Assembly: GCA_018700895.1 (NCBI GenBank)
Contig: JABIUV010000025.1
Coordinates: 1-56,074, forward strand
DNA: 56,074 bases
Direction: 5' to 3'
From: Bacteroidota bacterium
GTDB lineage: Bacteria; Bacteroidota; Bacteroidia; NS11-12g; UBA9320
Translations under genes and position numbers: made by a program
Shown: in pieces, positions 1-56,074 of the stretch
How positions within the stretch are numbered: position 1 is the stretch's first letter
How the letters are laid out: each line of letters begins with the position of its first letter
The notes under the pieces: model-generated
What the model was told of the DNA's origin: nothing
The model's database searches: none
What the model saw: the letters and a program-made list of their open reading frames with translations, nothing else

Positions 1-543
1 ACATCGGTAAATGCTGAAAGTGGAGGGAACATTAGTTCTGATGGAGGTGCTCCAATTACTCAACGTGGTGTATGTTGGAGTATTGATGAAAATCCGACCA
101 CAACAAATAATAAGACAAGTGATGGTTCGGGTACTGGGAATTATGTCAGTATACTAGATAATATGCAACCAAATACTAAATATTATGTAAGAGCTTATGC
201 CACAAATAAAGTTGGAACAAGCTATGGTAATCAAGTAAGTTTTACAACGCTCGAATTAGCATCATTAACAACGTTAGATGCTACTAAAATAACATCGGTA
301 AATGCTGAAAGTGGAGGGAACATTAGTTCTGATGGAGGTGCTCCAATTACTCAACGTGGTGTATGTTGGAGTATTGATGAAAATCCGACTACAACAAATA
401 ACAAGACAAGTGATGGTTCGGGTACTGGGAATTATATCAGTATACTAGATAATCTGCAACCAAATACCACATATTATTTAAGAGCTTACGCCACGAATAA
501 AGTTGGAACAAGCTATGGTAATCAAGTAAGTTTTACAACTTTG
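1..543 (+). repeat. Tandem coding repeat, period 291 bp
   Basis: The unit beginning acatcggtaaatgctg at base 1 begins again at base 292. The two units match almost throughout, with about ten differences by eye. Because 291 is a multiple of three, each unit encodes one complete 97-residue module. More copies may lie upstream of the window. Confidence 0.9.
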
Positions 544-939
544 CCAAAATTGGTTAGCACTAATAATTGCAACTCAATTAATGGCTTTAATTTATTTGTT
601 GAACAAGCGACGCCTAATGGTTCGCAAGCCTGGTATATAGATGCTGGGTATATAAATAACGGACTTAAGGTAACATCTTGTTTTGGAGGGTATGTTGAGT
701 TCTCAATGAATCTTTCAAGTATCACAAAGATGAGATTTTGGGCAAAAGGTAGTAGTCCAAAAGTTACTGTTGACGGGACATTAATAAATACCACAATGAT
801 TCAGGGGGCAATTAATACTTGGATGCAACTTGAAACTCAAAGCATTGCTTCGGGTGCTCACACGATTAGAATCGATTTTCCTAGGATACCTGTATATAGC
901 ACTATGTATGTTGACGAGATCGAGTTTTACGAATACTAA
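1..939 (+). CDS. Secreted FN3-like repeat protein, 3' part
   Basis: The reading frame is open from the first base, so the start lies upstream of the window. It encodes two copies of a roughly 97-residue module with the signature RGVCWS...NPTT...DGSGTG...PNT.YY.RAYATN..GTSYGN.VSFTT, a fibronectin-III-like surface module common in Bacteroidota. A non-repeated domain of about 130 residues follows (from about base 545) and is rich in beta-strand and aromatic residues; a carbohydrate-binding-like jelly roll is possible but not shown. No type IX sorting domain is seen at the C-terminus, which ends EFYEY. The protein is probably extracellular. The ligand is unknown. Confidence 0.85.
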   Translation, partial: TSVNAESGGNISSDGGAPITQRGVCWSIDENPTTTNNKTSDGSGTGNYVSILDNMQPNTKYYVRAYATNKVGTSYGNQVSFTTLELASLTTLDATKITSVNAESGGNISSDGGAPITQRGVCWSIDENPTTTNNKTSDGSGTGNYISILDNLQPNTTYYLRAYATNKVGTSYGNQVSFTTLPKLVSTNNCNSINGFNLFVEQATPNGSQAWYIDAGYINNGLKVTSCFGGYVEFSMNLSSITKMRFWAKGSSPKVTVDGTLINTTMIQGAINTWMQLETQSIASGAHTIRIDFPRIPVYSTMYVDEIEFYEY

Positions 940-993
940 CAGCTATGGTTTTTTGCACTTAATAACATAAAATATACTCTTAAAGGTTAGATA

Positions 994-1010
994 AGAGTCT
1001 AATAGACTCT
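994..1010. terminator. Palindrome after repeat-protein gene
   Basis: AGAGTCTA and TAGACTCT form a near-perfect palindrome about 55 nt after the stop codon, before the next promoter. There is no clean T-tract, so a role as a rho-independent terminator is only possible. Confidence 0.3.
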
Positions 1011-1058
1011 ACGATATTTTGATTTAGACCTATGTTCCTCTTATCTCTAAAATTGAAC

Positions 1059-1091
1059 TTGAACTTAATTTTAGACTTAACCGTACCTTTG
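1059..1091 (+). promoter_or_regulatory. Bacteroidota-type promoter of the mutase gene
   Basis: TACCTTTG at 1084-1091 fits the -7 consensus TAnnTTTG. TTG at 1059-1061, 22 nt upstream, fits the -33 element. Only five bases separate the -7 element from the ATG at 1097, so the transcript should start at or almost at the start codon. Confidence 0.55.
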
Positions 1092-1096
1092 CCTCA

Positions 1097-3847
1097 ATGC
1101 AATTGGATAAAACACTAACGTTTGATGAGTTTGCGAAAGCAAGTTTAGCAGATTGGAAAGCAAAAGCAACCAAAGATCTAAAAGGTAAAAGTTTAGCAGA
1201 CTTAGCGTATACCACATCAGACGGCATTACTCTAGAGCCTTATTATACAGATGAAAATAGTGCGTCTCTATTGTCTGTAGGGCAAACCGATTGGCAAATC
1301 ACATTACTAGCTAAAACCCAATTAGAAGGTGTAGACAGAACCATTGCTGGCATAGACGAACTAGGAAAAAATTGCGGAAGCATAGAATTAAAAAATCTAG
1401 CCAATGCAGCGAACGAAGCTGCAGTGTACTTTGAGCTAGGAACGAAGTTCTACGAAAACATTGCGAAGCTAAGAGCACTCAGAATTTCAAATCCGAGCAC
1501 AGAAATTAATGTTGTAATACCTGCATCCGATGATTCCTTTACGCACAACAATCTGGTAAGACAGACCATCGCGGCAGCATCGGCTATCATAGGTGGAGCT
1601 AAGCATATTTGTGTTTTGCCATTTAACGGTATAGAGAACGAACAAAGTCTCCGACTGGCTAAAAACATCTTGCTCCTGCTCAAAAGCGAAAGCTATATGG
1701 CAGAATTGCAAGACGCTGCAAGTGGCAGTTGGTTTATGGAGAAGTTGACGGAGGAATATGTGAGGCTAATGAAAAGTGAGTCCTCAAGTCTAATATCTCA
1801 AGTCTCGAGTCTAATATTTCAAGGGCCCGCAGGCATCCCACCCTACCTCCGTGGTCCATACTCTACGATGTACGCCATCCGTCCATGGACCATACGCCAG
1901 TACGCAGGATTTAGTACGGCAGAAAAGAGTAATGCATTCTACAAGAGAAATCTGGCCGCAGGCCAAAAAGGACTTTCCGTAGCCTTCGACCTAGCTACAC
2001 ACAGAGGCTATGATAGTGATCACGAGCGAGTAACAGGCGATGTGGGAATGGCGGGTGTAGCCATAGATAGTATTGAGGATATGAAAATCCTTTTTGATGA
2101 GATACCACTAGGAGATATCTCGGTGAGTATGACCATGAATGGGGCTGTACTCCCTATTATGGCCTTTTACATAGCTGCTGCCAAGGAGCAGGGAGTAGAT
2201 CAAGCCAAGCTTGCAGGTACGATACAGAATGACATTCTAAAGGAGTTTATGGTACGAAATACGTACATCTATCCGCCCGCTCTGAGTATGCGTATCATCT
2301 CAGATATTTTTAAATACACCTCGGAGAATATGCCCAAGTTCAACAGCATAAGCATAAGCGGTTACCATATGCAAGAGGCGGGAGCTACTCCAGAGTTGGA
2401 ACTTGCCTACACCATTGCTGATGGGTTGGACTATGTGCGAACGGGCATAGAAGCAGGATTGGCCATCGATGATTTTGCTCCACGTCTTTCCTTTTTTTGG
2501 GGGATTGGGATGAATTTTTACAAAGAAATAGCCAAGCTGCGAGCAGGCAGAATGCTGTGGGCTAAGTTGATAAAGAAATTTGACCCACAGAACCCGAAGT
2601 CGATGGCACTCCGTACTCATTGTCAGACGAGTGGATGGAGTCTTACCGAGCAAGATCCATATAATAACGTAGCGAGAACGACAATAGAGGCACTTGCTGC
2701 TGTATTTGGTGGCACGCAGAGTTTGCATACCAATAGTTTTGATGAGGCTATTGCATTGCCAACAGACTTCAGTGCTAAGATAGCCCGTAATACGCAAAAA
2801 ATCATTCAGGAAGAAACCGACATTACCAATATAATAGATCCGTGGGGTGGAAGTGAAGTGATAGAAAAGTACACACAAGAACTAGCTGAAAAGGCCTGGG
2901 AATACATACTAGAGATAGAAGAACTCGGTGGTATGTCAAAAGCCATAGAAAGCGGTATTCCAAAGATGCGAATAGAAGAATGTGCGGCGATAAAACAAGC
3001 GAGTATAGATGCGGGAAAGGATATCATCGTAGGGGTAAACAAATATAAGACGGATGAAAAAGCGGACTTTGATATCTTAGAAGTAGACAATGACGCAGTG
3101 CGTAAGAGTCAGATCGATAGAATAAAAAGCGTAAAGGCAAGTAGAGATAATGATAAGGTTGCTGGGATTTTGGAAAGGTTGGAAAAAGCCGCGGCTGTCG
3201 ACCCTTCGACTCAGCTCAAGATGACAGACGCTACTACTCAGGAAGACGATTCTAACCTACTCGCCATTTGCGTAGAAGCTGCAGAGGCTAGAGCTACTCT
3301 GGGAGAAATGTCTTATTCACTAGAAAAAGTATTTGGGCGTTTCCAAGCTCAAAATGCTACTATAAGTGGTGTATATTTGAAAGAAGTGCAGAATAATGAG
3401 AAAGTAATAGCGGCTAGAAAATCGGCCGATGATTTTGCTGCAAAAGACGGACGTAGACCACGTATACTAGTTGCCAAAATGGGACAAGATGGCCACGATA
3501 GAGGTGCAAAGATTATCGCTACGGCATTTGCAGATTTAGGTTTTGATGTGGATATAGGTCCGTTATTTCAAACTCCGGCTGAAGTAGCTAAGCAGGCTAT
3601 GGAAAACGACGTACACATATTAGGCGTATCATCACTAGCCGCAGGGCATAAGACATTGATGCCAGAAGTAATAGGTGAACTTAAAAAGCAAGGCGTAGAT
3701 GACATAATTGTGGTAGCAGGCGGGGTGATACCTGAGCAAGACTATCCCTTTTTGTATGACAGTGGGGTAGATTTTGTGTTTGGTCCTGGTACGGTGATAG
3801 CTGAGGCTGCAATAGATATTTTAGAAAAATTAACTTTGCAGTCATGA
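1097..3847 (+). CDS. Methylmalonyl-CoA mutase, fused mini-small plus large subunit
   Basis: This B12 enzyme interconverts methylmalonyl-CoA and succinyl-CoA. The catalytic barrel spans about residues 245-700 and includes the typical [18 protein letters not shown] and [22 protein letters not shown]-type stretches. The cobalamin domain is at about 785-910, with DGHDRG at about 798-803 whose His should coordinate cobalt. At 916 residues it is about 200 longer than a normal large subunit. The first ~235 residues resemble a shortened small subunit: an N-terminal segment ([11 protein letters not shown]) joined to a late-barrel-like segment ([13 protein letters not shown], then [19 protein letters not shown]). 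Two low-complexity linkers contain dispersed-repeat sequence. The stop overlaps the next small gene (ATGA). Confidence 0.93.
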
Positions 3848-4005
3848 GTATTTGGCGAGTAATATTATCTGTTCTTTTTCCTCCGCTGGCAGTGTACGAC
3901 CGAGGTTGTGGTTCTATCATTATTATACTGATTCTCACCTTATTGGGTTGGGTTCCTGGTGTGATTGGTGCTTTGGTTATTTTGAATAAGCCCAAAGAAG
4001 AGTAG
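3844..4005 (+). CDS. Pmp3/YqaE family small membrane protein
   Basis: This 53-residue ORF starts [21 protein letters not shown] and has a second hydrophobic segment ([23 protein letters not shown]) before a charged KPKEE tail. FPPLAV, a central glycine-rich turn and GWVPGVIGA are hallmarks of the UPF0057 (Pmp3/YqaE) family of two-helix inner-membrane peptides, linked in other organisms to salt and membrane-potential stress. Its ATG overlaps the mutase TGA, indicating translational coupling. Confidence 0.85.
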
Positions 4006-4015
4006 CACTCATTTT

Positions 4016-4032
4016 TGAAAAACGGTTTTTCA
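4016..4032. terminator. Hairpin after mutase/Pmp3 operon
   Basis: TGAAAAAC and GTTTTTCA form an 8-bp stem just after the Pmp3-like stop codon. The following bases are A/T-rich but lack a clean T-tract, so this is a weak terminator candidate. Confidence 0.35.
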
Positions 4033-4177
4033 GAAAATATAAAAAGACGGAACGAATAATTTGCCACCATCTGTTGTGGTAAAACAATGATTTATAAGTG
4101 GTTAATATAAAAACAGGCGATTTCAGCCAAAAAAATCCATATAAAAACGTGGAATCAACTTATAGCTAAACGAGGAG

Positions 4178-4972
4178 CTAAACTGCCACAGGTGCACTTA
4201 TTCTTGGGTGTGGATTGTAGCCTACAACCTCAAAGTCTTCGTACACAAAATCAAAGACGGATTTTTTATCTGCGTTTAATTTTACCGTAGGGTAAGGACG
4301 AGCTTCTCTGCTCAATTGCTCTTTTACCTGCTCAAAATGGTTGCTATAGATATGTGCATCACCAAAGGTATGAACGAATTCTCCAGGCTCTAATCCTACC
4401 TCTTGGGCAATCATTAGGGTCAGTAGAGCATAGCTTGCTATGTTAAAAGGCACACCCAGAAATAAATCTGCACTACGTTGGTATAACTGACAACTCAACT
4501 TACCATCAGCCACATAAAACTGGAATAAGCAGTGGCACGGAGTAAGTGCCATATCGCTCAGCTCACCTACATTCCATGCATTTACAAGAATCCTACGACT
4601 ATCAGGATTGTTTTTGAGAGTGTCCAGTACGTATTGTATCTGATCTATTTTTTCGCCATTGGGTGCTTCCCACTCACGCCATTGTTTGCCGTATACGGGA
4701 CCTAGATCACCATTTTCATCAGCCCAAGCATCCCATATTTTTACGTTGTGGTCTTTGAGGTATTGTATATTTGTGTCTCCTTTCAGAAACCAAAGAAGCT
4801 CGTGTACTACAGACTTCCAATGTACTTTTTTAGATGTAATAAGCGGAAAAGATTCTGCAAGATCAAACCGTAATTGCCCACCAAAAACGCTTATGGTCCC
4901 TGTGCCTGTTCTGTCGGTTTTTTTGGTGCCATTCTCGTACACGTATCGCAAAAAATCTTCGTACTGTCTCAT
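4178..4972 (-). CDS. thyA: Thymidylate synthase
   Basis: ThyA methylates dUMP to dTMP with methylenetetrahydrofolate. From the chosen ATG ([11 protein letters not shown]) the protein is 264 residues, the length of E. coli ThyA; an in-frame GTG five codons upstream is less likely. Visible family motifs are DRTGTGT near the N-terminus, the catalytic cysteine in TPCHC (about residue 146), [15 protein letters not shown], and the C-terminal HPRI...APVAV. The gene is transcribed leftward, convergent with the mutase operon. Confidence 0.97.
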
Positions 4973-5054
4973 TCTACTACAAAGCACGTCTTTATCGGGT
5001 TAAAATATTTGTTCGATTATTCACCGTTACCAACAATATTTTAACTTGGATGTT

Positions 5055-5062
5055 TAGTTTTG
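5055..5062 (+). promoter_or_regulatory. Candidate -7 element of the E2 gene
   Basis: TAGTTTTG matches TAnnTTTG about 25 nt upstream of the E2 ATG. No convincing -33 element is seen at the usual spacing. Position is approximate to within 2 nt. Confidence 0.35.
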
Positions 5063-5086
5063 CGTAGCATTTTTGAAAATAGAATC

Positions 5087-6313
5087 ATGGCAGTAGCAAT
5101 AAAATTACCGAGAATGAGTGACACGATGGAGGAAGGTACCATCGTATCTTGGTTTGTAAAATTAGGAGACACCGTAAAATCGAGCGAAATGATAGCAGAC
5201 GTAGAGACCGACAAGGCCACTATGGAGCTAGAAAATTTTGAGAAGGGTGAAGTATTGTATCTTCTAGAAGAAGGAGCAACTGTACCTGTAGAGACAGTAA
5301 TTGCGGTAATCGGAAAAAAAGGAGAAGATTTTCAGGACTTACTAAAAGCGGCACCAGCTGCAGCTGAGGAAGCACCAGCGGCCGAAGTAAAAGCTTCTGC
5401 CTCGGTTCCAGTTGCTGCACCTGGTGCACCAGCAACAACGGCTCCAGTTGTACCAGCAGCTAGCACGTCTAGTAACGAACGCGTATTCGCATCGCCACTA
5501 GCCAAAAGCATGGCAGAGGAGAAAGGAATAGACCTATCACTAGTAGCAGGTAGTGGAGACAATGGTCGCATCATCAAAAAAGATATAGAAAACTATGTAC
5601 CATCTGCAGCATCTACAGCAGCCGTGGGAGTAGAAAGTTTTGAAGATGTACCTGTATCGCAAATGCGTAAAACTATCGCTAAGAGATTGGCAGAGTCTAA
5701 ATTCTCAGCACCACATTTCTACCTAACTAAAGAAATAAAAATGGATGCCGTACTCGCAGCTCGTAAGCGAATGAATGAGTACACGGAGAGCAGAATATCA
5801 ATCAATGATATCATCGTAAAGGCAGCAGCAGTGGCTCTAAAGAGTCATCCGAACATCAACTCATCGTGGTTGGGCGACAGAATAAGAAGAAATCATCACG
5901 TACACATTGGTGTGGCCGTAGCTATAGACGATGGATTGCTCGTACCTGTAGTTCGTTTTGCAGATAGCAAATCATTATCACAAATAGGAGCTGAAGTAAG
6001 AGACCTAGCTGGCAAAGCAAAAACCAAAGAACTCAAGCCACAAGATTGGGAAGGAAACACCTTCACTATCTCAAACCTTGGAGCTTTTGGTATAGATGAG
6101 TTTACAGCAATTGTAAATCCACCAGATGCGTGTATCCTAGCTATAGGAAGCAGTAAAGAAACTATCATCGTAGAAAACGGCGAAATGAGACCAGGTCACG
6201 TAATGAAAGTTACTTTGAGTTGTGATCACAGAGCGGTAGACGGTGTTACAGGAGCCAATTTCCTTAAGACCTTTGCTGAGCTTCTAGAAGAGCCAGTAAG
6301 ACTATTGGTTTAA
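5087..6313 (+). CDS. Dihydrolipoamide acyltransferase (E2), pyruvate dehydrogenase type
   Basis: This is the acyltransferase core of a 2-oxoacid dehydrogenase complex, 408 residues. A single lipoyl domain occupies about residues 1-80, with the lipoylated lysine in ETDKATME (Lys43). An Ala/Pro-rich hinge follows, then an E3-binding domain (FASPLAKSMAEEKGIDL, about 128-165) and the catalytic domain with DHRAVDG near the C-terminus (His about 382). MAVAIKLP is chosen over a TTG nine codons upstream because it matches family N-termini. Many homologues carry two lipoyl domains; this has one. Its E1 partner is not adjacent; the fused E1 at 20975 could serve a related complex. Confidence 0.92.
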   Translation: MAVAIKLPRMSDTMEEGTIVSWFVKLGDTVKSSEMIADVETDKATMELENFEKGEVLYLLEEGATVPVETVIAVIGKKGEDFQDLLKAAPAAAEEAPAAEVKASASVPVAAPGAPATTAPVVPAASTSSNERVFASPLAKSMAEEKGIDLSLVAGSGDNGRIIKKDIENYVPSAASTAAVGVESFEDVPVSQMRKTIAKRLAESKFSAPHFYLTKEIKMDAVLAARKRMNEYTESRISINDIIVKAAAVALKSHPNINSSWLGDRIRRNHHVHIGVAVAIDDGLLVPVVRFADSKSLSQIGAEVRDLAGKAKTKELKPQDWEGNTFTISNLGAFGIDEFTAIVNPPDACILAIGSSKETIIVENGEMRPGHVMKVTLSCDHRAVDGVTGANFLKTFAELLEEPVRLLV

Positions 6314-6333
6314 TTTTTTCTACAACAATATTT

Positions 6334-6367
6334 AAAGCCCAATCTTCATTCGAGGATTGGGCTTTTT
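6334..6367 (+). terminator. Rho-independent terminator of the E2 gene
   Basis: The arms AAGCCCAATC and GATTGGGCTT form a perfect 10-bp stem with a 10-nt loop followed by TTTT, 20 nt after the E2 stop codon. Confidence 0.9.
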
Positions 6368-6835
6368 TATGGTAGGAGTGTTATTAGTTGATACCATTTC
6401 TTTACCAACCCACTTTTATAGTAAAAAATTTCTTCATAAGTACTTTCATCAAAATAGAATTGGGTCACACTTAAACGACCATTAATAAAGTGCTGACTTC
6501 GTCCATTTCTTATACCTCGCATATAGGTTGCTGTTTCTCTAATAATCCCATTTGAGTCTTTATATGACAATTGGCCATCTATTAAACTATCCTTTACAGA
6601 AAAGTAAAATATCCAATTAGGGGTCTTGGAATCTTTGTAATTACCGTTAGAGATAGACGGTTTTTTATGATTGTTGTCTAGGAAGGAAGTCCATTTAATA
6701 TCATTTGGCAGTTCGATGTAAGTCCTGGGGCTATCCCGACTATATGTTCTTCTTTGCTTAAGTCATGTTGAACGCAAGCGGACAAACAAACACCTAATAC
6801 CGCAATCCAAGTCAGTGCGGACAAAAAATTTTAGG
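6367..6835 (-). pseudogene. Frameshifted lipoprotein with YwqK-like C-terminus
   Basis: Reading leftward, one frame encodes a lipoprotein signal (LTWIAVLGVCLSAC then VQHDLSKEE, near 6770-6825) but stops soon after. The neighbouring frame stays open from about 6763 to 6367 and encodes TYIELPNDIKWTSF ... KDSNGIIRETATYMRG ... FINGRLSVTQFYFDESTYEEIFYYKSG, resembling YwqK/MORN-type antitoxin-like repeat lipoproteins. No good ATG starts either part, and joining them needs one frame change near 6740-6760. It is probably a decayed gene, although a sequencing error cannot be excluded. Confidence 0.5.
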
Positions 6836-6846
6836 ATAATTTATGT

Positions 6847-8055
6847 TCATGATTCATTAAGATAATTAGCCAGACGGTAGCCCATACTAAAGCAGCCTTG
6901 TATTAGGTAGCCGCCGGTGGGTGCGTACCAATCTAGCATTTCCCCTATTGCATAGCAATTATTTATTCCCTTGAGTTGGTAGTGATGATTTACTTCATCT
7001 AGGTCAATACCGCCCAGGGTAGAAATGGCTTGGTCTATAGCACCAGCTTTTGTAATTATAATTGGAAGTGCTTTCAGAGTTTTTGCCAGTATTCTAATAT
7101 CGCCAAACAACGCTTTATCGGTCATTTGTTTTAGGATTGCAATAGCTGTTTTGTCTATGTTAAGGTCGTGTTTTAAGATGTCTGTAGGCTTGCTTCGATG
7201 GCTCGTTATGTACTTCGTATAAAGTTGCTCCTCGGTCATCATAGGCTTTAGGTCAAGGTACATCGTTACGTGATTTCCCTCACGTAACTCTTGTTGGATG
7301 CTGTGGCTATGGGCATATATGGCATTACCCTCTAGTCCACTCTCAGTTATCACTAGTTCACCCTTGGTTATTTTTTGTCCTAGGCTTAATGCAATGTTTT
7401 TCAACGGCTTACCTGCGTATGTAGTAGCAAATATGGTGTCCCATTTCACACCAAAAGCACAGTTTGCTGCTTGAAATGGATTAACTTGAATCCCTTGTTG
7501 CGATAGTATATTGCTCCAAGTGCCATTAGAGCCTGTCACTTTCCAACTTGCACCGCCTAGAGCTAAGACGGTAATATCAGATTTCACACAGTCTCCCGAT
7601 TCAAATTGTAGGTCACCGCTTTTGGTCCAACCGACCCATCGTTTATGGTGTAATATCTGCACACCTTTTTGGGTAATGTGGTCTACAATGGTATTGAGGA
7701 CCGTGATTGGTTTTACCCCACCCACAGGAAAAACACGGTGACTAGAGCCTACAAAGGTCTCTATACCGATGGATGTTAACCAATTTCTTAAGTCATCATG
7801 GGTAAATGCATTAAGGCACGACTCCATAAAAGAGGCAGGCTCATACTGTGAGATAATATGGTTTAGTGGTGCATGGTAGGTTAAGTTTAAGCCACCTTCT
7901 CCTGCTACCAGAAACTTACGTCCTACGGTTTTCTTTTGCTCATATATGGTTACACTGTATTTCTGTGTATCAATATGTGAGGCAAGCATAAGTGCGGCAA
8001 CTCCTCCACCGATTACGCTCACTGTTTTTTGCCGTTTCAAATCAGGAGAATCCAA
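6847..8055 (-). CDS. HI0933-like FAD-dependent oxidoreductase (TIGR03862-like)
   Basis: A flavoprotein of the HI0933/YhiN family, of uncertain substrate. The FAD-binding Rossmann signature is at the N-terminus (SVIGGGVAALMLA), followed by GRKFLVAGEGGLNLT, the loop typical of this family. GGIDLDEV and the C-terminal YAIGEMLDWYAPTGGYLIQGCFSMGYRLA complete the FAD site. Length 402 is normal. The 8055 start is a TTG inside the end of a small upstream ORF; a GTG at 8022, directly before the first Rossmann strand, is an alternative. Confidence 0.85.
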   Translation of the reverse strand: MDSPDLKRQKTVSVIGGGVAALMLASHIDTQKYSVTIYEQKKTVGRKFLVAGEGGLNLTYHAPLNHIISQYEPASFMESCLNAFTHDDLRNWLTSIGIETFVGSSHRVFPVGGVKPITVLNTIVDHITQKGVQILHHKRWVGWTKSGDLQFESGDCVKSDITVLALGGASWKVTGSNGTWSNILSQQGIQVNPFQAANCAFGVKWDTIFATTYAGKPLKNIALSLGQKITKGELVITESGLEGNAIYAHSHSIQQELREGNHVTMYLDLKPMMTEEQLYTKYITSHRSKPTDILKHDLNIDKTAIAILKQMTDKALFGDIRILAKTLKALPIIITKAGAIDQAISTLGGIDLDEVNHHYQLKGINNCYAIGEMLDWYAPTGGYLIQGCFSMGYRLANYLNES

Positions 8056-8170
8056 TGAATTTTGTTTTTTTATTAAGCTGTATTAACTCTTCCTTCAGAT
8101 TTATGCGTGCTTGGTTTTCATAGCGATTACTAAAAAAAGCGGTTTTATAAATGTATTCGTTATCCAACAT
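8042..8170 (-). CDS. Small hypothetical protein upstream of flavoprotein
   Basis: A 42-residue ORF from an ATG (MLDNEYIYKTAFFSNRYENQ...) ends 14 nt inside the flavoprotein gene. It is basic with no membrane segment. A GTG start at 8224 would add 18 residues. I do not recognise it. The overlap suggests coupling to the downstream gene, but the ORF is short and may be chance. Confidence 0.3.
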   Translation of the reverse strand: MLDNEYIYKTAFFSNRYENQARINLKEELIQLNKKTKFIGFS

Positions 8171-8280
8171 TTTAAGCACCACCTTTTTTCTGCCTTTTCG
8201 GTATAATAAATCGGGTCGGCTCACTAGTCTGTTTTCTAGTGGTTGTTATTGCTAGCTAGAGAACTATTAATTTTTTCCAT

Positions 8281-8310
8281 AAAAAAAGCTCCACATTTCT
8301 GTGAAGCTTT
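8281..8310 (-). terminator. Terminator after tRNA-Phe
   Basis: On the minus strand, AAAAGCTTCACA and TGTGGAGCTTTT form a stem with one mismatch and a TTTC-type loop, followed by a T-tract (a run of A at 8281-8287 on the plus strand), immediately after the tRNA. Confidence 0.85.
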
Positions 8311-8313
8311 TCG

Positions 8314-8386
8314 TGGTGTGGGGCGGGATCGAACCGCCGACACAAGGATTTTCAGTCCTTTGCTCTACCAACTGAGCTACCGCACC
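8314..8386 (-). tRNA. tRNA-Phe (GAA)
   Basis: A 73-nt cloverleaf on the minus strand. It has D-arm TAGCTCAGTTGGTAGAGC, anticodon loop CTGAAAA with anticodon GAA, and a T-arm with stem GGCGG/CCGCC around TTCGATC. The discriminator base is A and CCA is not encoded. The acceptor stem GGTGCGG/CCACACC has one C-A mismatch at 5:68. Confidence 0.95.
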
Positions 8387-8492
8387 GTTTTGCTTTACAG
8401 CTAAAGCGGCTGCAAAAATAATCGGATTACTTGAATATGAAAACAAATTTTCATGCCTTAAATCTAAATTAATTCTAAGCGTACAATTGTAC

Positions 8493-8500
8493 TATTTTTG
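8493..8500 (+). promoter_or_regulatory. -7 element of the Fe-S oxidoreductase gene
   Basis: TATTTTTG fits TAnnTTTG and lies 11 nt upstream of the ATG. A -33 element is not obvious. Confidence 0.4.
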
Positions 8501-8511
8501 AAAACAATCTT

Positions 8512-9816
8512 ATGCAATACCGTGAGCAAATATTATTCATCATCGTACTTAGTGTAGCACTTTATTTCTTTGTTAAAAAGATACAAAAGATACGTCGCAA
8601 CATATTCTTAGGCAAGGACGAGACGATCAGTGACAACAAACCCGAACGCTGGAAAACGATGGCACGTGTAGCCTTAGGTCAAAGTAAGATGGTCGTAAGA
8701 CCTGTAGCGGGGATTATGCACATCATTATTTACGTAGGTTTTGTTCTTATTAACATCGAAGTGCTAGAGATACTGATTGACGGTATTTTCGGAACACATC
8801 GATTTCTGGCATTCTTGGGGCCAGTGTATAATGCGGCAATTGGTTTCTTTGAGATATTGGCGGCTTTGGTTTTTGTTGCTTGTGTGATATTTCTAGCCCG
8901 TCGGTTTATCGCTAAGATTCCACGTTTTCACTCACCTGAGATGAAAGGTTGGGCTACGGCAGATGCCACTTATATTCTCATTATAGAGATGGTACTTATG
9001 GTTGCTTTGCTCAAAATGAATGCGGTAGACCAAGTATTACAAGACATAAATGCTGACCATTATATAGCTGCAGGAAGTTTTCCTGTTTCGTATTACCTCA
9101 CAGGATTTTTTGAAGGATATTCTGAATCTACACTCGTTGTATTTGAGCGTGTGTTTTGGTGGTTCCACATATTAGGCATCTTATTTTTCTTGAACTATGT
9201 TCCGTACAGTAAGCATCTTCATATTTTCTTAGCTTTTCCCAATACGTGGTATAGCCGATTGCAGCCTGCTGGGGAGTTTGATAATATGCCAGAGATTACC
9301 AATGAGGTAAATCTAATGATGGACCCGAGCAAAGCGGACCCCAATATGCCACCACCCGAGAAATTTGGGGCAAATGACGTAACAGACCTAAGCTGGACTA
9401 GCTTACTAGGTGCCTACGCCTGCACCGAATGCGGACGATGCACCAGCTCGTGCCCCGCTAATATGACAGGCAAGAAACTAAGCCCACGTAAGATTATGAT
9501 GGACACCCGTGATAGAGCCGAGGAACTGGGTAAGGCCAAAGATGAAAATGGGGCAGATTACCACGATGGCAAGTCGCTCCATGACATGATTTCGCAAGAA
9601 GAACTGCTTGCATGTACTACGTGTAATGCGTGTGTGGAGGCTTGTCCTATCAATATTAATCCTTTAGAAATCATATACCAGATGCGTCAATATCAGACCT
9701 TAGAAAAATCGGCAATGCCACAAGAGTGGGCTATGATGAATAGCAATATTGAAAACAATCAGGCTCCTTGGCAATTTTCACCAAGTGATAGAGCCAATTG
9801 GACGAAGGAAATATAA
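8512..9816 (+). CDS. Membrane-bound Fe-S oxidoreductase with heterodisulfide-reductase-like 4Fe-4S domain
   Basis: Hydrophobic helices fill roughly residues 1-260 (one near the N-terminus, several between about 65 and 235). The cytoplasmic part carries two 4Fe-4S motifs, CTECGRCTSSCP (about residue 304) and CTTCNACVEACP (about 368). This layout is that of the membrane/HdrC-like component that passes electrons to a CCG-domain partner. The partner is at 12669, but an outer-membrane protein gene separates them. The electron donor and acceptor are not known from sequence. Confidence 0.88.
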   Translation: MQYREQILFIIVLSVALYFFVKKIQKIRRNIFLGKDETISDNKPERWKTMARVALGQSKMVVRPVAGIMHIIIYVGFVLINIEVLEILIDGIFGTHRFLAFLGPVYNAAIGFFEILAALVFVACVIFLARRFIAKIPRFHSPEMKGWATADATYILIIEMVLMVALLKMNAVDQVLQDINADHYIAAGSFPVSYYLTGFFEGYSESTLVVFERVFWWFHILGILFFLNYVPYSKHLHIFLAFPNTWYSRLQPAGEFDNMPEITNEVNLMMDPSKADPNMPPPEKFGANDVTDLSWTSLLGAYACTECGRCTSSCPANMTGKKLSPRKIMMDTRDRAEELGKAKDENGADYHDGKSLHDMISQEELLACTTCNACVEACPININPLEIIYQMRQYQTLEKSAMPQEWAMMNSNIENNQAPWQFSPSDRANWTKEI

Positions 9817-9863
9817 TAGTCCAAACAACTTAACGCAATTTGTGCTCGTTTAATACATTGCAC

Positions 9864-12593
9864 ATGACTAAGACGATATTAACTACCGCATTATTTTTAT
9901 TTATAAGTGTTAACCCTGTACTCGCCCAAAAATATGCGGTGAGTGGCACCTTAACAGACAATGAAGCCAAAGGTGTTCCGTACGCGAGTATTTCTATTAG
10001 CGAAATGGCCGATACAGCAACTATACAATTCAGCATTGCCAAAGAAGACGGAACTTTTACACTGAAGAATGTAGAAGCAGGAGAATATTATTTGGTAGTA
10101 GCGTGTGTAGGTTATGAGGTGATCTATGAACGAGTATCGGTAACTGCCGATGTCGTTAAGAATATGGAATTGCAACCCTCCACTATGAGTATGAAAGAGG
10201 TGATGGTTCGTGCTAAGAAAATTCCGGTATTGATGAATGGAGACACGGTGGTGTACAATAGTAGCAGTTTCAAAACACAGAGCAATGCGAACATAGAAGA
10301 CCTCATAAAAAAGATGCCTGGTATACAGGTAGATAAGGATGGCAAAGTTTCTGCCGAAGGTCAGCAAATAACTAAAGTGCTCATTAATGGTAAAGAATTT
10401 TTTGGTGGTAATGTAGAGGCTGCTACTAAAAACTTAGATGCATCGCTCGTAGACAAAGTAGAGGTCATTGATAAAAAATCGGATGATGATGAGTTCACTG
10501 GCGAAGAGGGTAATGAACGTGAAAAGGTCATAAATCTTGTGTTGAAAGAGGACAAAGCCCAAGGATATTTTGGTACAATACGAACAGGGTATGGCACAGA
10601 TGAGTATTACGATGCCAAGGGAAATATTAATTTTTTTAAAGACGCTACCCAAATATCGCTTATCGGCGGGTTAAATAACATTAACCAAAACATATACGGC
10701 TGGCAGGAGATGTCTACGCTCAACACGTTTGAGATACAACCATTTAATAATAACAATAGCAGCTGGAATTGGAACGGTGGTGTAAGTTCACACCAAGGAA
10801 TAGGTGCCAACATTCATTTTGAACCTGTAAAAGGGATGAAATCGGACATTTCTTACGTATTGACCAAAGAGCAAAATCTAAGAGAATCCGAACAAAATAT
10901 GGAGGTATATCTTACGGATAATACTCTTTTTTCTGACGAGATTAGCCGATCAGATGGTGATAAAAGTAACCACCAAGTAAATGCTAAAATGGAATACGAG
11001 CCAGATACGCTCAATAGCTTGGTTTTGCGAACACAGTTTGATAAGGAGGACGCCATCAATGTAAGCAAGATGCTAACCACCAACTTTAACAATCCGGATA
11101 GTATCATAAATAATGGAGCATTACGCAATGAGCGTAATAACGGAAACCAAAAGTTTATCACCAAGCTCCACTGGACAAGAAAACGTAAGACGAATACAAA
11201 AAATAGATTTATGGGATCTGTATATTACGGAACATCGCAGGTAAGTAATGTACGGCAAAATTATTTTAACAGATCAACTACTGTCCTTCCTTTTCCAAGT
11301 AACGAAAGCCCTAACTTGGTACAAAACCTAAACACCAATGAAAATACAATAGCGACAACTGCCGCTTACCAAATACAACTCACCGATAAACTAATGATTC
11401 GCCCCGGATTTAACTGGATGATGAGTGAGTATGAGCACGATTTTGAGTGGCTGCCTACGGGTGAAGAAAAGCTGCTAAGCAACAGTCCTGTAGGCAGTGT
11501 TAGTGCCCAGAATATGGAGTATTACTTACACATCAGTTATAAGTTAGACTCATTTACCACCTTATACGTTGTGCCTGAGTATAATCAAGTGATAGAGGAT
11601 AGAAGCTTCGCTACTAATATAGATACGAGTTATGCTTTTAATCAAGGATTTTTTATTCCATATATGTTTTTGAGAAGCAATAAACCACATAAGTATAATT
11701 TTCATTTCAATATACGAGGCAACTTGAACAGACCAGGTATACAACAGATGCTGCCGGTAATAGATAGCACCAATCCATTTAGAACCAATGTAGGTAATAT
11801 TAGGATTCAAAACGCTATGAATTACAGCAATAATTGGCGTTATCAGCGAATCTTTGGTTTAGGTAAAACACTTTCGTTCCGCGGGTGGAGTTCCTACAGT
11901 TATCTACCAGTGGTCAATGTAAATAGTGTTACACCCGAAAATATTTCTATTTCTACTGTAACCAATTACAAAAACAGAATATACTCCAACCATTCGGCTA
12001 GTTTTAACTGGCCAGTGGAGAAGATTAAAGCATCTTTTGGTGTTGATGTAGATTACAACTTTGGTCAATCGTATCTGCTGCAAAACGATATAGAATTACG
12101 AAGCAGAAATCATACAACCTCTGTCGGTCCTGAGATACAGTTCAATGAGTTTGATAAGTGGAGTTTGGACGTGTCATATATGCTCAATTACCAAACGGGA
12201 CAAATAGGAGACGCGGCCAACAATGCCTTCTTTTATCATGAAGTGGATGCTGAGTTTGTACTTACACCAATGGAACGATTGGAGTGGTCCACATCGCTTT
12301 ATATGGAAATATATGGAGCTAATAATGCGGTGGGTGCACAAACTATTCCCATTCTAAATTCCGAAATATCTTATTTCGTAGATAAAGACCAGCGATGGAG
12401 CATTGGCGTGAGTGCTTATGATATTTTAGACAAGAATCAAAACCTGTGGAGATGGTGGAGTAACAACAGTTTTACCCAAAATCAGACCAACGCTGTGCAG
12501 CGATATGTAATGGGTACTTTAACTTATAAAATTAAAAAACCAGGGTCTAAAGGTGGTGGTCATGGCGGCGGTCATGGGTATCATGGGCATTGA
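9864..12593 (+). CDS. Outer-membrane beta-barrel protein with carboxypeptidase-regulatory-like domain
   Basis: A signal peptide (MTKTILTTALFLFISVNPVLA) leads into a carboxypeptidase-regulatory-like beta domain at about residues 25-110 (VSGTLTDNEAKGVPYASISI). A plug-like segment follows (NANIEDLIKKMPGIQVD...ITKVLINGKEFFGG, about 130-200), then a long barrel rich in alternating aromatic strands, as in the OMP_b-brl TonB-dependent-like family. At 909 residues the length is typical. MTKTIL is preferred over the longer start because it begins the signal peptide. The C-terminus ends in an unusual Gly/His-rich tail (KGGGHGGGHGYHGH), which could bind metal. No SusD partner is nearby. Confidence 0.88.
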   Translation: MTKTILTTALFLFISVNPVLAQKYAVSGTLTDNEAKGVPYASISISEMADTATIQFSIAKEDGTFTLKNVEAGEYYLVVACVGYEVIYERVSVTADVVKNMELQPSTMSMKEVMVRAKKIPVLMNGDTVVYNSSSFKTQSNANIEDLIKKMPGIQVDKDGKVSAEGQQITKVLINGKEFFGGNVEAATKNLDASLVDKVEVIDKKSDDDEFTGEEGNEREKVINLVLKEDKAQGYFGTIRTGYGTDEYYDAKGNINFFKDATQISLIGGLNNINQNIYGWQEMSTLNTFEIQPFNNNNSSWNWNGGVSSHQGIGANIHFEPVKGMKSDISYVLTKEQNLRESEQNMEVYLTDNTLFSDEISRSDGDKSNHQVNAKMEYEPDTLNSLVLRTQFDKEDAINVSKMLTTNFNNPDSIINNGALRNERNNGNQKFITKLHWTRKRKTNTKNRFMGSVYYGTSQVSNVRQNYFNRSTTVLPFPSNESPNLVQNLNTNENTIATTAAYQIQLTDKLMIRPGFNWMMSEYEHDFEWLPTGEEKLLSNSPVGSVSAQNMEYYLHISYKLDSFTTLYVVPEYNQVIEDRSFATNIDTSYAFNQGFFIPYMFLRSNKPHKYNFHFNIRGNLNRPGIQQMLPVIDSTNPFRTNVGNIRIQNAMNYSNNWRYQRIFGLGKTLSFRGWSSYSYLPVVNVNSVTPENISISTVTNYKNRIYSNHSASFNWPVEKIKASFGVDVDYNFGQSYLLQNDIELRSRNHTTSVGPEIQFNEFDKWSLDVSYMLNYQTGQIGDAANNAFFYHEVDAEFVLTPMERLEWSTSLYMEIYGANNAVGAQTIPILNSEISYFVDKDQRWSIGVSAYDILDKNQNLWRWWSNNSFTQNQTNAVQRYVMGTLTYKIKKPGSKGGGHGGGHGYHGH

Positions 12594-12668
12594 AAATGAC
12601 AAATTTGTAGACCGAAGCACCAAGTTAAAAGGGATTGAAATAAAAGAAAAGTTAAATTGCGAGGAGAT

Positions 12669-13460
12669 ATGAGCGAACAAATACACGTACCGACAGTAGC
12701 CGAGTTAGTAGCCAAAGGCGAGAAAGCAGATATTTTATTCTGGGTAGGATGTGCTGGTAGTTTTGACGAACGTGCACAAAAAATAACCAAGGCGTTTGTT
12801 AAGATATTGCATAATGTGGGCCTAAACTATGCGATACTCGGTACAGAAGAAAGCTGTACAGGTGATCCTGCTAAGCGAGCGGGAAATGAGTTTTTGTTTC
12901 AGATGCAGGCCATGGCTAATATCGCAACACTTAATGCTTACGAGATTACTAAAATAGTGACCACTTGTCCGCATTGCTTTAATACCATTAAAAATGAGTA
13001 CCCAAGTCTCGGCGGAAAGTATGAGGTGATACACCACACACAACTCCTGCAGGAGTTAATAGACGAAGGAAAACTAACCTTTGGGGAAGATCCATTTAAA
13101 GGAAAGAAAATAACGTATCATGATAGTTGCTACTTGGGTAGAGCTAACGGCGTATATGACGCTCCTAGACGTATCTTAGAAGCGATGGATGCTGAGTTGG
13201 TAGAGATGAAGCGTTGCCGTAAGAATGGATTATGCTGTGGAGCCGGTGGGGCACAGATGTTCAAAGAAGCGGAGCCAGGCAACAAAGAGATCAACATAGA
13301 ACGTACAGAAGAAGCAATAGAAACCGGTGCAAGTATCATTTCTGCCAATTGTCCGTTCTGCACCACGATGATGGGTGATGGAATAAAACACGCTAATAAA
13401 GAGGGAGAAGTAGAAGTGCTAGACCTTGCCGAGTTAGTAGCTCAAGCTAAGGATTTGTAG
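12669..13460 (+). CDS. CCG-domain (HdrB/LutA/GlpC-like) Fe-S oxidoreductase subunit
   Basis: A soluble protein with two cysteine-rich CCG-type domains. FWVGCAGSFDERAQK and VTTCPHCFNTIKNEYP form the first; HDSCYLGR, GLCCGAGGAQMF and ANCPFCTTMM form the second. Such domains hold a noncubane 4Fe-4S cluster in heterodisulfide reductase relatives. The start is ATG (MSEQIHVPTV), preceded by GAGGAGAT, a good ribosome-binding site; this rules out the longer TTG start. It presumably works with the membrane Fe-S protein at 8512. Confidence 0.9.
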   Translation: MSEQIHVPTVAELVAKGEKADILFWVGCAGSFDERAQKITKAFVKILHNVGLNYAILGTEESCTGDPAKRAGNEFLFQMQAMANIATLNAYEITKIVTTCPHCFNTIKNEYPSLGGKYEVIHHTQLLQELIDEGKLTFGEDPFKGKKITYHDSCYLGRANGVYDAPRRILEAMDAELVEMKRCRKNGLCCGAGGAQMFKEAEPGNKEINIERTEEAIETGASIISANCPFCTTMMGDGIKHANKEGEVEVLDLAELVAQAKDL

Positions 13461-13507
13461 CCACGGTAATCAAACATTTAAAAAAATAAGGATGAATAAA
13501 ATCGCCC

Positions 13508-13609
13508 CTATTTTTTTTGGTTTTTGGCGTATGCCACTACTGCCTCGGCGGTAGTGTACCAATTGCGACCCTCCTTGTAGGCATCTATCTTGCCCCTGCG
13601 AGCCAGTAC
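13508..13609 (-). pseudogene. C-terminal remnant of a helix-turn-helix protein
   Basis: The minus strand encodes LARRGKIDAYKEGRNWYTT followed by AEAVVAYAKNQKK and a stop, preceded by an in-frame stop. The pattern R.GKI.A.KEGR.WYTT.EAV..Y is typical of the end of MerR/excisionase-like DNA-binding domains. No start codon or N-terminal half is present, so it reads as a leftover. Confidence 0.4.
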
Positions 13610-13630
13610 TTAAATTACAAACATCCGATA

Positions 13631-14725
13631 CTATTTTTCACACATTATGACCTCATATTTACCACTTTGCAGCACTTGAGATACCGAAGTAAATAGTTTG
13701 ATAAGGTGCGAACGATAGTTGAGGTGGGTGTTGGCTACGATATAGAATTGTCCTTCGTCGGCTAAGTATTGGGCCGCTTCCCTGAACAAATTGAGCGATA
13801 TCTCTATGGTGTTTTCGTACTCAAAATGAAATGGTGGGTTACAAAGAATGTAGTCAAATTTCTTAGCCTTACACGCTTTTACTGAGTCACTCCAGTGGTA
13901 GTCTACGTTCTCTTTAGTAAGATTAAGTTTAGCTGAACTAATAGCCAAGTGACTGTCATCAAGCACGGATAGAGAGCAGTGTGGAGCATTTTTGCGAAGG
14001 TAAGCAGCGATTACTCCATTGCCACAGGCAAGATCTAACACACTATGCGAGTCAGTGATATGGGGTAAGGTCTCGAGTAATAGTTGCGTTGCAATGTCTA
14101 CCTTGCTTGCGGAGAATACTCCTGCGTATTGCTTTAAGTTAAGGTCTAAATCATTGTTAATGGTGTGAAATAGCGGGACCAGTTCAATGTCTTTTTTTGG
14201 TGATTTGAGTATGAGTAATCGTGCTTTTTTGGCAGCGAGACTTTGTGATACATCTTCAAAATAATGGCTGGCAATCTCCATCCATCTTGGCGTAAAATTA
14301 CGTGTCATAAACCCACAAAGTACTTCGGTGCCTTCGTGTGATTTGGTAAATAGCTGCTGTATATAAAGCTGAAAAAGTTCTGCCGACTTGGGCACTTTCA
14401 TAAAGGCGATATCTACGCGATCTATTTTTAATTTAGTAGGGTTGCTGTAGTCATACGTCTTGGTATCTACACCTGCTGATTGCAGATTTAACTTTGTGGC
14501 TTTTAGCTGCGATTGATTATTGATGATAGAATGCGGCCCGTAGGTGTGCAAAGCAGTGGCCAAAGCTCCAAAACTATCGTGAGCTATTACAATGCTTTTC
14601 TTCTCTAGTTCAAATTGCGAAGAATGGGCTAATAACAACTCGTCTGCCGCACTCCAAGGACGCAGTGATCTATTTGTGGTCTGAGGATAGCGTTGTAGAT
14701 TAATCGTTTTATTTTGAAACTGCAT
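13631..14725 (-). CDS. rlmG: RlmG-like 23S rRNA guanine-N2 methyltransferase
   Basis: A two-domain class I methyltransferase of 364 residues, close to E. coli RlmG (378), which methylates G1835 of 23S rRNA. The N-terminal half is a degenerate non-catalytic methyltransferase fold (RPWSAADELLLAH, KSPKKDIELVPLF). The C-terminal half has the SAM-binding motif VLDLACGNGVIAAYL and the catalytic CNPPFHFEY (motif IV) of base N-methyltransferases. RsmC is a close relative, but the N-terminal sequence and AGVFSASKVDIATQLLL favour RlmG. It is transcribed divergently from the FGE-like gene across a large palindrome. Confidence 0.82.
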   Translation of the reverse strand: MQFQNKTINLQRYPQTTNRSLRPWSAADELLLAHSSQFELEKKSIVIAHDSFGALATALHTYGPHSIINNQSQLKATKLNLQSAGVDTKTYDYSNPTKLKIDRVDIAFMKVPKSAELFQLYIQQLFTKSHEGTEVLCGFMTRNFTPRWMEIASHYFEDVSQSLAAKKARLLILKSPKKDIELVPLFHTINNDLDLNLKQYAGVFSASKVDIATQLLLETLPHITDSHSVLDLACGNGVIAAYLRKNAPHCSLSVLDDSHLAISSAKLNLTKENVDYHWSDSVKACKAKKFDYILCNPPFHFEYENTIEISLNLFREAAQYLADEGQFYIVANTHLNYRSHLIKLFTSVSQVLQSGKYEVIMCEK

Positions 14726-14730
14726 GGATG

Positions 14731-14738
14731 CGAAGGTA
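14731..14738 (-). promoter_or_regulatory. Candidate -7 element of rlmG
   Basis: On the minus strand TACCTTCG, a one-base variant of TAnnTTTG, lies five bases before the rlmG ATG. It forms the left outer arm of the palindrome at 14731-14797. Confidence 0.35.
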
Positions 14739-14789
14739 GGTCTATTGTACGAACACGCCTTGAGGCGTATTCGTACAATATTCGTTGCC

Positions 14790-14797
14790 TACCTTCG
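14790..14797 (+). promoter_or_regulatory. Candidate -7 element of the FGE-like gene
   Basis: TACCTTCG lies 10 nt before the ATG at 14808, mirroring the element for rlmG on the opposite strand. Confidence 0.35.
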
Positions 14798-14807
14798 TTA
14801 TCACAAC

Positions 14808-15710
14808 ATGAAAAAACTGGGATATTTCTTACTGCTCTTGCCATTACTATTCGCCTTCGGCAAAAACAAAAAACTACAACATTCTAAGTATCTGACGAAG
14901 CACTATGTAAAGGTGCCTGCGGGGAAGGTGTATACTAATTTAGAAGCTGCTCTTATTAATACAAGGAACCCTAATCCCGCAAAAGACTCACTACCTGATT
15001 TTTACATCTCTAGTACTGAAGTGACTAATATTCAATGGAAAGAATTTTTGATGTACCTCAAACAGGAAGGTAGAATGGAAGAGTATAAAGCAAATCTATT
15101 GGACACTACTGTGTGGAGACAGCAATTAGCATACAACGAGCCCTATGTAAATTATTACTACCAACATCCTGCATACACAGATTTTCCTGCAGTAGGTATG
15201 ACATTGAAACAAGCAACTACTTATGCCAACTGGCTAACAGAAATATTTGCATTAAAAGACCAAGGAGTAAAAATCACTTTTAGTGTCCCTACGAAGAAAC
15301 AATGGATTCGATCAGCACGAGGAGAATCTACTTCAGTTTATCCTTGGGGTGGTCCATATCTTAGGAATTCAAAAGGATGCTTCTTAGCCAACTTTAAGAC
15401 ATACGACGAGCGATTTATTACCAGAACAAACGTAGATGGAGAGTACACAGACACGTATCAAGTTTGGCCGTATGAAGGGTTTAATGACGAGATGACCATC
15501 ACATCAAATGCTAACTCGTACTACCCAAATCAATTTGGCATTTACAATATGTCTGGCAATGTAGCTGAGCTAGTATCTGACGATACGGTAGCCATGGGCG
15601 GCAGCTGGAATGATACGGGATATGATGTGCGTGTAGAAAGTGAGCAACCTGCTACAAAGCCTAAGAGTACTATTGGGTTTAGAGTAGTGGCAGTGATAGA
15701 GAAGCTATGA
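14808..15710 (+). CDS. Formylglycine-generating-enzyme-like (SUMF1 domain) secreted protein
   Basis: The protein begins with a signal peptide (MKKLGYFLLLLPLLFAF); the longer ORF start lies inside the upstream palindrome and is rejected. The FGE-sulfatase fold follows: VPAGKV, FYISSTEVTNIQWKEFL, PAVGMTLKQATTYANWL, FSVPTKKQWIRSARG, YPWGG, QFGIYNMSGNVAELVSD, MGGSWND and GFRVV. Bacteroidota use this fold both in sulfatase maturation and in gliding/T9SS lipoproteins such as GldK. No lipobox is visible and no gld genes are adjacent, so the role is unassigned. Confidence 0.85.
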   Translation: MKKLGYFLLLLPLLFAFGKNKKLQHSKYLTKHYVKVPAGKVYTNLEAALINTRNPNPAKDSLPDFYISSTEVTNIQWKEFLMYLKQEGRMEEYKANLLDTTVWRQQLAYNEPYVNYYYQHPAYTDFPAVGMTLKQATTYANWLTEIFALKDQGVKITFSVPTKKQWIRSARGESTSVYPWGGPYLRNSKGCFLANFKTYDERFITRTNVDGEYTDTYQVWPYEGFNDEMTITSNANSYYPNQFGIYNMSGNVAELVSDDTVAMGGSWNDTGYDVRVESEQPATKPKSTIGFRVVAVIEKL

Positions 15711-15761
15711 TTTTGCGTAGCAAAATCATACAACGACAAACCATCCCCTCTCAAGAGGGGA
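15708..15761. terminator. Two consecutive hairpins after the FGE-like gene
   Basis: ATGATTTTGC and GCAAAATCAT (loop gta) form a perfect stem that begins at the stop codon. Fourteen bases later, TCCCCTCT and AGAGGGGA form another perfect stem with a CA loop, of a kind often dispersed in Bacteroidota genomes. A T-rich stretch follows at about 15780. At least one probably terminates transcription. Confidence 0.5.
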
Positions 15762-15824
15762 GAAAAACCAAGAGTTAAAATTTTTTAGTTTTTCGGGGTG
15801 TGTTTAAAAAGACAAATAGATAAC

Positions 15825-16858
15825 CTAATTTTCAAGCAACCCTCCAAGCATCTTACTTATCCTCTCTTCATCTAAGCCATACTTTGATTGAATTCACCTA
15901 AATGGAGCCTTTTCCAATTTAACTCGCCAAGGTTCTTCCATAACATAATGTTGTCGGTTTCGATAATACCAAAGTTTATTGATTTGGATTATATCTTTTT
16001 TGACAATAACCTCCTATTTAGCAATGCCTTTCCACCACATATTTCCATTCAACTGTGCATTCACTTTTGGTTCATCTAGTGTGCCAAGTATCTTTATCAG
16101 GTCATACTTGTTAGCAGCTCTGCCATAAGTAACAGAACACTTAGATAGCCAGGTACTGATCTGATTTTAGTTGTGATTCCTAATTTTTGATCTAGTGTAG
16201 CTTTGAACCCTCTAGCCCATTTAATCTCATTATAGGAACCCATTACCAACTAATAGGTATAAGTGTCAAAATCAAAGGTGTCTTTACCAACGACATATGT
16301 GTTTTCGCTGAGAGTAGATTTAGCAGGTGCTTGAACCTCCTCTTCTATTTTTTACAATATTTATTGTTCTTTTACACATCCGTTGAACTGTTTCTCCCCT
16401 GCGATATCTGGGCATTGGTCTACTCCATACTGTACGCCATCACCATCGCTATCAGGAGAACCTTCACTCTTGCTATTAACATATACATCTGGGCAAGCAT
16501 AGTCCACATCAGCTACGTCATATTCACCTTTATCATGACAGCCGTTAGTTCGTTTTTTACAGGGAGCGTCAGGGTACTTGTCCAGATTATCCGCTTCCTT
16601 ATCATTGTCGGCATCATTAAGATAGTTGTGCTGCAAGTGAGCATTGATTCCTGCTACATTCATATCAAACTTAAATCGGGAATCAGCTAAGTTGGCTGGG
16701 TTGTGTTGTATGGCAATATTACCTGCGAAATTAGCAGTAGACAAACCGTTGTAATACTGTGCTCTTGTTGTTACTGATAGCACTATGAATGTAATAAGAA
16801 AGATATGTCTCACTCTTGTAAATATAGCTGATGTACTGCTTAATGCGTTGTTAATCAA
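15825..16858 (-). pseudogene. Decayed DUF5723/OmpA-family protein gene with thrombospondin-3-like repeats
   Basis: Reading leftward from 16858, a signal-like N-terminus (ends TTRAQ) leads into YYNGLSTANFAGNIAIQHNPANLADSRFKFD, which resembles the start of DUF5723 outer-membrane proteins. After about 80 residues it jumps directly into calcium-binding TSP3-like repeats (DADNDKEADNLD, DSDGDGVQYGVDQCPD). After the stop at 16361 the same frame continues with several in-frame stops through KIEEEVQAPAKSTLSENTYVVG to SKYGLDEERISKMLGGLLEN at 15825. The missing barrel and the stops indicate an internally deleted, inactivated gene. The whole stretch 15780-16860 otherwise holds no intact gene. Confidence 0.65.
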
Positions 16859-16916
16859 ATTACTTTATAATATATCCAGATGCGGAGGGGTAAAAAATTA
16901 TGCATAAAATTGTACT

Positions 16917-17363
16917 ATGCGTGCACTTATTCAACGAGTAACGGAAGCCTATGTAATAATAGGAGAACAGAGGCATGCGGAGGTAGGAGAGGGCTTGGTT
17001 ATTTTAGTTGGTATTACGGCAGAAGATACTGAGCAAGATGCTCTGTGGTTAGTAAGAAAAATTTTACAAATGAGATTATTTACAGACGACGAAGGAAAAA
17101 TGAACAAGAGTATTCTTGATGTGCAAGGGAAATTACTAGTAGTTAGCCAATTCACTCTTTACGCAAGCACCAAAAAAGGCAATAGGCCTTCGTTTATAAA
17201 TGCAGCCAAACCAGCTAGAGCTGTGCCACTTTATGAGTTTTTTCTGAAAGCGTGTAATGATTTAGTAGAAACCCGGAGCGGGGTGTTTGGAGCAGATATG
17301 AAAGTGTCTTTGGTAAATGATGGTCCTGTCACTATTTGGCTAGATAGTAAGCATAGAGAGTAA
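16917..17363 (+). CDS. dtd: D-aminoacyl-tRNA deacylase
   Basis: Dtd hydrolyses D-amino acids mischarged on tRNA. The 148-residue length is standard. MRALIQRV at the N-terminus, SQFTLYA in the middle and NDGPVTIWLDS at the C-terminus are the family's active-site motifs (SQFTL and NxGPVT). The gene stands alone, convergent with nadK two bases downstream. Confidence 0.96.
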   Translation: MRALIQRVTEAYVIIGEQRHAEVGEGLVILVGITAEDTEQDALWLVRKILQMRLFTDDEGKMNKSILDVQGKLLVVSQFTLYASTKKGNRPSFINAAKPARAVPLYEFFLKACNDLVETRSGVFGADMKVSLVNDGPVTIWLDSKHRE

Positions 17364-17365
17364 AA

Positions 17366-18247
17366 CTACACCCCGTCTCGTCTATCAGCACCCCACAACA
17401 GTTTGTTACGGATGGTATCCATATATGTTGTGCCTTTTAATTGTAACATTATGAAGTCAAACGTAGCTCTACGCAGCGTCAACCGGGTATTATGCGGCAC
17501 CACAAATGAGCGAGAATCTAGCGTAATAAGCACCGTGTCTGCTCTCGACTGTGTTTCTATTTCGAGCACTTGCGTGTCGGGTATTACAATTGGACGTACC
17601 GTAAGGTTGTGAGCAGCTATGGGTGTGATAACGAATGATTTACTCCCCGGGAAAATGAGGGGCCCTCCACAACTTAGGCTATATCCTGACGAACCTGTTG
17701 GCGTAGAAATAATGAGTCCATCTGCCCAGTAATTATTTAAAAATGAGCCGTTTAGACTTGCTTTTACGGTAATCATAGCGGAAGAGTCCCTCTTCTGAAC
17801 CACAAAATCATTGAGAGCATAAGGAAATTGATTCAGCTCGGGAATGTCAGACTGTATTTCTAATAATGCTCTCTCTTCAATGACGGTTTCACCGTTTTTC
17901 AAAGCTAGGATAGCATCTTCCACACCTTCCATTTTTATATTGGCCAAAAAACCGAGTCGACCGAGGTTGATACCCATAAGGGGTAGGCCACTATCTTTTA
18001 ACAGAGAAAGCGTATCTAATGCAGTACCATCACCTCCTAAACTTATTAGACAAGTAAAATGCTCCGGTGTGAGATCTGTATCAGCACAGTAATTACAAGT
18101 GATGTCATAAGTCTTTTTCAGAAACTCACCATAGCTAGTACTTACCTCATAATCAATGTGATGTATACTAAGAAGTTGCGTAAAATTCTGAAAAAATGAT
18201 TTAAAACCTTTGGTCTCAATATGTCTACCGTACAGGGCTACTCTCAT
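17366..18247 (-). CDS. nadK: NAD kinase
   Basis: NadK phosphorylates NAD to NADP. The diagnostic GGDGT motif is at residues 71-75, followed by PLMGINLGRLGFLA, ALNDFVVQK, DGLIISTPTGSSGYSLSCGGP and PI.AHNLTVRPIV. From the ATG at 18247 (MRVALYGRHI) the protein is 293 residues; the longer ORF start would overlap the upstream gene. Only one base separates it from the stop of the Omp85-like gene, so the two are co-transcribed. Confidence 0.96.
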   Translation of the reverse strand: MRVALYGRHIETKGFKSFFQNFTQLLSIHHIDYEVSTSYGEFLKKTYDITCNYCADTDLTPEHFTCLISLGGDGTALDTLSLLKDSGLPLMGINLGRLGFLANIKMEGVEDAILALKNGETVIEERALLEIQSDIPELNQFPYALNDFVVQKRDSSAMITVKASLNGSFLNNYWADGLIISTPTGSSGYSLSCGGPLIFPGSKSFVITPIAAHNLTVRPIVIPDTQVLEIETQSRADTVLITLDSRSFVVPHNTRLTLRRATFDFIMLQLKGTTYMDTIRNKLLWGADRRDGV

Positions 18248-18248
18248 T

Positions 18249-19637
18249 TTATATGGCTTTTTTGAAGTGTACAAAGAAACCACCTTCTCTCAAACTGTTC
18301 AAACTATATTCTATCCGCAGAATTCGGTCATTGTAAAAAATAGTACTTACACCTAAGCCCATACTAAACAATGCATTGGCATTTAGCTTGTTGCTAGCAT
18401 CACTACTTTCAAAATTGGCAAATCCATTCTCTAAGTACCCTTCTACAAATACATTTAGTGGCAATACTTGATAATTTTCAATAGGAATAAACTTAAGCCC
18501 AATCTCCTTCTCCATTAAGTTATACCTCAAAGCGGCATTGGTTTTCCATCCTACGGTTCCATCTATAACATAGTGTTCGTATCCGCGTACTATTTCGTCG
18601 TAACCTAATATTTTGCGGTTTGCATATGGAGCATTTTTCTGTGTGTTATATTGGCCATATACCGATAGAGCTGAGTACCATTTGTTTGATAATTTATCAA
18701 ATCGTTGTGCTTTGGATGTAATGGAAGCATTGTAGACCGTGCCGCTGTTTTGCCACGCACTTGTTTCTATTTGCACGCTCAGGTATTTACCCTTGGTGGG
18801 AAAATATATGTTGTTTCGCTGGTCGTATCTAAGCTCTGCATTTATACCATAATCTCGTTGAAATCGCTGATTGTTAATAAAATAATCATCTGTAGGTACT
18901 GCCGTGTCCAACTGCCCGTGCTGAAAATTTACACCACAAAAAAACTGAGTGAAAGGATTCAAACGTTTACTCAAAATAACGTGTGCTTTGGTCGTTTGTA
19001 TGGTATTCTTATTACCGTTTTGGAAAAATTGTAGGCTATTATTTCTCGTTTGGTACCAAACTTCGTTTTGAGATGCACGCTCTATCAAGGTATTTATCCC
19101 CCATTGAGTTTTCCGAGAAATGAATGGTATGCGATACTCAAGTCCGAGCTTAGAGTTATAACCGGTTTTCATTTTAGTTTTGAGCGTATGGTTACGCCCA
19201 AACATATTGTAGTTGAATACATATAAACCATAATTCGTTCGTTCGGTGTTAAAGTTTAGATTTCCCCATACATTAAAGTTCCTATCACTAAACTCCACAA
19301 ATGGAATAGGCCAAACATACCACTTCTCGACTACAGCAATAGTTACTACGTAGTTTTTTCCTTCGCTACCTTGCAGTAGCTCGTACGTAATGTTTACTGT
19401 GTTGAATAGATTAAGATTGAGCACTCTATCTTGCGACTTTAGTAACAGTGATGTGATATTTCCATCACCAGTTTCTGGGTAGCTCTCATTTAGGCTTACC
19501 AGCAATTCTCTTTCTATTACAAAACCCTTAGTGCGTTTGTTTCCTGTTATTTTTAGTTCATGTACGGGGTATATCCCCGCAAAAACCAAAGTGGTAACGA
19601 AAAGTAATGTGCTGAATAATAGACTTCTATACGTCAA
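18249..19637 (-). CDS. Omp85/BamA-like surface antigen family protein
   Basis: A signal peptide (LLFSTLLFVTTLVFA) precedes one POTRA-like domain (VHELKITGNKRTKGFVIERELL...LNLFNTVNITYE, about 25-110) and a 16-strand-type barrel. The barrel includes GLEYRIPF, ELRYDQRNNIYFPTKGKYLSVQ and the closing GLGVSTIFYNDRILRIEYSLN. With one POTRA and 462 residues it is shorter than BamA and closer to small Omp85/TamA-like or patatin-free surface antigens. It overlaps the CBS gene upstream by 11 nt. Confidence 0.82.
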   Translation of the reverse strand: MTYRSLLFSTLLFVTTLVFAGIYPVHELKITGNKRTKGFVIERELLVSLNESYPETGDGNITSLLLKSQDRVLNLNLFNTVNITYELLQGSEGKNYVVTIAVVEKWYVWPIPFVEFSDRNFNVWGNLNFNTERTNYGLYVFNYNMFGRNHTLKTKMKTGYNSKLGLEYRIPFISRKTQWGINTLIERASQNEVWYQTRNNSLQFFQNGNKNTIQTTKAHVILSKRLNPFTQFFCGVNFQHGQLDTAVPTDDYFINNQRFQRDYGINAELRYDQRNNIYFPTKGKYLSVQIETSAWQNSGTVYNASITSKAQRFDKLSNKWYSALSVYGQYNTQKNAPYANRKILGYDEIVRGYEHYVIDGTVGWKTNAALRYNLMEKEIGLKFIPIENYQVLPLNVFVEGYLENGFANFESSDASNKLNANALFSMGLGVSTIFYNDRILRIEYSLNSLREGGFFVHFKKAI

Positions 19638-20277
19638 TGTATTTCATAAATGATTGAAACCTACGTTCTACATTTTCCTTATAGTCATCATCACCAAAAG
19701 CTGCAATCACCTCATAACCATAGCGTTGCAGTCCGTTAATAATGCGTTCGGCATTGAGCGTGTTGAGTTTTAGGCTGGCACGTATACGTCCGCTCTCGGC
19801 TACATTGGTTAGCCAAAGTCCGAGTAGTTGTGCACCTTCACCCTCAATAATTCGAGAAATTTCACTGCTGCTGTAATGGTGCGGAGCCATCTCTACGAGT
19901 AGTGTTGATCCACCTTGAGTAATCGTTACGGAATCAGATAAGGCTTGCAAAACACCCGTTTTAGTAAGTACACCTTGCCACTCATACTCATCACCCAATA
20001 CGCAGCATACATTAGCTTTAGATTCCTTTAATACGTGTAATGCATCTATAATATGCGAGTTGCTATGTATGCTCGCATAACCAGCATCTACTAAACTTTC
20101 TATCGTTTCTTCTTGGCTATGAATACATTCATCCAGTTGTACAGTACCATAGAGTTTACCTTCTCGGAGTATGGGCAGCTCAAAACACATATTGTCCATC
20201 AAGATTTCCACACACTGCAGACGGGGTGTGTGCTCATCCATAGGCAATACTGGCAATATGTGGTCTGCTACTATCAT
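19627..20277 (-). CDS. CBS-domain protein
   Basis: Two CBS motifs fill about residues 1-120 (FELPILREGKLYGTVQLDEC and SKANVCCVLGDEYEWQGVLTKTGVLQAL), followed by an ACT-like C-terminal part (SLKLNTLNAERIINGLQRYGYEVIAAFGDDD). A CBS protein next to nadK and an Omp85 gene is a familiar Bacteroidota arrangement; the ligand is probably an adenine nucleotide, by family. The start is uncertain: MIVADHIL at 20277 is chosen, five codons inside the longest ORF (20292). Confidence 0.8.
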   Translation of the reverse strand: MIVADHILPVLPMDEHTPRLQCVEILMDNMCFELPILREGKLYGTVQLDECIHSQEETIESLVDAGYASIHSNSHIIDALHVLKESKANVCCVLGDEYEWQGVLTKTGVLQALSDSVTITQGGSTLLVEMAPHHYSSSEISRIIEGEGAQLLGLWLTNVAESGRIRASLKLNTLNAERIINGLQRYGYEVIAAFGDDDYKENVERRFQSFMKYIDV

Positions 20278-20293
20278 ACTATAGTTATACAAC

Positions 20294-20887
20294 CTAAGTG
20301 TTGTTGTGTTTAGTATCCCGCAAATAAAAGCAAGAAAGCCAATTATTAAGTAATGTAAATCCTTGCTGAGTAAGAATGGCTTCTGGGTGATACTGCACAG
20401 CCCATATAGGCAATGAGCGATGAGCGATAGCCATAGGTTCGTTCGCGTTTGTCTGGGCGGTGATTTCTAGATCCGTTTTTTCAATGCCACTTAGTAGTAG
20501 TGAATGATATCGGCATACGTCAAGCGGCTTATGAGTATGGGCAAACATAGGGTGTCCATCATCATAACGAAGCGTACTTACCTTGCCGTGCATAGGGTAG
20601 TCGGCCTGCTCTAATTTAGCACCAAAGTATTCGCCGAGGGCTTGCATACCGAGACACACACCAAACATGGGTAAGGTGTTGTGATAACGATCTATAACTT
20701 CCATGAGTCGCCCTGCGTCTTTTGGCTCTCCCGGCCCTGGAGATAGAATGATTCCGGTATATTTTTGAGAAATGGAGTTTACCTCTATCTCGTCATTACG
20801 CATCACCTCCACTTTAGCTCCAGATTGGCAGAAATAATCATAAAGATTATAAGTGAATGAGTCATAATTATCGAGTAGTAGAAGCAC
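20294..20887 (-). CDS. Glutamine amidotransferase, anthranilate/aminodeoxychorismate synthase component II
   Basis: A class I glutaminase that supplies ammonia to a chorismate-using partner. LLLLDNYDSFTYNL opens the family; the catalytic Cys is in GVCLGMQA (Cys78 from the chosen start) and the His/Glu pair in VQYHPEA. The start is taken as GTG at 20887, directly before LLLLDN; an ATG at 20953 would add 22 atypical residues and overlap the divergent promoter region. TrpG and PabA cannot be told apart here because no trp or pab genes are adjacent. Confidence 0.88.
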   Translation of the reverse strand: MLLLLDNYDSFTYNLYDYFCQSGAKVEVMRNDEIEVNSISQKYTGIILSPGPGEPKDAGRLMEVIDRYHNTLPMFGVCLGMQALGEYFGAKLEQADYPMHGKVSTLRYDDGHPMFAHTHKPLDVCRYHSLLLSGIEKTDLEITAQTNANEPMAIAHRSLPIWAVQYHPEAILTQQGFTLLNNWLSCFYLRDTKHNNT

Positions 20888-20974
20888 GATGCGAAAATAT
20901 GGGCGAAAAAGGATAATTTGCCCGCTAAATAATAATCGTTGCCTTTTGTCCATAATTTAACTGACCCATCAATT

Positions 20975-22951
20975 ATGAAACTACAACAATTTAACACGTT
21001 TGAGAATACAAAACTCAAGGAGATATACGCCTCTCTCATAAAACCCCGTATGATAGAAGAAAAAATGCTCAAGCTGCTACGCCAGGGACAGGTAAGTAAG
21101 TGGTTTAGTGGCATTGGGCAAGAAGCAATAGCCGTAGGTGCAACACTTGCTCTAGAGCACGATGAATATATAATGCCCCTGCATCGTAATTTGGGAGTAT
21201 TTACTACACGGGGAATTCCCCTGAAAAAGCTACTTCATCAGTGGCAAGGAAATAAGGATGGATTTACCAAAGGAAGAGACCGATCGTTTCATTTTGGCAC
21301 TAGTGACTATCATATTGCAGGTATGATATCACACTTGGGTGCTATGCTCAGTGTGGCCGACGGTGTTGCTTTAGCAAACAAATTAGATGGAAAGCAAAAA
21401 GTTACGTTAGCCTTTAGCGGAGATGGTGGCACAAGCGAGGGTGAGTTTCACGAGGCTATAAATTTGGCCGCAGTATGGGATTTGCCTGTAATATTTTTGG
21501 TAGAAAATAATGGTTATGGCCTAAGCACGCCAAGTAGTGACCAGTTCAGATGCGAGTATATCGCAGACAAGGGCAAGGGTTATGGCATAGATAGTAAAAC
21601 CATAGACGGCAACAATATTTTGGAGGTATATATGGAGGTTTCTGCTATAGCCACTGATCTGCGTTCCAATCCGCGACCATTTTTGTTGGAGTGTAAAACA
21701 TTCAGAATGAGAGGTCACGAAGAGGCCAGCGGCACAAAATATGTGCCGCAAGAACTAATGGACACGTGGGCAAAAAAAGATCCCATCCAAAATTATGAGA
21801 CCTTCCTAATAAAGGATAAGATTATTACCGAAAACGAGATAGAAACGATAAAGCAGGAAATTACGAATGAAATAAATGAGGCGGTTGAAATATTAAAACA
21901 TCCAGAAACTACCAGCGTAAATACTGCTACTGAACTAGCAGATGTATATAAACCATATACACCTTATGCTATAGAAAAACAAGGTCCAACAGCCGAAACA
22001 CGCTTTATAGATGCCATACATGATGGACTAAAAACGGCTATGCGTAAGTATGACAACCTTGTACTAATGGGTCAAGATATAGGAGATTATGGGGGAGTAT
22101 TTAAAATTACAGATGGTTTTGTAAAGGAGTTTGGTCACGACCGGGTCCGCAATACGCCCATAAGTGAGGCTGCACCGCTTGGAGCCGCTTTGGGGTTATC
22201 TATAGGAGGTAAAAAAGCAATGGTTGAAATGCAATTTGCCGATTTTGTAAGTTGTGGGTTTAATCAGATAGCCAATAACTTAGCCAAGACGTATTATCGT
22301 TGGGGCCAGAATAGTGATGTCGTAGTGCGTATGCCTACAGGCGGGGGTACTGCGGCTGGGCCATTTCATAGTCAGAGTAACGAAGCGTGGTTTTTTCATA
22401 TTCCTGGGTTAAAGATTGTTTACCCCAGCACTCCATCCGATGCCAAGGGACTACTACTGGCTTCATTCGAAGATCCCAATCCGGTGTTGTTTTTTGAGCA
22501 CAAAGGACTTTATCGGAGCCTTAGAGAGGAAGTGCATACAGCTGAGTATACCATACCTATTGGTAAAGCAAGATGGGTACAAAAAGGAGAAGAAATAACG
22601 TTTATCACTTACGGTTTGGGTGTACAATGGTGTGATGAGGTGGTCCAAGAACTAGGTTTGGATGCCACGATACTCGACTTACGCACACTGATGCCGTGGG
22701 ACAAAGAGTCGGTACGTGATGCCGTGGCTCGGTCTGGCAAGGTGATAATTGTACATGAAGACACACTTACAGGTGGTATAGGTGGTGAAATAGCTGCTTG
22801 GGTAGCAGAGCATTGCTTCACCAGTTTGGATGCTCCAGTAATGCGTATTGGCAGTTTGGACACGCCAATTCCTTTTAATGCGGATTTGGAAGCTAACTTT
22901 ATGGGTAAGAGTAGACTCAAAAGCAAAGTAGAGAAGTTAATAGCTTGGTAG
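20975..22951 (+). CDS. Fused E1 alpha/beta subunit of a 2-oxoacid dehydrogenase
   Basis: A 658-residue thiamine-diphosphate enzyme that decarboxylates a 2-oxoacid (branched-chain type by similarity) and acylates an E2. The alpha half spans about 1-320, with the TPP/Mg motif GDGGTSEGEFHEAINLAAVWDLPVIFLVENN (in part) and GHEEASG. The beta half spans about 340-658, with GQDIGDYGGVFK, TPISEAA, MVEMQFADF and HEDTLTGGIGGEI. A single-chain alpha-beta fusion is usual in Bacteroidota. ATG at 20975 (MKLQQFNTF) is chosen over an upstream TTG. A single-lipoyl E2 is encoded at 5087. Confidence 0.92.
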   Translation: MKLQQFNTFENTKLKEIYASLIKPRMIEEKMLKLLRQGQVSKWFSGIGQEAIAVGATLALEHDEYIMPLHRNLGVFTTRGIPLKKLLHQWQGNKDGFTKGRDRSFHFGTSDYHIAGMISHLGAMLSVADGVALANKLDGKQKVTLAFSGDGGTSEGEFHEAINLAAVWDLPVIFLVENNGYGLSTPSSDQFRCEYIADKGKGYGIDSKTIDGNNILEVYMEVSAIATDLRSNPRPFLLECKTFRMRGHEEASGTKYVPQELMDTWAKKDPIQNYETFLIKDKIITENEIETIKQEITNEINEAVEILKHPETTSVNTATELADVYKPYTPYAIEKQGPTAETRFIDAIHDGLKTAMRKYDNLVLMGQDIGDYGGVFKITDGFVKEFGHDRVRNTPISEAAPLGAALGLSIGGKKAMVEMQFADFVSCGFNQIANNLAKTYYRWGQNSDVVVRMPTGGGTAAGPFHSQSNEAWFFHIPGLKIVYPSTPSDAKGLLLASFEDPNPVLFFEHKGLYRSLREEVHTAEYTIPIGKARWVQKGEEITFITYGLGVQWCDEVVQELGLDATILDLRTLMPWDKESVRDAVARSGKVIIVHEDTLTGGIGGEIAAWVAEHCFTSLDAPVMRIGSLDTPIPFNADLEANFMGKSRLKSKVEKLIAW

Positions 22952-23005
22952 AAAGTAGTCTATCTTTATTTAATCCAAATAAAAACACATCTTTGTCGCC
23001 TGCAA

Positions 23006-23248
23006 ATGAAGCTGTCCGAATTGCACATAGGCCACATAGCGAGAATCGTATCTTTAGATGATTCGCCGTACAAAGAAAAGCTGCAAGAAATGGGATGTAT
23101 CCCAGGAGTATTGGTGAAACCTATTCTCAAAGCTCCGTTTGGAGACCCCATAGCTTTTGAGCTGGAAGAGTACACACTTAGTATGCGAAAAAACGAGGCT
23201 GACAGTGTACTAGTGAAACCTCTGGACCCTCTCTTTTATACCCACTAA
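23006..23248 (+). CDS. feoA: FeoA ferrous iron transport accessory protein
   Basis: An 80-residue SH3-like protein (MKLSELHIGHIARIVSLDD, LQEMGCIPGVLVKPILKAPFGDPIAFEL) matching FeoA, which supports FeoB. Its stop codon is immediately followed by the feoB ATG with no gap, so the two are translationally coupled. Confidence 0.93.
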   Translation: MKLSELHIGHIARIVSLDDSPYKEKLQEMGCIPGVLVKPILKAPFGDPIAFELEEYTLSMRKNEADSVLVKPLDPLFYTH

Positions 23249-25102
23249 ATGAGCCAGAGACTTAAAATAGTACTCGCTGGAAACCCCAATTGTGGTAAGT
23301 CCTCTGTATTCAATAAGCTTACAGGTCTGAAACAAAAAATAACCAACGTTCCTGGTACTACGATAGAAAATAAAGTAGGTAAATTTACGGTAGGTGATAC
23401 CGAAATTGACTTAATAGATACACCAGGTACATATTCCTTTAATCCTAAAAGTTTGGATGAAAAGGAAGCCATAAAAGTCTTTTTTGAAGATCCTGCTCCT
23501 GACACCATTTTGTACGTAGCAGATGCGGCTAATCTAAAGCGTAATTTTTTCTATTTTAGCCAGTTGGCTCAGCACAACACACCTATGGTGCTAGTGCTCA
23601 ATATGTTGGATATTGCTAATTTCAAGGGTTTTGAGATTGATATAGACCGCCTTGAAAAGGAATTAGGCATTCGCGTTTTCAAAATAAACGCACGACTCGG
23701 TGATGGCGTAAAAGAGCTGAAAAAAGCATTGGCGGAACAACAGTTTGTGCCACATTACACTTTTGGTTCAGAAAATGATCACACCCACGAAAGTCATTAT
23801 GACTCTATATCAAAGCTGCTTAATAAAACGACAACGCTCAAGTCTAAACGCGAGCTTATAAGCAATAAGATAGATACTTGGGCTACGCACCCTATATTGG
23901 GTTACCTCCTGTTTTTGGTTGTGCTGCTAGTTATTTTTCAAAGTGTATTTACCCTAGCTTCCTATCCTATGGATTGGATAGAGTTAGGATTTGGAGAATT
24001 GAGCGAGTACCTCAGTAAAACTTTGCCTGACGGATGGCTCAAAAAACTTATAATCAACGGATTAATAGCTGGAATTGCGGGAGTAGTCGTATTTGTCCCT
24101 CAGATTGCAATTCTGTTCTTCTTTATGGGGTTATTAGAGGATACGGGCTACATGGCTCGCGTAAGTTTCATAATGGATAAGATGCTCAGAGGACTAGGTC
24201 TAAGTGGCAAATCGGTAGTACCACTCCTTAGTGGAGCGGCATGTGCTATACCGGCCATAATGAGCACGCGTAATATCGAAAACTGGAAAGATAGATTGAT
24301 TACCATAATGGTAACGCCACTCATGAGTTGCTCTGCGAGACTACCCGTATACACGCTACTCATTAGTATGGCTATCCCGAGCGATCAGTATTACGGTTTT
24401 GTGAGCTTGCAGGCCCTAGTGATGCTGGCTATGTACGTATTGGGTACGGTAGCAGCACTAGTTGCCGCAGTGGTTTTCAAATGGATTATTCGTCACGATA
24501 TACCATCCTATTTCATTATGGAATTGCCTATTTATCACGTTCCGCGTTGGAGAAATATATGGCTCAATATGTGGCAAAAGTCACTCAGCTTTGTGAAAGA
24601 GGCGGGCAAAGTGATATTGATAGTATCTGTGGTCCTTTGGTTTTTAGCGAGTTATGGGCCTAGAGCCGACAAAACCTTTAGCATACAAGAATCTGCTACC
24701 TTGGAACAAAGCTATGCAGGCTATTTTGGTAAAGGCATAGAACCTGCTATAGAACCTATTGGGTTCAATTGGAAAATAGGCATCTCACTCATTACCTCCT
24801 TTGCAGCGAGAGAGGTATTCGTAGGCACGATGAGTACGATTTATAGTGTGGGAGATGAAGAAAACTTTGAGCAATTACGAGCCAAGATGAATAAAGACAA
24901 ATTACCAAATGGCGAGCCAGTTTACACGCTGGCCGTAGTTTTGTCACTTATGGTTTTTTATGCATTTGCAATGCAGTGTATGAGTACACTGGCAGTGGTG
25001 TATAAGGAGACCAAATCTTGGAAATGGCCAGCTATTCAGTTTGTGTATATGACTGCTCTTGCCTACCTAGGTAGTTGGCTGGTTTTCAATCTGTTTCATT
25101 AA
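23249..25102 (+). CDS. feoB: FeoB ferrous iron transporter
   Basis: The inner-membrane Fe(II) transporter. The cytoplasmic GTPase domain (about 1-165) shows G1 GNPNCGKSS, G3 DTPGTYSF and G4 NMLD. The membrane domain (about 215-617) carries the paired gates with characteristic LSGAACAIPAIMSTR, MTPLMSCSARLPVY-like (VTPLMSCSARLPVYTLL) and SFAAREVFVGTMSTIYSVG. At 617 residues it is on the short side of the family, with a compact helical linker. The 3' end overlaps the convergent kinase gene by 17 nt. Confidence 0.96.
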   Translation: MSQRLKIVLAGNPNCGKSSVFNKLTGLKQKITNVPGTTIENKVGKFTVGDTEIDLIDTPGTYSFNPKSLDEKEAIKVFFEDPAPDTILYVADAANLKRNFFYFSQLAQHNTPMVLVLNMLDIANFKGFEIDIDRLEKELGIRVFKINARLGDGVKELKKALAEQQFVPHYTFGSENDHTHESHYDSISKLLNKTTTLKSKRELISNKIDTWATHPILGYLLFLVVLLVIFQSVFTLASYPMDWIELGFGELSEYLSKTLPDGWLKKLIINGLIAGIAGVVVFVPQIAILFFFMGLLEDTGYMARVSFIMDKMLRGLGLSGKSVVPLLSGAACAIPAIMSTRNIENWKDRLITIMVTPLMSCSARLPVYTLLISMAIPSDQYYGFVSLQALVMLAMYVLGTVAALVAAVVFKWIIRHDIPSYFIMELPIYHVPRWRNIWLNMWQKSLSFVKEAGKVILIVSVVLWFLASYGPRADKTFSIQESATLEQSYAGYFGKGIEPAIEPIGFNWKIGISLITSFAAREVFVGTMSTIYSVGDEENFEQLRAKMNKDKLPNGEPVYTLAVVLSLMVFYAFAMQCMSTLAVVYKETKSWKWPAIQFVYMTALAYLGSWLVFNLFH

Positions 25103-28100
25103 TAATCGGTACCACAAGCTTTACCTCTGTTCCGGTGCTTCCATCCTCATTGGTGATGTCTTTTATTTTTACATCAAAGTTGCCTTTACCTTCGCTGAGT
25201 ATCTTTAATCGTTTTTGAGTGAGATTCATACCAGCAGACGTATGCTTGCTGCTTCGTTTGGAATTCATGATGCGTGCAGCTTCTCTCCCTATACCGTTAT
25301 CGGTAATAGTGCACAGTAGGTGGTTATTCTCCTGAGCAATGGTCACGTCCAGCTTACGATTATTCTCCTTAGGCAGCAGACCATGTATAATGCTATTTTC
25401 TACAAAGGGCTGTATGAGCATTGTTGGCATATTGGTCTTTTCTAGGTCTGCAATGTTGCGAGTTTTGATGGTGTAATCTAAGTTGTTATCCATCCGCATT
25501 TTTTCCATCTCTAGGTATAGGTCTAGTCCCTCTATCTCGTCTTTTACAGTTAAGTATTTGAGTCTACTATTTTGTAATATCTTTCGCATCAGACTAGCAA
25601 ACTTGCTGAGGTAGGTATATGCTTCTCGTGGTTCTTTTTTCAGAATAAAATACTGAATGCTATTGAGCGAATTGAAAATAAAATGCGGATTCATTTGGCT
25701 TCGTAGTGCTGCCAGTTCGGAGTCTACCAGTTGTAATTTATACGCTCGTTCAATCTCACGGGTACGATACCTGAACAATGCGTACACCAAACCGATGATA
25801 AGCAAGGTGGCGAGCACCACAAACCACCATTGTTGCCAGATTGGTGGTTTCACTCGGATATATAACTTTTCGGAAGTAGCAGACCAATTGCCAAACTCGT
25901 CTTTGGCCTCTGCTTGAAATACATAGCTGCCAGGTGCCAATCGTGGGTAAACTGCTGTATTACTACTACTAGCGGGCACCCAATCTCCATCAAGTCCACT
26001 TAGCTTATAGCGATAAGAAACACCGTCAGGATTTACGTAGTACAACGACATAAAGTCAATCTCGAGGCGACTACGCAAGAAACTCATTACTAGCTTATTA
26101 CCATCTTTCTCTTCAAAAGAACCCCGTATATCGGTATACAAAATGGGTTTTGATGTGGTGTCGAAATGAATGGTCGTAGGATTAAAGTAATTCAAACCAT
26201 TTACCCCACCGAAGTAAAATGTGCCATCAGTACTCTTTAAAAAAGCACCTTCATTATACTCCGTGCTTTGGAGATAATGTACTGGTTTAAAATTGGTAAA
26301 TGTTTTTTTGTACAAATTGTACTTCACGATGCCATCGTTGGTAGACAGCCATGCGTTTCCATCGCCTTCATACAGTATCCCGTATACTATGTTATTTACG
26401 AGTCCATCTTCCTCTGTAATACTGGTAAATTTCTTATTGCTCAAGTCGTAAATATTGAAACCTCCGCCATAGGTACCTATGAGCAGGGTGTCGTCATTTA
26501 CCCACTCCATACACATAAGATTGTTGTTACTGATGGAAGTGGAGTCTTTGTTGTCGTGTTTTAATACTTCAAAAGTTTCAGTCTCGGTACTAAAAAACTG
26601 CAGACCGCCTCTGAAACTTGCGATGATGAGTTTTTCCTCTGTCGGATGTTGCTCTATCTGATATATGGAGTTGTTTTTGTGTTGAGCATCTGCCTTGTAG
26701 TGTGTAAAGTTATAGGAATTAGAGTCTTTGAGTGACAGTCCAAAATAGTGGCCAACCCAAAGTCTACCGTTTTTATCCTCAAAAATGGAACGAATGGTAT
26801 TATTAGGCAGATTACCTTGTTGGTTGCTAGCTACTCGCTTGTTTTTACCCGTTTTGGGGTCAAAGGTAAATAGACCCTCCAGGCTAGTTCCTACCCAGTA
26901 TTTCCCTTTGCTATCCTGTAATATACTTCTTACTGATTTAGATTCAGAGTCTCCTTCACCGAGTTTTGGGAATATCTTTTCTATTTGGTTATTGTTATCC
27001 AGCTTTATAAGTCCCGATGCGAGTGTACCTAGCCAAATGTCGGATGCATTATCCTCGTACGTAAAGTATACGTTGTTTCCGTAAGTTTTGCCATCATAGT
27101 CAAAGTATTGTAGTAGCTCAAATTTATTGAGTTGCGGAGCATACTTGCTCACTCCTTCTATAGTGCCTACCCAGAGTATGTGGTCCTTGTCTCGGTACAA
27201 GTGTGTTACTCTATCATTTACAAGTGAGTAAGGCTTCAACTGATTAGAACGGTAAAGTCTTACGGTTCTATCTTTTTCTAAGGCCATAAGCCCTCCGTTA
27301 GAAGCTATCCAAGCGGCACTATCTACACTTATGAGATCATTTATCTGCTTTACATATCGCTTTTTGGGAGGGAGTTGTATTTCTTCCAATTTGCCACTTT
27401 TCTCCGCGTAATAGAACAATCCTCTATTCGTGCCAAGTAGTATACCTTCTTGAAACACACATAGGGTGTTGAACGAAGTGTTTGACTCGGCTCCTAGCAC
27501 CTGAGATATGCCATTGAGGTTAGTAGAATAGAGTGCGTTTGAAGTGAGAAGATAAAGCATCTCATTGTATACCATCATTTCCTCTACTTCGGCATTTCCT
27601 AGTTTAGCTATTTGCAACTTTCTGAGTAAGCGTTCTGTATAAAAATACTCCCACAATCCTGCTCCATCAGTGTCTATGACGATGCGGTCTTTGTATAGAA
27701 TAATTTGTTCTATCGCATTGTCGTAAGTGGTATCGAGCTGGCTTATATAAACGTGCGATATTTCATACGTTTCGGTATTTAGTATATCTATAGTACCCAG
27801 ATGTGTCCCAATGAACATTAAGTTATTCTGAGTCGCTAAAGAAGTTATGTAGCTGTCAGATAGCGAGTTTGGCACTCCTTCTTTGTGTTTAAAAATTTTG
27901 AAGTGCTTACCGTCGTACCTATGCAAACCTTCGGCGGTCGCCATCCACATGTACCCTTGCTTATCTTGGGCAAAGGCGGTAATCGTCCCCATAGAGAGGC
28001 CTTCGTTTACCGTAAAATTTTGAAAACGAATGGACGTATTAAGGCTGCTTTGGCCAAATACTGCTTGGCACAAACAACTAAGAAGGAATAGATATAGATA

Positions 28101-28115
28101 CGATACTTTATGCAC
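25086..28115 (-). CDS. Two-component regulator propeller sensor histidine kinase (LytS/YehU-type catalytic part)
   Basis: A membrane sensor of 1009 residues. A signal peptide precedes a periplasmic beta-propeller of Reg_prop repeats to about residue 700 (FAQDKQGYMWMATAEGLHRYDG, GRLWVGHYFGLS and similar). A Y_Y_Y domain (YRYKLSGLDGDWVPASS) and one membrane helix (about 780-800, WWFVVLATLLIIGLVYALF) follow. The His_kinase domain has the phospho-acceptor in MNPHFIFNSLNS (about 812) and ATP-lid motifs FVENSIIHGL and DNGIG. The stop overlaps feoB by 17 nt and the start overlaps the response regulator by 8 nt, so the kinase and regulator form an operon. Confidence 0.93.
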   Translation of the reverse strand: MHKVSYLYLFLLSCLCQAVFGQSSLNTSIRFQNFTVNEGLSMGTITAFAQDKQGYMWMATAEGLHRYDGKHFKIFKHKEGVPNSLSDSYITSLATQNNLMFIGTHLGTIDILNTETYEISHVYISQLDTTYDNAIEQIILYKDRIVIDTDGAGLWEYFYTERLLRKLQIAKLGNAEVEEMMVYNEMLYLLTSNALYSTNLNGISQVLGAESNTSFNTLCVFQEGILLGTNRGLFYYAEKSGKLEEIQLPPKKRYVKQINDLISVDSAAWIASNGGLMALEKDRTVRLYRSNQLKPYSLVNDRVTHLYRDKDHILWVGTIEGVSKYAPQLNKFELLQYFDYDGKTYGNNVYFTYEDNASDIWLGTLASGLIKLDNNNQIEKIFPKLGEGDSESKSVRSILQDSKGKYWVGTSLEGLFTFDPKTGKNKRVASNQQGNLPNNTIRSIFEDKNGRLWVGHYFGLSLKDSNSYNFTHYKADAQHKNNSIYQIEQHPTEEKLIIASFRGGLQFFSTETETFEVLKHDNKDSTSISNNNLMCMEWVNDDTLLIGTYGGGFNIYDLSNKKFTSITEEDGLVNNIVYGILYEGDGNAWLSTNDGIVKYNLYKKTFTNFKPVHYLQSTEYNEGAFLKSTDGTFYFGGVNGLNYFNPTTIHFDTTSKPILYTDIRGSFEEKDGNKLVMSFLRSRLEIDFMSLYYVNPDGVSYRYKLSGLDGDWVPASSSNTAVYPRLAPGSYVFQAEAKDEFGNWSATSEKLYIRVKPPIWQQWWFVVLATLLIIGLVYALFRYRTREIERAYKLQLVDSELAALRSQMNPHFIFNSLNSIQYFILKKEPREAYTYLSKFASLMRKILQNSRLKYLTVKDEIEGLDLYLEMEKMRMDNNLDYTIKTRNIADLEKTNMPTMLIQPFVENSIIHGLLPKENNRKLDVTIAQENNHLLCTITDNGIGREAARIMNSKRSSKHTSAGMNLTQKRLKILSEGKGNFDVKIKDITNEDGSTGTEVKLVVPIINETD

Positions 28116-28821
28116 TGCCCAAAGCAGCTAAGAAGGTGTCTTTTCTTCTTTTGGAAACACTCACTTGGTCTCCGTTAGACATTACTGCATAGCTACCATC
28201 ACCACGAATGTATGTTTTTATCTCTGCAAGATTTACAAGGAACGATTTGTGGCTTCTGAAAAAATTAAACCCATCAAGACGGTTTTCATATTCTTTCAGG
28301 TTTTTGGATGTTGTAATTCGCTCACCATTTTTTAGGTAAAAGTAGGTGTAAGCACCGTCACCCTTACAGTACAGGATATCCTCTGTTTTTATGAACTGGA
28401 GTCCCTTGCTATTAGCCAATGAGATTTGACCATTTTTACTGGCGGATTGCTCGCTTAGTGCAGTTTGCCTTACGCGTACACGGTCCACGGCACCTTGTAA
28501 GTGCTCTATGCATACGGGTTTTAGCAAATAATCTACCGCATCAGACCTAAAGGCTTTTACAGCGTGTTCTTCATGACCCGTAACAAAAATTACATTTTGT
28601 TCTTTGTTTTTCAAACTTTCTAATACCTGAAAACCATCACCATTGGCAAGGTGTATATCTAAGAATATCAAGTCTGGGTTATGCTCATCAATAGCACTAA
28701 TACCCGTAAGAACACCATCTGCCGTACCTACAATTTGTACGTTTTCTACAAATGAATCTACGAGTAACTCTAGGTTTTCTCTACTCTTTCTTTCGTCGTC
28801 GATAATTACAGCTCTTAACAT
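28108..28821 (-). CDS. LytTR-family response regulator
   Basis: A 237-residue regulator with a receiver domain (about 1-120; acidic pocket DDE at 8-10, phospho-acceptor Asp55 in DLIFLDIHLA, Lys in YLLKPV). A LytTR DNA-binding domain follows (about 140-235; ILYCKGDGAYTYFYLKNGERI, FFRSHKSFLVNLAEI). It is encoded first in the operon with the propeller kinase, which should phosphorylate it. The targets are unknown; nearby T9SS and TonB genes are candidates by position only. Confidence 0.94.
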   Translation of the reverse strand: MLRAVIIDDERKSRENLELLVDSFVENVQIVGTADGVLTGISAIDEHNPDLIFLDIHLANGDGFQVLESLKNKEQNVIFVTGHEEHAVKAFRSDAVDYLLKPVCIEHLQGAVDRVRVRQTALSEQSASKNGQISLANSKGLQFIKTEDILYCKGDGAYTYFYLKNGERITTSKNLKEYENRLDGFNFFRSHKSFLVNLAEIKTYIRGDGSYAVMSNGDQVSVSKRRKDTFLAALGSA

Positions 28822-28862
28822 GGTTTTCTTAAATATTTAAAAGGTTAAACAAAGGGGGTACT

Positions 28863-29453
28863 TTAGTACTTGATAAACTTACGCGACTCTACGTGTCGGT
28901 CAGGATATATCAATTGTAAAAAATAGGTGCCAGTTTGCAATTCGGAAACATTGAGGGTTGGTGTATAATCTCCTTGAGAACAAACCTTACCTACTAAATT
29001 GGTAACTTGAATACTTTGAGGTATTTGCCCTGACTTGATATGCAGTTCATTGGCCGTTGGGTTGGGGTATATCGTGAATTCTACGCGGTATTCTTTTTTA
29101 AAGGTTTCAGCAGCTTTGGCTACTCCACTGAAAAACTGATCTGCAACGCCTGCTTTCGTTCCACCTACTTCATTTCCACCTTGAAATACCCCATTGGCCT
29201 GACCATCATCCTCTCCACCACCATCGGGAGTGTCCCAATCTTCAAATACGAGTGTATCGTCCACTATAATATGATCGTCTATATCACCATACGTATCAGC
29301 TTTGGTTGTATCTGCAGCCGCTACACCGTCTTTTTTGGTGCCTTTTTTCCCGCCCTTGTCTCCTTCACCGTCCCCAGCTACTGCAGCAGTCAAAACCACC
29401 AGCATAATCAATGCGGTAATAAACAGACGTGATGTGCTTTGCGATTTTATCAT
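28863..29453 (-). CDS. Small secreted protein with type IX sorting domain
   Basis: A signal peptide (FITALIMLVVLTAAVAG) precedes a low-complexity acidic/Gly/Lys-rich middle (GEGDKGGKKGTKKDG, DTPDGGGEDDGQA). A Por-type C-terminal sorting domain follows (FTIYPNPTANELHIKSG ... VTNLVGKV ... LNVSELQTGTYFLQL ... ESRKFIKY), which directs secretion by the type IX system and surface anchoring. There is no catalytic domain. It lies 41 bp downstream of the LytTR operon start in opposite order, and on the same strand. Confidence 0.85.
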   Translation of the reverse strand: MIKSQSTSRLFITALIMLVVLTAAVAGDGEGDKGGKKGTKKDGVAAADTTKADTYGDIDDHIIVDDTLVFEDWDTPDGGGEDDGQANGVFQGGNEVGGTKAGVADQFFSGVAKAAETFKKEYRVEFTIYPNPTANELHIKSGQIPQSIQVTNLVGKVCSQGDYTPTLNVSELQTGTYFLQLIYPDRHVESRKFIKY

Positions 29454-29600
29454 ATTGTAAAAATAACGCTAAAAAGTATGAATTGCCTCTAGCGAGTTCA
29501 TAAACGGGTGGGCAGAGTTGAAAAGCGGTAAATTTTGACAAATAAATGAGTAGGATTCAATGTTAGGTGACAGTTCTTACTGAAAAATTTGTCAAAAAGA

Positions 29601-29626
29601 AGAGGAGAGCCAACAGGCCCTCCTCT
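29601..29626 (-). terminator. Terminator after tonB
   Basis: AGAGGAGAGCC and GGCCCTCCTCT form a strong GC-rich stem (one G-T pair) around AACA. On the minus strand it is followed by CTTCTTTTTG, placing a T-rich tail about 80 nt after the TonB stop. Confidence 0.65.
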
Positions 29627-29703
29627 CGTAACTAAAAGCTAAGTTTAACAAAAAACTTTCTTACCGAATATGTCTACCCTTATCTCCAAAACAGTGCCAA
29701 GCT

Positions 29704-30405
29704 TTAGTGTATTTGTATTTTGATGGGTTGTCTTAGTCGTACCTTTACTTGTTTTCCATTGTTCAATCCAGGTTCCCAAGTAGGCATGGCCTCATAGGTC
29801 TCTCTAGCTTCACGTTCCAGTCCAAACCCTTTTTTGGAGCAATTAAGTATCTTAAAATCAGATAGTTTCCCTTTTTGGTCTATTACAAACTCCACGACAA
29901 CTTGTACATCTTCACCATAATCATACATAGCTTCGGGAATATCAAAGTTGTTGACAATAAATTTTCGAAGTTCGATTTCTCCTCCAGGAAACTCTGGCAT
30001 ACGGTCCACAAAATCGTGCACTATACTAGACGAATCTATTCTTTCTTTCACTACAATAGGGCCTATAGGTCTGGGCGGTGTGAATGACGGTGGAGCAATT
30101 ATTTCATCTTTGGTTTCGAATAATTCGTCTATTTCTTTGATCAAAGCTCGCGGGTCAAATATGGATGCCTCTATGATTTCTTTTCTCTTGGGAGGTTCAG
30201 GTTCTATTTCTGGTTGGGGCTCTATGATCTCACCAAGTACATAGGCTGTTTCTTCATCCCATGAAGGGTCTTGGGTATAGGGATTAGACAAATCTACACG
30301 GTACTCAAAGTTAAGCATGTAGTGTACGAATAGTAACGCTGCGATTAGTCCTATTTCGAATAGGATGATTCGGTCTGGTCTTTTTCTGTTGGTTTTAGGT
30401 TGCAT
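29704..30405 (-). CDS. TonB-family energy transducer
   Basis: A short cytoplasmic tail (MQPKTNRKRPDR) and one membrane helix (IILFEIGLIAALLFVHYML) lead to a Pro/Glu-rich periplasmic spacer (EIIEPQPEIEPEPPKRKEI). The TonB C-terminal domain follows (GEDVQVVVEFVIDQKGKLSDFKILN...MPTWEPGLNNGKQVKVRLRQPIKIQIH). It transmits proton-motive force to outer-membrane receptors. MQPKTN is preferred to an upstream start 20 codons earlier. ExbB/ExbD are not adjacent. Confidence 0.9.
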   Translation of the reverse strand: MQPKTNRKRPDRIILFEIGLIAALLFVHYMLNFEYRVDLSNPYTQDPSWDEETAYVLGEIIEPQPEIEPEPPKRKEIIEASIFDPRALIKEIDELFETKDEIIAPPSFTPPRPIGPIVVKERIDSSSIVHDFVDRMPEFPGGEIELRKFIVNNFDIPEAMYDYGEDVQVVVEFVIDQKGKLSDFKILNCSKKGFGLEREARETYEAMPTWEPGLNNGKQVKVRLRQPIKIQIH

Positions 30406-30642
30406 AATGTTTTTTTTAAAGATGATAAAAAATTGACAAGATATAGCGTGTTTCAGCGTGTACAAATTATACCCGCATACGCCTTATCACATCATTTGGT
30501 ATAAATACATAATGACAACCAAAAGGTAAAAGACTATAATGCCTTTACTAAACAAAATGTAGGGATGGGTTGAGGAGCGGGAGAAATAGGGGGGAGTCTG
30601 TGCAAGGTATTACCTGGAATAGATAGCTTTGAAAACAAAATT

Positions 30643-32436
30643 TTAAGTACCAAGCAAGTTTATTAGCACTTTACGGATACCTTTTGCATCTATTCCAAAT
30701 GAGTGACGTAGTTCTGCAATCTCTCCATGCTCTACAAACACATCTGGTAGTCCAAGTGATGTAATCGTGCCCGGGTACTGTGCATCTTGAGCTAGCACCT
30801 TCACTTGTTGGCCAAATCCACCAATAAGACTGGATTCCTCAACCGTTACTATTTTAGAATATTGATCGAACATTTGACCTATGGTTTTCATATCCAACGG
30901 TTTCATGCATCGTGCATCTAGGTGAGTTACATTTTCGGAAAGGTGATGTTCCTCTATTGCTTTTTTAACTTCTGTGCCTATTTGCCCGAGGGAAATTACA
31001 GCGATTTGACTACCGCTATTCAGCACTCTGCTACTCGGAATGTGCAGTGTTTCTATTTCATTTTTGTAGTTGGCTTTGTTACCCCTACCCCGAGGATACC
31101 GTAATACTACAGGTCCATCAGTATGGCTTGTAGCCCAATACATCATATTTCTCAGTTCGTGCTCATCCATAGGGCTAAGGATAGTGAGATTGGGAATGGC
31201 ATTTAGACTCGCCAAATCGAAAGTACCGTGATGCGTAGGGCCATCTGCACCTACTAGTCCTGCTCTGTCTAGGCAAAAAATAACGGGAATATTCTGGAGA
31301 GCTACGTCATGTATGATTTGGTCATACGCTCGTTGAGCGAATGTAGAGTAGATGTTACAAAAAGGTCGTTTGCCCTCTAAGGCTAGTCCTGCTGCAAACG
31401 TAACAGCGTGCTGCTCTGCTATTCCTACATCAAATACACGGTTCGGCATAACGTCCATCATTATTTTCATAGAGCTTCCACTCGGCATTGCAGGGGTGAT
31501 GCCTACTACACGCTCATCAGCCTGTGCGAGTTCTAGTAGGGTATGGCCAAACACTTCTTGAAATTTTAGAGGTTTGGGACTTGCAGGTTGGTTTGTGCTA
31601 TCCGTGACATTCGGGTCTATCTTGACATAACTCACACTGTGCCAGTCGGTTTGTGATTTCTCCGCAGGTTCATATCCCTTACCTTTTAGCGTTTTTATGT
31701 GAAGTACCTTGGGTATGGTATTGTTTTTTTCTTGTACAAGGGTGTTTACCAATGCAATTACGTCGTGACCATCTATTGGCCCCTCGTATTTTAAACCGAG
31801 GTTTTCAAAAAGATTGGGTGATGTGCTCTGAATTTCATTGAGGTGGGAATTTATAGCTCCAAGGTTGGGGTCTATTCCCATTTGGTTATCATTTACGATA
31901 ACTAATACATTGGCCTTGCTTACACCCAAGTTGTTTAGTGCTTCAAAAGCCATACCGCCAGTAAGTGATCCATCACCTATTACTGCGATATGCTTATTGG
32001 CTTTAATGTCAAGTAATGCAGCCTCTGCCATACCTATAATAGCAGATATAGATGTAGATGAATGTCCCGTACCAAAATGATCAAAGAGGCTTTCATCTAT
32101 TTTAGGAAAACCACTCAAACCTTCGCGTTTTCTGATGGTCTCAAATTCGAATTTACGCCCAGTGAGTAGCTTATGGATGTATGCCTGATGCCCAACATCC
32201 CAAACCAATTTATCGCTTTGGTTTTCTTCGCTTTGCAGTGATTGAGTGACTTGCTCACCAAACTTGTATACATAATGCAAAGCAACAGTGATTTCTACCA
32301 CACCCAGATTTGCACTAAAATGCCCGCCATTTTTAAGAATTTTTTCGACGAAAAATGTTCGAATTTCAGCACAGAGTTGAGGTAATTGCTCCTTCCTCAG
32401 CTTTTTGAGGTCCGATGGATATGATATAGAATCCAA
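30643..32436 (-). CDS. dxs: 1-deoxy-D-xylulose-5-phosphate synthase
   Basis: Dxs condenses pyruvate and glyceraldehyde-3-phosphate, starting the MEP isoprenoid route. Visible motifs are DVGHQAYIHKLLTGR, FGTGHSSTSISA, the TPP motif GDGSLTGGMAFEALNN...NDNQMG, DVGIAEQHAVTFAAGLA, and DRAGLVGADGPTHHGTFDL. At 597 residues it is slightly shorter than the usual 620-640, but all catalytic motifs are present. It stands alone on the minus strand. Confidence 0.96.
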   Translation of the reverse strand: MDSISYPSDLKKLRKEQLPQLCAEIRTFFVEKILKNGGHFSANLGVVEITVALHYVYKFGEQVTQSLQSEENQSDKLVWDVGHQAYIHKLLTGRKFEFETIRKREGLSGFPKIDESLFDHFGTGHSSTSISAIIGMAEAALLDIKANKHIAVIGDGSLTGGMAFEALNNLGVSKANVLVIVNDNQMGIDPNLGAINSHLNEIQSTSPNLFENLGLKYEGPIDGHDVIALVNTLVQEKNNTIPKVLHIKTLKGKGYEPAEKSQTDWHSVSYVKIDPNVTDSTNQPASPKPLKFQEVFGHTLLELAQADERVVGITPAMPSGSSMKIMMDVMPNRVFDVGIAEQHAVTFAAGLALEGKRPFCNIYSTFAQRAYDQIIHDVALQNIPVIFCLDRAGLVGADGPTHHGTFDLASLNAIPNLTILSPMDEHELRNMMYWATSHTDGPVVLRYPRGRGNKANYKNEIETLHIPSSRVLNSGSQIAVISLGQIGTEVKKAIEEHHLSENVTHLDARCMKPLDMKTIGQMFDQYSKIVTVEESSLIGGFGQQVKVLAQDAQYPGTITSLGLPDVFVEHGEIAELRHSFGIDAKGIRKVLINLLGT

Positions 32437-32473
32437 TAATTTCAGAGTGCAAAGATGCCAAAGTCTTTCTCAT

Positions 32474-32502
32474 AAAAAAAGGTTGCCAAGCTGACCTTTT
32501 TA
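32474..32502 (-). terminator. Terminator between the VIT1-like gene and dxs
   Basis: On the minus strand AAAAAGGT and ACCTTTTT form a stem with a 10-nt loop followed by a T-tract. It lies 72 nt past the stop of the VIT1-like gene and upstream of dxs. Confidence 0.75.
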
Positions 32503-32573
32503 ATTAATAGCTAGTTGTTACAATGCCTCACATCGTAATTACTCTATTAGAAGAGAAAAAGTAGCATTATATT

Positions 32574-33278
32574 TTAGGTAACGTTTACTCCAAACAGATA
32601 ACCTATTAGGGCAGTAGCACCCATGGCTAGTGTTCCCCAAAAGGTGATTCTAATAACTGCACGCCATATTTTAGAACCGCCAGTCTTGGCAGCTACCGCA
32701 CCTAATATTGCTAAGAATACAATAGCGAAGATATACTGCAAGTAAACCATCTGATGGAGTTGACCCATAAAAGCTACGATAACAGGAAGTGATCCACCAA
32801 AAACAAATGCAGCCCCTGAGGCAATTGCTGCTTGGAACGGATTTGCTTGGGTAATCTCATTGATACCTAACTCATCGCGAGCGTGTGCTTCTAGTGCGTT
32901 ATACTCCGTAAGTTCTCGTGCTACTTGAGTAGCCAACGATTCAGATAACCCTCTTTGTACATATATTTTGGCGAGTTCTTGTTCTTCCTCTACGGGAAAC
33001 TCATCGATTTCTTGTTGTTCTCTCAATAAATCTGCAGCTTCTAAATCGCTCTGTGAACTCACAGACACGTATTCACCCGCAGCCATAGAAAGAGCTCCTG
33101 CTATCAAACCAGCTAAGCCTGCCAAAACGATTGATTCTCGGTCAGAAGTAGCAGCTGCAACGCCAATGACCAAGCTAGCGGTTGAAAGTATACCATCGTT
33201 GGCTCCAAGTATCGCTGCTCTAAGCCAATTGCTTTTGTTTACATAATGTTGCTCTAAATGTTCACTCACTACATTCAA
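32574..33278 (-). CDS. VIT1/CCC1-family metal transporter
   Basis: A 234-residue membrane protein of the vacuolar iron transporter family. NWLRAAILGANDGILSTASLVIGVAAA near the N-terminus and AGLIAGALSMAAGEYVSVSSQSDLE are family signatures. A Glu-rich metal-binding cytoplasmic segment lies at about 85-140 (REQQEIDEFPVEEEQELAKIYVQRG, NALEAHARDELG). Three C-terminal helices follow. Known relatives export or sequester Fe(II)/Mn(II); the substrate here is inferred. Confidence 0.9.
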   Translation of the reverse strand: MNVVSEHLEQHYVNKSNWLRAAILGANDGILSTASLVIGVAAATSDRESIVLAGLAGLIAGALSMAAGEYVSVSSQSDLEAADLLREQQEIDEFPVEEEQELAKIYVQRGLSESLATQVARELTEYNALEAHARDELGINEITQANPFQAAIASGAAFVFGGSLPVIVAFMGQLHQMVYLQYIFAIVFLAILGAVAAKTGGSKIWRAVIRITFWGTLAMGATALIGYLFGVNVT

Positions 33279-33325
33279 ATATACACTTATTGAAAACGAT
33301 GTCTGTAGTAAGTGTTGACTTCTGT

Positions 33326-34780
33326 CTATTGCTCTTTTCTCCCTTTTATGGTGTGTTTTTCGATCACCTCTTGCCTACCGGCACGTACTGCCTTGGATTT
33401 TTTGTTTCCCCATAATTCGGCTCGGGCTACCTTCAGAGCTTCGGTCACATCTACGATAGGTGAAGGGTAATCAGTCTTTACGCCAAACATCGTTCGTTCC
33501 ATCTCATTCATTTTCCATGGCTCGTGAATGTACTCCTTCGGAAAATTGGCCAACTCGGGCACCCATTTTTTTATGAATAACCCGTGTGGGTCGTGCTCTT
33601 GAGCCTGCTTGATAGGATTGTATATTCTGATAGTATTGATACCCGTGACAGACGCCTGCATCTGAAACTGAGGATAATGTATCCCAGGTTCAAAATCGGT
33701 AAATTGTCGTGCAAGGTGATGCACACCAGATTCCCAACTTTGCAGCAAGGCATGAGTAAGAAATGAAACCAGCAAACTTCGCATTCTAAAATTGAGGTAA
33801 CCCGTTTGTACCACGCACCGCATACATGCATCTACCAATGGTATTCCCGTAGTTCCTGTTTTCCAACGATTTATATATTCCTCATTTCGCTCTCGCTTGA
33901 TGTAGGTGTACGCCTTGTTTTGAGGTACGTACTCCATTTCTATCTCCTGCTCAAATTTTTGTATAAAATGGTCGTGCCACCTCAGTCGAGACAAGAAACC
34001 ATTCAAACTTCGTTTATTCCCATCTTTTTTGGCCAAATATGCTGCCTGGTAGACTTGGCGTATGCTCGCACTTCCCCAAGCTAAGTGTGGCGATAGTCTG
34101 CTACACGACTCTCTGCTCTCCGCAGGTTTGGAGATGTGATACATATAGTTCTTTGCTCTTTCTGTGACAAAGCTGTTGAGCAATTTGGTGGCACGTCGTT
34201 CACCTCCTCGTTGTATCTCAGGATTAATCACCAACTTTTTGAAATACATACACTCATATTGTGGTAAGTCTGGTTTGCTAGTTTTTAGTGATGAAATGTC
34301 TACTGCTATCTGCTCATCGTGCATATGTGCGTACCACTTTTTCACCCAGTCTGTACGGTTTTTTATTCCACGCAACACGCCATTGGCCTGAAACTCGTGC
34401 CATGATATTTTATTCACTTCACACCACTTGGCTAGTTCCTTATCTATGTCGTAGGTGATGTTCAGACCTGTCTCTTGGTGGGAAAAGATAGCATTAATCT
34501 GATAATGTTGATGTAGTGCTTCAAAAATCTCCATACTCTTACCTTGAAAAACGGTAAGTTTCTGATTATGTGATTTTAAGGAGTTTCCTATGTCAACCAA
34601 ACAATCTCTCACAAACTGCCAATGTCTGGGGGTATAGTGCTGGTCTTTGACCACATCATCATCCAAAATGTACAGCATAAGGATAGGTAAATCCTCTTGC
34701 AAGGCCGAACATAGTGAAGCGTGGTCTGACAATCTCAAATCACGTTTGAGCCATACGATATTTACGCGGGTAGAATTCAA
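33326..34780 (-). CDS. Photolyase/cryptochrome (FAD-binding, photolyase-like)
   Basis: A 484-residue flavoprotein. The N-terminal antenna domain is Rossmann-like ([22 protein letters not shown], about 1-135). The FAD domain shows [63 protein letters not shown] and [23 protein letters not shown]. The last motif is typical of a photolyase-related subfamily common in marine bacteria. CPD repair is likely but a cryptochrome-like sensory role cannot be excluded. It is one of three paralogues within 6 kb. Confidence 0.88.
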
Positions 34781-34792
34781 ATGCTTTGCGAT

Positions 34793-35371
34793 CTATATAC
34801 CCGGTATTTTCTTGCCGTTCGTGGCTAGTTCTGCCGTTTGGTTGATGCGTGTTTTTCGTGTAGCTTCTGTTTTCGCCAGTTTTATCCATCGAAGTACGAA
34901 CCGTTTGTTAGAGGGGCTTAGTGCCGTAAAAAAAGGAAGAGCACCGTCGTTTTTTTCCAATGCTTTTTGCAAATCAGGTGGCGAAATAAGAGCATCCACA
35001 TCATCCATAAAATTCCATAAACCAAGGGTTTTGGAACGCTCAATAGATGCCTGACCGGAAGGAGTTATTTTGCCATCGGCAATAAGTTTATTCGCTCTGT
35101 CTTTATAGGTCTTGGCCCAATGTTGTGATTTGCGTGGAGCAATGAGTTGCATCGTTTTATCCTCATCGAGTTTTCGTCGTATGCCATCTATCCAGCCATA
35201 GGCTATAAGCTCATCCAACACTTCAGATACAGATACGTATTTATTCGCTACGCTCTTTTTGTAGGTTACTAGCCATACACTCTCTTGTTGCATATGATTA
35301 CGTTCCAACCATTTGTATAACTCTTCTTGAGAAGTAATTTCGATTTTTTCGAAATTTTCAGTTTTTACCAC
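34793..35371 (-). CDS. YdeI/OmpD-associated family protein
   Basis: A 192-residue soluble protein. EELYKWLERNH...SVWLVTYKKS, SEVLDELIAYGWIDGIRRKLDEDKTMQLIAPRKSQHWAKTYKDRANKLIADGKITPSG and the C-terminal RFVLRWIKLAKTEATRKTRINQTAEL are the YdeI-family pattern. The biochemical function is unknown. It lies 12 nt upstream of the photolyase gene on the same strand, so the two are probably co-transcribed. Confidence 0.85.
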   Translation of the reverse strand: MVKTENFEKIEITSQEELYKWLERNHMQQESVWLVTYKKSVANKYVSVSEVLDELIAYGWIDGIRRKLDEDKTMQLIAPRKSQHWAKTYKDRANKLIADGKITPSGQASIERSKTLGLWNFMDDVDALISPPDLQKALEKNDGALPFFTALSPSNKRFVLRWIKLAKTEATRKTRINQTAELATNGKKIPGI

Positions 35372-35460
35372 AGTGTAAATCTCTACCTCTTAAACCGCTG
35401 CTGCCATGTTTTGTTTCATCATTGGTTAAAACCATCTTGACGACGCTATGTTATTACACT

Positions 35461-36132
35461 ATGACAAAACGCGTATTAATAATAGGTGGAAATACAGGAA
35501 TAGGTGCTGCTCTGAATGAGCAACTCACTAGCGAAGGAGCGGAGACTATACTCATAAGCCGAAGCCAAGGAGAAGTGGACGTAACTGCCGCGGAACCTAA
35601 TTTTCCAACCATAGATGGAGCCATAGATGCTCTTGTATATTGCCCAGGAAGCATCAACCTAAAACCGTTCAGAGGTTTAAAAATGGCTGATTTTGAGCAT
35701 GATATGAATGTCAACTATTTTGGTGCGGTGAAAACAATAAAGCAATATATGCCCAATTTGAAAGAATCAGAAAATGCGAGTATTGTTCTATTCAGTACGG
35801 TAGCTGTTCAGAAGGGAATGCCATTTCACAGTAGTATAGCCGGTGCCAAAGGAGCAATAGAAGGTCTTACCCGTGCACTCGCTGCCGAGTATGCACCTGC
35901 GGTGCGTGTAAACTGCATTGCTCCTAGTCTTACAGATACACCATTGGCAGAAAAACTGCTCCGAAACGAAAAACAACGAGAAGGAGCAGAAAGTCGTCAC
36001 CCGCTAAAAGCCATAGGAGAAGCAGCTGATGTAGCGAATATGGTAAATTTCCTCATTAGTGATAAAGCAAGCTGGATGAGCGGCCAAATCATAGGAGTAG
36101 ATGGTGGAATGAGTAGTTTGGTGACTTCTTAA
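35461..36132 (+). CDS. SDR-family protein lacking the canonical catalytic tyrosine
   Basis: A 223-residue short-chain dehydrogenase/reductase. VLIIGGNTGIGAAL is the nucleotide-binding TGxxxGxG-like motif; YCPGSINLKPF is near the usual NNAG; the active-site serine region is STVAVQKG. At the catalytic YxxxK position the sequence is IAGAK, so Tyr is replaced by Ile while Lys is retained. The C-terminal SGQIIGVDGGMSSL is conserved. ATG at 35461 (MTKRVLII) is preferred to an earlier start. Its position in the photolyase cluster suggests a linked, possibly non-enzymatic or altered role. Confidence 0.87.
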   Translation: MTKRVLIIGGNTGIGAALNEQLTSEGAETILISRSQGEVDVTAAEPNFPTIDGAIDALVYCPGSINLKPFRGLKMADFEHDMNVNYFGAVKTIKQYMPNLKESENASIVLFSTVAVQKGMPFHSSIAGAKGAIEGLTRALAAEYAPAVRVNCIAPSLTDTPLAEKLLRNEKQREGAESRHPLKAIGEAADVANMVNFLISDKASWMSGQIIGVDGGMSSLVTS

Positions 36133-36302
36133 AGGACTTAGGATATATGATTTAGGACTGGTTCTCGACACAAAAACATTAAAGATGTTTTAACTCGAAC
36201 TGACAAACATGCCTTGTTATTCGCTGTGTCGGCCAAATCGGAGGAAGTGTTCTAAGCTCTGCTTAAAATGTACCGAGAAATAAGACAATAGCATTTATAA
36301 AT

Positions 36303-36440
36303 ATGATGCACAAAAAGAAAAACCTCCCAACCAAAGAGTGCATAACGTGCGGCTTGCCATTCACCTGGCGAAAGAAGTGGGAGAAAAACTGGGAAGAAGT
36401 AAAATATTGTAGTGAACGCTGTAGACGAAATAAAAAATAG
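36303..36440 (+). CDS. DUF2256 small cysteine protein
   Basis: A 45-residue basic protein ([19 protein letters not shown], then [26 protein letters not shown]). The cysteine pattern CxxC...C...C and [20 protein letters not shown] are diagnostic of DUF2256, a probable zinc-binding peptide commonly found beside photolyase genes. Its end overlaps the cryptochrome-DASH start by 29 nt in another frame. Confidence 0.85.
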
Positions 36441-37632
36441 AAATCTCATTCATTGGTTTAGAAAAGACCAACGTGTATCGGACCATGAGATACTCTCAAG
36501 ATTAGCTCAATTTGATAGCGTAACTGCCTTTTACATTCACGAAGAAAAGTACGATGCTCAACATCCGCTCGGTTTTGATTGGGTAAGTAAAAAGCGAAAA
36601 ACATTTTTAAAGGAATCGCTCCTAGAACTTGCAGCCAAGTTAGATCTGTTAGGTATTGGTTTTCATATATTTAAAAATATAAATGAGCTAGAGGCAAGCC
36701 GAATACTTCAAGAAAAAACACTCACGTATCAAAGATGCTACGGCACAGAAGAGCGTAAGCAAGAAAATAACGTACTTGAGATCCATGCAGAAGAGGTTTA
36801 TACGTTCAACCACTTTACATTAGTAGACCAAGAGAATCTCCCTTTTGAACTACACCAAATGCCCAAAACATTTACCCCGTTCAAAAATAAGGTAGGTAAA
36901 TACGGCAGCTATTCCCAAACAATTGCATTGCCTAAATTGCCCAAAAATTCAATATCATTTGAACTTAAAGGTGGTGAGAATCCTGCCCTCAATCGATTAA
37001 AATATTACTTAAATGATAGCAACCTAATAGCCACATACAAAGAGACTCGCAACGGAATGGTGGGTAGCGACTACAGTAGTAGGCTTAGCCCTTGGTTGGC
37101 ATTGGGAAATGTGTCTGCTCGCACGGTATTCGACTATATCGTGCAATACGAAAATGAGGTGATTTCCAATGAATCTACCTACTGGCTCATCTTTGAGTTG
37201 TTGTGGAGAGACTTCTTTCAACTACAACTGCAAATTCACAGAGATCGTTTTTTTAAAAAAGGAGGAATCCAGCAAAAAGAAATCAAATCGAGTCAAAATG
37301 AGCAAATTTTTTGGCAATGGGCTAATGGAGAAACGGGTGACGATCTAGTAGATGCCAATATGCGAGAACTGAACGCTACAGGATGGATGAGTAATCGCGG
37401 AAGACAAAATGTAGCAAGCTACCTCATACACGACTTAGGAATAGATTGGCGATGGGGAGCAGCATATCTAGAGAGCCAACTTATAGACTACGACCCAGCA
37501 GGTAACTATGGCAACTGGATGTACATAGCCGGCATTGGCCACGATCCAAGACCATTCAGAAAGTTTAACACGCAAGGGCAAGCAGAACGTTACGATGCCG
37601 ATAGATGCTACAGAGACTTATGGCTAAAATAG
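36412..37632 (+). CDS. Cryptochrome DASH-type photolyase
   Basis: A 406-residue photolyase-family flavoprotein. The antenna domain opens with [17 protein letters not shown]. The FAD domain shows [59 protein letters not shown] and [27 protein letters not shown], the DASH signature. DASH proteins repair CPD lesions in single-stranded DNA. The start is a GTG inside the end of the DUF2256 gene; no closer ATG precedes the conserved antenna sequence. The stop overlaps the next gene by 13 nt. Confidence 0.9.
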
Positions 37633-39113
37633 GACTCATATTTTCGCACCAACTCTATAAGTCGTGCGAATTGATAGATGCGTGCGATGAGGTGTATCTG
37701 ATAGAAGATGATCTCTACTTTTCGCAGTATAATTTTCACAAACAAAAGCTCGTACTGCACCGAGCTAGTATGAAATATTACGCCAAATATATTTCCGACA
37801 AAGTAAAGGTAAATTATGTTGATTTCAACTCTGTCAATACTTTAGAATATGTATTTAAATCTATTGGTAATGAGAAGGTTAATAAAGTTTATTATACGCT
37901 TACTGATGATTATTTAATAGAGCGTAGAATCAAGCGTTTTGCAAAAAAACACAACATTGAACTTACTTCTTTTACAAATCCCAATTTCATAAAGACGGAG
38001 GACGAAGTACGTGCTGCACTGAGTAAACAGAAAAGCTATTTGATGGCGAGTTTTTACACTGGGCAACGTAAGAAGTACAAAATTTTACTAGAAGACGGAG
38101 AAAAACCCGTCGGAGGTAAATGGAGTTTTGATGCAGAGAATAGAAAGAAAGTACCGAAGGGAACTGAAATACCAACCTTGGATATTCCTAAAGAGAACGA
38201 ATATGTTGCTGAAGCCAAAGAATATGTATCAAAGCACTTTGGAAACAACTATGGTGACAGAGAGACCTTTTATTATGCCACCACACATGATGAAGCTGAA
38301 AAACACTTGCAATCGTTTATAAATGAACGATTTGTGCTGTTTGGTGACTATGAGGACGCAATGGTAAAAGATGAGCATTGGCTGTGGCATTCTGTCCTTA
38401 CACCTATGCTCAATGTTGGTTTGCTGTGTCCCAAACAAATCATAAACGAAGTACTCAAAGCACACAAGAAATATAATTTCCCGCTCAATAGTTTAGAAGG
38501 GTTTATTCGCCAGATATTGGGGTGGCGAGAATTCATACGCGGCATCTATTCGCTAGAAGGAGTAAAACAACGTACGACCAATCACTTTGGGTACACCCGA
38601 AAAATTCCTAAAAGCTTCTGGGAAGGGACCACTGGCATAGTGCCGATAGATGAGACCATAAAAAAGCTACTCAAAACAGGCTACTCACATCACATAGAAC
38701 GACTCATGCTATTCGGTAACTTTATGATGCTCTGCGAGTTTGATCCAGATGAAGTGTACCGATGGTTTATGGAAATGTACGTAGATGCCTACGACTGGGT
38801 GATGGTGCCCAACGTGTACGGAATGACCCAATACGCTGATGGAGGATTGATGACGACCAAACCGTATTGCAGCGGAAGCAACTATATATTGAAAATGAGT
38901 GACTACCCCAAAGGAGATTGGTGCGAAACGTGGAATGCTCTGTACTGGCGATTTATATACGTGAATAGAGAAGAATTTGGCAAAAACCGCAGAATGGGCC
39001 TGATGGTAAACCTCGCCAAAAAGATGGAAGGACCTAAGATGGACGCATACTTGGAAATAGCCGAGGCATTTTTGAAGGAATTGGACTCAGAGCATAGCGA
39101 AGAGTCTCAGTAG
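37620..39113 (+). CDS. PhrB-like (FeS-BCP) photolyase lacking the Fe-S cysteines
   Basis: A 497-residue member of the bacterial (6-4) photolyase/cryptochrome clade: FSHQLYKSCELIDACDEVYLIED, LNSLEGFIRQILGWREFIRGIY, GYSHHIERLMLFGNFMMLCEFDPDEVYRWFMEMYVDAYDWVM, PNVYGMTQYADGGLMTTKPYCSGSNYI. Members usually bind a 4Fe-4S cluster by four cysteines. Here the TGMAC-type position is TGIVP, the YCxxC position is YPKGD, and the intervening loop is shortened to WCETWNALYW. So at most one ligand remains. ATG at 37620 overlaps the DASH stop. The last residues and the stop lie inside a 60-bp repeat. Confidence 0.88.
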   Translation: MAKIGLIFSHQLYKSCELIDACDEVYLIEDDLYFSQYNFHKQKLVLHRASMKYYAKYISDKVKVNYVDFNSVNTLEYVFKSIGNEKVNKVYYTLTDDYLIERRIKRFAKKHNIELTSFTNPNFIKTEDEVRAALSKQKSYLMASFYTGQRKKYKILLEDGEKPVGGKWSFDAENRKKVPKGTEIPTLDIPKENEYVAEAKEYVSKHFGNNYGDRETFYYATTHDEAEKHLQSFINERFVLFGDYEDAMVKDEHWLWHSVLTPMLNVGLLCPKQIINEVLKAHKKYNFPLNSLEGFIRQILGWREFIRGIYSLEGVKQRTTNHFGYTRKIPKSFWEGTTGIVPIDETIKKLLKTGYSHHIERLMLFGNFMMLCEFDPDEVYRWFMEMYVDAYDWVMVPNVYGMTQYADGGLMTTKPYCSGSNYILKMSDYPKGDWCETWNALYWRFIYVNREEFGKNRRMGLMVNLAKKMEGPKMDAYLEIAEAFLKELDSEHSEESQ

Positions 39114-39218
39114 TTGTTCCAAAGGAACGCGTCATTCCAAATACCTTCTTTGGAATCTGAAGAGTCTCAGTAGTTGTCCCACGGCATAGGGTCATTTCAA
39201 AGAAAATCTTTGAAATGA
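39101..39218 (+). repeat. Two tandem ~60-bp repeats with internal hairpins
   Basis: Both copies begin agagtctcagtagttgt (39101 and 39161). Each contains an inverted repeat: TTCCAAA...TTTGGAA in the first and ATTTCAAAG...CTTTGAAAT in the second. The first copy supplies the final codons and stop of the PhrB-like gene. The sequence style (cgtcattcc, gaagagtctcag) is like dispersed intergenic repeats of Bacteroidota. Confidence 0.75.
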
Positions 39219-39242
39219 ATGTTAGTAAGAACCCTACCTTCG
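39209..39242 (+). promoter_or_regulatory. Promoter of the thioesterase gene
   Basis: TTTG at 39209-39212 and TACCTTCG at 39235-39242 are separated by 22 nt, the same spacing as at the mutase promoter. Only four bases lie between the -7 element and the ATG at 39247, implying a leaderless or nearly leaderless message. The -33 element sits in the tail of the 60-bp repeat. Confidence 0.5.
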
Positions 39243-39246
39243 TACG

Positions 39247-39789
39247 ATGGTTTTCAAAACAGCAGAGCAATCGCAAATCACCCTATCGGAACTCATGTTG
39301 CCTTCTCACTCCAATTTTAGCGGTAGAATACACGGTGGTCATATACTCAACCTGATGGACCAAGTAGTATTTGCGTGTGCGAGTAAGCATAGCGGTGATT
39401 ACTGTGTTACCGCTTCGGTAAATCGGGTAGACTTTTTGCATCCGGTAGAAGTTGGTGAAATATTGACTTTAAGAGCTTCTATCAACTATACGGGCAAAAC
39501 GAGTATGGTAGTAGGCGTACGCGTAGAGTCGGAGAACATACAAACCGGCAAAGTGAACCATTGCAATTCAAGCTACTTTACCATGGTAGCCAAGGATAAT
39601 AATGGTGAAAAGGTACAAGTACCCGGCCTTATTCTGAATGATGATGAAGGCATACGCAGATATGTACGCAGCATAAAACGACAAGAGCAAGCCCGTCAGC
39701 GAGCGAGTAAGTTTGACGAAAACGAGTTTCAAGCGTCAGAATTTGTAGAACTGCTAGGCACGCACAATGTAAAATTGGTGGTTTACTAA
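39247..39789 (+). CDS. Acyl-CoA thioesterase, hotdog fold
   Basis: A 180-residue YciA/ACOT-type thioesterase that hydrolyses acyl-CoA to CoA and free acid. SELMLPSHSNFSGRIHGGHILNLMDQVVFACASKHS is the first hotdog helix and active-site region. VTASVNRVDFLHPVEVGEILTLRASINYTGKTSMVVGVRVESEN is the conserved sheet. A C-terminal extension (RRYVRSIKRQEQARQRASKFDENEF) is longer than in YciA. The gene stands alone. Confidence 0.9.
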   Translation: MVFKTAEQSQITLSELMLPSHSNFSGRIHGGHILNLMDQVVFACASKHSGDYCVTASVNRVDFLHPVEVGEILTLRASINYTGKTSMVVGVRVESENIQTGKVNHCNSSYFTMVAKDNNGEKVQVPGLILNDDEGIRRYVRSIKRQEQARQRASKFDENEFQASEFVELLGTHNVKLVVY

Positions 39790-39822
39790 GAGACTAATAT
39801 TTTGTGGCCTTGAGGTGCAGTG

Positions 39823-40224
39823 TTAATCCAACCTCACACTGTATATATCCGAATTGTTCCTCTTGATGCCCTTTACCACAAATGCACCGGGTTGGTTGAT
39901 TATTTCTGCGAGAGTAAATGAAACACAACTTTTTGGCAATGCCTCAAAAATCATCGTAAATCGCTTTGTCTCTCCGGGAGCTAAGAAATACCAGTCGGGC
40001 TGATATACAATTCCTAAAGCTTTTATCATTGGCACTTTAATGCCTGTAGCCTCATCTATGAGAAAAGTTTCCTTCCATACCCGCACACCCATTTCGCCGA
40101 AGTGAATACTAGGGTCATTGTAAAAGGAGCAATGCACAATCACCTGAGCCTCTTCTTCTATCTCCGTCAGAATTTGTGGGTCAATGTGTACTTTGGTTTG
40201 TATGTCCTCTTCTGTGATGGGCAC
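39823..40224 (-). CDS. Hypothetical conserved-looking soluble protein
   Basis: A 133-residue protein without signal peptide or membrane helix. It appears all-beta, with QVIVHCSFYNDPSIHFGEMGVRVWKETFLID and APGETKRFTMIFEALPKSCVSFTLAEIINQPGAFVVKGIKRN. The phrase GETKRFTMIFEALP recalls the beta-sandwich style of proteins that report unusual-charge or fold-type interactions, but I do not recognise the family. It is divergent from the lipoprotein gene at 40310. Confidence 0.7.
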   Translation of the reverse strand: MPITEEDIQTKVHIDPQILTEIEEEAQVIVHCSFYNDPSIHFGEMGVRVWKETFLIDEATGIKVPMIKALGIVYQPDWYFLAPGETKRFTMIFEALPKSCVSFTLAEIINQPGAFVVKGIKRNNSDIYSVRLD

Positions 40225-40309
40225 TGCAACAAAGGTAGGGTGTATTTGTCATTTTGTATTATCGCCTTACCTTAGCCCGTATAAAAAAATAAGCGTTTCC
40301 CACAGCTAC

Positions 40310-41065
40310 ATGCATAGAAAAAAACCATTTCAAATTTTACGTAATGTTTTGTTAATCATTGCAATAGCAAACACATTGTCGTGTAAAAATAAAGACACAG
40401 AGCCAGTTCTTACTTCCGCATTTTACAATGATGACGAAGCAAAGCTCTGGAAACACCGAGTGAATTGTGTAGAGGATGCAGACACGATGGCGAGTATTTT
40501 CCCAGGCATCGAAATAGACATTTACTATGTAGACAGTACTGAGAGCTTTGTGTGTACCCACGGGGAGCCTTGTGGTGGTGCAAGCTTAGAAACATTGCTT
40601 TCGTCCATACAAACAAAACATTTTCCCTATGTATGGCTCGATTTCAAAAATTCAGAGGATTCAGGGATAGTGGCCAAGTCTATTCCTATTTTGAAAGACA
40701 AACTAACCAAGCTCAATTTGACCAAACGCACTATTATAGAAACTAAAAACACACAATGCTTGGATAGCTTGAACAAGTATGGTCTATATAGTAGCTATTG
40801 GGTGCCGCATTACTATGATACCAATCCTTCTTATACCAATGAGGAGATGATAGCGATTATTAGCAACACAATTGAGCAGCAGAATCCCACCGTACTTTCT
40901 GCAGATTATCATATGATTGGATTTCTTAAGTTGCATTTTCCTGATGCATTTCTACATTTATGGGTAAACGGCCTTACTTCTGAGGCGGATAAGGCCACGA
41001 TTAATGAACTGAAAGCTTATCATAATACTAAAGTGATATTGGTAGATTTTGAAGCCCCGTTTTAG
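40310..41065 (+). CDS. Lipoprotein with phosphodiesterase-like (GDPD/FAM151-like) fold
   Basis: A lipoprotein signal ends in NTLSC (Cys about residue 23) after MHRKKPFQILRNVLLIIAIA, which fixes the ATG at 40310 over longer starts. The mature part has HRVNCVEDADTMASIFPGIEIDIYYVDSTESFVCTHGEP, resembling the HRG/N...E-x-D...HD/E metal site of the glycerophosphodiesterase superfamily. LDFKN and LHLWVNGLTSEADKATINEL follow. The substrate is unknown and the family assignment is tentative. It is 8 nt upstream of the sulfatase-like gene, probably one operon. Confidence 0.7.
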   Translation: MHRKKPFQILRNVLLIIAIANTLSCKNKDTEPVLTSAFYNDDEAKLWKHRVNCVEDADTMASIFPGIEIDIYYVDSTESFVCTHGEPCGGASLETLLSSIQTKHFPYVWLDFKNSEDSGIVAKSIPILKDKLTKLNLTKRTIIETKNTQCLDSLNKYGLYSSYWVPHYYDTNPSYTNEEMIAIISNTIEQQNPTVLSADYHMIGFLKLHFPDAFLHLWVNGLTSEADKATINELKAYHNTKVILVDFEAPF

Positions 41066-41073
41066 TCCTCACT

Positions 41074-43080
41074 ATGTTCAGTAGATTTAAAGCGATATTC
41101 CTCCTTACGATCAAGCTGTTTCTCACGCTTGTAGTTGTTTTTTTGATAGTACGAGTTTTAGAATATGCTCTGGTTTGCAGCAGAGGTACCATTGATTTTT
41201 CGTTGGCTATGTTTTTTGAACGGAGTGTGAATCTCGATTCTTTTTTCATTTATCAATGGTCGGGAGGTATTCTCCTGGTTGCGTTGTTCATAGCTATTTT
41301 TCATCAGCAAATAGCAGAGCAAATTGCTCGATTTTTAGCCTTCATATTAGTAATCATTCATCTCATTCTAACGGGATATTTTGTAATCAGCAGTAGTATA
41401 TTGAGTTCGTCGGTACTGGAATTTTCTGCGACGGAGTTGTTGCATATCGTTGGTAATGAGATTTCTACGTATAGTTTTTTGATTCTAATTGTAATAATAG
41501 GAGTTGCGTGGCTAGCCTATATGTTCATTTACAAAACAAGTAAACGGATAATATTCAGTAAACGGATGCAGCGAGTATTCATAGGTGTTTATCTCCTTTT
41601 GGGTGTTTTCGTACTCGTCAATCTACGTTACAGTACGAAAGCTATTAAATATTTTGATTCCAGTTATGCCTACCTCTTGGGCAATTCTAAGGAGACACTT
41701 TTTCTACAGAGTTTCAAAAATGAATCAACTAAAACTACGCCTAGTGATATAGCAAGAAATACGGCCATCTATAGCGACAATCATCCAGAGTTTAATTTTA
41801 GTGATTTAGCGTATCCGCTCATCCACGATGAACAATATGCCAATGTATTGGGTGAGTATTTCATAAAAGATTCAAGTATAAAACCCAATGTGGTCCTCAT
41901 TATTAGTGAGAGTTTATCAGCTTCATTTTCGGGTAAAAGATGTGTTACTCCTCGTAGTCTAACTCCGTTTATCGATAGTTTAGCTCGTGAAGGTTTAAGT
42001 TGGAATAATTTTTTGGCAAATGCCGAACGCTCACATGGCGTGCTGACGAATGTATTAGCATCTTTACCGTCAGGCATTGGTCAACGCGGGTTTGCTAATA
42101 TGAAGGTTAATCTGCCCAAGGGTATGATGTATCCGGAGCATCAGAGTAGCTTAAGCCTGCTACGTGACAATGGATATACGAGTAGTTTTTACTACGGCGG
42201 TTGGGGATATTACGACCACGCAGGAAACTTTCTCCATATTAACGGCATTGATCATTTTATTACAGAAGATAGCTTTAGTAAAGCTCAGTACACACGAAAA
42301 ACAGGACCAATCTCCTGGGGATATAATGATATGGACCTTTTCCACTTAGCTAGAAATTTACATCACAACCAGGAGAAAAAAACTCCGTTTATAGACATTT
42401 ATCAGACCTTAAGTCTTCATACACCTTATAATTTGGTAACAGCCAAATATGAGTCCAAGGACTACATAAAAAAGCGAGTAGCACAGCTAGGAATACAAGA
42501 CGGAGAAATGGATTATATCCCATCCGAAATATTGGGAACTATTTTCTTTTCGGAAGATGCACTGCGAACATTTATGAAGGATGCTCTTGCTAAAGAGGAG
42601 TATGAAAACACGATTTTCATCATTGTAGGAGATCACGGTGTAAATTATCCTGTGAGTAAGAGGACACTGGAGAAGTATCGCGTACCACTGGTGATTTACT
42701 CAAAATTAATAAGGAAGAATGGGAAGTTTAATGGGATGTGCTCCCATATAGATATTGCTCCTTCTATACTGGCCTTGCTTGAGCAAAATTATGGCATACA
42801 ACTGCCTGCTGAAAAGCACTGGTTAGGCCAAGGGCTAGACACTTCAAGTACGTTTAGGAATAATAAAAAAATACCTCTAGCAGTGTACGGAGATAATTTG
42901 GCTCGCTATATATCGGGTAATTATATCAAATACGAAGATAGAATCTTACAATTTGACTCTACCTTGGCAACTACAGAAGTTGTTGACCAAGAGATCATTG
43001 ATCGTATAAATAGCGAATTCGAAAACTACCTATTTGTCAACGCCTACACGTGCCAAGAAGGGAAGGTATGGAGAGAGTGA
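41074..43080 (+). CDS. LTA-synthase-family membrane sulfatase/phosphotransferase
   Basis: A 668-residue protein. Five membrane helices lie within about residues 1-185 (FLLTIKLFLTLVVVFLIVRVL; GGILLVALFIAIF; FLAFILVIIHLILTGYFVI; YSFLILIVIIGVAWLAYMFI; VFIGVYLLLGVFVLVNL). An alkaline-phosphatase-like extracytoplasmic domain follows: PNVVLIISESLSASFSG, NAERSHGVLTNVLASLPSG, HTPYNLV and IFIIVGDHGVNYP. Such enzymes transfer glycerophosphate or phosphoethanolamine to envelope glycans. A Gram-negative Bacteroidota member is more likely a modifier of lipid or capsule than a lipoteichoic acid synthase. Confidence 0.88.
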   Translation: MFSRFKAIFLLTIKLFLTLVVVFLIVRVLEYALVCSRGTIDFSLAMFFERSVNLDSFFIYQWSGGILLVALFIAIFHQQIAEQIARFLAFILVIIHLILTGYFVISSSILSSSVLEFSATELLHIVGNEISTYSFLILIVIIGVAWLAYMFIYKTSKRIIFSKRMQRVFIGVYLLLGVFVLVNLRYSTKAIKYFDSSYAYLLGNSKETLFLQSFKNESTKTTPSDIARNTAIYSDNHPEFNFSDLAYPLIHDEQYANVLGEYFIKDSSIKPNVVLIISESLSASFSGKRCVTPRSLTPFIDSLAREGLSWNNFLANAERSHGVLTNVLASLPSGIGQRGFANMKVNLPKGMMYPEHQSSLSLLRDNGYTSSFYYGGWGYYDHAGNFLHINGIDHFITEDSFSKAQYTRKTGPISWGYNDMDLFHLARNLHHNQEKKTPFIDIYQTLSLHTPYNLVTAKYESKDYIKKRVAQLGIQDGEMDYIPSEILGTIFFSEDALRTFMKDALAKEEYENTIFIIVGDHGVNYPVSKRTLEKYRVPLVIYSKLIRKNGKFNGMCSHIDIAPSILALLEQNYGIQLPAEKHWLGQGLDTSSTFRNNKKIPLAVYGDNLARYISGNYIKYEDRILQFDSTLATTEVVDQEIIDRINSEFENYLFVNAYTCQEGKVWRE

Positions 43081-43164
43081 GTTGGCAGATGTAGGAGAAA
43101 TTAGGGCGATATTCTGCTGCCTTATACTGACAGAACACTGAAATAATGTGTACGCTCGAAAAAG

Positions 43165-43172
43165 TATATTTG
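43165..43172 (+). promoter_or_regulatory. -7 element of the FN3/T9SS gene
   Basis: TATATTTG fits TAnnTTTG exactly. The ATG at 43179 follows after six bases, again leaving almost no leader. Confidence 0.45.
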
Positions 43173-43178
43173 CCAACT

Positions 43179-46073
43179 ATGTATATGCTTCATTATTTCA
43201 GGTGTGTTTTAACCATTTCATCTTTTGGCTTAGTCGCTAGTTCATATGCCTTATATACGGCACCTACAGGTCAAACTCCAGCTAGTGGATCTACTGCTAT
43301 AGTCACTTCGCCACGCTGTGGATTCACTCCACAGTACAATCTGGACGGTTGGAAATTTGAAATATCTACCGATAGCACATTTGCCACGGGAGTAGAATCA
43401 TATTCGCAGCCCTACTTTTATGTTTATTTCGAGGCTTTGGCTCATAATACCAAGTACTTTTGGCGAGGACGCTCCTATAACAATGGGGACTCCTCACACT
43501 GGAGTACCATAGCAAGCTTTACAACTACTAGCAATACGGAACTGTACTCACCCAGTGATGGAGCAACTACCTCGGGGCGTTTGTATATGTCTTGTTACCG
43601 CTCTACACTCGAAAATCACGAATTTCATCTGGATACAAGCAATACATTTTCTTCTCCCTTGGCTCGGGTGTTTTACGTTTCAGATAGCAGTTTTGACAAT
43701 TCTTGGGTAGAGACGTATTATGATTCACTGTATTTTGGAGTTAAGTATTATTTCAAGGCACGAGCCTATGAAGGAACGGACACCGCTGGCTGGTCTGGGA
43801 CACGATTCGTAAATAGCAGCACCAATTATAGCAACCGATCAGTCACCAATAGTTCTCAAACTACTGTAGGCTTAAAATGGTCGCATAGAACAGGGATTTT
43901 GAAATACCGCGTACAGCTAGATGTAGACACTACTTTTAATACGTCGGAACTTTTAAATTTAGAAATGCCAATGTCTGTGCTGACCAATACCTTTACCGTA
44001 AGCGAGTTGGATTATAACACGAAGTATTATTGGCGTATACAGGCTATTAATGCAGTAGATACTTTTGAGTGGTCTGATTATAGTAGCTTTACAACAAGTG
44101 GTGTAGGTTGGAGCCAGTTTACCACAGGGTATACAGTCAATATGGAAGTAGATTTTGTGCATCTATTGTATTCCAAAGGATTTCAAATACAGATGGACAC
44201 CGTGGCAGATTACTCGAGCGGATTGTTGGATACATTTATTTATAGAGATACGAGCAGATCTTCCGCCTATTATGACGAGTTGCCCGTACGCAATCTGAAT
44301 TATGGCACAACCTACTACTTCAGAGGGCGATTATTTCATAGCAAAGACTCTTCCGACTGGAGAACACGCACGGTCGCCACTAGTCCTATCTGCCAATTGA
44401 GGTATCCGTATCCTGCAGATATTTTAGAACCGGGAGATTCCATAACCTTTGATACCTCCGGGAGAAATGGAAACTATTTCCGCATACAGTTAGACACGGT
44501 AAGTACCTATAATTCGAGTGTATTGTTTGATACAGTTGTATTGAGTAGTGCACCACTAAGCAGCTGGATAAAACCGAAAGTTTACTTTAACAAAAAATAC
44601 TATTGGAGAATAAAGATAGCCAATGAAAAGGACACGAGTGAATGGAGTGATTTTCAGTACGCTCGCACATTTAATACACCCGACAAACCCGTTTTAGTAT
44701 ATCCGTACGACAACTCAAAACTGACTACGGTTATATCACCTGCTTTTCGTTGGAATGCTCTCAAAAACACTACCTATAGATTGCAAATAGACACGAGCGG
44801 CACTTACAATTCTGCCGCCTTTGTGGATACACTTATTACGGATTATACAGGGGAGCTACGATTAAACAACCTATACTTTAACAGTACCTATCACTGGCGA
44901 GTACGATACGAAAACGGATCGGACTATTCACCTTGGAGTGTGCCACGCATGTTTAAAACGGCCACTGATGTACTTGACATTAAACCAGATCATATGGCTA
45001 CAGACGTGTACCCAAACTCACTCGATTGGAGATCGATAGATGGCACTACGGGATACATTATCCAGTTGGATACATCTGCAGATTTGAGTACCGCTCGTCA
45101 AGATACGATAATGGAAGCCAAGGCATTTTTCTATTCATTTTACCTAGCGGGTATAGAGCTAGATTTTGACGAGGACTATTTCTTTACAGTAAGCTTGTTT
45201 AATGAGTCGGACACGTTGCATTCAGAGGTGTACCAATTTACCACACGAAGCAGAGAAGCACCCGTACTCGTGTCACCAGCTGATGAGAGTGATGACGAAA
45301 ACTTTGGTGTCACCTTCAAGTGGAACGCTTATACCGGAGCAAATGGTTACTTACTTGAATATTCTGAAAACGAGGATATGAGCGATTCTACTGCGGTATA
45401 TCAAACGGCACTTTCATACACCACAAATCTTGCCTTTGGCAGAAAATACTATTGGCGAGTAAGAGCAATGTATAATGATTTGATAGTCGTATCGGATTAC
45501 ACAGAGCCTTGGAGTTTTACCACGCAAGAATCTATCGCTGGGCCATTATTAATAACACCATTAGACCAAGCGGTAGATGTAGCACTAGATACTCGTATGA
45601 GATGGGAAAAGGTGCCCAACGCTGCGAATTACACGGTCGAATTGAGTCAATCTTCTGACTTTTTGGGCGTTTACAGAAAGACAAGCGTCACCAATTCGTA
45701 CTTATTTGATGAACTAACAAACGATGTAAAGTACTACTGGCGAGCCAGAGGCAACGTAAATGGGATTGCTAGTTCGTGGAGTGAGACCCGATCGTTTACC
45801 ACTATAGCTGACAAATCATCTGCAGGGCAATATGATGCAAACGGATTACAGGTGTACCCATCACCATTTCATACCAAGCTTGTGATTACTGGAGCGGAAC
45901 AATATATACTGCTAAGTGTACGTGATGTATTGGGCAATGACGTACATCACTTTGCACGTGAAGATAGTAAAGCTAAGCATACGCTAAATTTGAGCCATTT
46001 ACCTGCGGGTATGTACATCATTCGCTTTGCAAAAAATGGGCATGTGTATAGCCAAAGGATTCTAAAGGAATAG
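43179..46073 (+). CDS. Large FN3-repeat protein with type IX sorting domain
   Basis: A signal peptide (MYMLHYFRCVLTISSFGLVASSYA) precedes about nine fibronectin-III-like modules of roughly 90 residues. Their shared pattern is F.WN...Y..QLDTS..F......D........L..NT.YYWR.R..N..D.S.WS....F.T. A Por-type C-terminal sorting domain follows (LQVYPSPFHTKLVITG, SVRDVLGNDVHHF, LNLSHLPAGMYIIRFAKNG). The protein should be exported by the type IX system and attached to the surface, perhaps as an adhesin. ATG at 43179 is preferred to a GTG-started upstream extension. Confidence 0.87.
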   Translation: MYMLHYFRCVLTISSFGLVASSYALYTAPTGQTPASGSTAIVTSPRCGFTPQYNLDGWKFEISTDSTFATGVESYSQPYFYVYFEALAHNTKYFWRGRSYNNGDSSHWSTIASFTTTSNTELYSPSDGATTSGRLYMSCYRSTLENHEFHLDTSNTFSSPLARVFYVSDSSFDNSWVETYYDSLYFGVKYYFKARAYEGTDTAGWSGTRFVNSSTNYSNRSVTNSSQTTVGLKWSHRTGILKYRVQLDVDTTFNTSELLNLEMPMSVLTNTFTVSELDYNTKYYWRIQAINAVDTFEWSDYSSFTTSGVGWSQFTTGYTVNMEVDFVHLLYSKGFQIQMDTVADYSSGLLDTFIYRDTSRSSAYYDELPVRNLNYGTTYYFRGRLFHSKDSSDWRTRTVATSPICQLRYPYPADILEPGDSITFDTSGRNGNYFRIQLDTVSTYNSSVLFDTVVLSSAPLSSWIKPKVYFNKKYYWRIKIANEKDTSEWSDFQYARTFNTPDKPVLVYPYDNSKLTTVISPAFRWNALKNTTYRLQIDTSGTYNSAAFVDTLITDYTGELRLNNLYFNSTYHWRVRYENGSDYSPWSVPRMFKTATDVLDIKPDHMATDVYPNSLDWRSIDGTTGYIIQLDTSADLSTARQDTIMEAKAFFYSFYLAGIELDFDEDYFFTVSLFNESDTLHSEVYQFTTRSREAPVLVSPADESDDENFGVTFKWNAYTGANGYLLEYSENEDMSDSTAVYQTALSYTTNLAFGRKYYWRVRAMYNDLIVVSDYTEPWSFTTQESIAGPLLITPLDQAVDVALDTRMRWEKVPNAANYTVELSQSSDFLGVYRKTSVTNSYLFDELTNDVKYYWRARGNVNGIASSWSETRSFTTIADKSSAGQYDANGLQVYPSPFHTKLVITGAEQYILLSVRDVLGNDVHHFAREDSKAKHTLNLSHLPAGMYIIRFAKNGHVYSQRILKE

Positions 46074-46166
46074 AAGGTACGGGTTGTCGTCACTGTAGCT
46101 TTGTTAAGTAAATGAAGTGTGCTGTTTAGTAAAGTATTTCGGCTAATGGAGAAAATAAAAATAATC

Positions 46167-46196
46167 TTTGCAAAGATAAATTAAGCCTTATTTTTG
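46167..46196 (+). promoter_or_regulatory. Promoter of the CAU tRNA
   Basis: TTTG at 46167-46170 and TATTTTTG at 46189-46196 are separated by 18 nt, a textbook Bacteroidota -33/-7 pair. The tRNA starts 111 nt downstream. No coding region lies in 46074-46307. Confidence 0.5.
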
Positions 46197-46307
46197 CAGA
46201 CCTTTTGAAAAAGAGGAGAATTAATTTAGGTCTTTTGCTTTCGCCAGCACTCAGTTTTGGCAGACAAGCAGCTTCGCAAATGACCTTTAGATAAAGTGAC
46301 CAAAAGA

Positions 46308-46381
46308 GGGCCTATAGCTCAGTTGGTTAGAGCACCTGACTCATAATCAGGTGGTCCCTGGTTCGAGTCCAGGTGGGCCCA
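46308..46381 (+). tRNA. tRNA with CAU anticodon (likely Ile2, possibly elongator Met)
   Basis: A 74-nt cloverleaf. The acceptor GGGCCTA/TGGGCCC pairs fully (one T-G), the D-arm is TAGCTCAGTTGGTTAGAGC, the anticodon stem is CCTGA/TCAGG around CTCATAA, and the T-stem is CCTGG/CCAGG. GACTCATAATC resembles the Ile2 tRNAs whose CAU is modified to lysidine. The discriminator is A and CCA is not encoded. The 5' part is ancestral; the 3' part was probably supplied by the integrated element. Confidence 0.93.
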
Positions 46382-46382
46382 C
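46314..46382 (+). repeat. Left direct repeat (attL core) of the tRNA island
   Basis: From atagctcag to gtgggcccac this sequence matches 53391-53458 apart from a one-base length difference in the D-loop and one T/C change in the T-loop. The flanks diverge at both ends, as expected for a site-specific integration target duplication. Confidence 0.85.
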
Positions 46383-46386
46383 TATC

Positions 46387-46420
46387 AAACCCTTTACTAG
46401 CAATAGTTTAGGGTTTTTTT
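46387..46420 (+). terminator. Terminator of the CAU tRNA
   Basis: AAACCCT and AGGGTTT form a stem followed by a run of T, five bases after the tRNA. It lies on the element side of the junction. Confidence 0.75.
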
Positions 46421-46433
46421 ATTTCAACTACCT

Positions 46434-46493
46434 GTGTTTTACACAATCTCAAATATACACTTTTCAAGTCTTTTCTGGCAGTACTGAGGCAGT
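46434..46493. promoter_or_regulatory. Left-end candidate integrase arm sites
   Basis: GTGTTTTACACA (46434-46445) is the exact inverted copy of TGTGTAAAACAC at 53370-53381 near the right end. CAGTACTGAGGCAGT (46479-46493) resembles CAGTGCTTAGACAGT at 53341-53355. Paired short repeats flanking both ends of an integrase-bounded element fit arm-type binding sites for the recombinase. Confidence 0.45.
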
Positions 46494-46544
46494 AAATTTT
46501 TGAGTCTGCTACTTTATTAAAAGGAATGTTAAATTTGGGGCTTA

Positions 46545-46613
46545 ATGATAACAGGAGAATTAAAATCACAAGTAGATAAAATCTGGGAAGCCTTTTGGAC
46601 AGTATATTGGTAA
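46545..46613 (+). pseudogene. N-terminal remnant of type I restriction methylase HsdM
   Basis: An ATG opens MITGELKSQVDKIWEAFWT, the conserved start of HsdM methyltransferase subunits, then runs into unrelated VYW and a stop. The usual GGISNP continuation is missing. Only about 19 codons remain. Confidence 0.65.
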
Positions 46614-46848
46614 CGTTAGATTACACTATTATAATCCTATGTTCTCTCAAAAAGATTGGTTAGGAGATCAGCAAATGGGTCAGGTAACCAAAGGTTATTT
46701 TATCAATCCTAATTTCTCTGCCAATCAAGATGGCTCTATCTCTTTATGGAATGTCTATAATCTTATGACCGAAGCCAATAAGAGCAGTTATATAGATAGG
46801 TTTATTCCCAAAGCTATGCAAATAGGTAATATGCTTAGTTTAGCATAA
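46590..46848 (+). pseudogene. C-terminal remnant of a DUF3871-family gene
   Basis: In the frame shifted from the hsdM remnant, GQYIGNVRLHYYNP is followed by LGDQQMGQVTKGYF, DGSISLWNVYNLMT and EANKSSYIDRF. That order is characteristic of the C-terminal part of DUF3871, a family carried on Bacteroidota mobile elements. An ATG at 46639 gives a 69-residue ORF, but the N-terminal two-thirds of the family is missing. Confidence 0.6.
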
Positions 46849-46943
46849 GTAATGTAGGGGAGTGTAAAAGCTCCTCTATTTTTAAAACGGAACAGAATTA
46901 TCTGGTTCATTAGATAGATAAGGTAATAGATCTATTTTTGTAG

Positions 46944-47324
46944 ATGTTCAAAATAATATTGCTCTCTATTATAGGTCTACTTCCTATAGAATTTACACCT
47001 TCTCAAGCCCTTTTTAATAAAGAGTGGAAAGCTAAAACACCACTAGTAATAGATGGGATAAAAATTAAGGGTTTTGAATTGTTTTTGCTAGAAGAGTACA
47101 ATAATGATTGGAACAGAGAAGGTGTGATGTTCAAGAGCATTTATAGAGGTGCTAGGCAGTTTCCTTCTTCATTTGATTATAAAATCACTCCAGATACTTT
47201 GAAATTAAAAGTTACGTTTTCAGCAGCAGGACTTGCTACTGGGGAAGTATACAACATACCTTATACTCTAAACAAAAAGCAACTTACCTTAAAATATTAT
47301 GGACAAGAGAGTACTTATAAGTAA
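46944..47324 (+). CDS. Small secreted hypothetical protein, island cargo
   Basis: A 126-residue protein with a signal peptide (MFKIILLSIIGLLPIEFTPSQA). The mature part has repeated short beta-type stretches (TPLVIDGIKIKGFELFLL, YKITPDTLKLKVTFSAA, YTLNKKQLTLKYYGQ). I do not recognise the family. Codon usage is strongly AT-biased like the rest of the island. No partner gene is close; the next cargo gene is about 200 bp away. Confidence 0.65.
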   Translation: MFKIILLSIIGLLPIEFTPSQALFNKEWKAKTPLVIDGIKIKGFELFLLEEYNNDWNREGVMFKSIYRGARQFPSSFDYKITPDTLKLKVTFSAAGLATGEVYNIPYTLNKKQLTLKYYGQESTYK

Positions 47325-47520
47325 ATCAAACACACTTTGCTCATTGACTCCTGAAGTGTTGTTATCACAATCAGCTCAAAAGTTACAGTGCATCTCAAAA
47401 TAGGTTTATTAACGCGTATGTGGATAGCCATATACCCTTAAATCATTGAAGGGACTTTGCCTTTAAAAATCTGAGCACATTATATATAGATATAGCTAAC
47501 GTTTATTTAAATTTGAAGAT

Positions 47521-48612
47521 ATGAAAAAGACATTCTTAGTCTCAGCTTTGCTAGTTATTCCTTTTTATTTTTATGGTCAAAGTAAAAAAGAACTTATAAA
47601 AGCAAATAATGATTTGACATATAAATTCAATGTCCTTTTAGAACAAAACAATGAACTCAATGAAAAATACAATGCATTAAAAGAAAAACACAGTGTTTCT
47701 TTTGACACTCCAGAAAACTATGCAAAGTCTATTTTTAAATTACTAAAAAGCAAAAACAAGAATGAAGCCTCTAAACTATTGATGAGTATAGATGATTCTA
47801 AATTTTTCCCTGACAAATTAAGTAAAGCTTTCTCAGAGGCAGCAGATGAAGATAGTATTTCTGTTAGTGACTTTATTCAAAATTGGAATGATGACTCTAA
47901 AAAAACTTTTGATGAGGCATATTATGGAGGACTTAATATGGGTATCAACTGGCAAAGTGCTGTTTTTACAAAAGCAGAATTTATAATTGAATATGATGCA
48001 AAAATAGATACATATGTAATAGATGGTTATTTGGTGTTTTTTAAATCTTCAAACAAAGACTATAGCTTTAGAATTAAAAGAGCTTTCATCATTAATGATA
48101 AACCCAACAATTGGAGAATAAGAGGTCCATATGACCTTCAAGCTCAAAAGTTGGAAAAAGAAAAAAGAGAAAAAGAAAGACTGGAAAGAGTAAAGCAAAA
48201 AGAAATTGAACTTAAAAACAAACCCTATACTCCTTGGAAACTATATGTTGGAGGTACAAACTGGTCATATAGCCCAGACAATAAAGAAACGTTCACAGAG
48301 TTCAGATGCAAAATCACTAACAATACAGAACATGTTGTAAATAGAGTAAGATTCAGAGTTTCTATTTATACCGGAGCAGCCTACAAAGGTGGGACTAAAG
48401 TGTTTTCAAAGACATATGATTTAAATAGGTATTCCCCAAAAAGTAGTATCTGCTATAGTTGCACTCAAGTTTTGAGTCTTCAACCAGGGGATATGCAAGA
48501 AATTCAAATTCCTGAGCTTAAAGATTTCTTTTTAGGAGAGGATACTTCGGATGATAATAAATGGTATGCTAAATATGAAATTTTAGACGTTTTCCCAAAG
48601 CATAATAAGTAA
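47521..48612 (+). CDS. Secreted hypothetical protein with coiled coil and beta-sandwich, island cargo
   Basis: A 363-residue protein with a signal peptide (MKKTFLVSALLVIPFYFYGQ). A short coiled coil (ELIKANNDLTYKFNVLLEQNNELNEKY in part, about 22-60) precedes a helical domain (PENYAKSIFKLLKSKNKNEASKLLMSI). A mixed domain around 130-205 is followed by a charged helix (KLEKEKREKERLERVKQKEIEL). The C-terminal beta domain of about 120 residues (FRCKITNNTEHVVNRVRFRVSIY) resembles FxLYD-like sandwich domains. The function is unknown. Its stop lies one base from the stop of an integrase remnant on the other strand. Confidence 0.75.
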   Translation: MKKTFLVSALLVIPFYFYGQSKKELIKANNDLTYKFNVLLEQNNELNEKYNALKEKHSVSFDTPENYAKSIFKLLKSKNKNEASKLLMSIDDSKFFPDKLSKAFSEAADEDSISVSDFIQNWNDDSKKTFDEAYYGGLNMGINWQSAVFTKAEFIIEYDAKIDTYVIDGYLVFFKSSNKDYSFRIKRAFIINDKPNNWRIRGPYDLQAQKLEKEKREKERLERVKQKEIELKNKPYTPWKLYVGGTNWSYSPDNKETFTEFRCKITNNTEHVVNRVRFRVSIYTGAAYKGGTKVFSKTYDLNRYSPKSSICYSCTQVLSLQPGDMQEIQIPELKDFFLGEDTSDDNKWYAKYEILDVFPKHNK

Positions 48613-48613
48613 A

Positions 48614-48695
48614 CTAAACCATAGGCGTATCTTCTTATTTTAATTCAGCAATGTGCCAAGGTAAGTCAAATAAGCTACTTTTATAGGTGAAAATG
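48614..48695 (-). pseudogene. Integrase 3'-end remnant 1
   Basis: The plus strand reads ctaaaccataggcgtatctt, close to the antisense end of the intact integrase gene (ctaaaccataggcatatcct at 52274). Translated leftward, the C-terminus is DLPWHIAEL.[stop].EDTPMV, against GLELAELSEEDMPMV in the intact protein. An in-frame stop and poor match farther upstream show it is an old, decayed remnant. Confidence 0.6.
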
Positions 48696-48777
48696 CGCTT
48701 TATAAATTTAAGATATGTGAAATTCATTTCTAAATGTCTCATCCACCTACTTAAGAAGCCTATCAGTAAGAAATATT

Positions 48778-49323
48778 TTAAAAGAACAAGGGTTTCAACT
48801 TTACTCTACCATCAGTGTGAAGTGTGTAGGTTTGATTTATTTCCAATGAGTCAATATCAATTGGACCCTGGCCACTGAGTGATACAAGCCTCTCAAAGAG
48901 TAGATTTCTTTCTTGGGTATTATTTGTAATGAATTCTAATCCATTGATAAAAGAGTGTTGAATAACCCATCCATTTTTAAATCTTATCTCAAACCAATCT
49001 GCTTTATAATTTTTACTGGATAAGTAAGTGAGTAACTCAAGTGTGTTGTCAAAGGACAATCTCATTTTATGCTGAGGATATTGTTTCTTCTTCTTTCTGT
49101 TTTCAGCACCTTTTTTCCTGTAACATAATTCCATTTTAAGAATGCTGAGGTGTTTAAAATGAATGAGCATAGATATTCTATCAATACTGTCATTGAATTG
49201 AATGATAAAGCTCCTATGTGTACCCCCATCCTGCAATTGGTTAGGATTATCCATTTCACTTATCCATGGAGAATGCCTCAGTTCTAATGATCTAATTAAT
49301 ATGTATTCCTGGCTATCCTTCAT
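48778..49323 (-). CDS. Hypothetical cytoplasmic protein, island cargo
   Basis: A 181-residue basic protein without signal peptide. Visible stretches are SFIIQFNDSIDRISMLIHFKHLSILKMEL, a Lys/Arg-rich run (YRKKGAENRKKKKQYPQH), and LELLTYLSSKNYKADWFEIRFKNGWVIQHSFINGLEF. No known motif is recognised. It overlaps the lipoprotein gene upstream by 11 nt, so the two are translated together. The pair runs opposite to the other cargo genes and sits where the rest of integrase remnant 1 would have been. Confidence 0.65.
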   Translation of the reverse strand: MKDSQEYILIRSLELRHSPWISEMDNPNQLQDGGTHRSFIIQFNDSIDRISMLIHFKHLSILKMELCYRKKGAENRKKKKQYPQHKMRLSFDNTLELLTYLSSKNYKADWFEIRFKNGWVIQHSFINGLEFITNNTQERNLLFERLVSLSGQGPIDIDSLEINQTYTLHTDGRVKLKPLFF

Positions 49324-50014
49324 CTAACTTAAATTCATATTTTTTCTTACCAGTCAATATTTCCAGAGATGGTATGTTATCTGACATATCTAGCAGCTTA
49401 TAAGTGGAGTCAACAGTAAGTATGACTTTATTTTCCTCCAAACTGAATTCATTTTTTTTATTCAATAGCCAATAGATCTCTTCCTTTTTGAATTTAACAT
49501 TTCTCCTTTGTTCAACTCTGGCTTCACGTATCCAGGTTTTTACCTTATCATTCAATGGATTAATCTTTATATTATTTGATCTAATTAAATCCCCTGTCTC
49601 AGAATTGTATGGCCCTTCTTTACCTGTATATAGCTGCTTAAAAAAAAGTTGCTTCATGAAACTTGAATCATTCAATGACCACAAGTAAAATGTCTGCCAA
49701 TTAGTACCTCCTCCATTGATTAAGCAGGAAGTAAATAAATACTCTCTAGAACCGCATTTCAGAATCTTATAATCAGGAGTTCTTCCATAGGTGCAATCAT
49801 AAATTGTATCTATCTGATCACCATTTGATACAGCTAATCCTCCCTGATCACCTCTGCCGCCCCAAGATGATTCAATAATGGGAGTTATAGTGATGCGTTT
49901 TCTCCCTGCTGTAACTGTCACTTCTTTTTCTGACGTATACGTTTCTACATTGTGACTATTTGAACAGCCAAAAAATAGTGGAATAATGAAGAGAAAGTAA
50001 AGTTTATTTTGCAT
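49313..50014 (-). CDS. Lipoprotein, island cargo
   Basis: A 233-residue lipoprotein; the signal ends with LFIIPLFFGC (Cys about residue 17). The mature part contains EKEVTVTAGRKRITITPIIESSWGGRGDQGGLAVSNGDQIDTIYDCTYG and a predicted beta-rich fold ending LDMSDNIPSLEILTGKKKYEF. No family is recognised. It is encoded first in a two-gene leftward operon with the 181-residue protein. Confidence 0.72.
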   Translation of the reverse strand: MQNKLYFLFIIPLFFGCSNSHNVETYTSEKEVTVTAGRKRITITPIIESSWGGRGDQGGLAVSNGDQIDTIYDCTYGRTPDYKILKCGSREYLFTSCLINGGGTNWQTFYLWSLNDSSFMKQLFFKQLYTGKEGPYNSETGDLIRSNNIKINPLNDKVKTWIREARVEQRRNVKFKKEEIYWLLNKKNEFSLEENKVILTVDSTYKLLDMSDNIPSLEILTGKKKYEFKLDEG

Positions 50015-50351
50015 ATAGAACTGAGACAGTAAAGATAATATTTTATGGGATAAGCTGTTTTCTAGATAAAATAGAAATGCTCATAAATTTCTATGAGAGC
50101 CTAAAACAGAAAGTTCATAAGTTAGAAATCTCCCTTAAAATCAGATAGCTAACATTTAGTATCTATTAACCCTTCCAGATCATCTCTTTAGCTCTAAGAT
50201 GGATTAATCAATATGTTGCTTTTAGACAAATCAGGGTTTATGATACTTTTCTAATATTAGTTCTTACTATGTTTTATTTGGCTATCTAACCTTTTCCATA
50301 GCGTTATTTTAGATGAAAATAGTTTATTTTGGAAACTTAAATATTTACAAT
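50015..50351. other. AT-rich intergenic stretch with an arm-like repeat
   Basis: This gap lies between two divergent lipoprotein genes. It has ACTGAGACAGTAAAG at 50020-50034, resembling the repeats near both island ends (46479 and 53341), and a small hairpin CTCATA/TATGAG at 50080-50097. Divergent promoters presumably lie here but no clear TAnnTTTG element stands out. No ORF is supported. Confidence 0.5.
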
Positions 50352-51035
50352 ATGGTTAATCTGAGTTTATCACCAAAAAGCAAATACTCTTTTGCTTTAG
50401 TTTTTCTTTTTCTTTTTCTTGGATGTGCAAATGATGATAATGAGGTTGAATTAAATAATCAAAGGATTCAATATTCCTTTGAGATAAAATTTGGTGGAGA
50501 GACTCATAAAATAGTAGGAGAGTTTTCAGATTATTTTGATTTCTCTCAATCAACAATTCAAAACCATTCATTAGCTAGTTTAAGTCAGGGCATATTAGGT
50601 TTAGGTTTTCAACTTAATGATATTAGTGCAACAGATTATATTTCTGGTCAGCCATTATATTTTAATCTAAGAATAGAAAATCCACAAATTGGAAATAACA
50701 ATATTGGAGAGCTACAAATTAATTCAAGACCTTATACAGATGATTATGCAACTGCTAATGGAATACGTACTACTGCCTTTTGGAGTTCAGAGTATGTTGA
50801 AAATACTTCAATGGAATATACAGATGCTTATAGAGATAACTTAATTGGTAAATTAACTAAGATTAGTTTGAGCAATCTAGGAAAAAGTTCATCTATAGGT
50901 ACTGCTGATGGTGATAACGTACAAGGCTCATATGAAGGTGTGTTATATTACAGACAACGAGGGCAAACTACAGAACAATTATTTAATGTACCTGTCCCTA
51001 TAAAAATCACATTCAGTGCTGTAAGAATGAACTAA
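50352..51035 (+). CDS. Lipoprotein, island cargo
   Basis: From the chosen ATG (MVNLSLSPKSKY) the signal FALVFLFLFLGC leads to lipidated Cys at about residue 25, then an acidic NDDNEVE tether. The mature domain of about 200 residues looks all-beta (YSFEIKFGGETHKIVGEFSDYF; LYFNLRIENPQIGNNNIGELQIN; VPVPIKITFSAVRMN). No family is recognised. An in-frame ATG 13 codons upstream (50313) is possible but would give an atypical signal. The stop is six bases from integrase remnant 2 on the opposite strand. Confidence 0.75.
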   Translation: MVNLSLSPKSKYSFALVFLFLFLGCANDDNEVELNNQRIQYSFEIKFGGETHKIVGEFSDYFDFSQSTIQNHSLASLSQGILGLGFQLNDISATDYISGQPLYFNLRIENPQIGNNNIGELQINSRPYTDDYATANGIRTTAFWSSEYVENTSMEYTDAYRDNLIGKLTKISLSNLGKSSSIGTADGDNVQGSYEGVLYYRQRGQTTEQLFNVPVPIKITFSAVRMN

Positions 51036-51041
51036 AGCAAA

Positions 51042-51120
51042 CTAAAACATAGGCATATCCTCTTCTTCTAGTTCAGCTATTTCTAAGCCACGCAAGTAGG
51101 TAAGAGATACATTTACAGTT
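51042..51120 (-). pseudogene. Integrase 3'-end remnant 2
   Basis: Translated leftward this reads VNVSLTYLRGLEIAEL then EEEDMPMF and a stop. It matches the intact integrase C-terminus (INVSLTYLRGLELAEL, SEEDMPMV), including the catalytic tyrosine. Most base differences are synonymous. Upstream on the same strand the match ends abruptly with a stop codon, so only about the last 25 codons remain. Confidence 0.85.
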
Positions 51121-51192
51121 CAAACCAATTAGAACAGAAATTTCACTATTTCATTGAATTATTTTTATTATTTTTGAATAAAATCAAACGTT

Positions 51193-51477
51193 ATGAAAAA
51201 GTACTTTAATCATATTGCCAAGGAGTTCTTAAATTATGGAGTAGGTTGGATATGTGGACTTATTTCAGTTCAATTAGTTCTATTATTTTTTGAAGAAAAA
51301 GGAATTATGAACCTTTGGGGTTTTTGGTCAGACAAAATGGTAGTTGAAAAAACTACTCTTTCAGTAATAGAGTGGCTTACTTCTGGTATTATTGGATATG
51401 TGGTAATGCAACAAGTTAATAAAGTTATAACTAAAGTTACGTTATTCAACTCAAATGACTTAGCAACCAAAGATTAA
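51193..51477 (+). CDS. Small membrane protein, island cargo
   Basis: A 94-residue protein with two hydrophobic segments (YGVGWICGLISVQLVLLFF at about 15-35 and WLTSGIIGYVVMQQVNKVI at about 60-80) and short charged ends. No family is recognised. It precedes the 254-residue membrane protein by 28 nt on the same strand, so the two are probably co-expressed. Confidence 0.68.
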   Translation: MKKYFNHIAKEFLNYGVGWICGLISVQLVLLFFEEKGIMNLWGFWSDKMVVEKTTLSVIEWLTSGIIGYVVMQQVNKVITKVTLFNSNDLATKD

Positions 51478-51505
51478 CTTTTGTTTCTAACCAATAAATT
51501 GTAAA

Positions 51506-52270
51506 ATGTCTATTTGGAAAAAATTTTTAGAAAAAAAATCAGCTGAAGCTCAGTCTCGTGGCTTCACTTATATGACTTCAGTTTTTGACTCAACAATTGG
51601 TAAAAGAAGAGGAGGAGGTGACGGTTTTTATAAGATGATTCCCAAACTTATTGGAGTTATAATAATTGGGTTTGTATTCATTACAATTTTTAAGGGGGTG
51701 GTAGAGTATCTTCCTTATATATTTGGCTTACTACTTGTATTAATCATAATTTTAAGAAAGCAATTAAAAGCTATCGTTAGCAAAAAAATTAACATAGGAG
51801 GCATCAAAGAAAATATTCCTAATCCTATTCAAAAATTAAAACAAGAATTAGTTGACGATAAAGGAAATTATGCAAAGGGTGTGGTAATTAGTGCAAGATT
51901 AGAAGAGATTCCAAAAAAAGATAGATTTACTGTTAAAGGACCCAGAAAAGGGCTTAAAACAACTTATATTGAACAAATTGAAGAAATTGTTGTAACTGTA
52001 ACAGTCCAAAAAGGAAAACTTGAAATTGGTGATGCCTTAAAAGCACATTATTCAATATGGGGATGGCACGATTGTAAGGTAAGTCGTATATATAATGAAA
52101 ATGGTGAGAAAGTAAAATTTGCTGAAGCGGGTCAAACTGTATCTATAACCGGATTCTATAAACTTTACAGCAATAAAAATATTAACATTGACAAAAAGCC
52201 TATTGATGGAAAGAAATTTGAAGCTTATGATGATACCAACTTTGATGGTGACGTTGATGTTGACTTATAA
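51506..52270 (+). CDS. Membrane-anchored protein with IF2/EF-Tu domain-2-like barrel, island cargo
   Basis: A 254-residue protein. The basic N-terminus is followed by two adjacent membrane helices (LIGVIIIGFVFITIFKGVVEY and YIFGLLLVLIIIL, about 48-90). The rest is soluble. At about 170-225, QKGKLEIGDALKAHYSIWGW, CKVSRIYNENGEKVKFAEAG and QTVSITGF follow the pattern of the second beta-barrel domain of translation GTPases (G.L..GD ... V...ydE.G.kV..A.p...V.i.G), but no GTPase domain is present. The acidic C-terminus ends DGDVDVDL. The stop is three bases from the convergent integrase stop. Confidence 0.72.
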   Translation: MSIWKKFLEKKSAEAQSRGFTYMTSVFDSTIGKRRGGGDGFYKMIPKLIGVIIIGFVFITIFKGVVEYLPYIFGLLLVLIIILRKQLKAIVSKKINIGGIKENIPNPIQKLKQELVDDKGNYAKGVVISARLEEIPKKDRFTVKGPRKGLKTTYIEQIEEIVVTVTVQKGKLEIGDALKAHYSIWGWHDCKVSRIYNENGEKVKFAEAGQTVSITGFYKLYSNKNINIDKKPIDGKKFEAYDDTNFDGDVDVDL

Positions 52271-52273
52271 AAC

Positions 52274-53335
52274 CTAAACCATAGGCATATCCTCTTCACT
52301 TAATTCAGCTAACTCTAATCCCCTTAAGTAGGTTAGACTTACATTTATAGATGAATGCCCCATAGCTTTTTGTAGCTTGGTAATAGAGCCCGTTCTCTTA
52401 AAGATATCAATGGCACCTGAGTGTCTGAATGAGTACAAGGTTTGCCCTTCCTTCAAAACATTACTTTGTTTCTTATATCTGCTCCATAGGGTACTAAAAT
52501 AGTCAGGATTCCTACCACACAAATCCCCAGTAAAGATATTATCATTTAAACCTTTTGGATTTAAATAGGGTTTGATAAAGCCTGGAACTGGTACAATTCT
52601 ATTTCTTCCTGACTTATTTCTAAACCCTGAAAGTGTAATAAAGCTTAAGTCCTTTGAGAAATCACCCCAAGTCAATTCCCTCACCTCTCTGTGAGGCCTG
52701 AGTAAGCAGCCATAAGTTAATAAACAACATAGGTGAAGGTGTTTATTAAAGGTTTTAACATCCTCTAATATAGTAGCAATATCATCAAAGGGTTTATGCA
52801 TTATAGCCTTAGCTTTCTTACTTTTTATCTCAGTCATCGGATTACTCTCCATTCCTAAGGATACAGCTTCATTAATAAGCACATTTATGTGCCTTCTAAG
52901 GGTGTTATGAGAAACTCCAGAGCAATACCTTGCAAGAATATTTTTAAGGCTTTTAACGTCAAGTTTTGAAGCACCTATTTCTTGCTCTAAACAGTTAAAA
53001 CTAAACTGAAGCATAGACTTATACTTGTCAGAGTAATCACCAGTTAGTTTTGATTCCAAGGCTTGTTTGATACAATCAAGATCTGAGAGTTTACCACATA
53101 CCAAATTGTTAGATCTATGTGATAATAAAACACCCCCATTTAATAGGTAGCTGTAGATCTCAGCTGCTAGGACTTTAGCTATGGATAATCTTTGGTCAAT
53201 AGGATAAGAGTTGGGATCTGTGGTTGAGTTGATTCTCTTCCCGTTATAAAGCCTATATCTCTTATTATTAATGTAGAAGGATACAAATACTTTTTTTAAA
53301 GAATCAGTGTGAACTTTAGGAAATTGTAATTTCAT
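52274..53335 (-). CDS. Tyrosine recombinase (integrase)
   Basis: A 353-residue site-specific recombinase. The N-terminal half holds a SAM-like core-binding domain (YSDKYKSMLQFSFNCLEQEIG ... HNTLRRHINVLINEAVSLGM). The catalytic domain shows Arg I in YGCLLRPHREVRELTWGDF, the beta Lys in RNKSGRNRIVPVP, Arg II in TLYSFRHSGA (R304, with Tyr in place of the usual first His), His327 in MGHSS and the nucleophile Tyr336 in SLTYLRG. Its start lies 55 bp from the tRNA repeat, the position expected for the integrase of a tRNA island. It should mediate integration and, with help, excision at the CAU tRNA. Confidence 0.93.
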   Translation of the reverse strand: MKLQFPKVHTDSLKKVFVSFYINNKRYRLYNGKRINSTTDPNSYPIDQRLSIAKVLAAEIYSYLLNGGVLLSHRSNNLVCGKLSDLDCIKQALESKLTGDYSDKYKSMLQFSFNCLEQEIGASKLDVKSLKNILARYCSGVSHNTLRRHINVLINEAVSLGMESNPMTEIKSKKAKAIMHKPFDDIATILEDVKTFNKHLHLCCLLTYGCLLRPHREVRELTWGDFSKDLSFITLSGFRNKSGRNRIVPVPGFIKPYLNPKGLNDNIFTGDLCGRNPDYFSTLWSRYKKQSNVLKEGQTLYSFRHSGAIDIFKRTGSITKLQKAMGHSSINVSLTYLRGLELAELSEEDMPMV

Positions 53336-53340
53336 TAGGC

Positions 53341-53381
53341 AGTGCTTAGACAGTTAAACTTATTTTAATGTGTAAAACACT
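53341..53381. promoter_or_regulatory. Right-end candidate arm sites and integrase promoter region
   Basis: CAGTGCTTAGACAGT (53341-53355) and TGTGTAAAACAC (53370-53381) are the counterparts of the left-end repeats at 46479-46493 (direct) and 46434-46445 (inverted). They lie between the integrase start and the tRNA core, where arm sites and integrase expression signals would overlap. Confidence 0.45.
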
Positions 53382-53390
53382 GGTTTTCAA

Positions 53391-53458
53391 TAGCTCAGTT
53401 GGTTAGAGCACCTGACTCATAATCAGGTGGTCCCTGGTCCGAGTCCAGGTGGGCCCAC
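53391..53458 (+). pseudogene. Displaced CAU tRNA copy (attR core)
   Basis: It is nearly identical to the tRNA at 46308 from the D-arm to the 3' end, here followed by an encoded CCA. The 5' acceptor strand is replaced by TTTTCAA, which cannot pair with TGGGCCC. The D-loop lacks one T and the T-loop has C for T. It is therefore the displaced end of the original gene rather than a second working tRNA. Confidence 0.82.
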
Positions 53459-53468
53459 CAACTAAAAT

Positions 53469-53499
53469 CAAGCCTTCATGAAAGTGGAGGCTTTTTTTT
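53469..53499 (+). terminator. Terminator after the displaced tRNA copy
   Basis: AAGCCT and AGGCTT form a stem followed by eight T. It probably was the original terminator of the tRNA gene before the island inserted. Confidence 0.75.
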
Positions 53500-53526
53500 G
53501 GAATGTTAATTCTAAAGTAACAGACC

Positions 53527-53554
53527 AAAAAAAAGATGGCTGAAGCCATCTTTT
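53527..53554 (-). terminator. Terminator of the BON-SH3 gene
   Basis: AAAGATGGCT and AGCCATCTTT form a perfect 10-bp stem. On the minus strand it is followed by eight T, 26 nt past the BON-SH3 stop codon. Confidence 0.88.
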
Positions 53555-53579
53555 GTAATATTATCCAAGCAGAAGGATA

Positions 53580-54029
53580 TTAGTTTATCTGCTCCAGGTA
53601 GTCTGTATGACAATAACCTTCTATATCGTTGCCTTTTACTTTATACCACATTGCGTTATGCTTTTGCACAAGTGTTACAACAGAATCCACAGGAAACTTT
53701 CCTACGATTTCGTCGTTAGTACTTGCTCCTTTTCTACAGTTTAAGTTACTAGCGTTAGTGGCTACTTTGTATTGTAGGTTGAGGTGCGAGAGGTCAGCTA
53801 TGGTTACTTTGTTCGTTACCAAAGCCACACCTTTAGCTGTGAGTAGTTCATTTACCTTGGCAGCGGTTTCTCCATCTTGAGCGACACCTGTTACGGTTAC
53901 TGTCCCGTTAGCATCTAATACTTGTAGGTTTTCTATGGCTAAACCGGCTTCTTTTAGGTGATTATACAACGGATTTACTTCCTTTGATTTTACCTCTACT
54001 TTTTTCTTAAATGCGTCAAATAATCCCAG
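53580..54029 (-). CDS. BON-SH3 domain protein (YgaU-like N-terminus)
   Basis: A BON domain (YNHLKEAGLAIENLQVLDANGTVTVTGVAQDGETAAKVNELL) is followed by a bacterial SH3 domain (ATNASNLNCRKGAS...VVTLVQKHNAMWYKVKGNDIEGYCHTDYL). E. coli YgaU has a BON domain followed by LysM; here SH3 replaces LysM. The open frame extends upstream to LGLFDAFKKKVEVKSKEVNPL. YgaU starts MGLF, so the first codon is probably the CTG at 54027-54029, giving 149 residues; a TTG at 53969 would remove 20 residues of this homology. It starts five bases after the lipoprotein stop. Confidence 0.78.
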   Translation of the reverse strand: MGLFDAFKKKVEVKSKEVNPLYNHLKEAGLAIENLQVLDANGTVTVTGVAQDGETAAKVNELLTAKGVALVTNKVTIADLSHLNLQYKVATNASNLNCRKGASTNDEIVGKFPVDSVVTLVQKHNAMWYKVKGNDIEGYCHTDYLEQIN

Positions 54030-54033
54030 TTTT

Positions 54034-54408
54034 CTATTTCTTAACGGTAAACATCATTTTCTCAGGCCCTTTGCTAAGGGTTAGACTAGTTTCAGACAGT
54101 TGAGCGTCTAAGGTCTCTGTTTGTCCTTCTTCTGTGGTGGTAATTTGAGTACCTTCATAGTTTATGCTAAATGTACCTCCACCCTTTGTACCTTGTATAT
54201 TATAGCTATAGCTTCCGTCTTTGCTAAAAGTATAAACTACATCTGCAGCCTTCATTTGCGATAAAGCGACACTGTCTAAGTTTGGCATTTGTACGTCTGT
54301 AAGTGTCCAAGAATTATAAATGTTGTTGGAGGCATTTTTCTTACATGCCGTAGCAAAAAGCACAACACTTACTAAAGTAATTAAACCAATTTGAGTAATT
54401 TTATTCAT
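54034..54408 (-). CDS. Lipocalin-like lipoprotein
   Basis: A 124-residue lipoprotein; MNKITQIGLITLVSVVLFATAC gives a clean lipobox (Cys about 22) and fixes the start at 54408 rather than 54483. The mature part (NSWTLTDVQMPNL, VVYTFSKDGSYSYNIQG, GGTFSINYEGTQITTT, QLSETSLTL) resembles the small lipocalin-like beta-barrel proteins frequent in Bacteroidota. The ligand is unknown. It is probably co-transcribed with the BON-SH3 gene. Confidence 0.8.
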   Translation of the reverse strand: MNKITQIGLITLVSVVLFATACKKNASNNIYNSWTLTDVQMPNLDSVALSQMKAADVVYTFSKDGSYSYNIQGTKGGGTFSINYEGTQITTTEEGQTETLDAQLSETSLTLSKGPEKMMFTVKK

Positions 54409-54463
54409 TGTATTGAAATTAGTTGATTTGTTAGTTGTGGCCACGAATGTACCTATTACGCGG

Positions 54464-56074
54464 TTATTTAAGTATTTCGTCAATGGTTTTGTAGCTTACC
54501 GAGTGGTACCCTAGCCGTGCCAGTGTATAAACCTCCTTAGCCCACGATTTATTTTCAGGTGTTGCAGCTAGGCGTGTATACAGCGGTGTCAAAAATTTGC
54601 GTCTACCTACATCTATCAAAAATGACTTCAAAGCGGGGTAAGCAATTTTATAATTTTGTTCGATACAATGTTTGAACCAGTCGCAGGCAATTTCTCTATT
54701 TCCTGTTTGTGTAAAATGGAATGCAGCATCTAGCTCATTCATTTTGTCGCTGTTTAGATTCTTAAGGCCACGTAAGAAGTAAAGCCAGTGATGTGTGGTA
54801 TAGCCCTCAGTGTTAATTTTATTAGCAGCAATCAGACCATTATTAAACTGAGCAATGGCTTGTTCTACTTGGTCTAATTCTACGGAATGTGGTTCGGGCG
54901 TATTATCCGGCAAACCTGGGCCATAAATCCACTCATCAGCTTGTAGCTCATCTTGTTCTTCTGGAGTAAGCAAGTGTGTATTGAGATAAGTCAAAAAGCC
55001 TTCTGTGGTCATTGTCTTAAATTTATTTTCAGTAAAATATTTTTTCAAAAAAATGTCAAATCGTTCGCGACCTACCAGGGCTTCTATCGCCTGCAAAAAG
55101 AATCTTCCTTTTTCATAGGCAACATCTGTAAGACCGTCGTCGGGATCTCTCCCCTCTAGGTCGAGGAATAAATGGGTTTCTTCTGATTTTCCCTTTGCTA
55201 TGAGCTCGTTTATAGTCAGTTCTAAGTCGCCCATACCCAGTTTAGTAAGCATCTCTTCATATGGCTTGCCAAATATTTTCTCCATAATACGTTGCTCAAA
55301 GTAGACCGTAAAACCTTCGTTGAGCCAGAAATCGTTCCAAGTAGCATTAGTTACTAAGTTGCCACTCCAGCTATGTGCCAATTCATGAGCAATCAGGGCT
55401 ACGAGGCTTTTGTCTCCCGCTATAATCGTAGGCGTAGCAAATGTGAGTCTTGGATTTTCCATACCACCAAAGGGGAAACTAGGAGGGAGTATCACTACAT
55501 CATATCTACCCCAAGCGTAAGGGCCATACAGTGACTCTGCACTGTCTATCATACTTTGCATATCACTCAGTTCCCATACCGATTTGGCAAGCATTGCCGG
55601 CTCAGCGTATACACCTGAGTTTCTGCCTGTAGAGGCAAATTCTAAGTCACCAACGGTAAGTGCGAGTAAATAAGAGCTAATAGGCTGCTCCATGGTAAAT
55701 GAATACACTCCATTTGCATTCTTGGTCGTCCCGTTCTGTGCACTCATTAGTGCTATAAGTTCAGGGTTAGTATGTATAGTTGCATCGTACGTAAACTTAA
55801 CTCCTGGGCCATCTTGGCAAGGAATCCAGGTACGAGCAAGTATTGCTTGTGATTGGCTAAAAAGGAACGGGTACTCCTTACCCAATGTTTGGCTAGGAGA
55901 TAACCATTGTAATGCTCCAGCTTCGGGGCTAGTGGTATAATGCACAGTCACATTCTTGGTATCGGGTAAAATCGCTACGTGCAACGACGCACCAAAAATC
56001 GGATGTTCTTCTCCAAAGCTAAAAGTGGTAGATTGCCCTTGATCAATGGTTACTTTGCTCACAATTAAATCTTT
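54464..56074 (-). CDS. M1-family zinc aminopeptidase (LTA4-hydrolase-like), 5' end beyond window
   Basis: The frame is open to the last base of the window (KDLIVSKVTIDQG...), so the start lies outside. The N-terminal beta domain is followed by the substrate-binding GGMENPRLTF, the zinc motif HELAHSW with the downstream Glu in LNEGFTVYFEQ, and a helical C-terminal domain of about 140 residues (LDAAFHFTQTGNREIACDWFKHCIEQNYK) of the leukotriene-A4-hydrolase type. It hydrolyses N-terminal residues from peptides. No signal peptide can be assessed. Confidence 0.93.
   Translation of the reverse strand, partial: KDLIVSKVTIDQGQSTTFSFGEEHPIFGASLHVAILPDTKNVTVHYTTSPEAGALQWLSPSQTLGKEYPFLFSQSQAILARTWIPCQDGPGVKFTYDATIHTNPELIALMSAQNGTTKNANGVYSFTMEQPISSYLLALTVGDLEFASTGRNSGVYAEPAMLAKSVWELSDMQSMIDSAESLYGPYAWGRYDVVILPPSFPFGGMENPRLTFATPTIIAGDKSLVALIAHELAHSWSGNLVTNATWNDFWLNEGFTVYFEQRIMEKIFGKPYEEMLTKLGMGDLELTINELIAKGKSEETHLFLDLEGRDPDDGLTDVAYEKGRFFLQAIEALVGRERFDIFLKKYFTENKFKTMTTEGFLTYLNTHLLTPEEQDELQADEWIYGPGLPDNTPEPHSVELDQVEQAIAQFNNGLIAANKINTEGYTTHHWLYFLRGLKNLNSDKMNELDAAFHFTQTGNREIACDWFKHCIEQNYKIAYPALKSFLIDVGRRKFLTPLYTRLAATPENKSWAKEVYTLARLGYHSVSYKTIDEILK

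Follow-up and report, generated by a model that had tools for sequence, protein, structure and literature searches.

In many marine Bacteroidota, single genes appear to stack one behind another at the 3' end of a tyrosine integrase gene, in what looks like a gene-capture system that is built unlike the integron. The window, the whole 56,074-nt stretch of DNA analysed here, holds a confirmed instance of this widespread pattern. Between an intact tRNA-Met gene and a 5'-truncated tRNA-Met copy lies an island (46308-53460) with one integrase gene and two extra copies of its 3' end (Table 1). The arrangement is that of a tRNA-targeting element, with an integrase beside a split or duplicated tRNA gene (46308-53465): the integrase start adjoins the truncated tRNA, whose first bases are replaced by element sequence, and the integrase 3' end faces the cargo.

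Table 1 Features of the island in the window
Feature	Position	Strand	Remarks
tRNA-Met(CAU), intact	46308..46382	+	ARAGORN; far island end, restored target gene; repeat (76 nt) common to the right end
Distal interval	46383..48613	+	ORFs 46944-47324 and 47521-48612; the stop of the second lies 1 nt from site 2
Site 2 (remnant 3), decayed tail copy	48614..48695	-	Core 48614-48631; E 5e-5
Interval between sites 1 and 2	48696..51041	+	ORF 50313-51035 (240 aa, +); ORFs 49313-50014 and 48778-49323 (-)
Site 1 (remnant 2), a tail copy at the edge of cassette 1	51042..51123	-	Core 51042-51059
Cassette 1, between sites 0 and 1	51124..52273	+	ORFs 51193-51477 (94 aa) and 51506-52270 (254 aa)
Tyrosine integrase gene, 353 aa	52274..53335	-	Pfam PF00589, E 3.4e-7; 3' end = array site 0
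Site 0, integrase 3' tail	52274..52345	-	Core GATATGCCTATGGTTTAG at 52274-52291
TGTGTAAAACACTGGT	53369..53384		Inverted copy of 46430-46445; candidate integrase binding site near both ends
tRNA-Met copy without 5' acceptor strand	53390..53465	+	Integrase-side island end; 95% identity to 46314-46389

The likeness between the tail copies far exceeds chance. Against the integrase end (52271-52355), remnant 2 (51039-51123) shows 79% identity over 85 nt and remnant 3 (48611-48649) 85% over 39 nt, beyond which a weaker likeness extends to about 48695. As the original prediction held, each of the three integrase 3' ends lies just past the stop codon of a plus-strand cargo gene, with gaps from cargo stop to integrase-stop position of 3 nt (52270/52274), 6 nt (51035/51042) and 1 nt (48612/48614). 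Its reading that remnant 2 differs from the integrase mostly at synonymous sites also stands (7 synonymous and 4 nonsynonymous codon differences in the last 24 codons), whereas remnant 3 contains an in-frame stop. The further claim that remnant 2 descends from a separate, once-functional integrase survives in part: coding ancestry is supported, but nothing requires that more than the tail was ever present. When remnant 2 was searched as DNA against the whole genome, it matched the end of the window integrase (E 1.7e-14) and that of a second integrase on contig C27 (E 2.7e-15), and no other match came close to these two.

Searching relatives with the integrase returned, in several genomes belonging to the same genus and family, matches to the tail alone, and a profile of the last 46 residues, run against contigs of many genomes, identified 78 loci, mostly in marine Flavobacteriales and Flavobacteriaceae. 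Profile searches were positive for 12 of the 108 genomes searched in the order; in the family and genus to which a Polaribacter record (G108) belongs, 32 of 397 and 32 of 167 genomes matched. A nucleotide tail profile built from integrase ends yielded 383 distinct sites spread over 144 loci: full integrase genes account for 58, partial ones for 45, and the other 280 are internal. These counts depend on the profile, which will miss decayed sites; the final threshold retained 376. The loci are drawn largely from metagenome-assembled or single-cell genomes, with each species represented once. Many of the other integrases in the survey adjoin tRNA fragments, which are of many types. In 28 arrays there is no integrase within the stretch examined around them, and these resemble the CALIN of integrons.

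The arrays share a regular architecture. Among the 376 sites, neighbours less than 4 kb apart lie on the same strand in 214 cases and on opposite strands in 6, with a median spacing of 737 nt; at least three sites occur in 59 loci and at least five in 21, and the largest locus has 12. Within -15 to +12 nt of the integrase-stop position, a convergent ORF (50 aa or longer) stops at 46 of the 101 integrase ends and at 124 of the 264 internal sites, which is 47% overall against 3.5% of random positions. Tails are widespread and cargo stops often lie near them, so that the check under which the original prediction would have failed, with tails missing elsewhere or cargo joined at random distances, turned out in its favour. 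Internal cassettes (n = 196) have a median length of 629 nt; 135 contain exactly one ORF of at least 60 aa, and the longest ORF is directed towards the integrase in 159 of 191. The cargo is diverse, with 91 proteins falling into 64 Pfam families that include SnoaL-like, CMD, beta-lactamase-fold, lectin, GH16 and restriction-type domains; there are also a few PADLOC matches. On the far side of the tail, 55 of 252 internal sites have a TAnnTTTG motif (a Bacteroidota -7-like box) that abuts the tail at a constant distance, a density about 10 times that found elsewhere. A start codon often follows soon after this box, so that many cassettes are cut down to a few bases at both ends.

These intervals move as units. 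When cassettes were clustered by nucleotide similarity, 36 families recurred across different loci, and the successor differed in 19. Full-length copies match over 674/674 nt at 90% identity (F17), 773/773 nt at 96% (F89), 433/434 nt at 98% (F66) and 391/391 nt at 97% (F131), and copies of F73 recur in three loci over 189-192 nt at 96-99% identity. The same two cassettes stand in reversed order in loci L087 and L091, as also happens between L115 and L140. As a control for the tails, two cassettes were searched against 167 genomes of the genus: close cassette copies are bordered by a tail at either end, but nine homologues outside arrays (67-74% identity) all lack one, and most of these nine matches end inside the cassette. 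We are close to certain that the intervals are mobile cassettes in an array, with fixed ends and changing neighbours. In the window, the interval between sites 1 and 2 probably comprises more than one cassette, with one tail lost, because 48981-49342 is shared with an array in another genome (G002) at 91% identity.

The alignment of the window integrase covered 58 full-length relatives. Among 54 full integrases, shared sequence ends in the last codons: a near-invariant GATATGCC is followed by a few variable codons and then by unrelated cargo. Varied cargo is joined at one place, just after GATATGCC, and the integrase stays intact; some integrases gain extra residues and their stop codon from the adjoining cargo. 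Internal tails reach 60-72 nt in the main class and 30-48 nt in a second group and exceed 84 nt in about one tenth, so that their length is sharply limited, near 72-84 nt. Synonymous-site conservation in the integrase gene peaks at the core codon Asp349 (GAT in 57 of 58 genes), and codon conservation excess is about 0.28 in the last 25 codons versus 0.11 in the rest of the gene; the remainder of the tail is under mild synonymous constraint.

Comparisons across junctions show where the tail parts from its neighbours. In the 45 clusters that share a cargo 3' end but not a tail, identity remains at the cargo's level as far as position 0 and nears background within the tail; in the 29 that share a 5' flank, it falls close to background from about -66. 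Breaks lie mostly at -24 to +3 in same-cargo junctions and mostly upstream of -60 in same-5'-flank junctions, in estimates that assume a common background and have wide intervals in some pairs. Breakpoints do not fall at one nucleotide: some best-fit positions lie between the two clusters, and some breaks fall at -33 to -72, which homologous recombination would give too. A single fixed crossover, with the tail moving either with the cargo or with the 5' flank, does not hold generally, and an early reading in which the tail moves with the 5' flank was dropped. Unequal tail lengths in L201 and L106 were also considered as variable joining, and a deletion between TTTAA repeats in the tail explains them equally well. 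On these alignments the tail behaves as a module that is loosely linked to either neighbour. It strictly follows neither of them and would therefore have been exchanged or re-copied. Among 79 internal tails, 8 match the resident integrase best, against 0.8 expected, and rank-1 tails are only modestly closer to their own integrase (0.764 vs 0.712); the average association is weak.

Together, the data require recombination that is focused on the integrase 3' end, keeps the gene intact, proceeds in one orientation and leaves a copy of the tail. One option in the original prediction, cargo exchange at this very end, has gained strong support from tail-bounded, co-oriented and reshuffled cassettes in 144 loci. 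We favour a reading in which cassettes are inserted at the integrase 3' end with the integrase as catalyst, leaving a 25-75 nt tail copy, and give it a probability of roughly 0.6. Catalysis by the integrase would be the most economical account. This tyrosine recombinase lies beside tRNA fragments of many types; presumably it also inserts the whole island into tRNA genes. Against its role as catalyst weigh the breaks at -33 to -72, the modest closeness of rank-1 tails to their own integrase, the mild synonymous constraint on the remainder of the tail and the 28 arrays with no integrase in the stretch examined; neither an excision product nor a circular cassette was seen. Circular cassettes would be inserted by the integrase at the tail core, each insertion displacing the older cassette outward while a tail copy stays between old and new. 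The copy may be brought with the cassette or copied from the resident integrase. On the fuller proposal given below, the integrase end would be regenerated at each insertion and duplicated as the boundary of the older cassette, much like the first repeat of a CRISPR array. CRISPR spacer acquisition places new units beside one fixed end and duplicates the repeat there, and insertion of this kind would yield the same unlinked-repeat pattern; unlike in CRISPR, the units here are genes of 0.2-2 kb and the repeats are integrase coding ends, and nothing points to Cas1/Cas2. The fuller proposal, integron-independent gene capture by a tRNA-targeting tyrosine recombinase, with insertion at the 3' end of the recombinase gene itself and duplication of that end each time, is more tentative, and we place it slightly short of even odds.

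The main rival to integrase catalysis is RecA-type homologous recombination between tail repeats, for example after natural transformation, with the integrase acting in tRNA integration and its 3' end passive. Such recombination would fit the scatter of breakpoints over the tail in part of the pairs, the mosaic nature of tails tied to neither neighbour, and an 18-nt core that is the longest block common to nearly all tails. However, tails of 25-75 nt with a mean identity of about 72% are short for RecA, breakpoints cluster at both tail ends instead of spreading evenly, and the joining of many unrelated genes at one place, with a stop codon a few nucleotides away, is left unexplained; we consider this rival unlikely, though serious. 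Tails might instead be promoter or terminator parts that spread with genes by unrelated means, without any recombination system at the integrase end. The TAnnTTTG box beside internal tails is what such parts would show, but tails strictly accompany neither neighbouring gene and are missing from the nine homologues outside arrays, which makes this explanation very improbable.

The original prediction had offered, as its other option, stepwise accretion, in which new islands enter at the same tRNA and older integrases are deleted down to the part adjacent to the cargo. Decayed or truncated integrases do exist (G011 and G044), and some array heads retain just 40-175 integrase codons. Yet an integrase remnant extends beyond the tail in only 7 of 196 internal cassettes and a tRNA or tRNA fragment in none, tail lengths are tightly limited, and identical cassettes recur with fixed ends beside different neighbours, so we give whole-island accretion very little credence. 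An integron in the true sense, having attC sites and an IntI that has diverged, is the least probable account of all. It would share the outline of a tyrosine recombinase with tandem, mostly single-ORF cassettes of diverse function. However, the score with TIGR02249 is 20.8 bits where the cut-off is 265 (at most 22 bits in seven integrases), the sites show no excess attC-like single-strand folding on either strand (z about -0.1 to -0.2; mean z -0.08 and -0.24 at internal sites, no lower than in flanks), genes are read towards the integrase and not away from it, and the site is the coding end of the integrase itself. Integron identity is thus ruled out on the features tested, the IntI profile and the attC fold.

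In textbooks, the dedicated bacterial system for gathering single-gene cassettes is the integron. The arrays described here share with integrons a tyrosine recombinase and tandem, compact, mobile cassettes, mostly of a single gene (135/196), varied in function and set in one orientation (214 vs 6). They differ in their non-IntI enzyme, in a site at the integrase 3' end, in the lack of a hairpin, in genes directed towards the integrase and in their residence in tRNA islands (integron features and likely role after PMC8618304). The system works like an integron and is not one. Tycheposons and other tRNA-targeting elements, as far as the consulted part of PMC10872708 describes them, likewise combine a tyrosine recombinase beside a split tRNA gene with variable cargo and also occur in aquatic hosts with small genomes; that part mentions no cassette array bounded by integrase tails. 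The archaeal SSV-type (suicidal) integrases recombine at a site within their own gene, as here, but integration splits and inactivates them, whereas in the present arrays the C-terminal codons are restored, leaving a whole gene; self-disrupting integrases are called exclusive to archaea in a review (PMC8371274). No such splitting was found among the 58 full-length integrase genes, many of which lie beside tRNA fragments and cassettes. We know of no earlier bacterial case of a recombination site inside a recombinase gene that leaves the gene intact, so that the present integrase, if our reading is correct, would be the first. The original prediction knew of no described system with such a layout, and we likewise found none: in the open literature, preprints and most subscription papers aside, a search on cassettes of non-IntI recombinases in Bacteroidota turned up no account of tail-bounded arrays. 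If correct, the proposal would give the abundant, streamlined marine Bacteroidota a second, unrelated cassette system and would explain the trade of single genes among small genomes. The integrase tail would become a searchable marker for the boundaries of large numbers of mobile genes, and the birth of cassettes would become testable by comparing array copies with close relatives outside arrays.

Some further features of the window island and its genome are recorded here. The TGTGTAAAACACTGGT pair near both island ends is a possible integrase binding site. The 254-aa ORF of cassette 1 has a weak match to an EF-G domain 2-like region. Contig C49 of the same genome carries a near-identical integrase end at a tRNA-Asn gene. 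As a likeness alone, outside the argument above, the core resembles a tRNA D-arm and the tail resembles the integrase leader (AAGTTTAAC).

At 28 of the loci fetched from marine Bacteroidota genomes (for example L190, L189, L212 and L231), the array contains at least two sites, or copies of the integrase gene 3' end, and no integrase lies within the fetched stretch. These tail-bounded arrays resemble the CALINs of integrons, which are cassette arrays without a nearby integrase. On the complete chromosome of a Polaribacter record (G108, contig C1) there are 19 matches overall, and arrays or sites occur at four or more separate places. Homologues of cassette genes are also located outside arrays, where they have no tails (L246-L251 and L254-L256), and these are possible source genes giving birth to cassettes.

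In one lineage, with PEL(N/T)E-type integrase ends (L142, L149, L151 and L153), internal tails are much shorter, at ~36 nt, suggesting that the needed site may be short.

Immediately 5' of the integrase start codon, most loci show direct repeats of the type CTGNCA..CTGNCA, and most also show tRNA fragments of several types 5' of the start, cut in the D-arm or anticodon region. At L162, an internal tail continues into integrase-leader-like sequence AAATGTCTGCCAAATGTCTGCC rather than into cargo.

In the genome of the window, contig C49 ends (at 29754) in sequence identical to the leader and first 21 codons of the window integrase, and a 5'-truncated tRNA-Asn is joined to this integrase start. 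This genome contains either another copy of the window integrase or an alternative location for it. Close to the end of its contig C27, past the second integrase, lies a ~150-nt tandem repeat that codes for a repeated peptide.

Coordinates of the features described
Feature	Location	Coordinates	Strand
Array or site	G108, C1	104-125 kb	
Array or site	G108, C1	271-279 kb	
Array or site	G108, C1	903-914 kb	
Array or site	G108, C1	1495 kb	
Internal tail with leader-like sequence	L162	6847	-
tRNA-Asn/integrase start	L014 (C49)	9569-9755	
Tandem repeat	L013 (C27)	8560-8822
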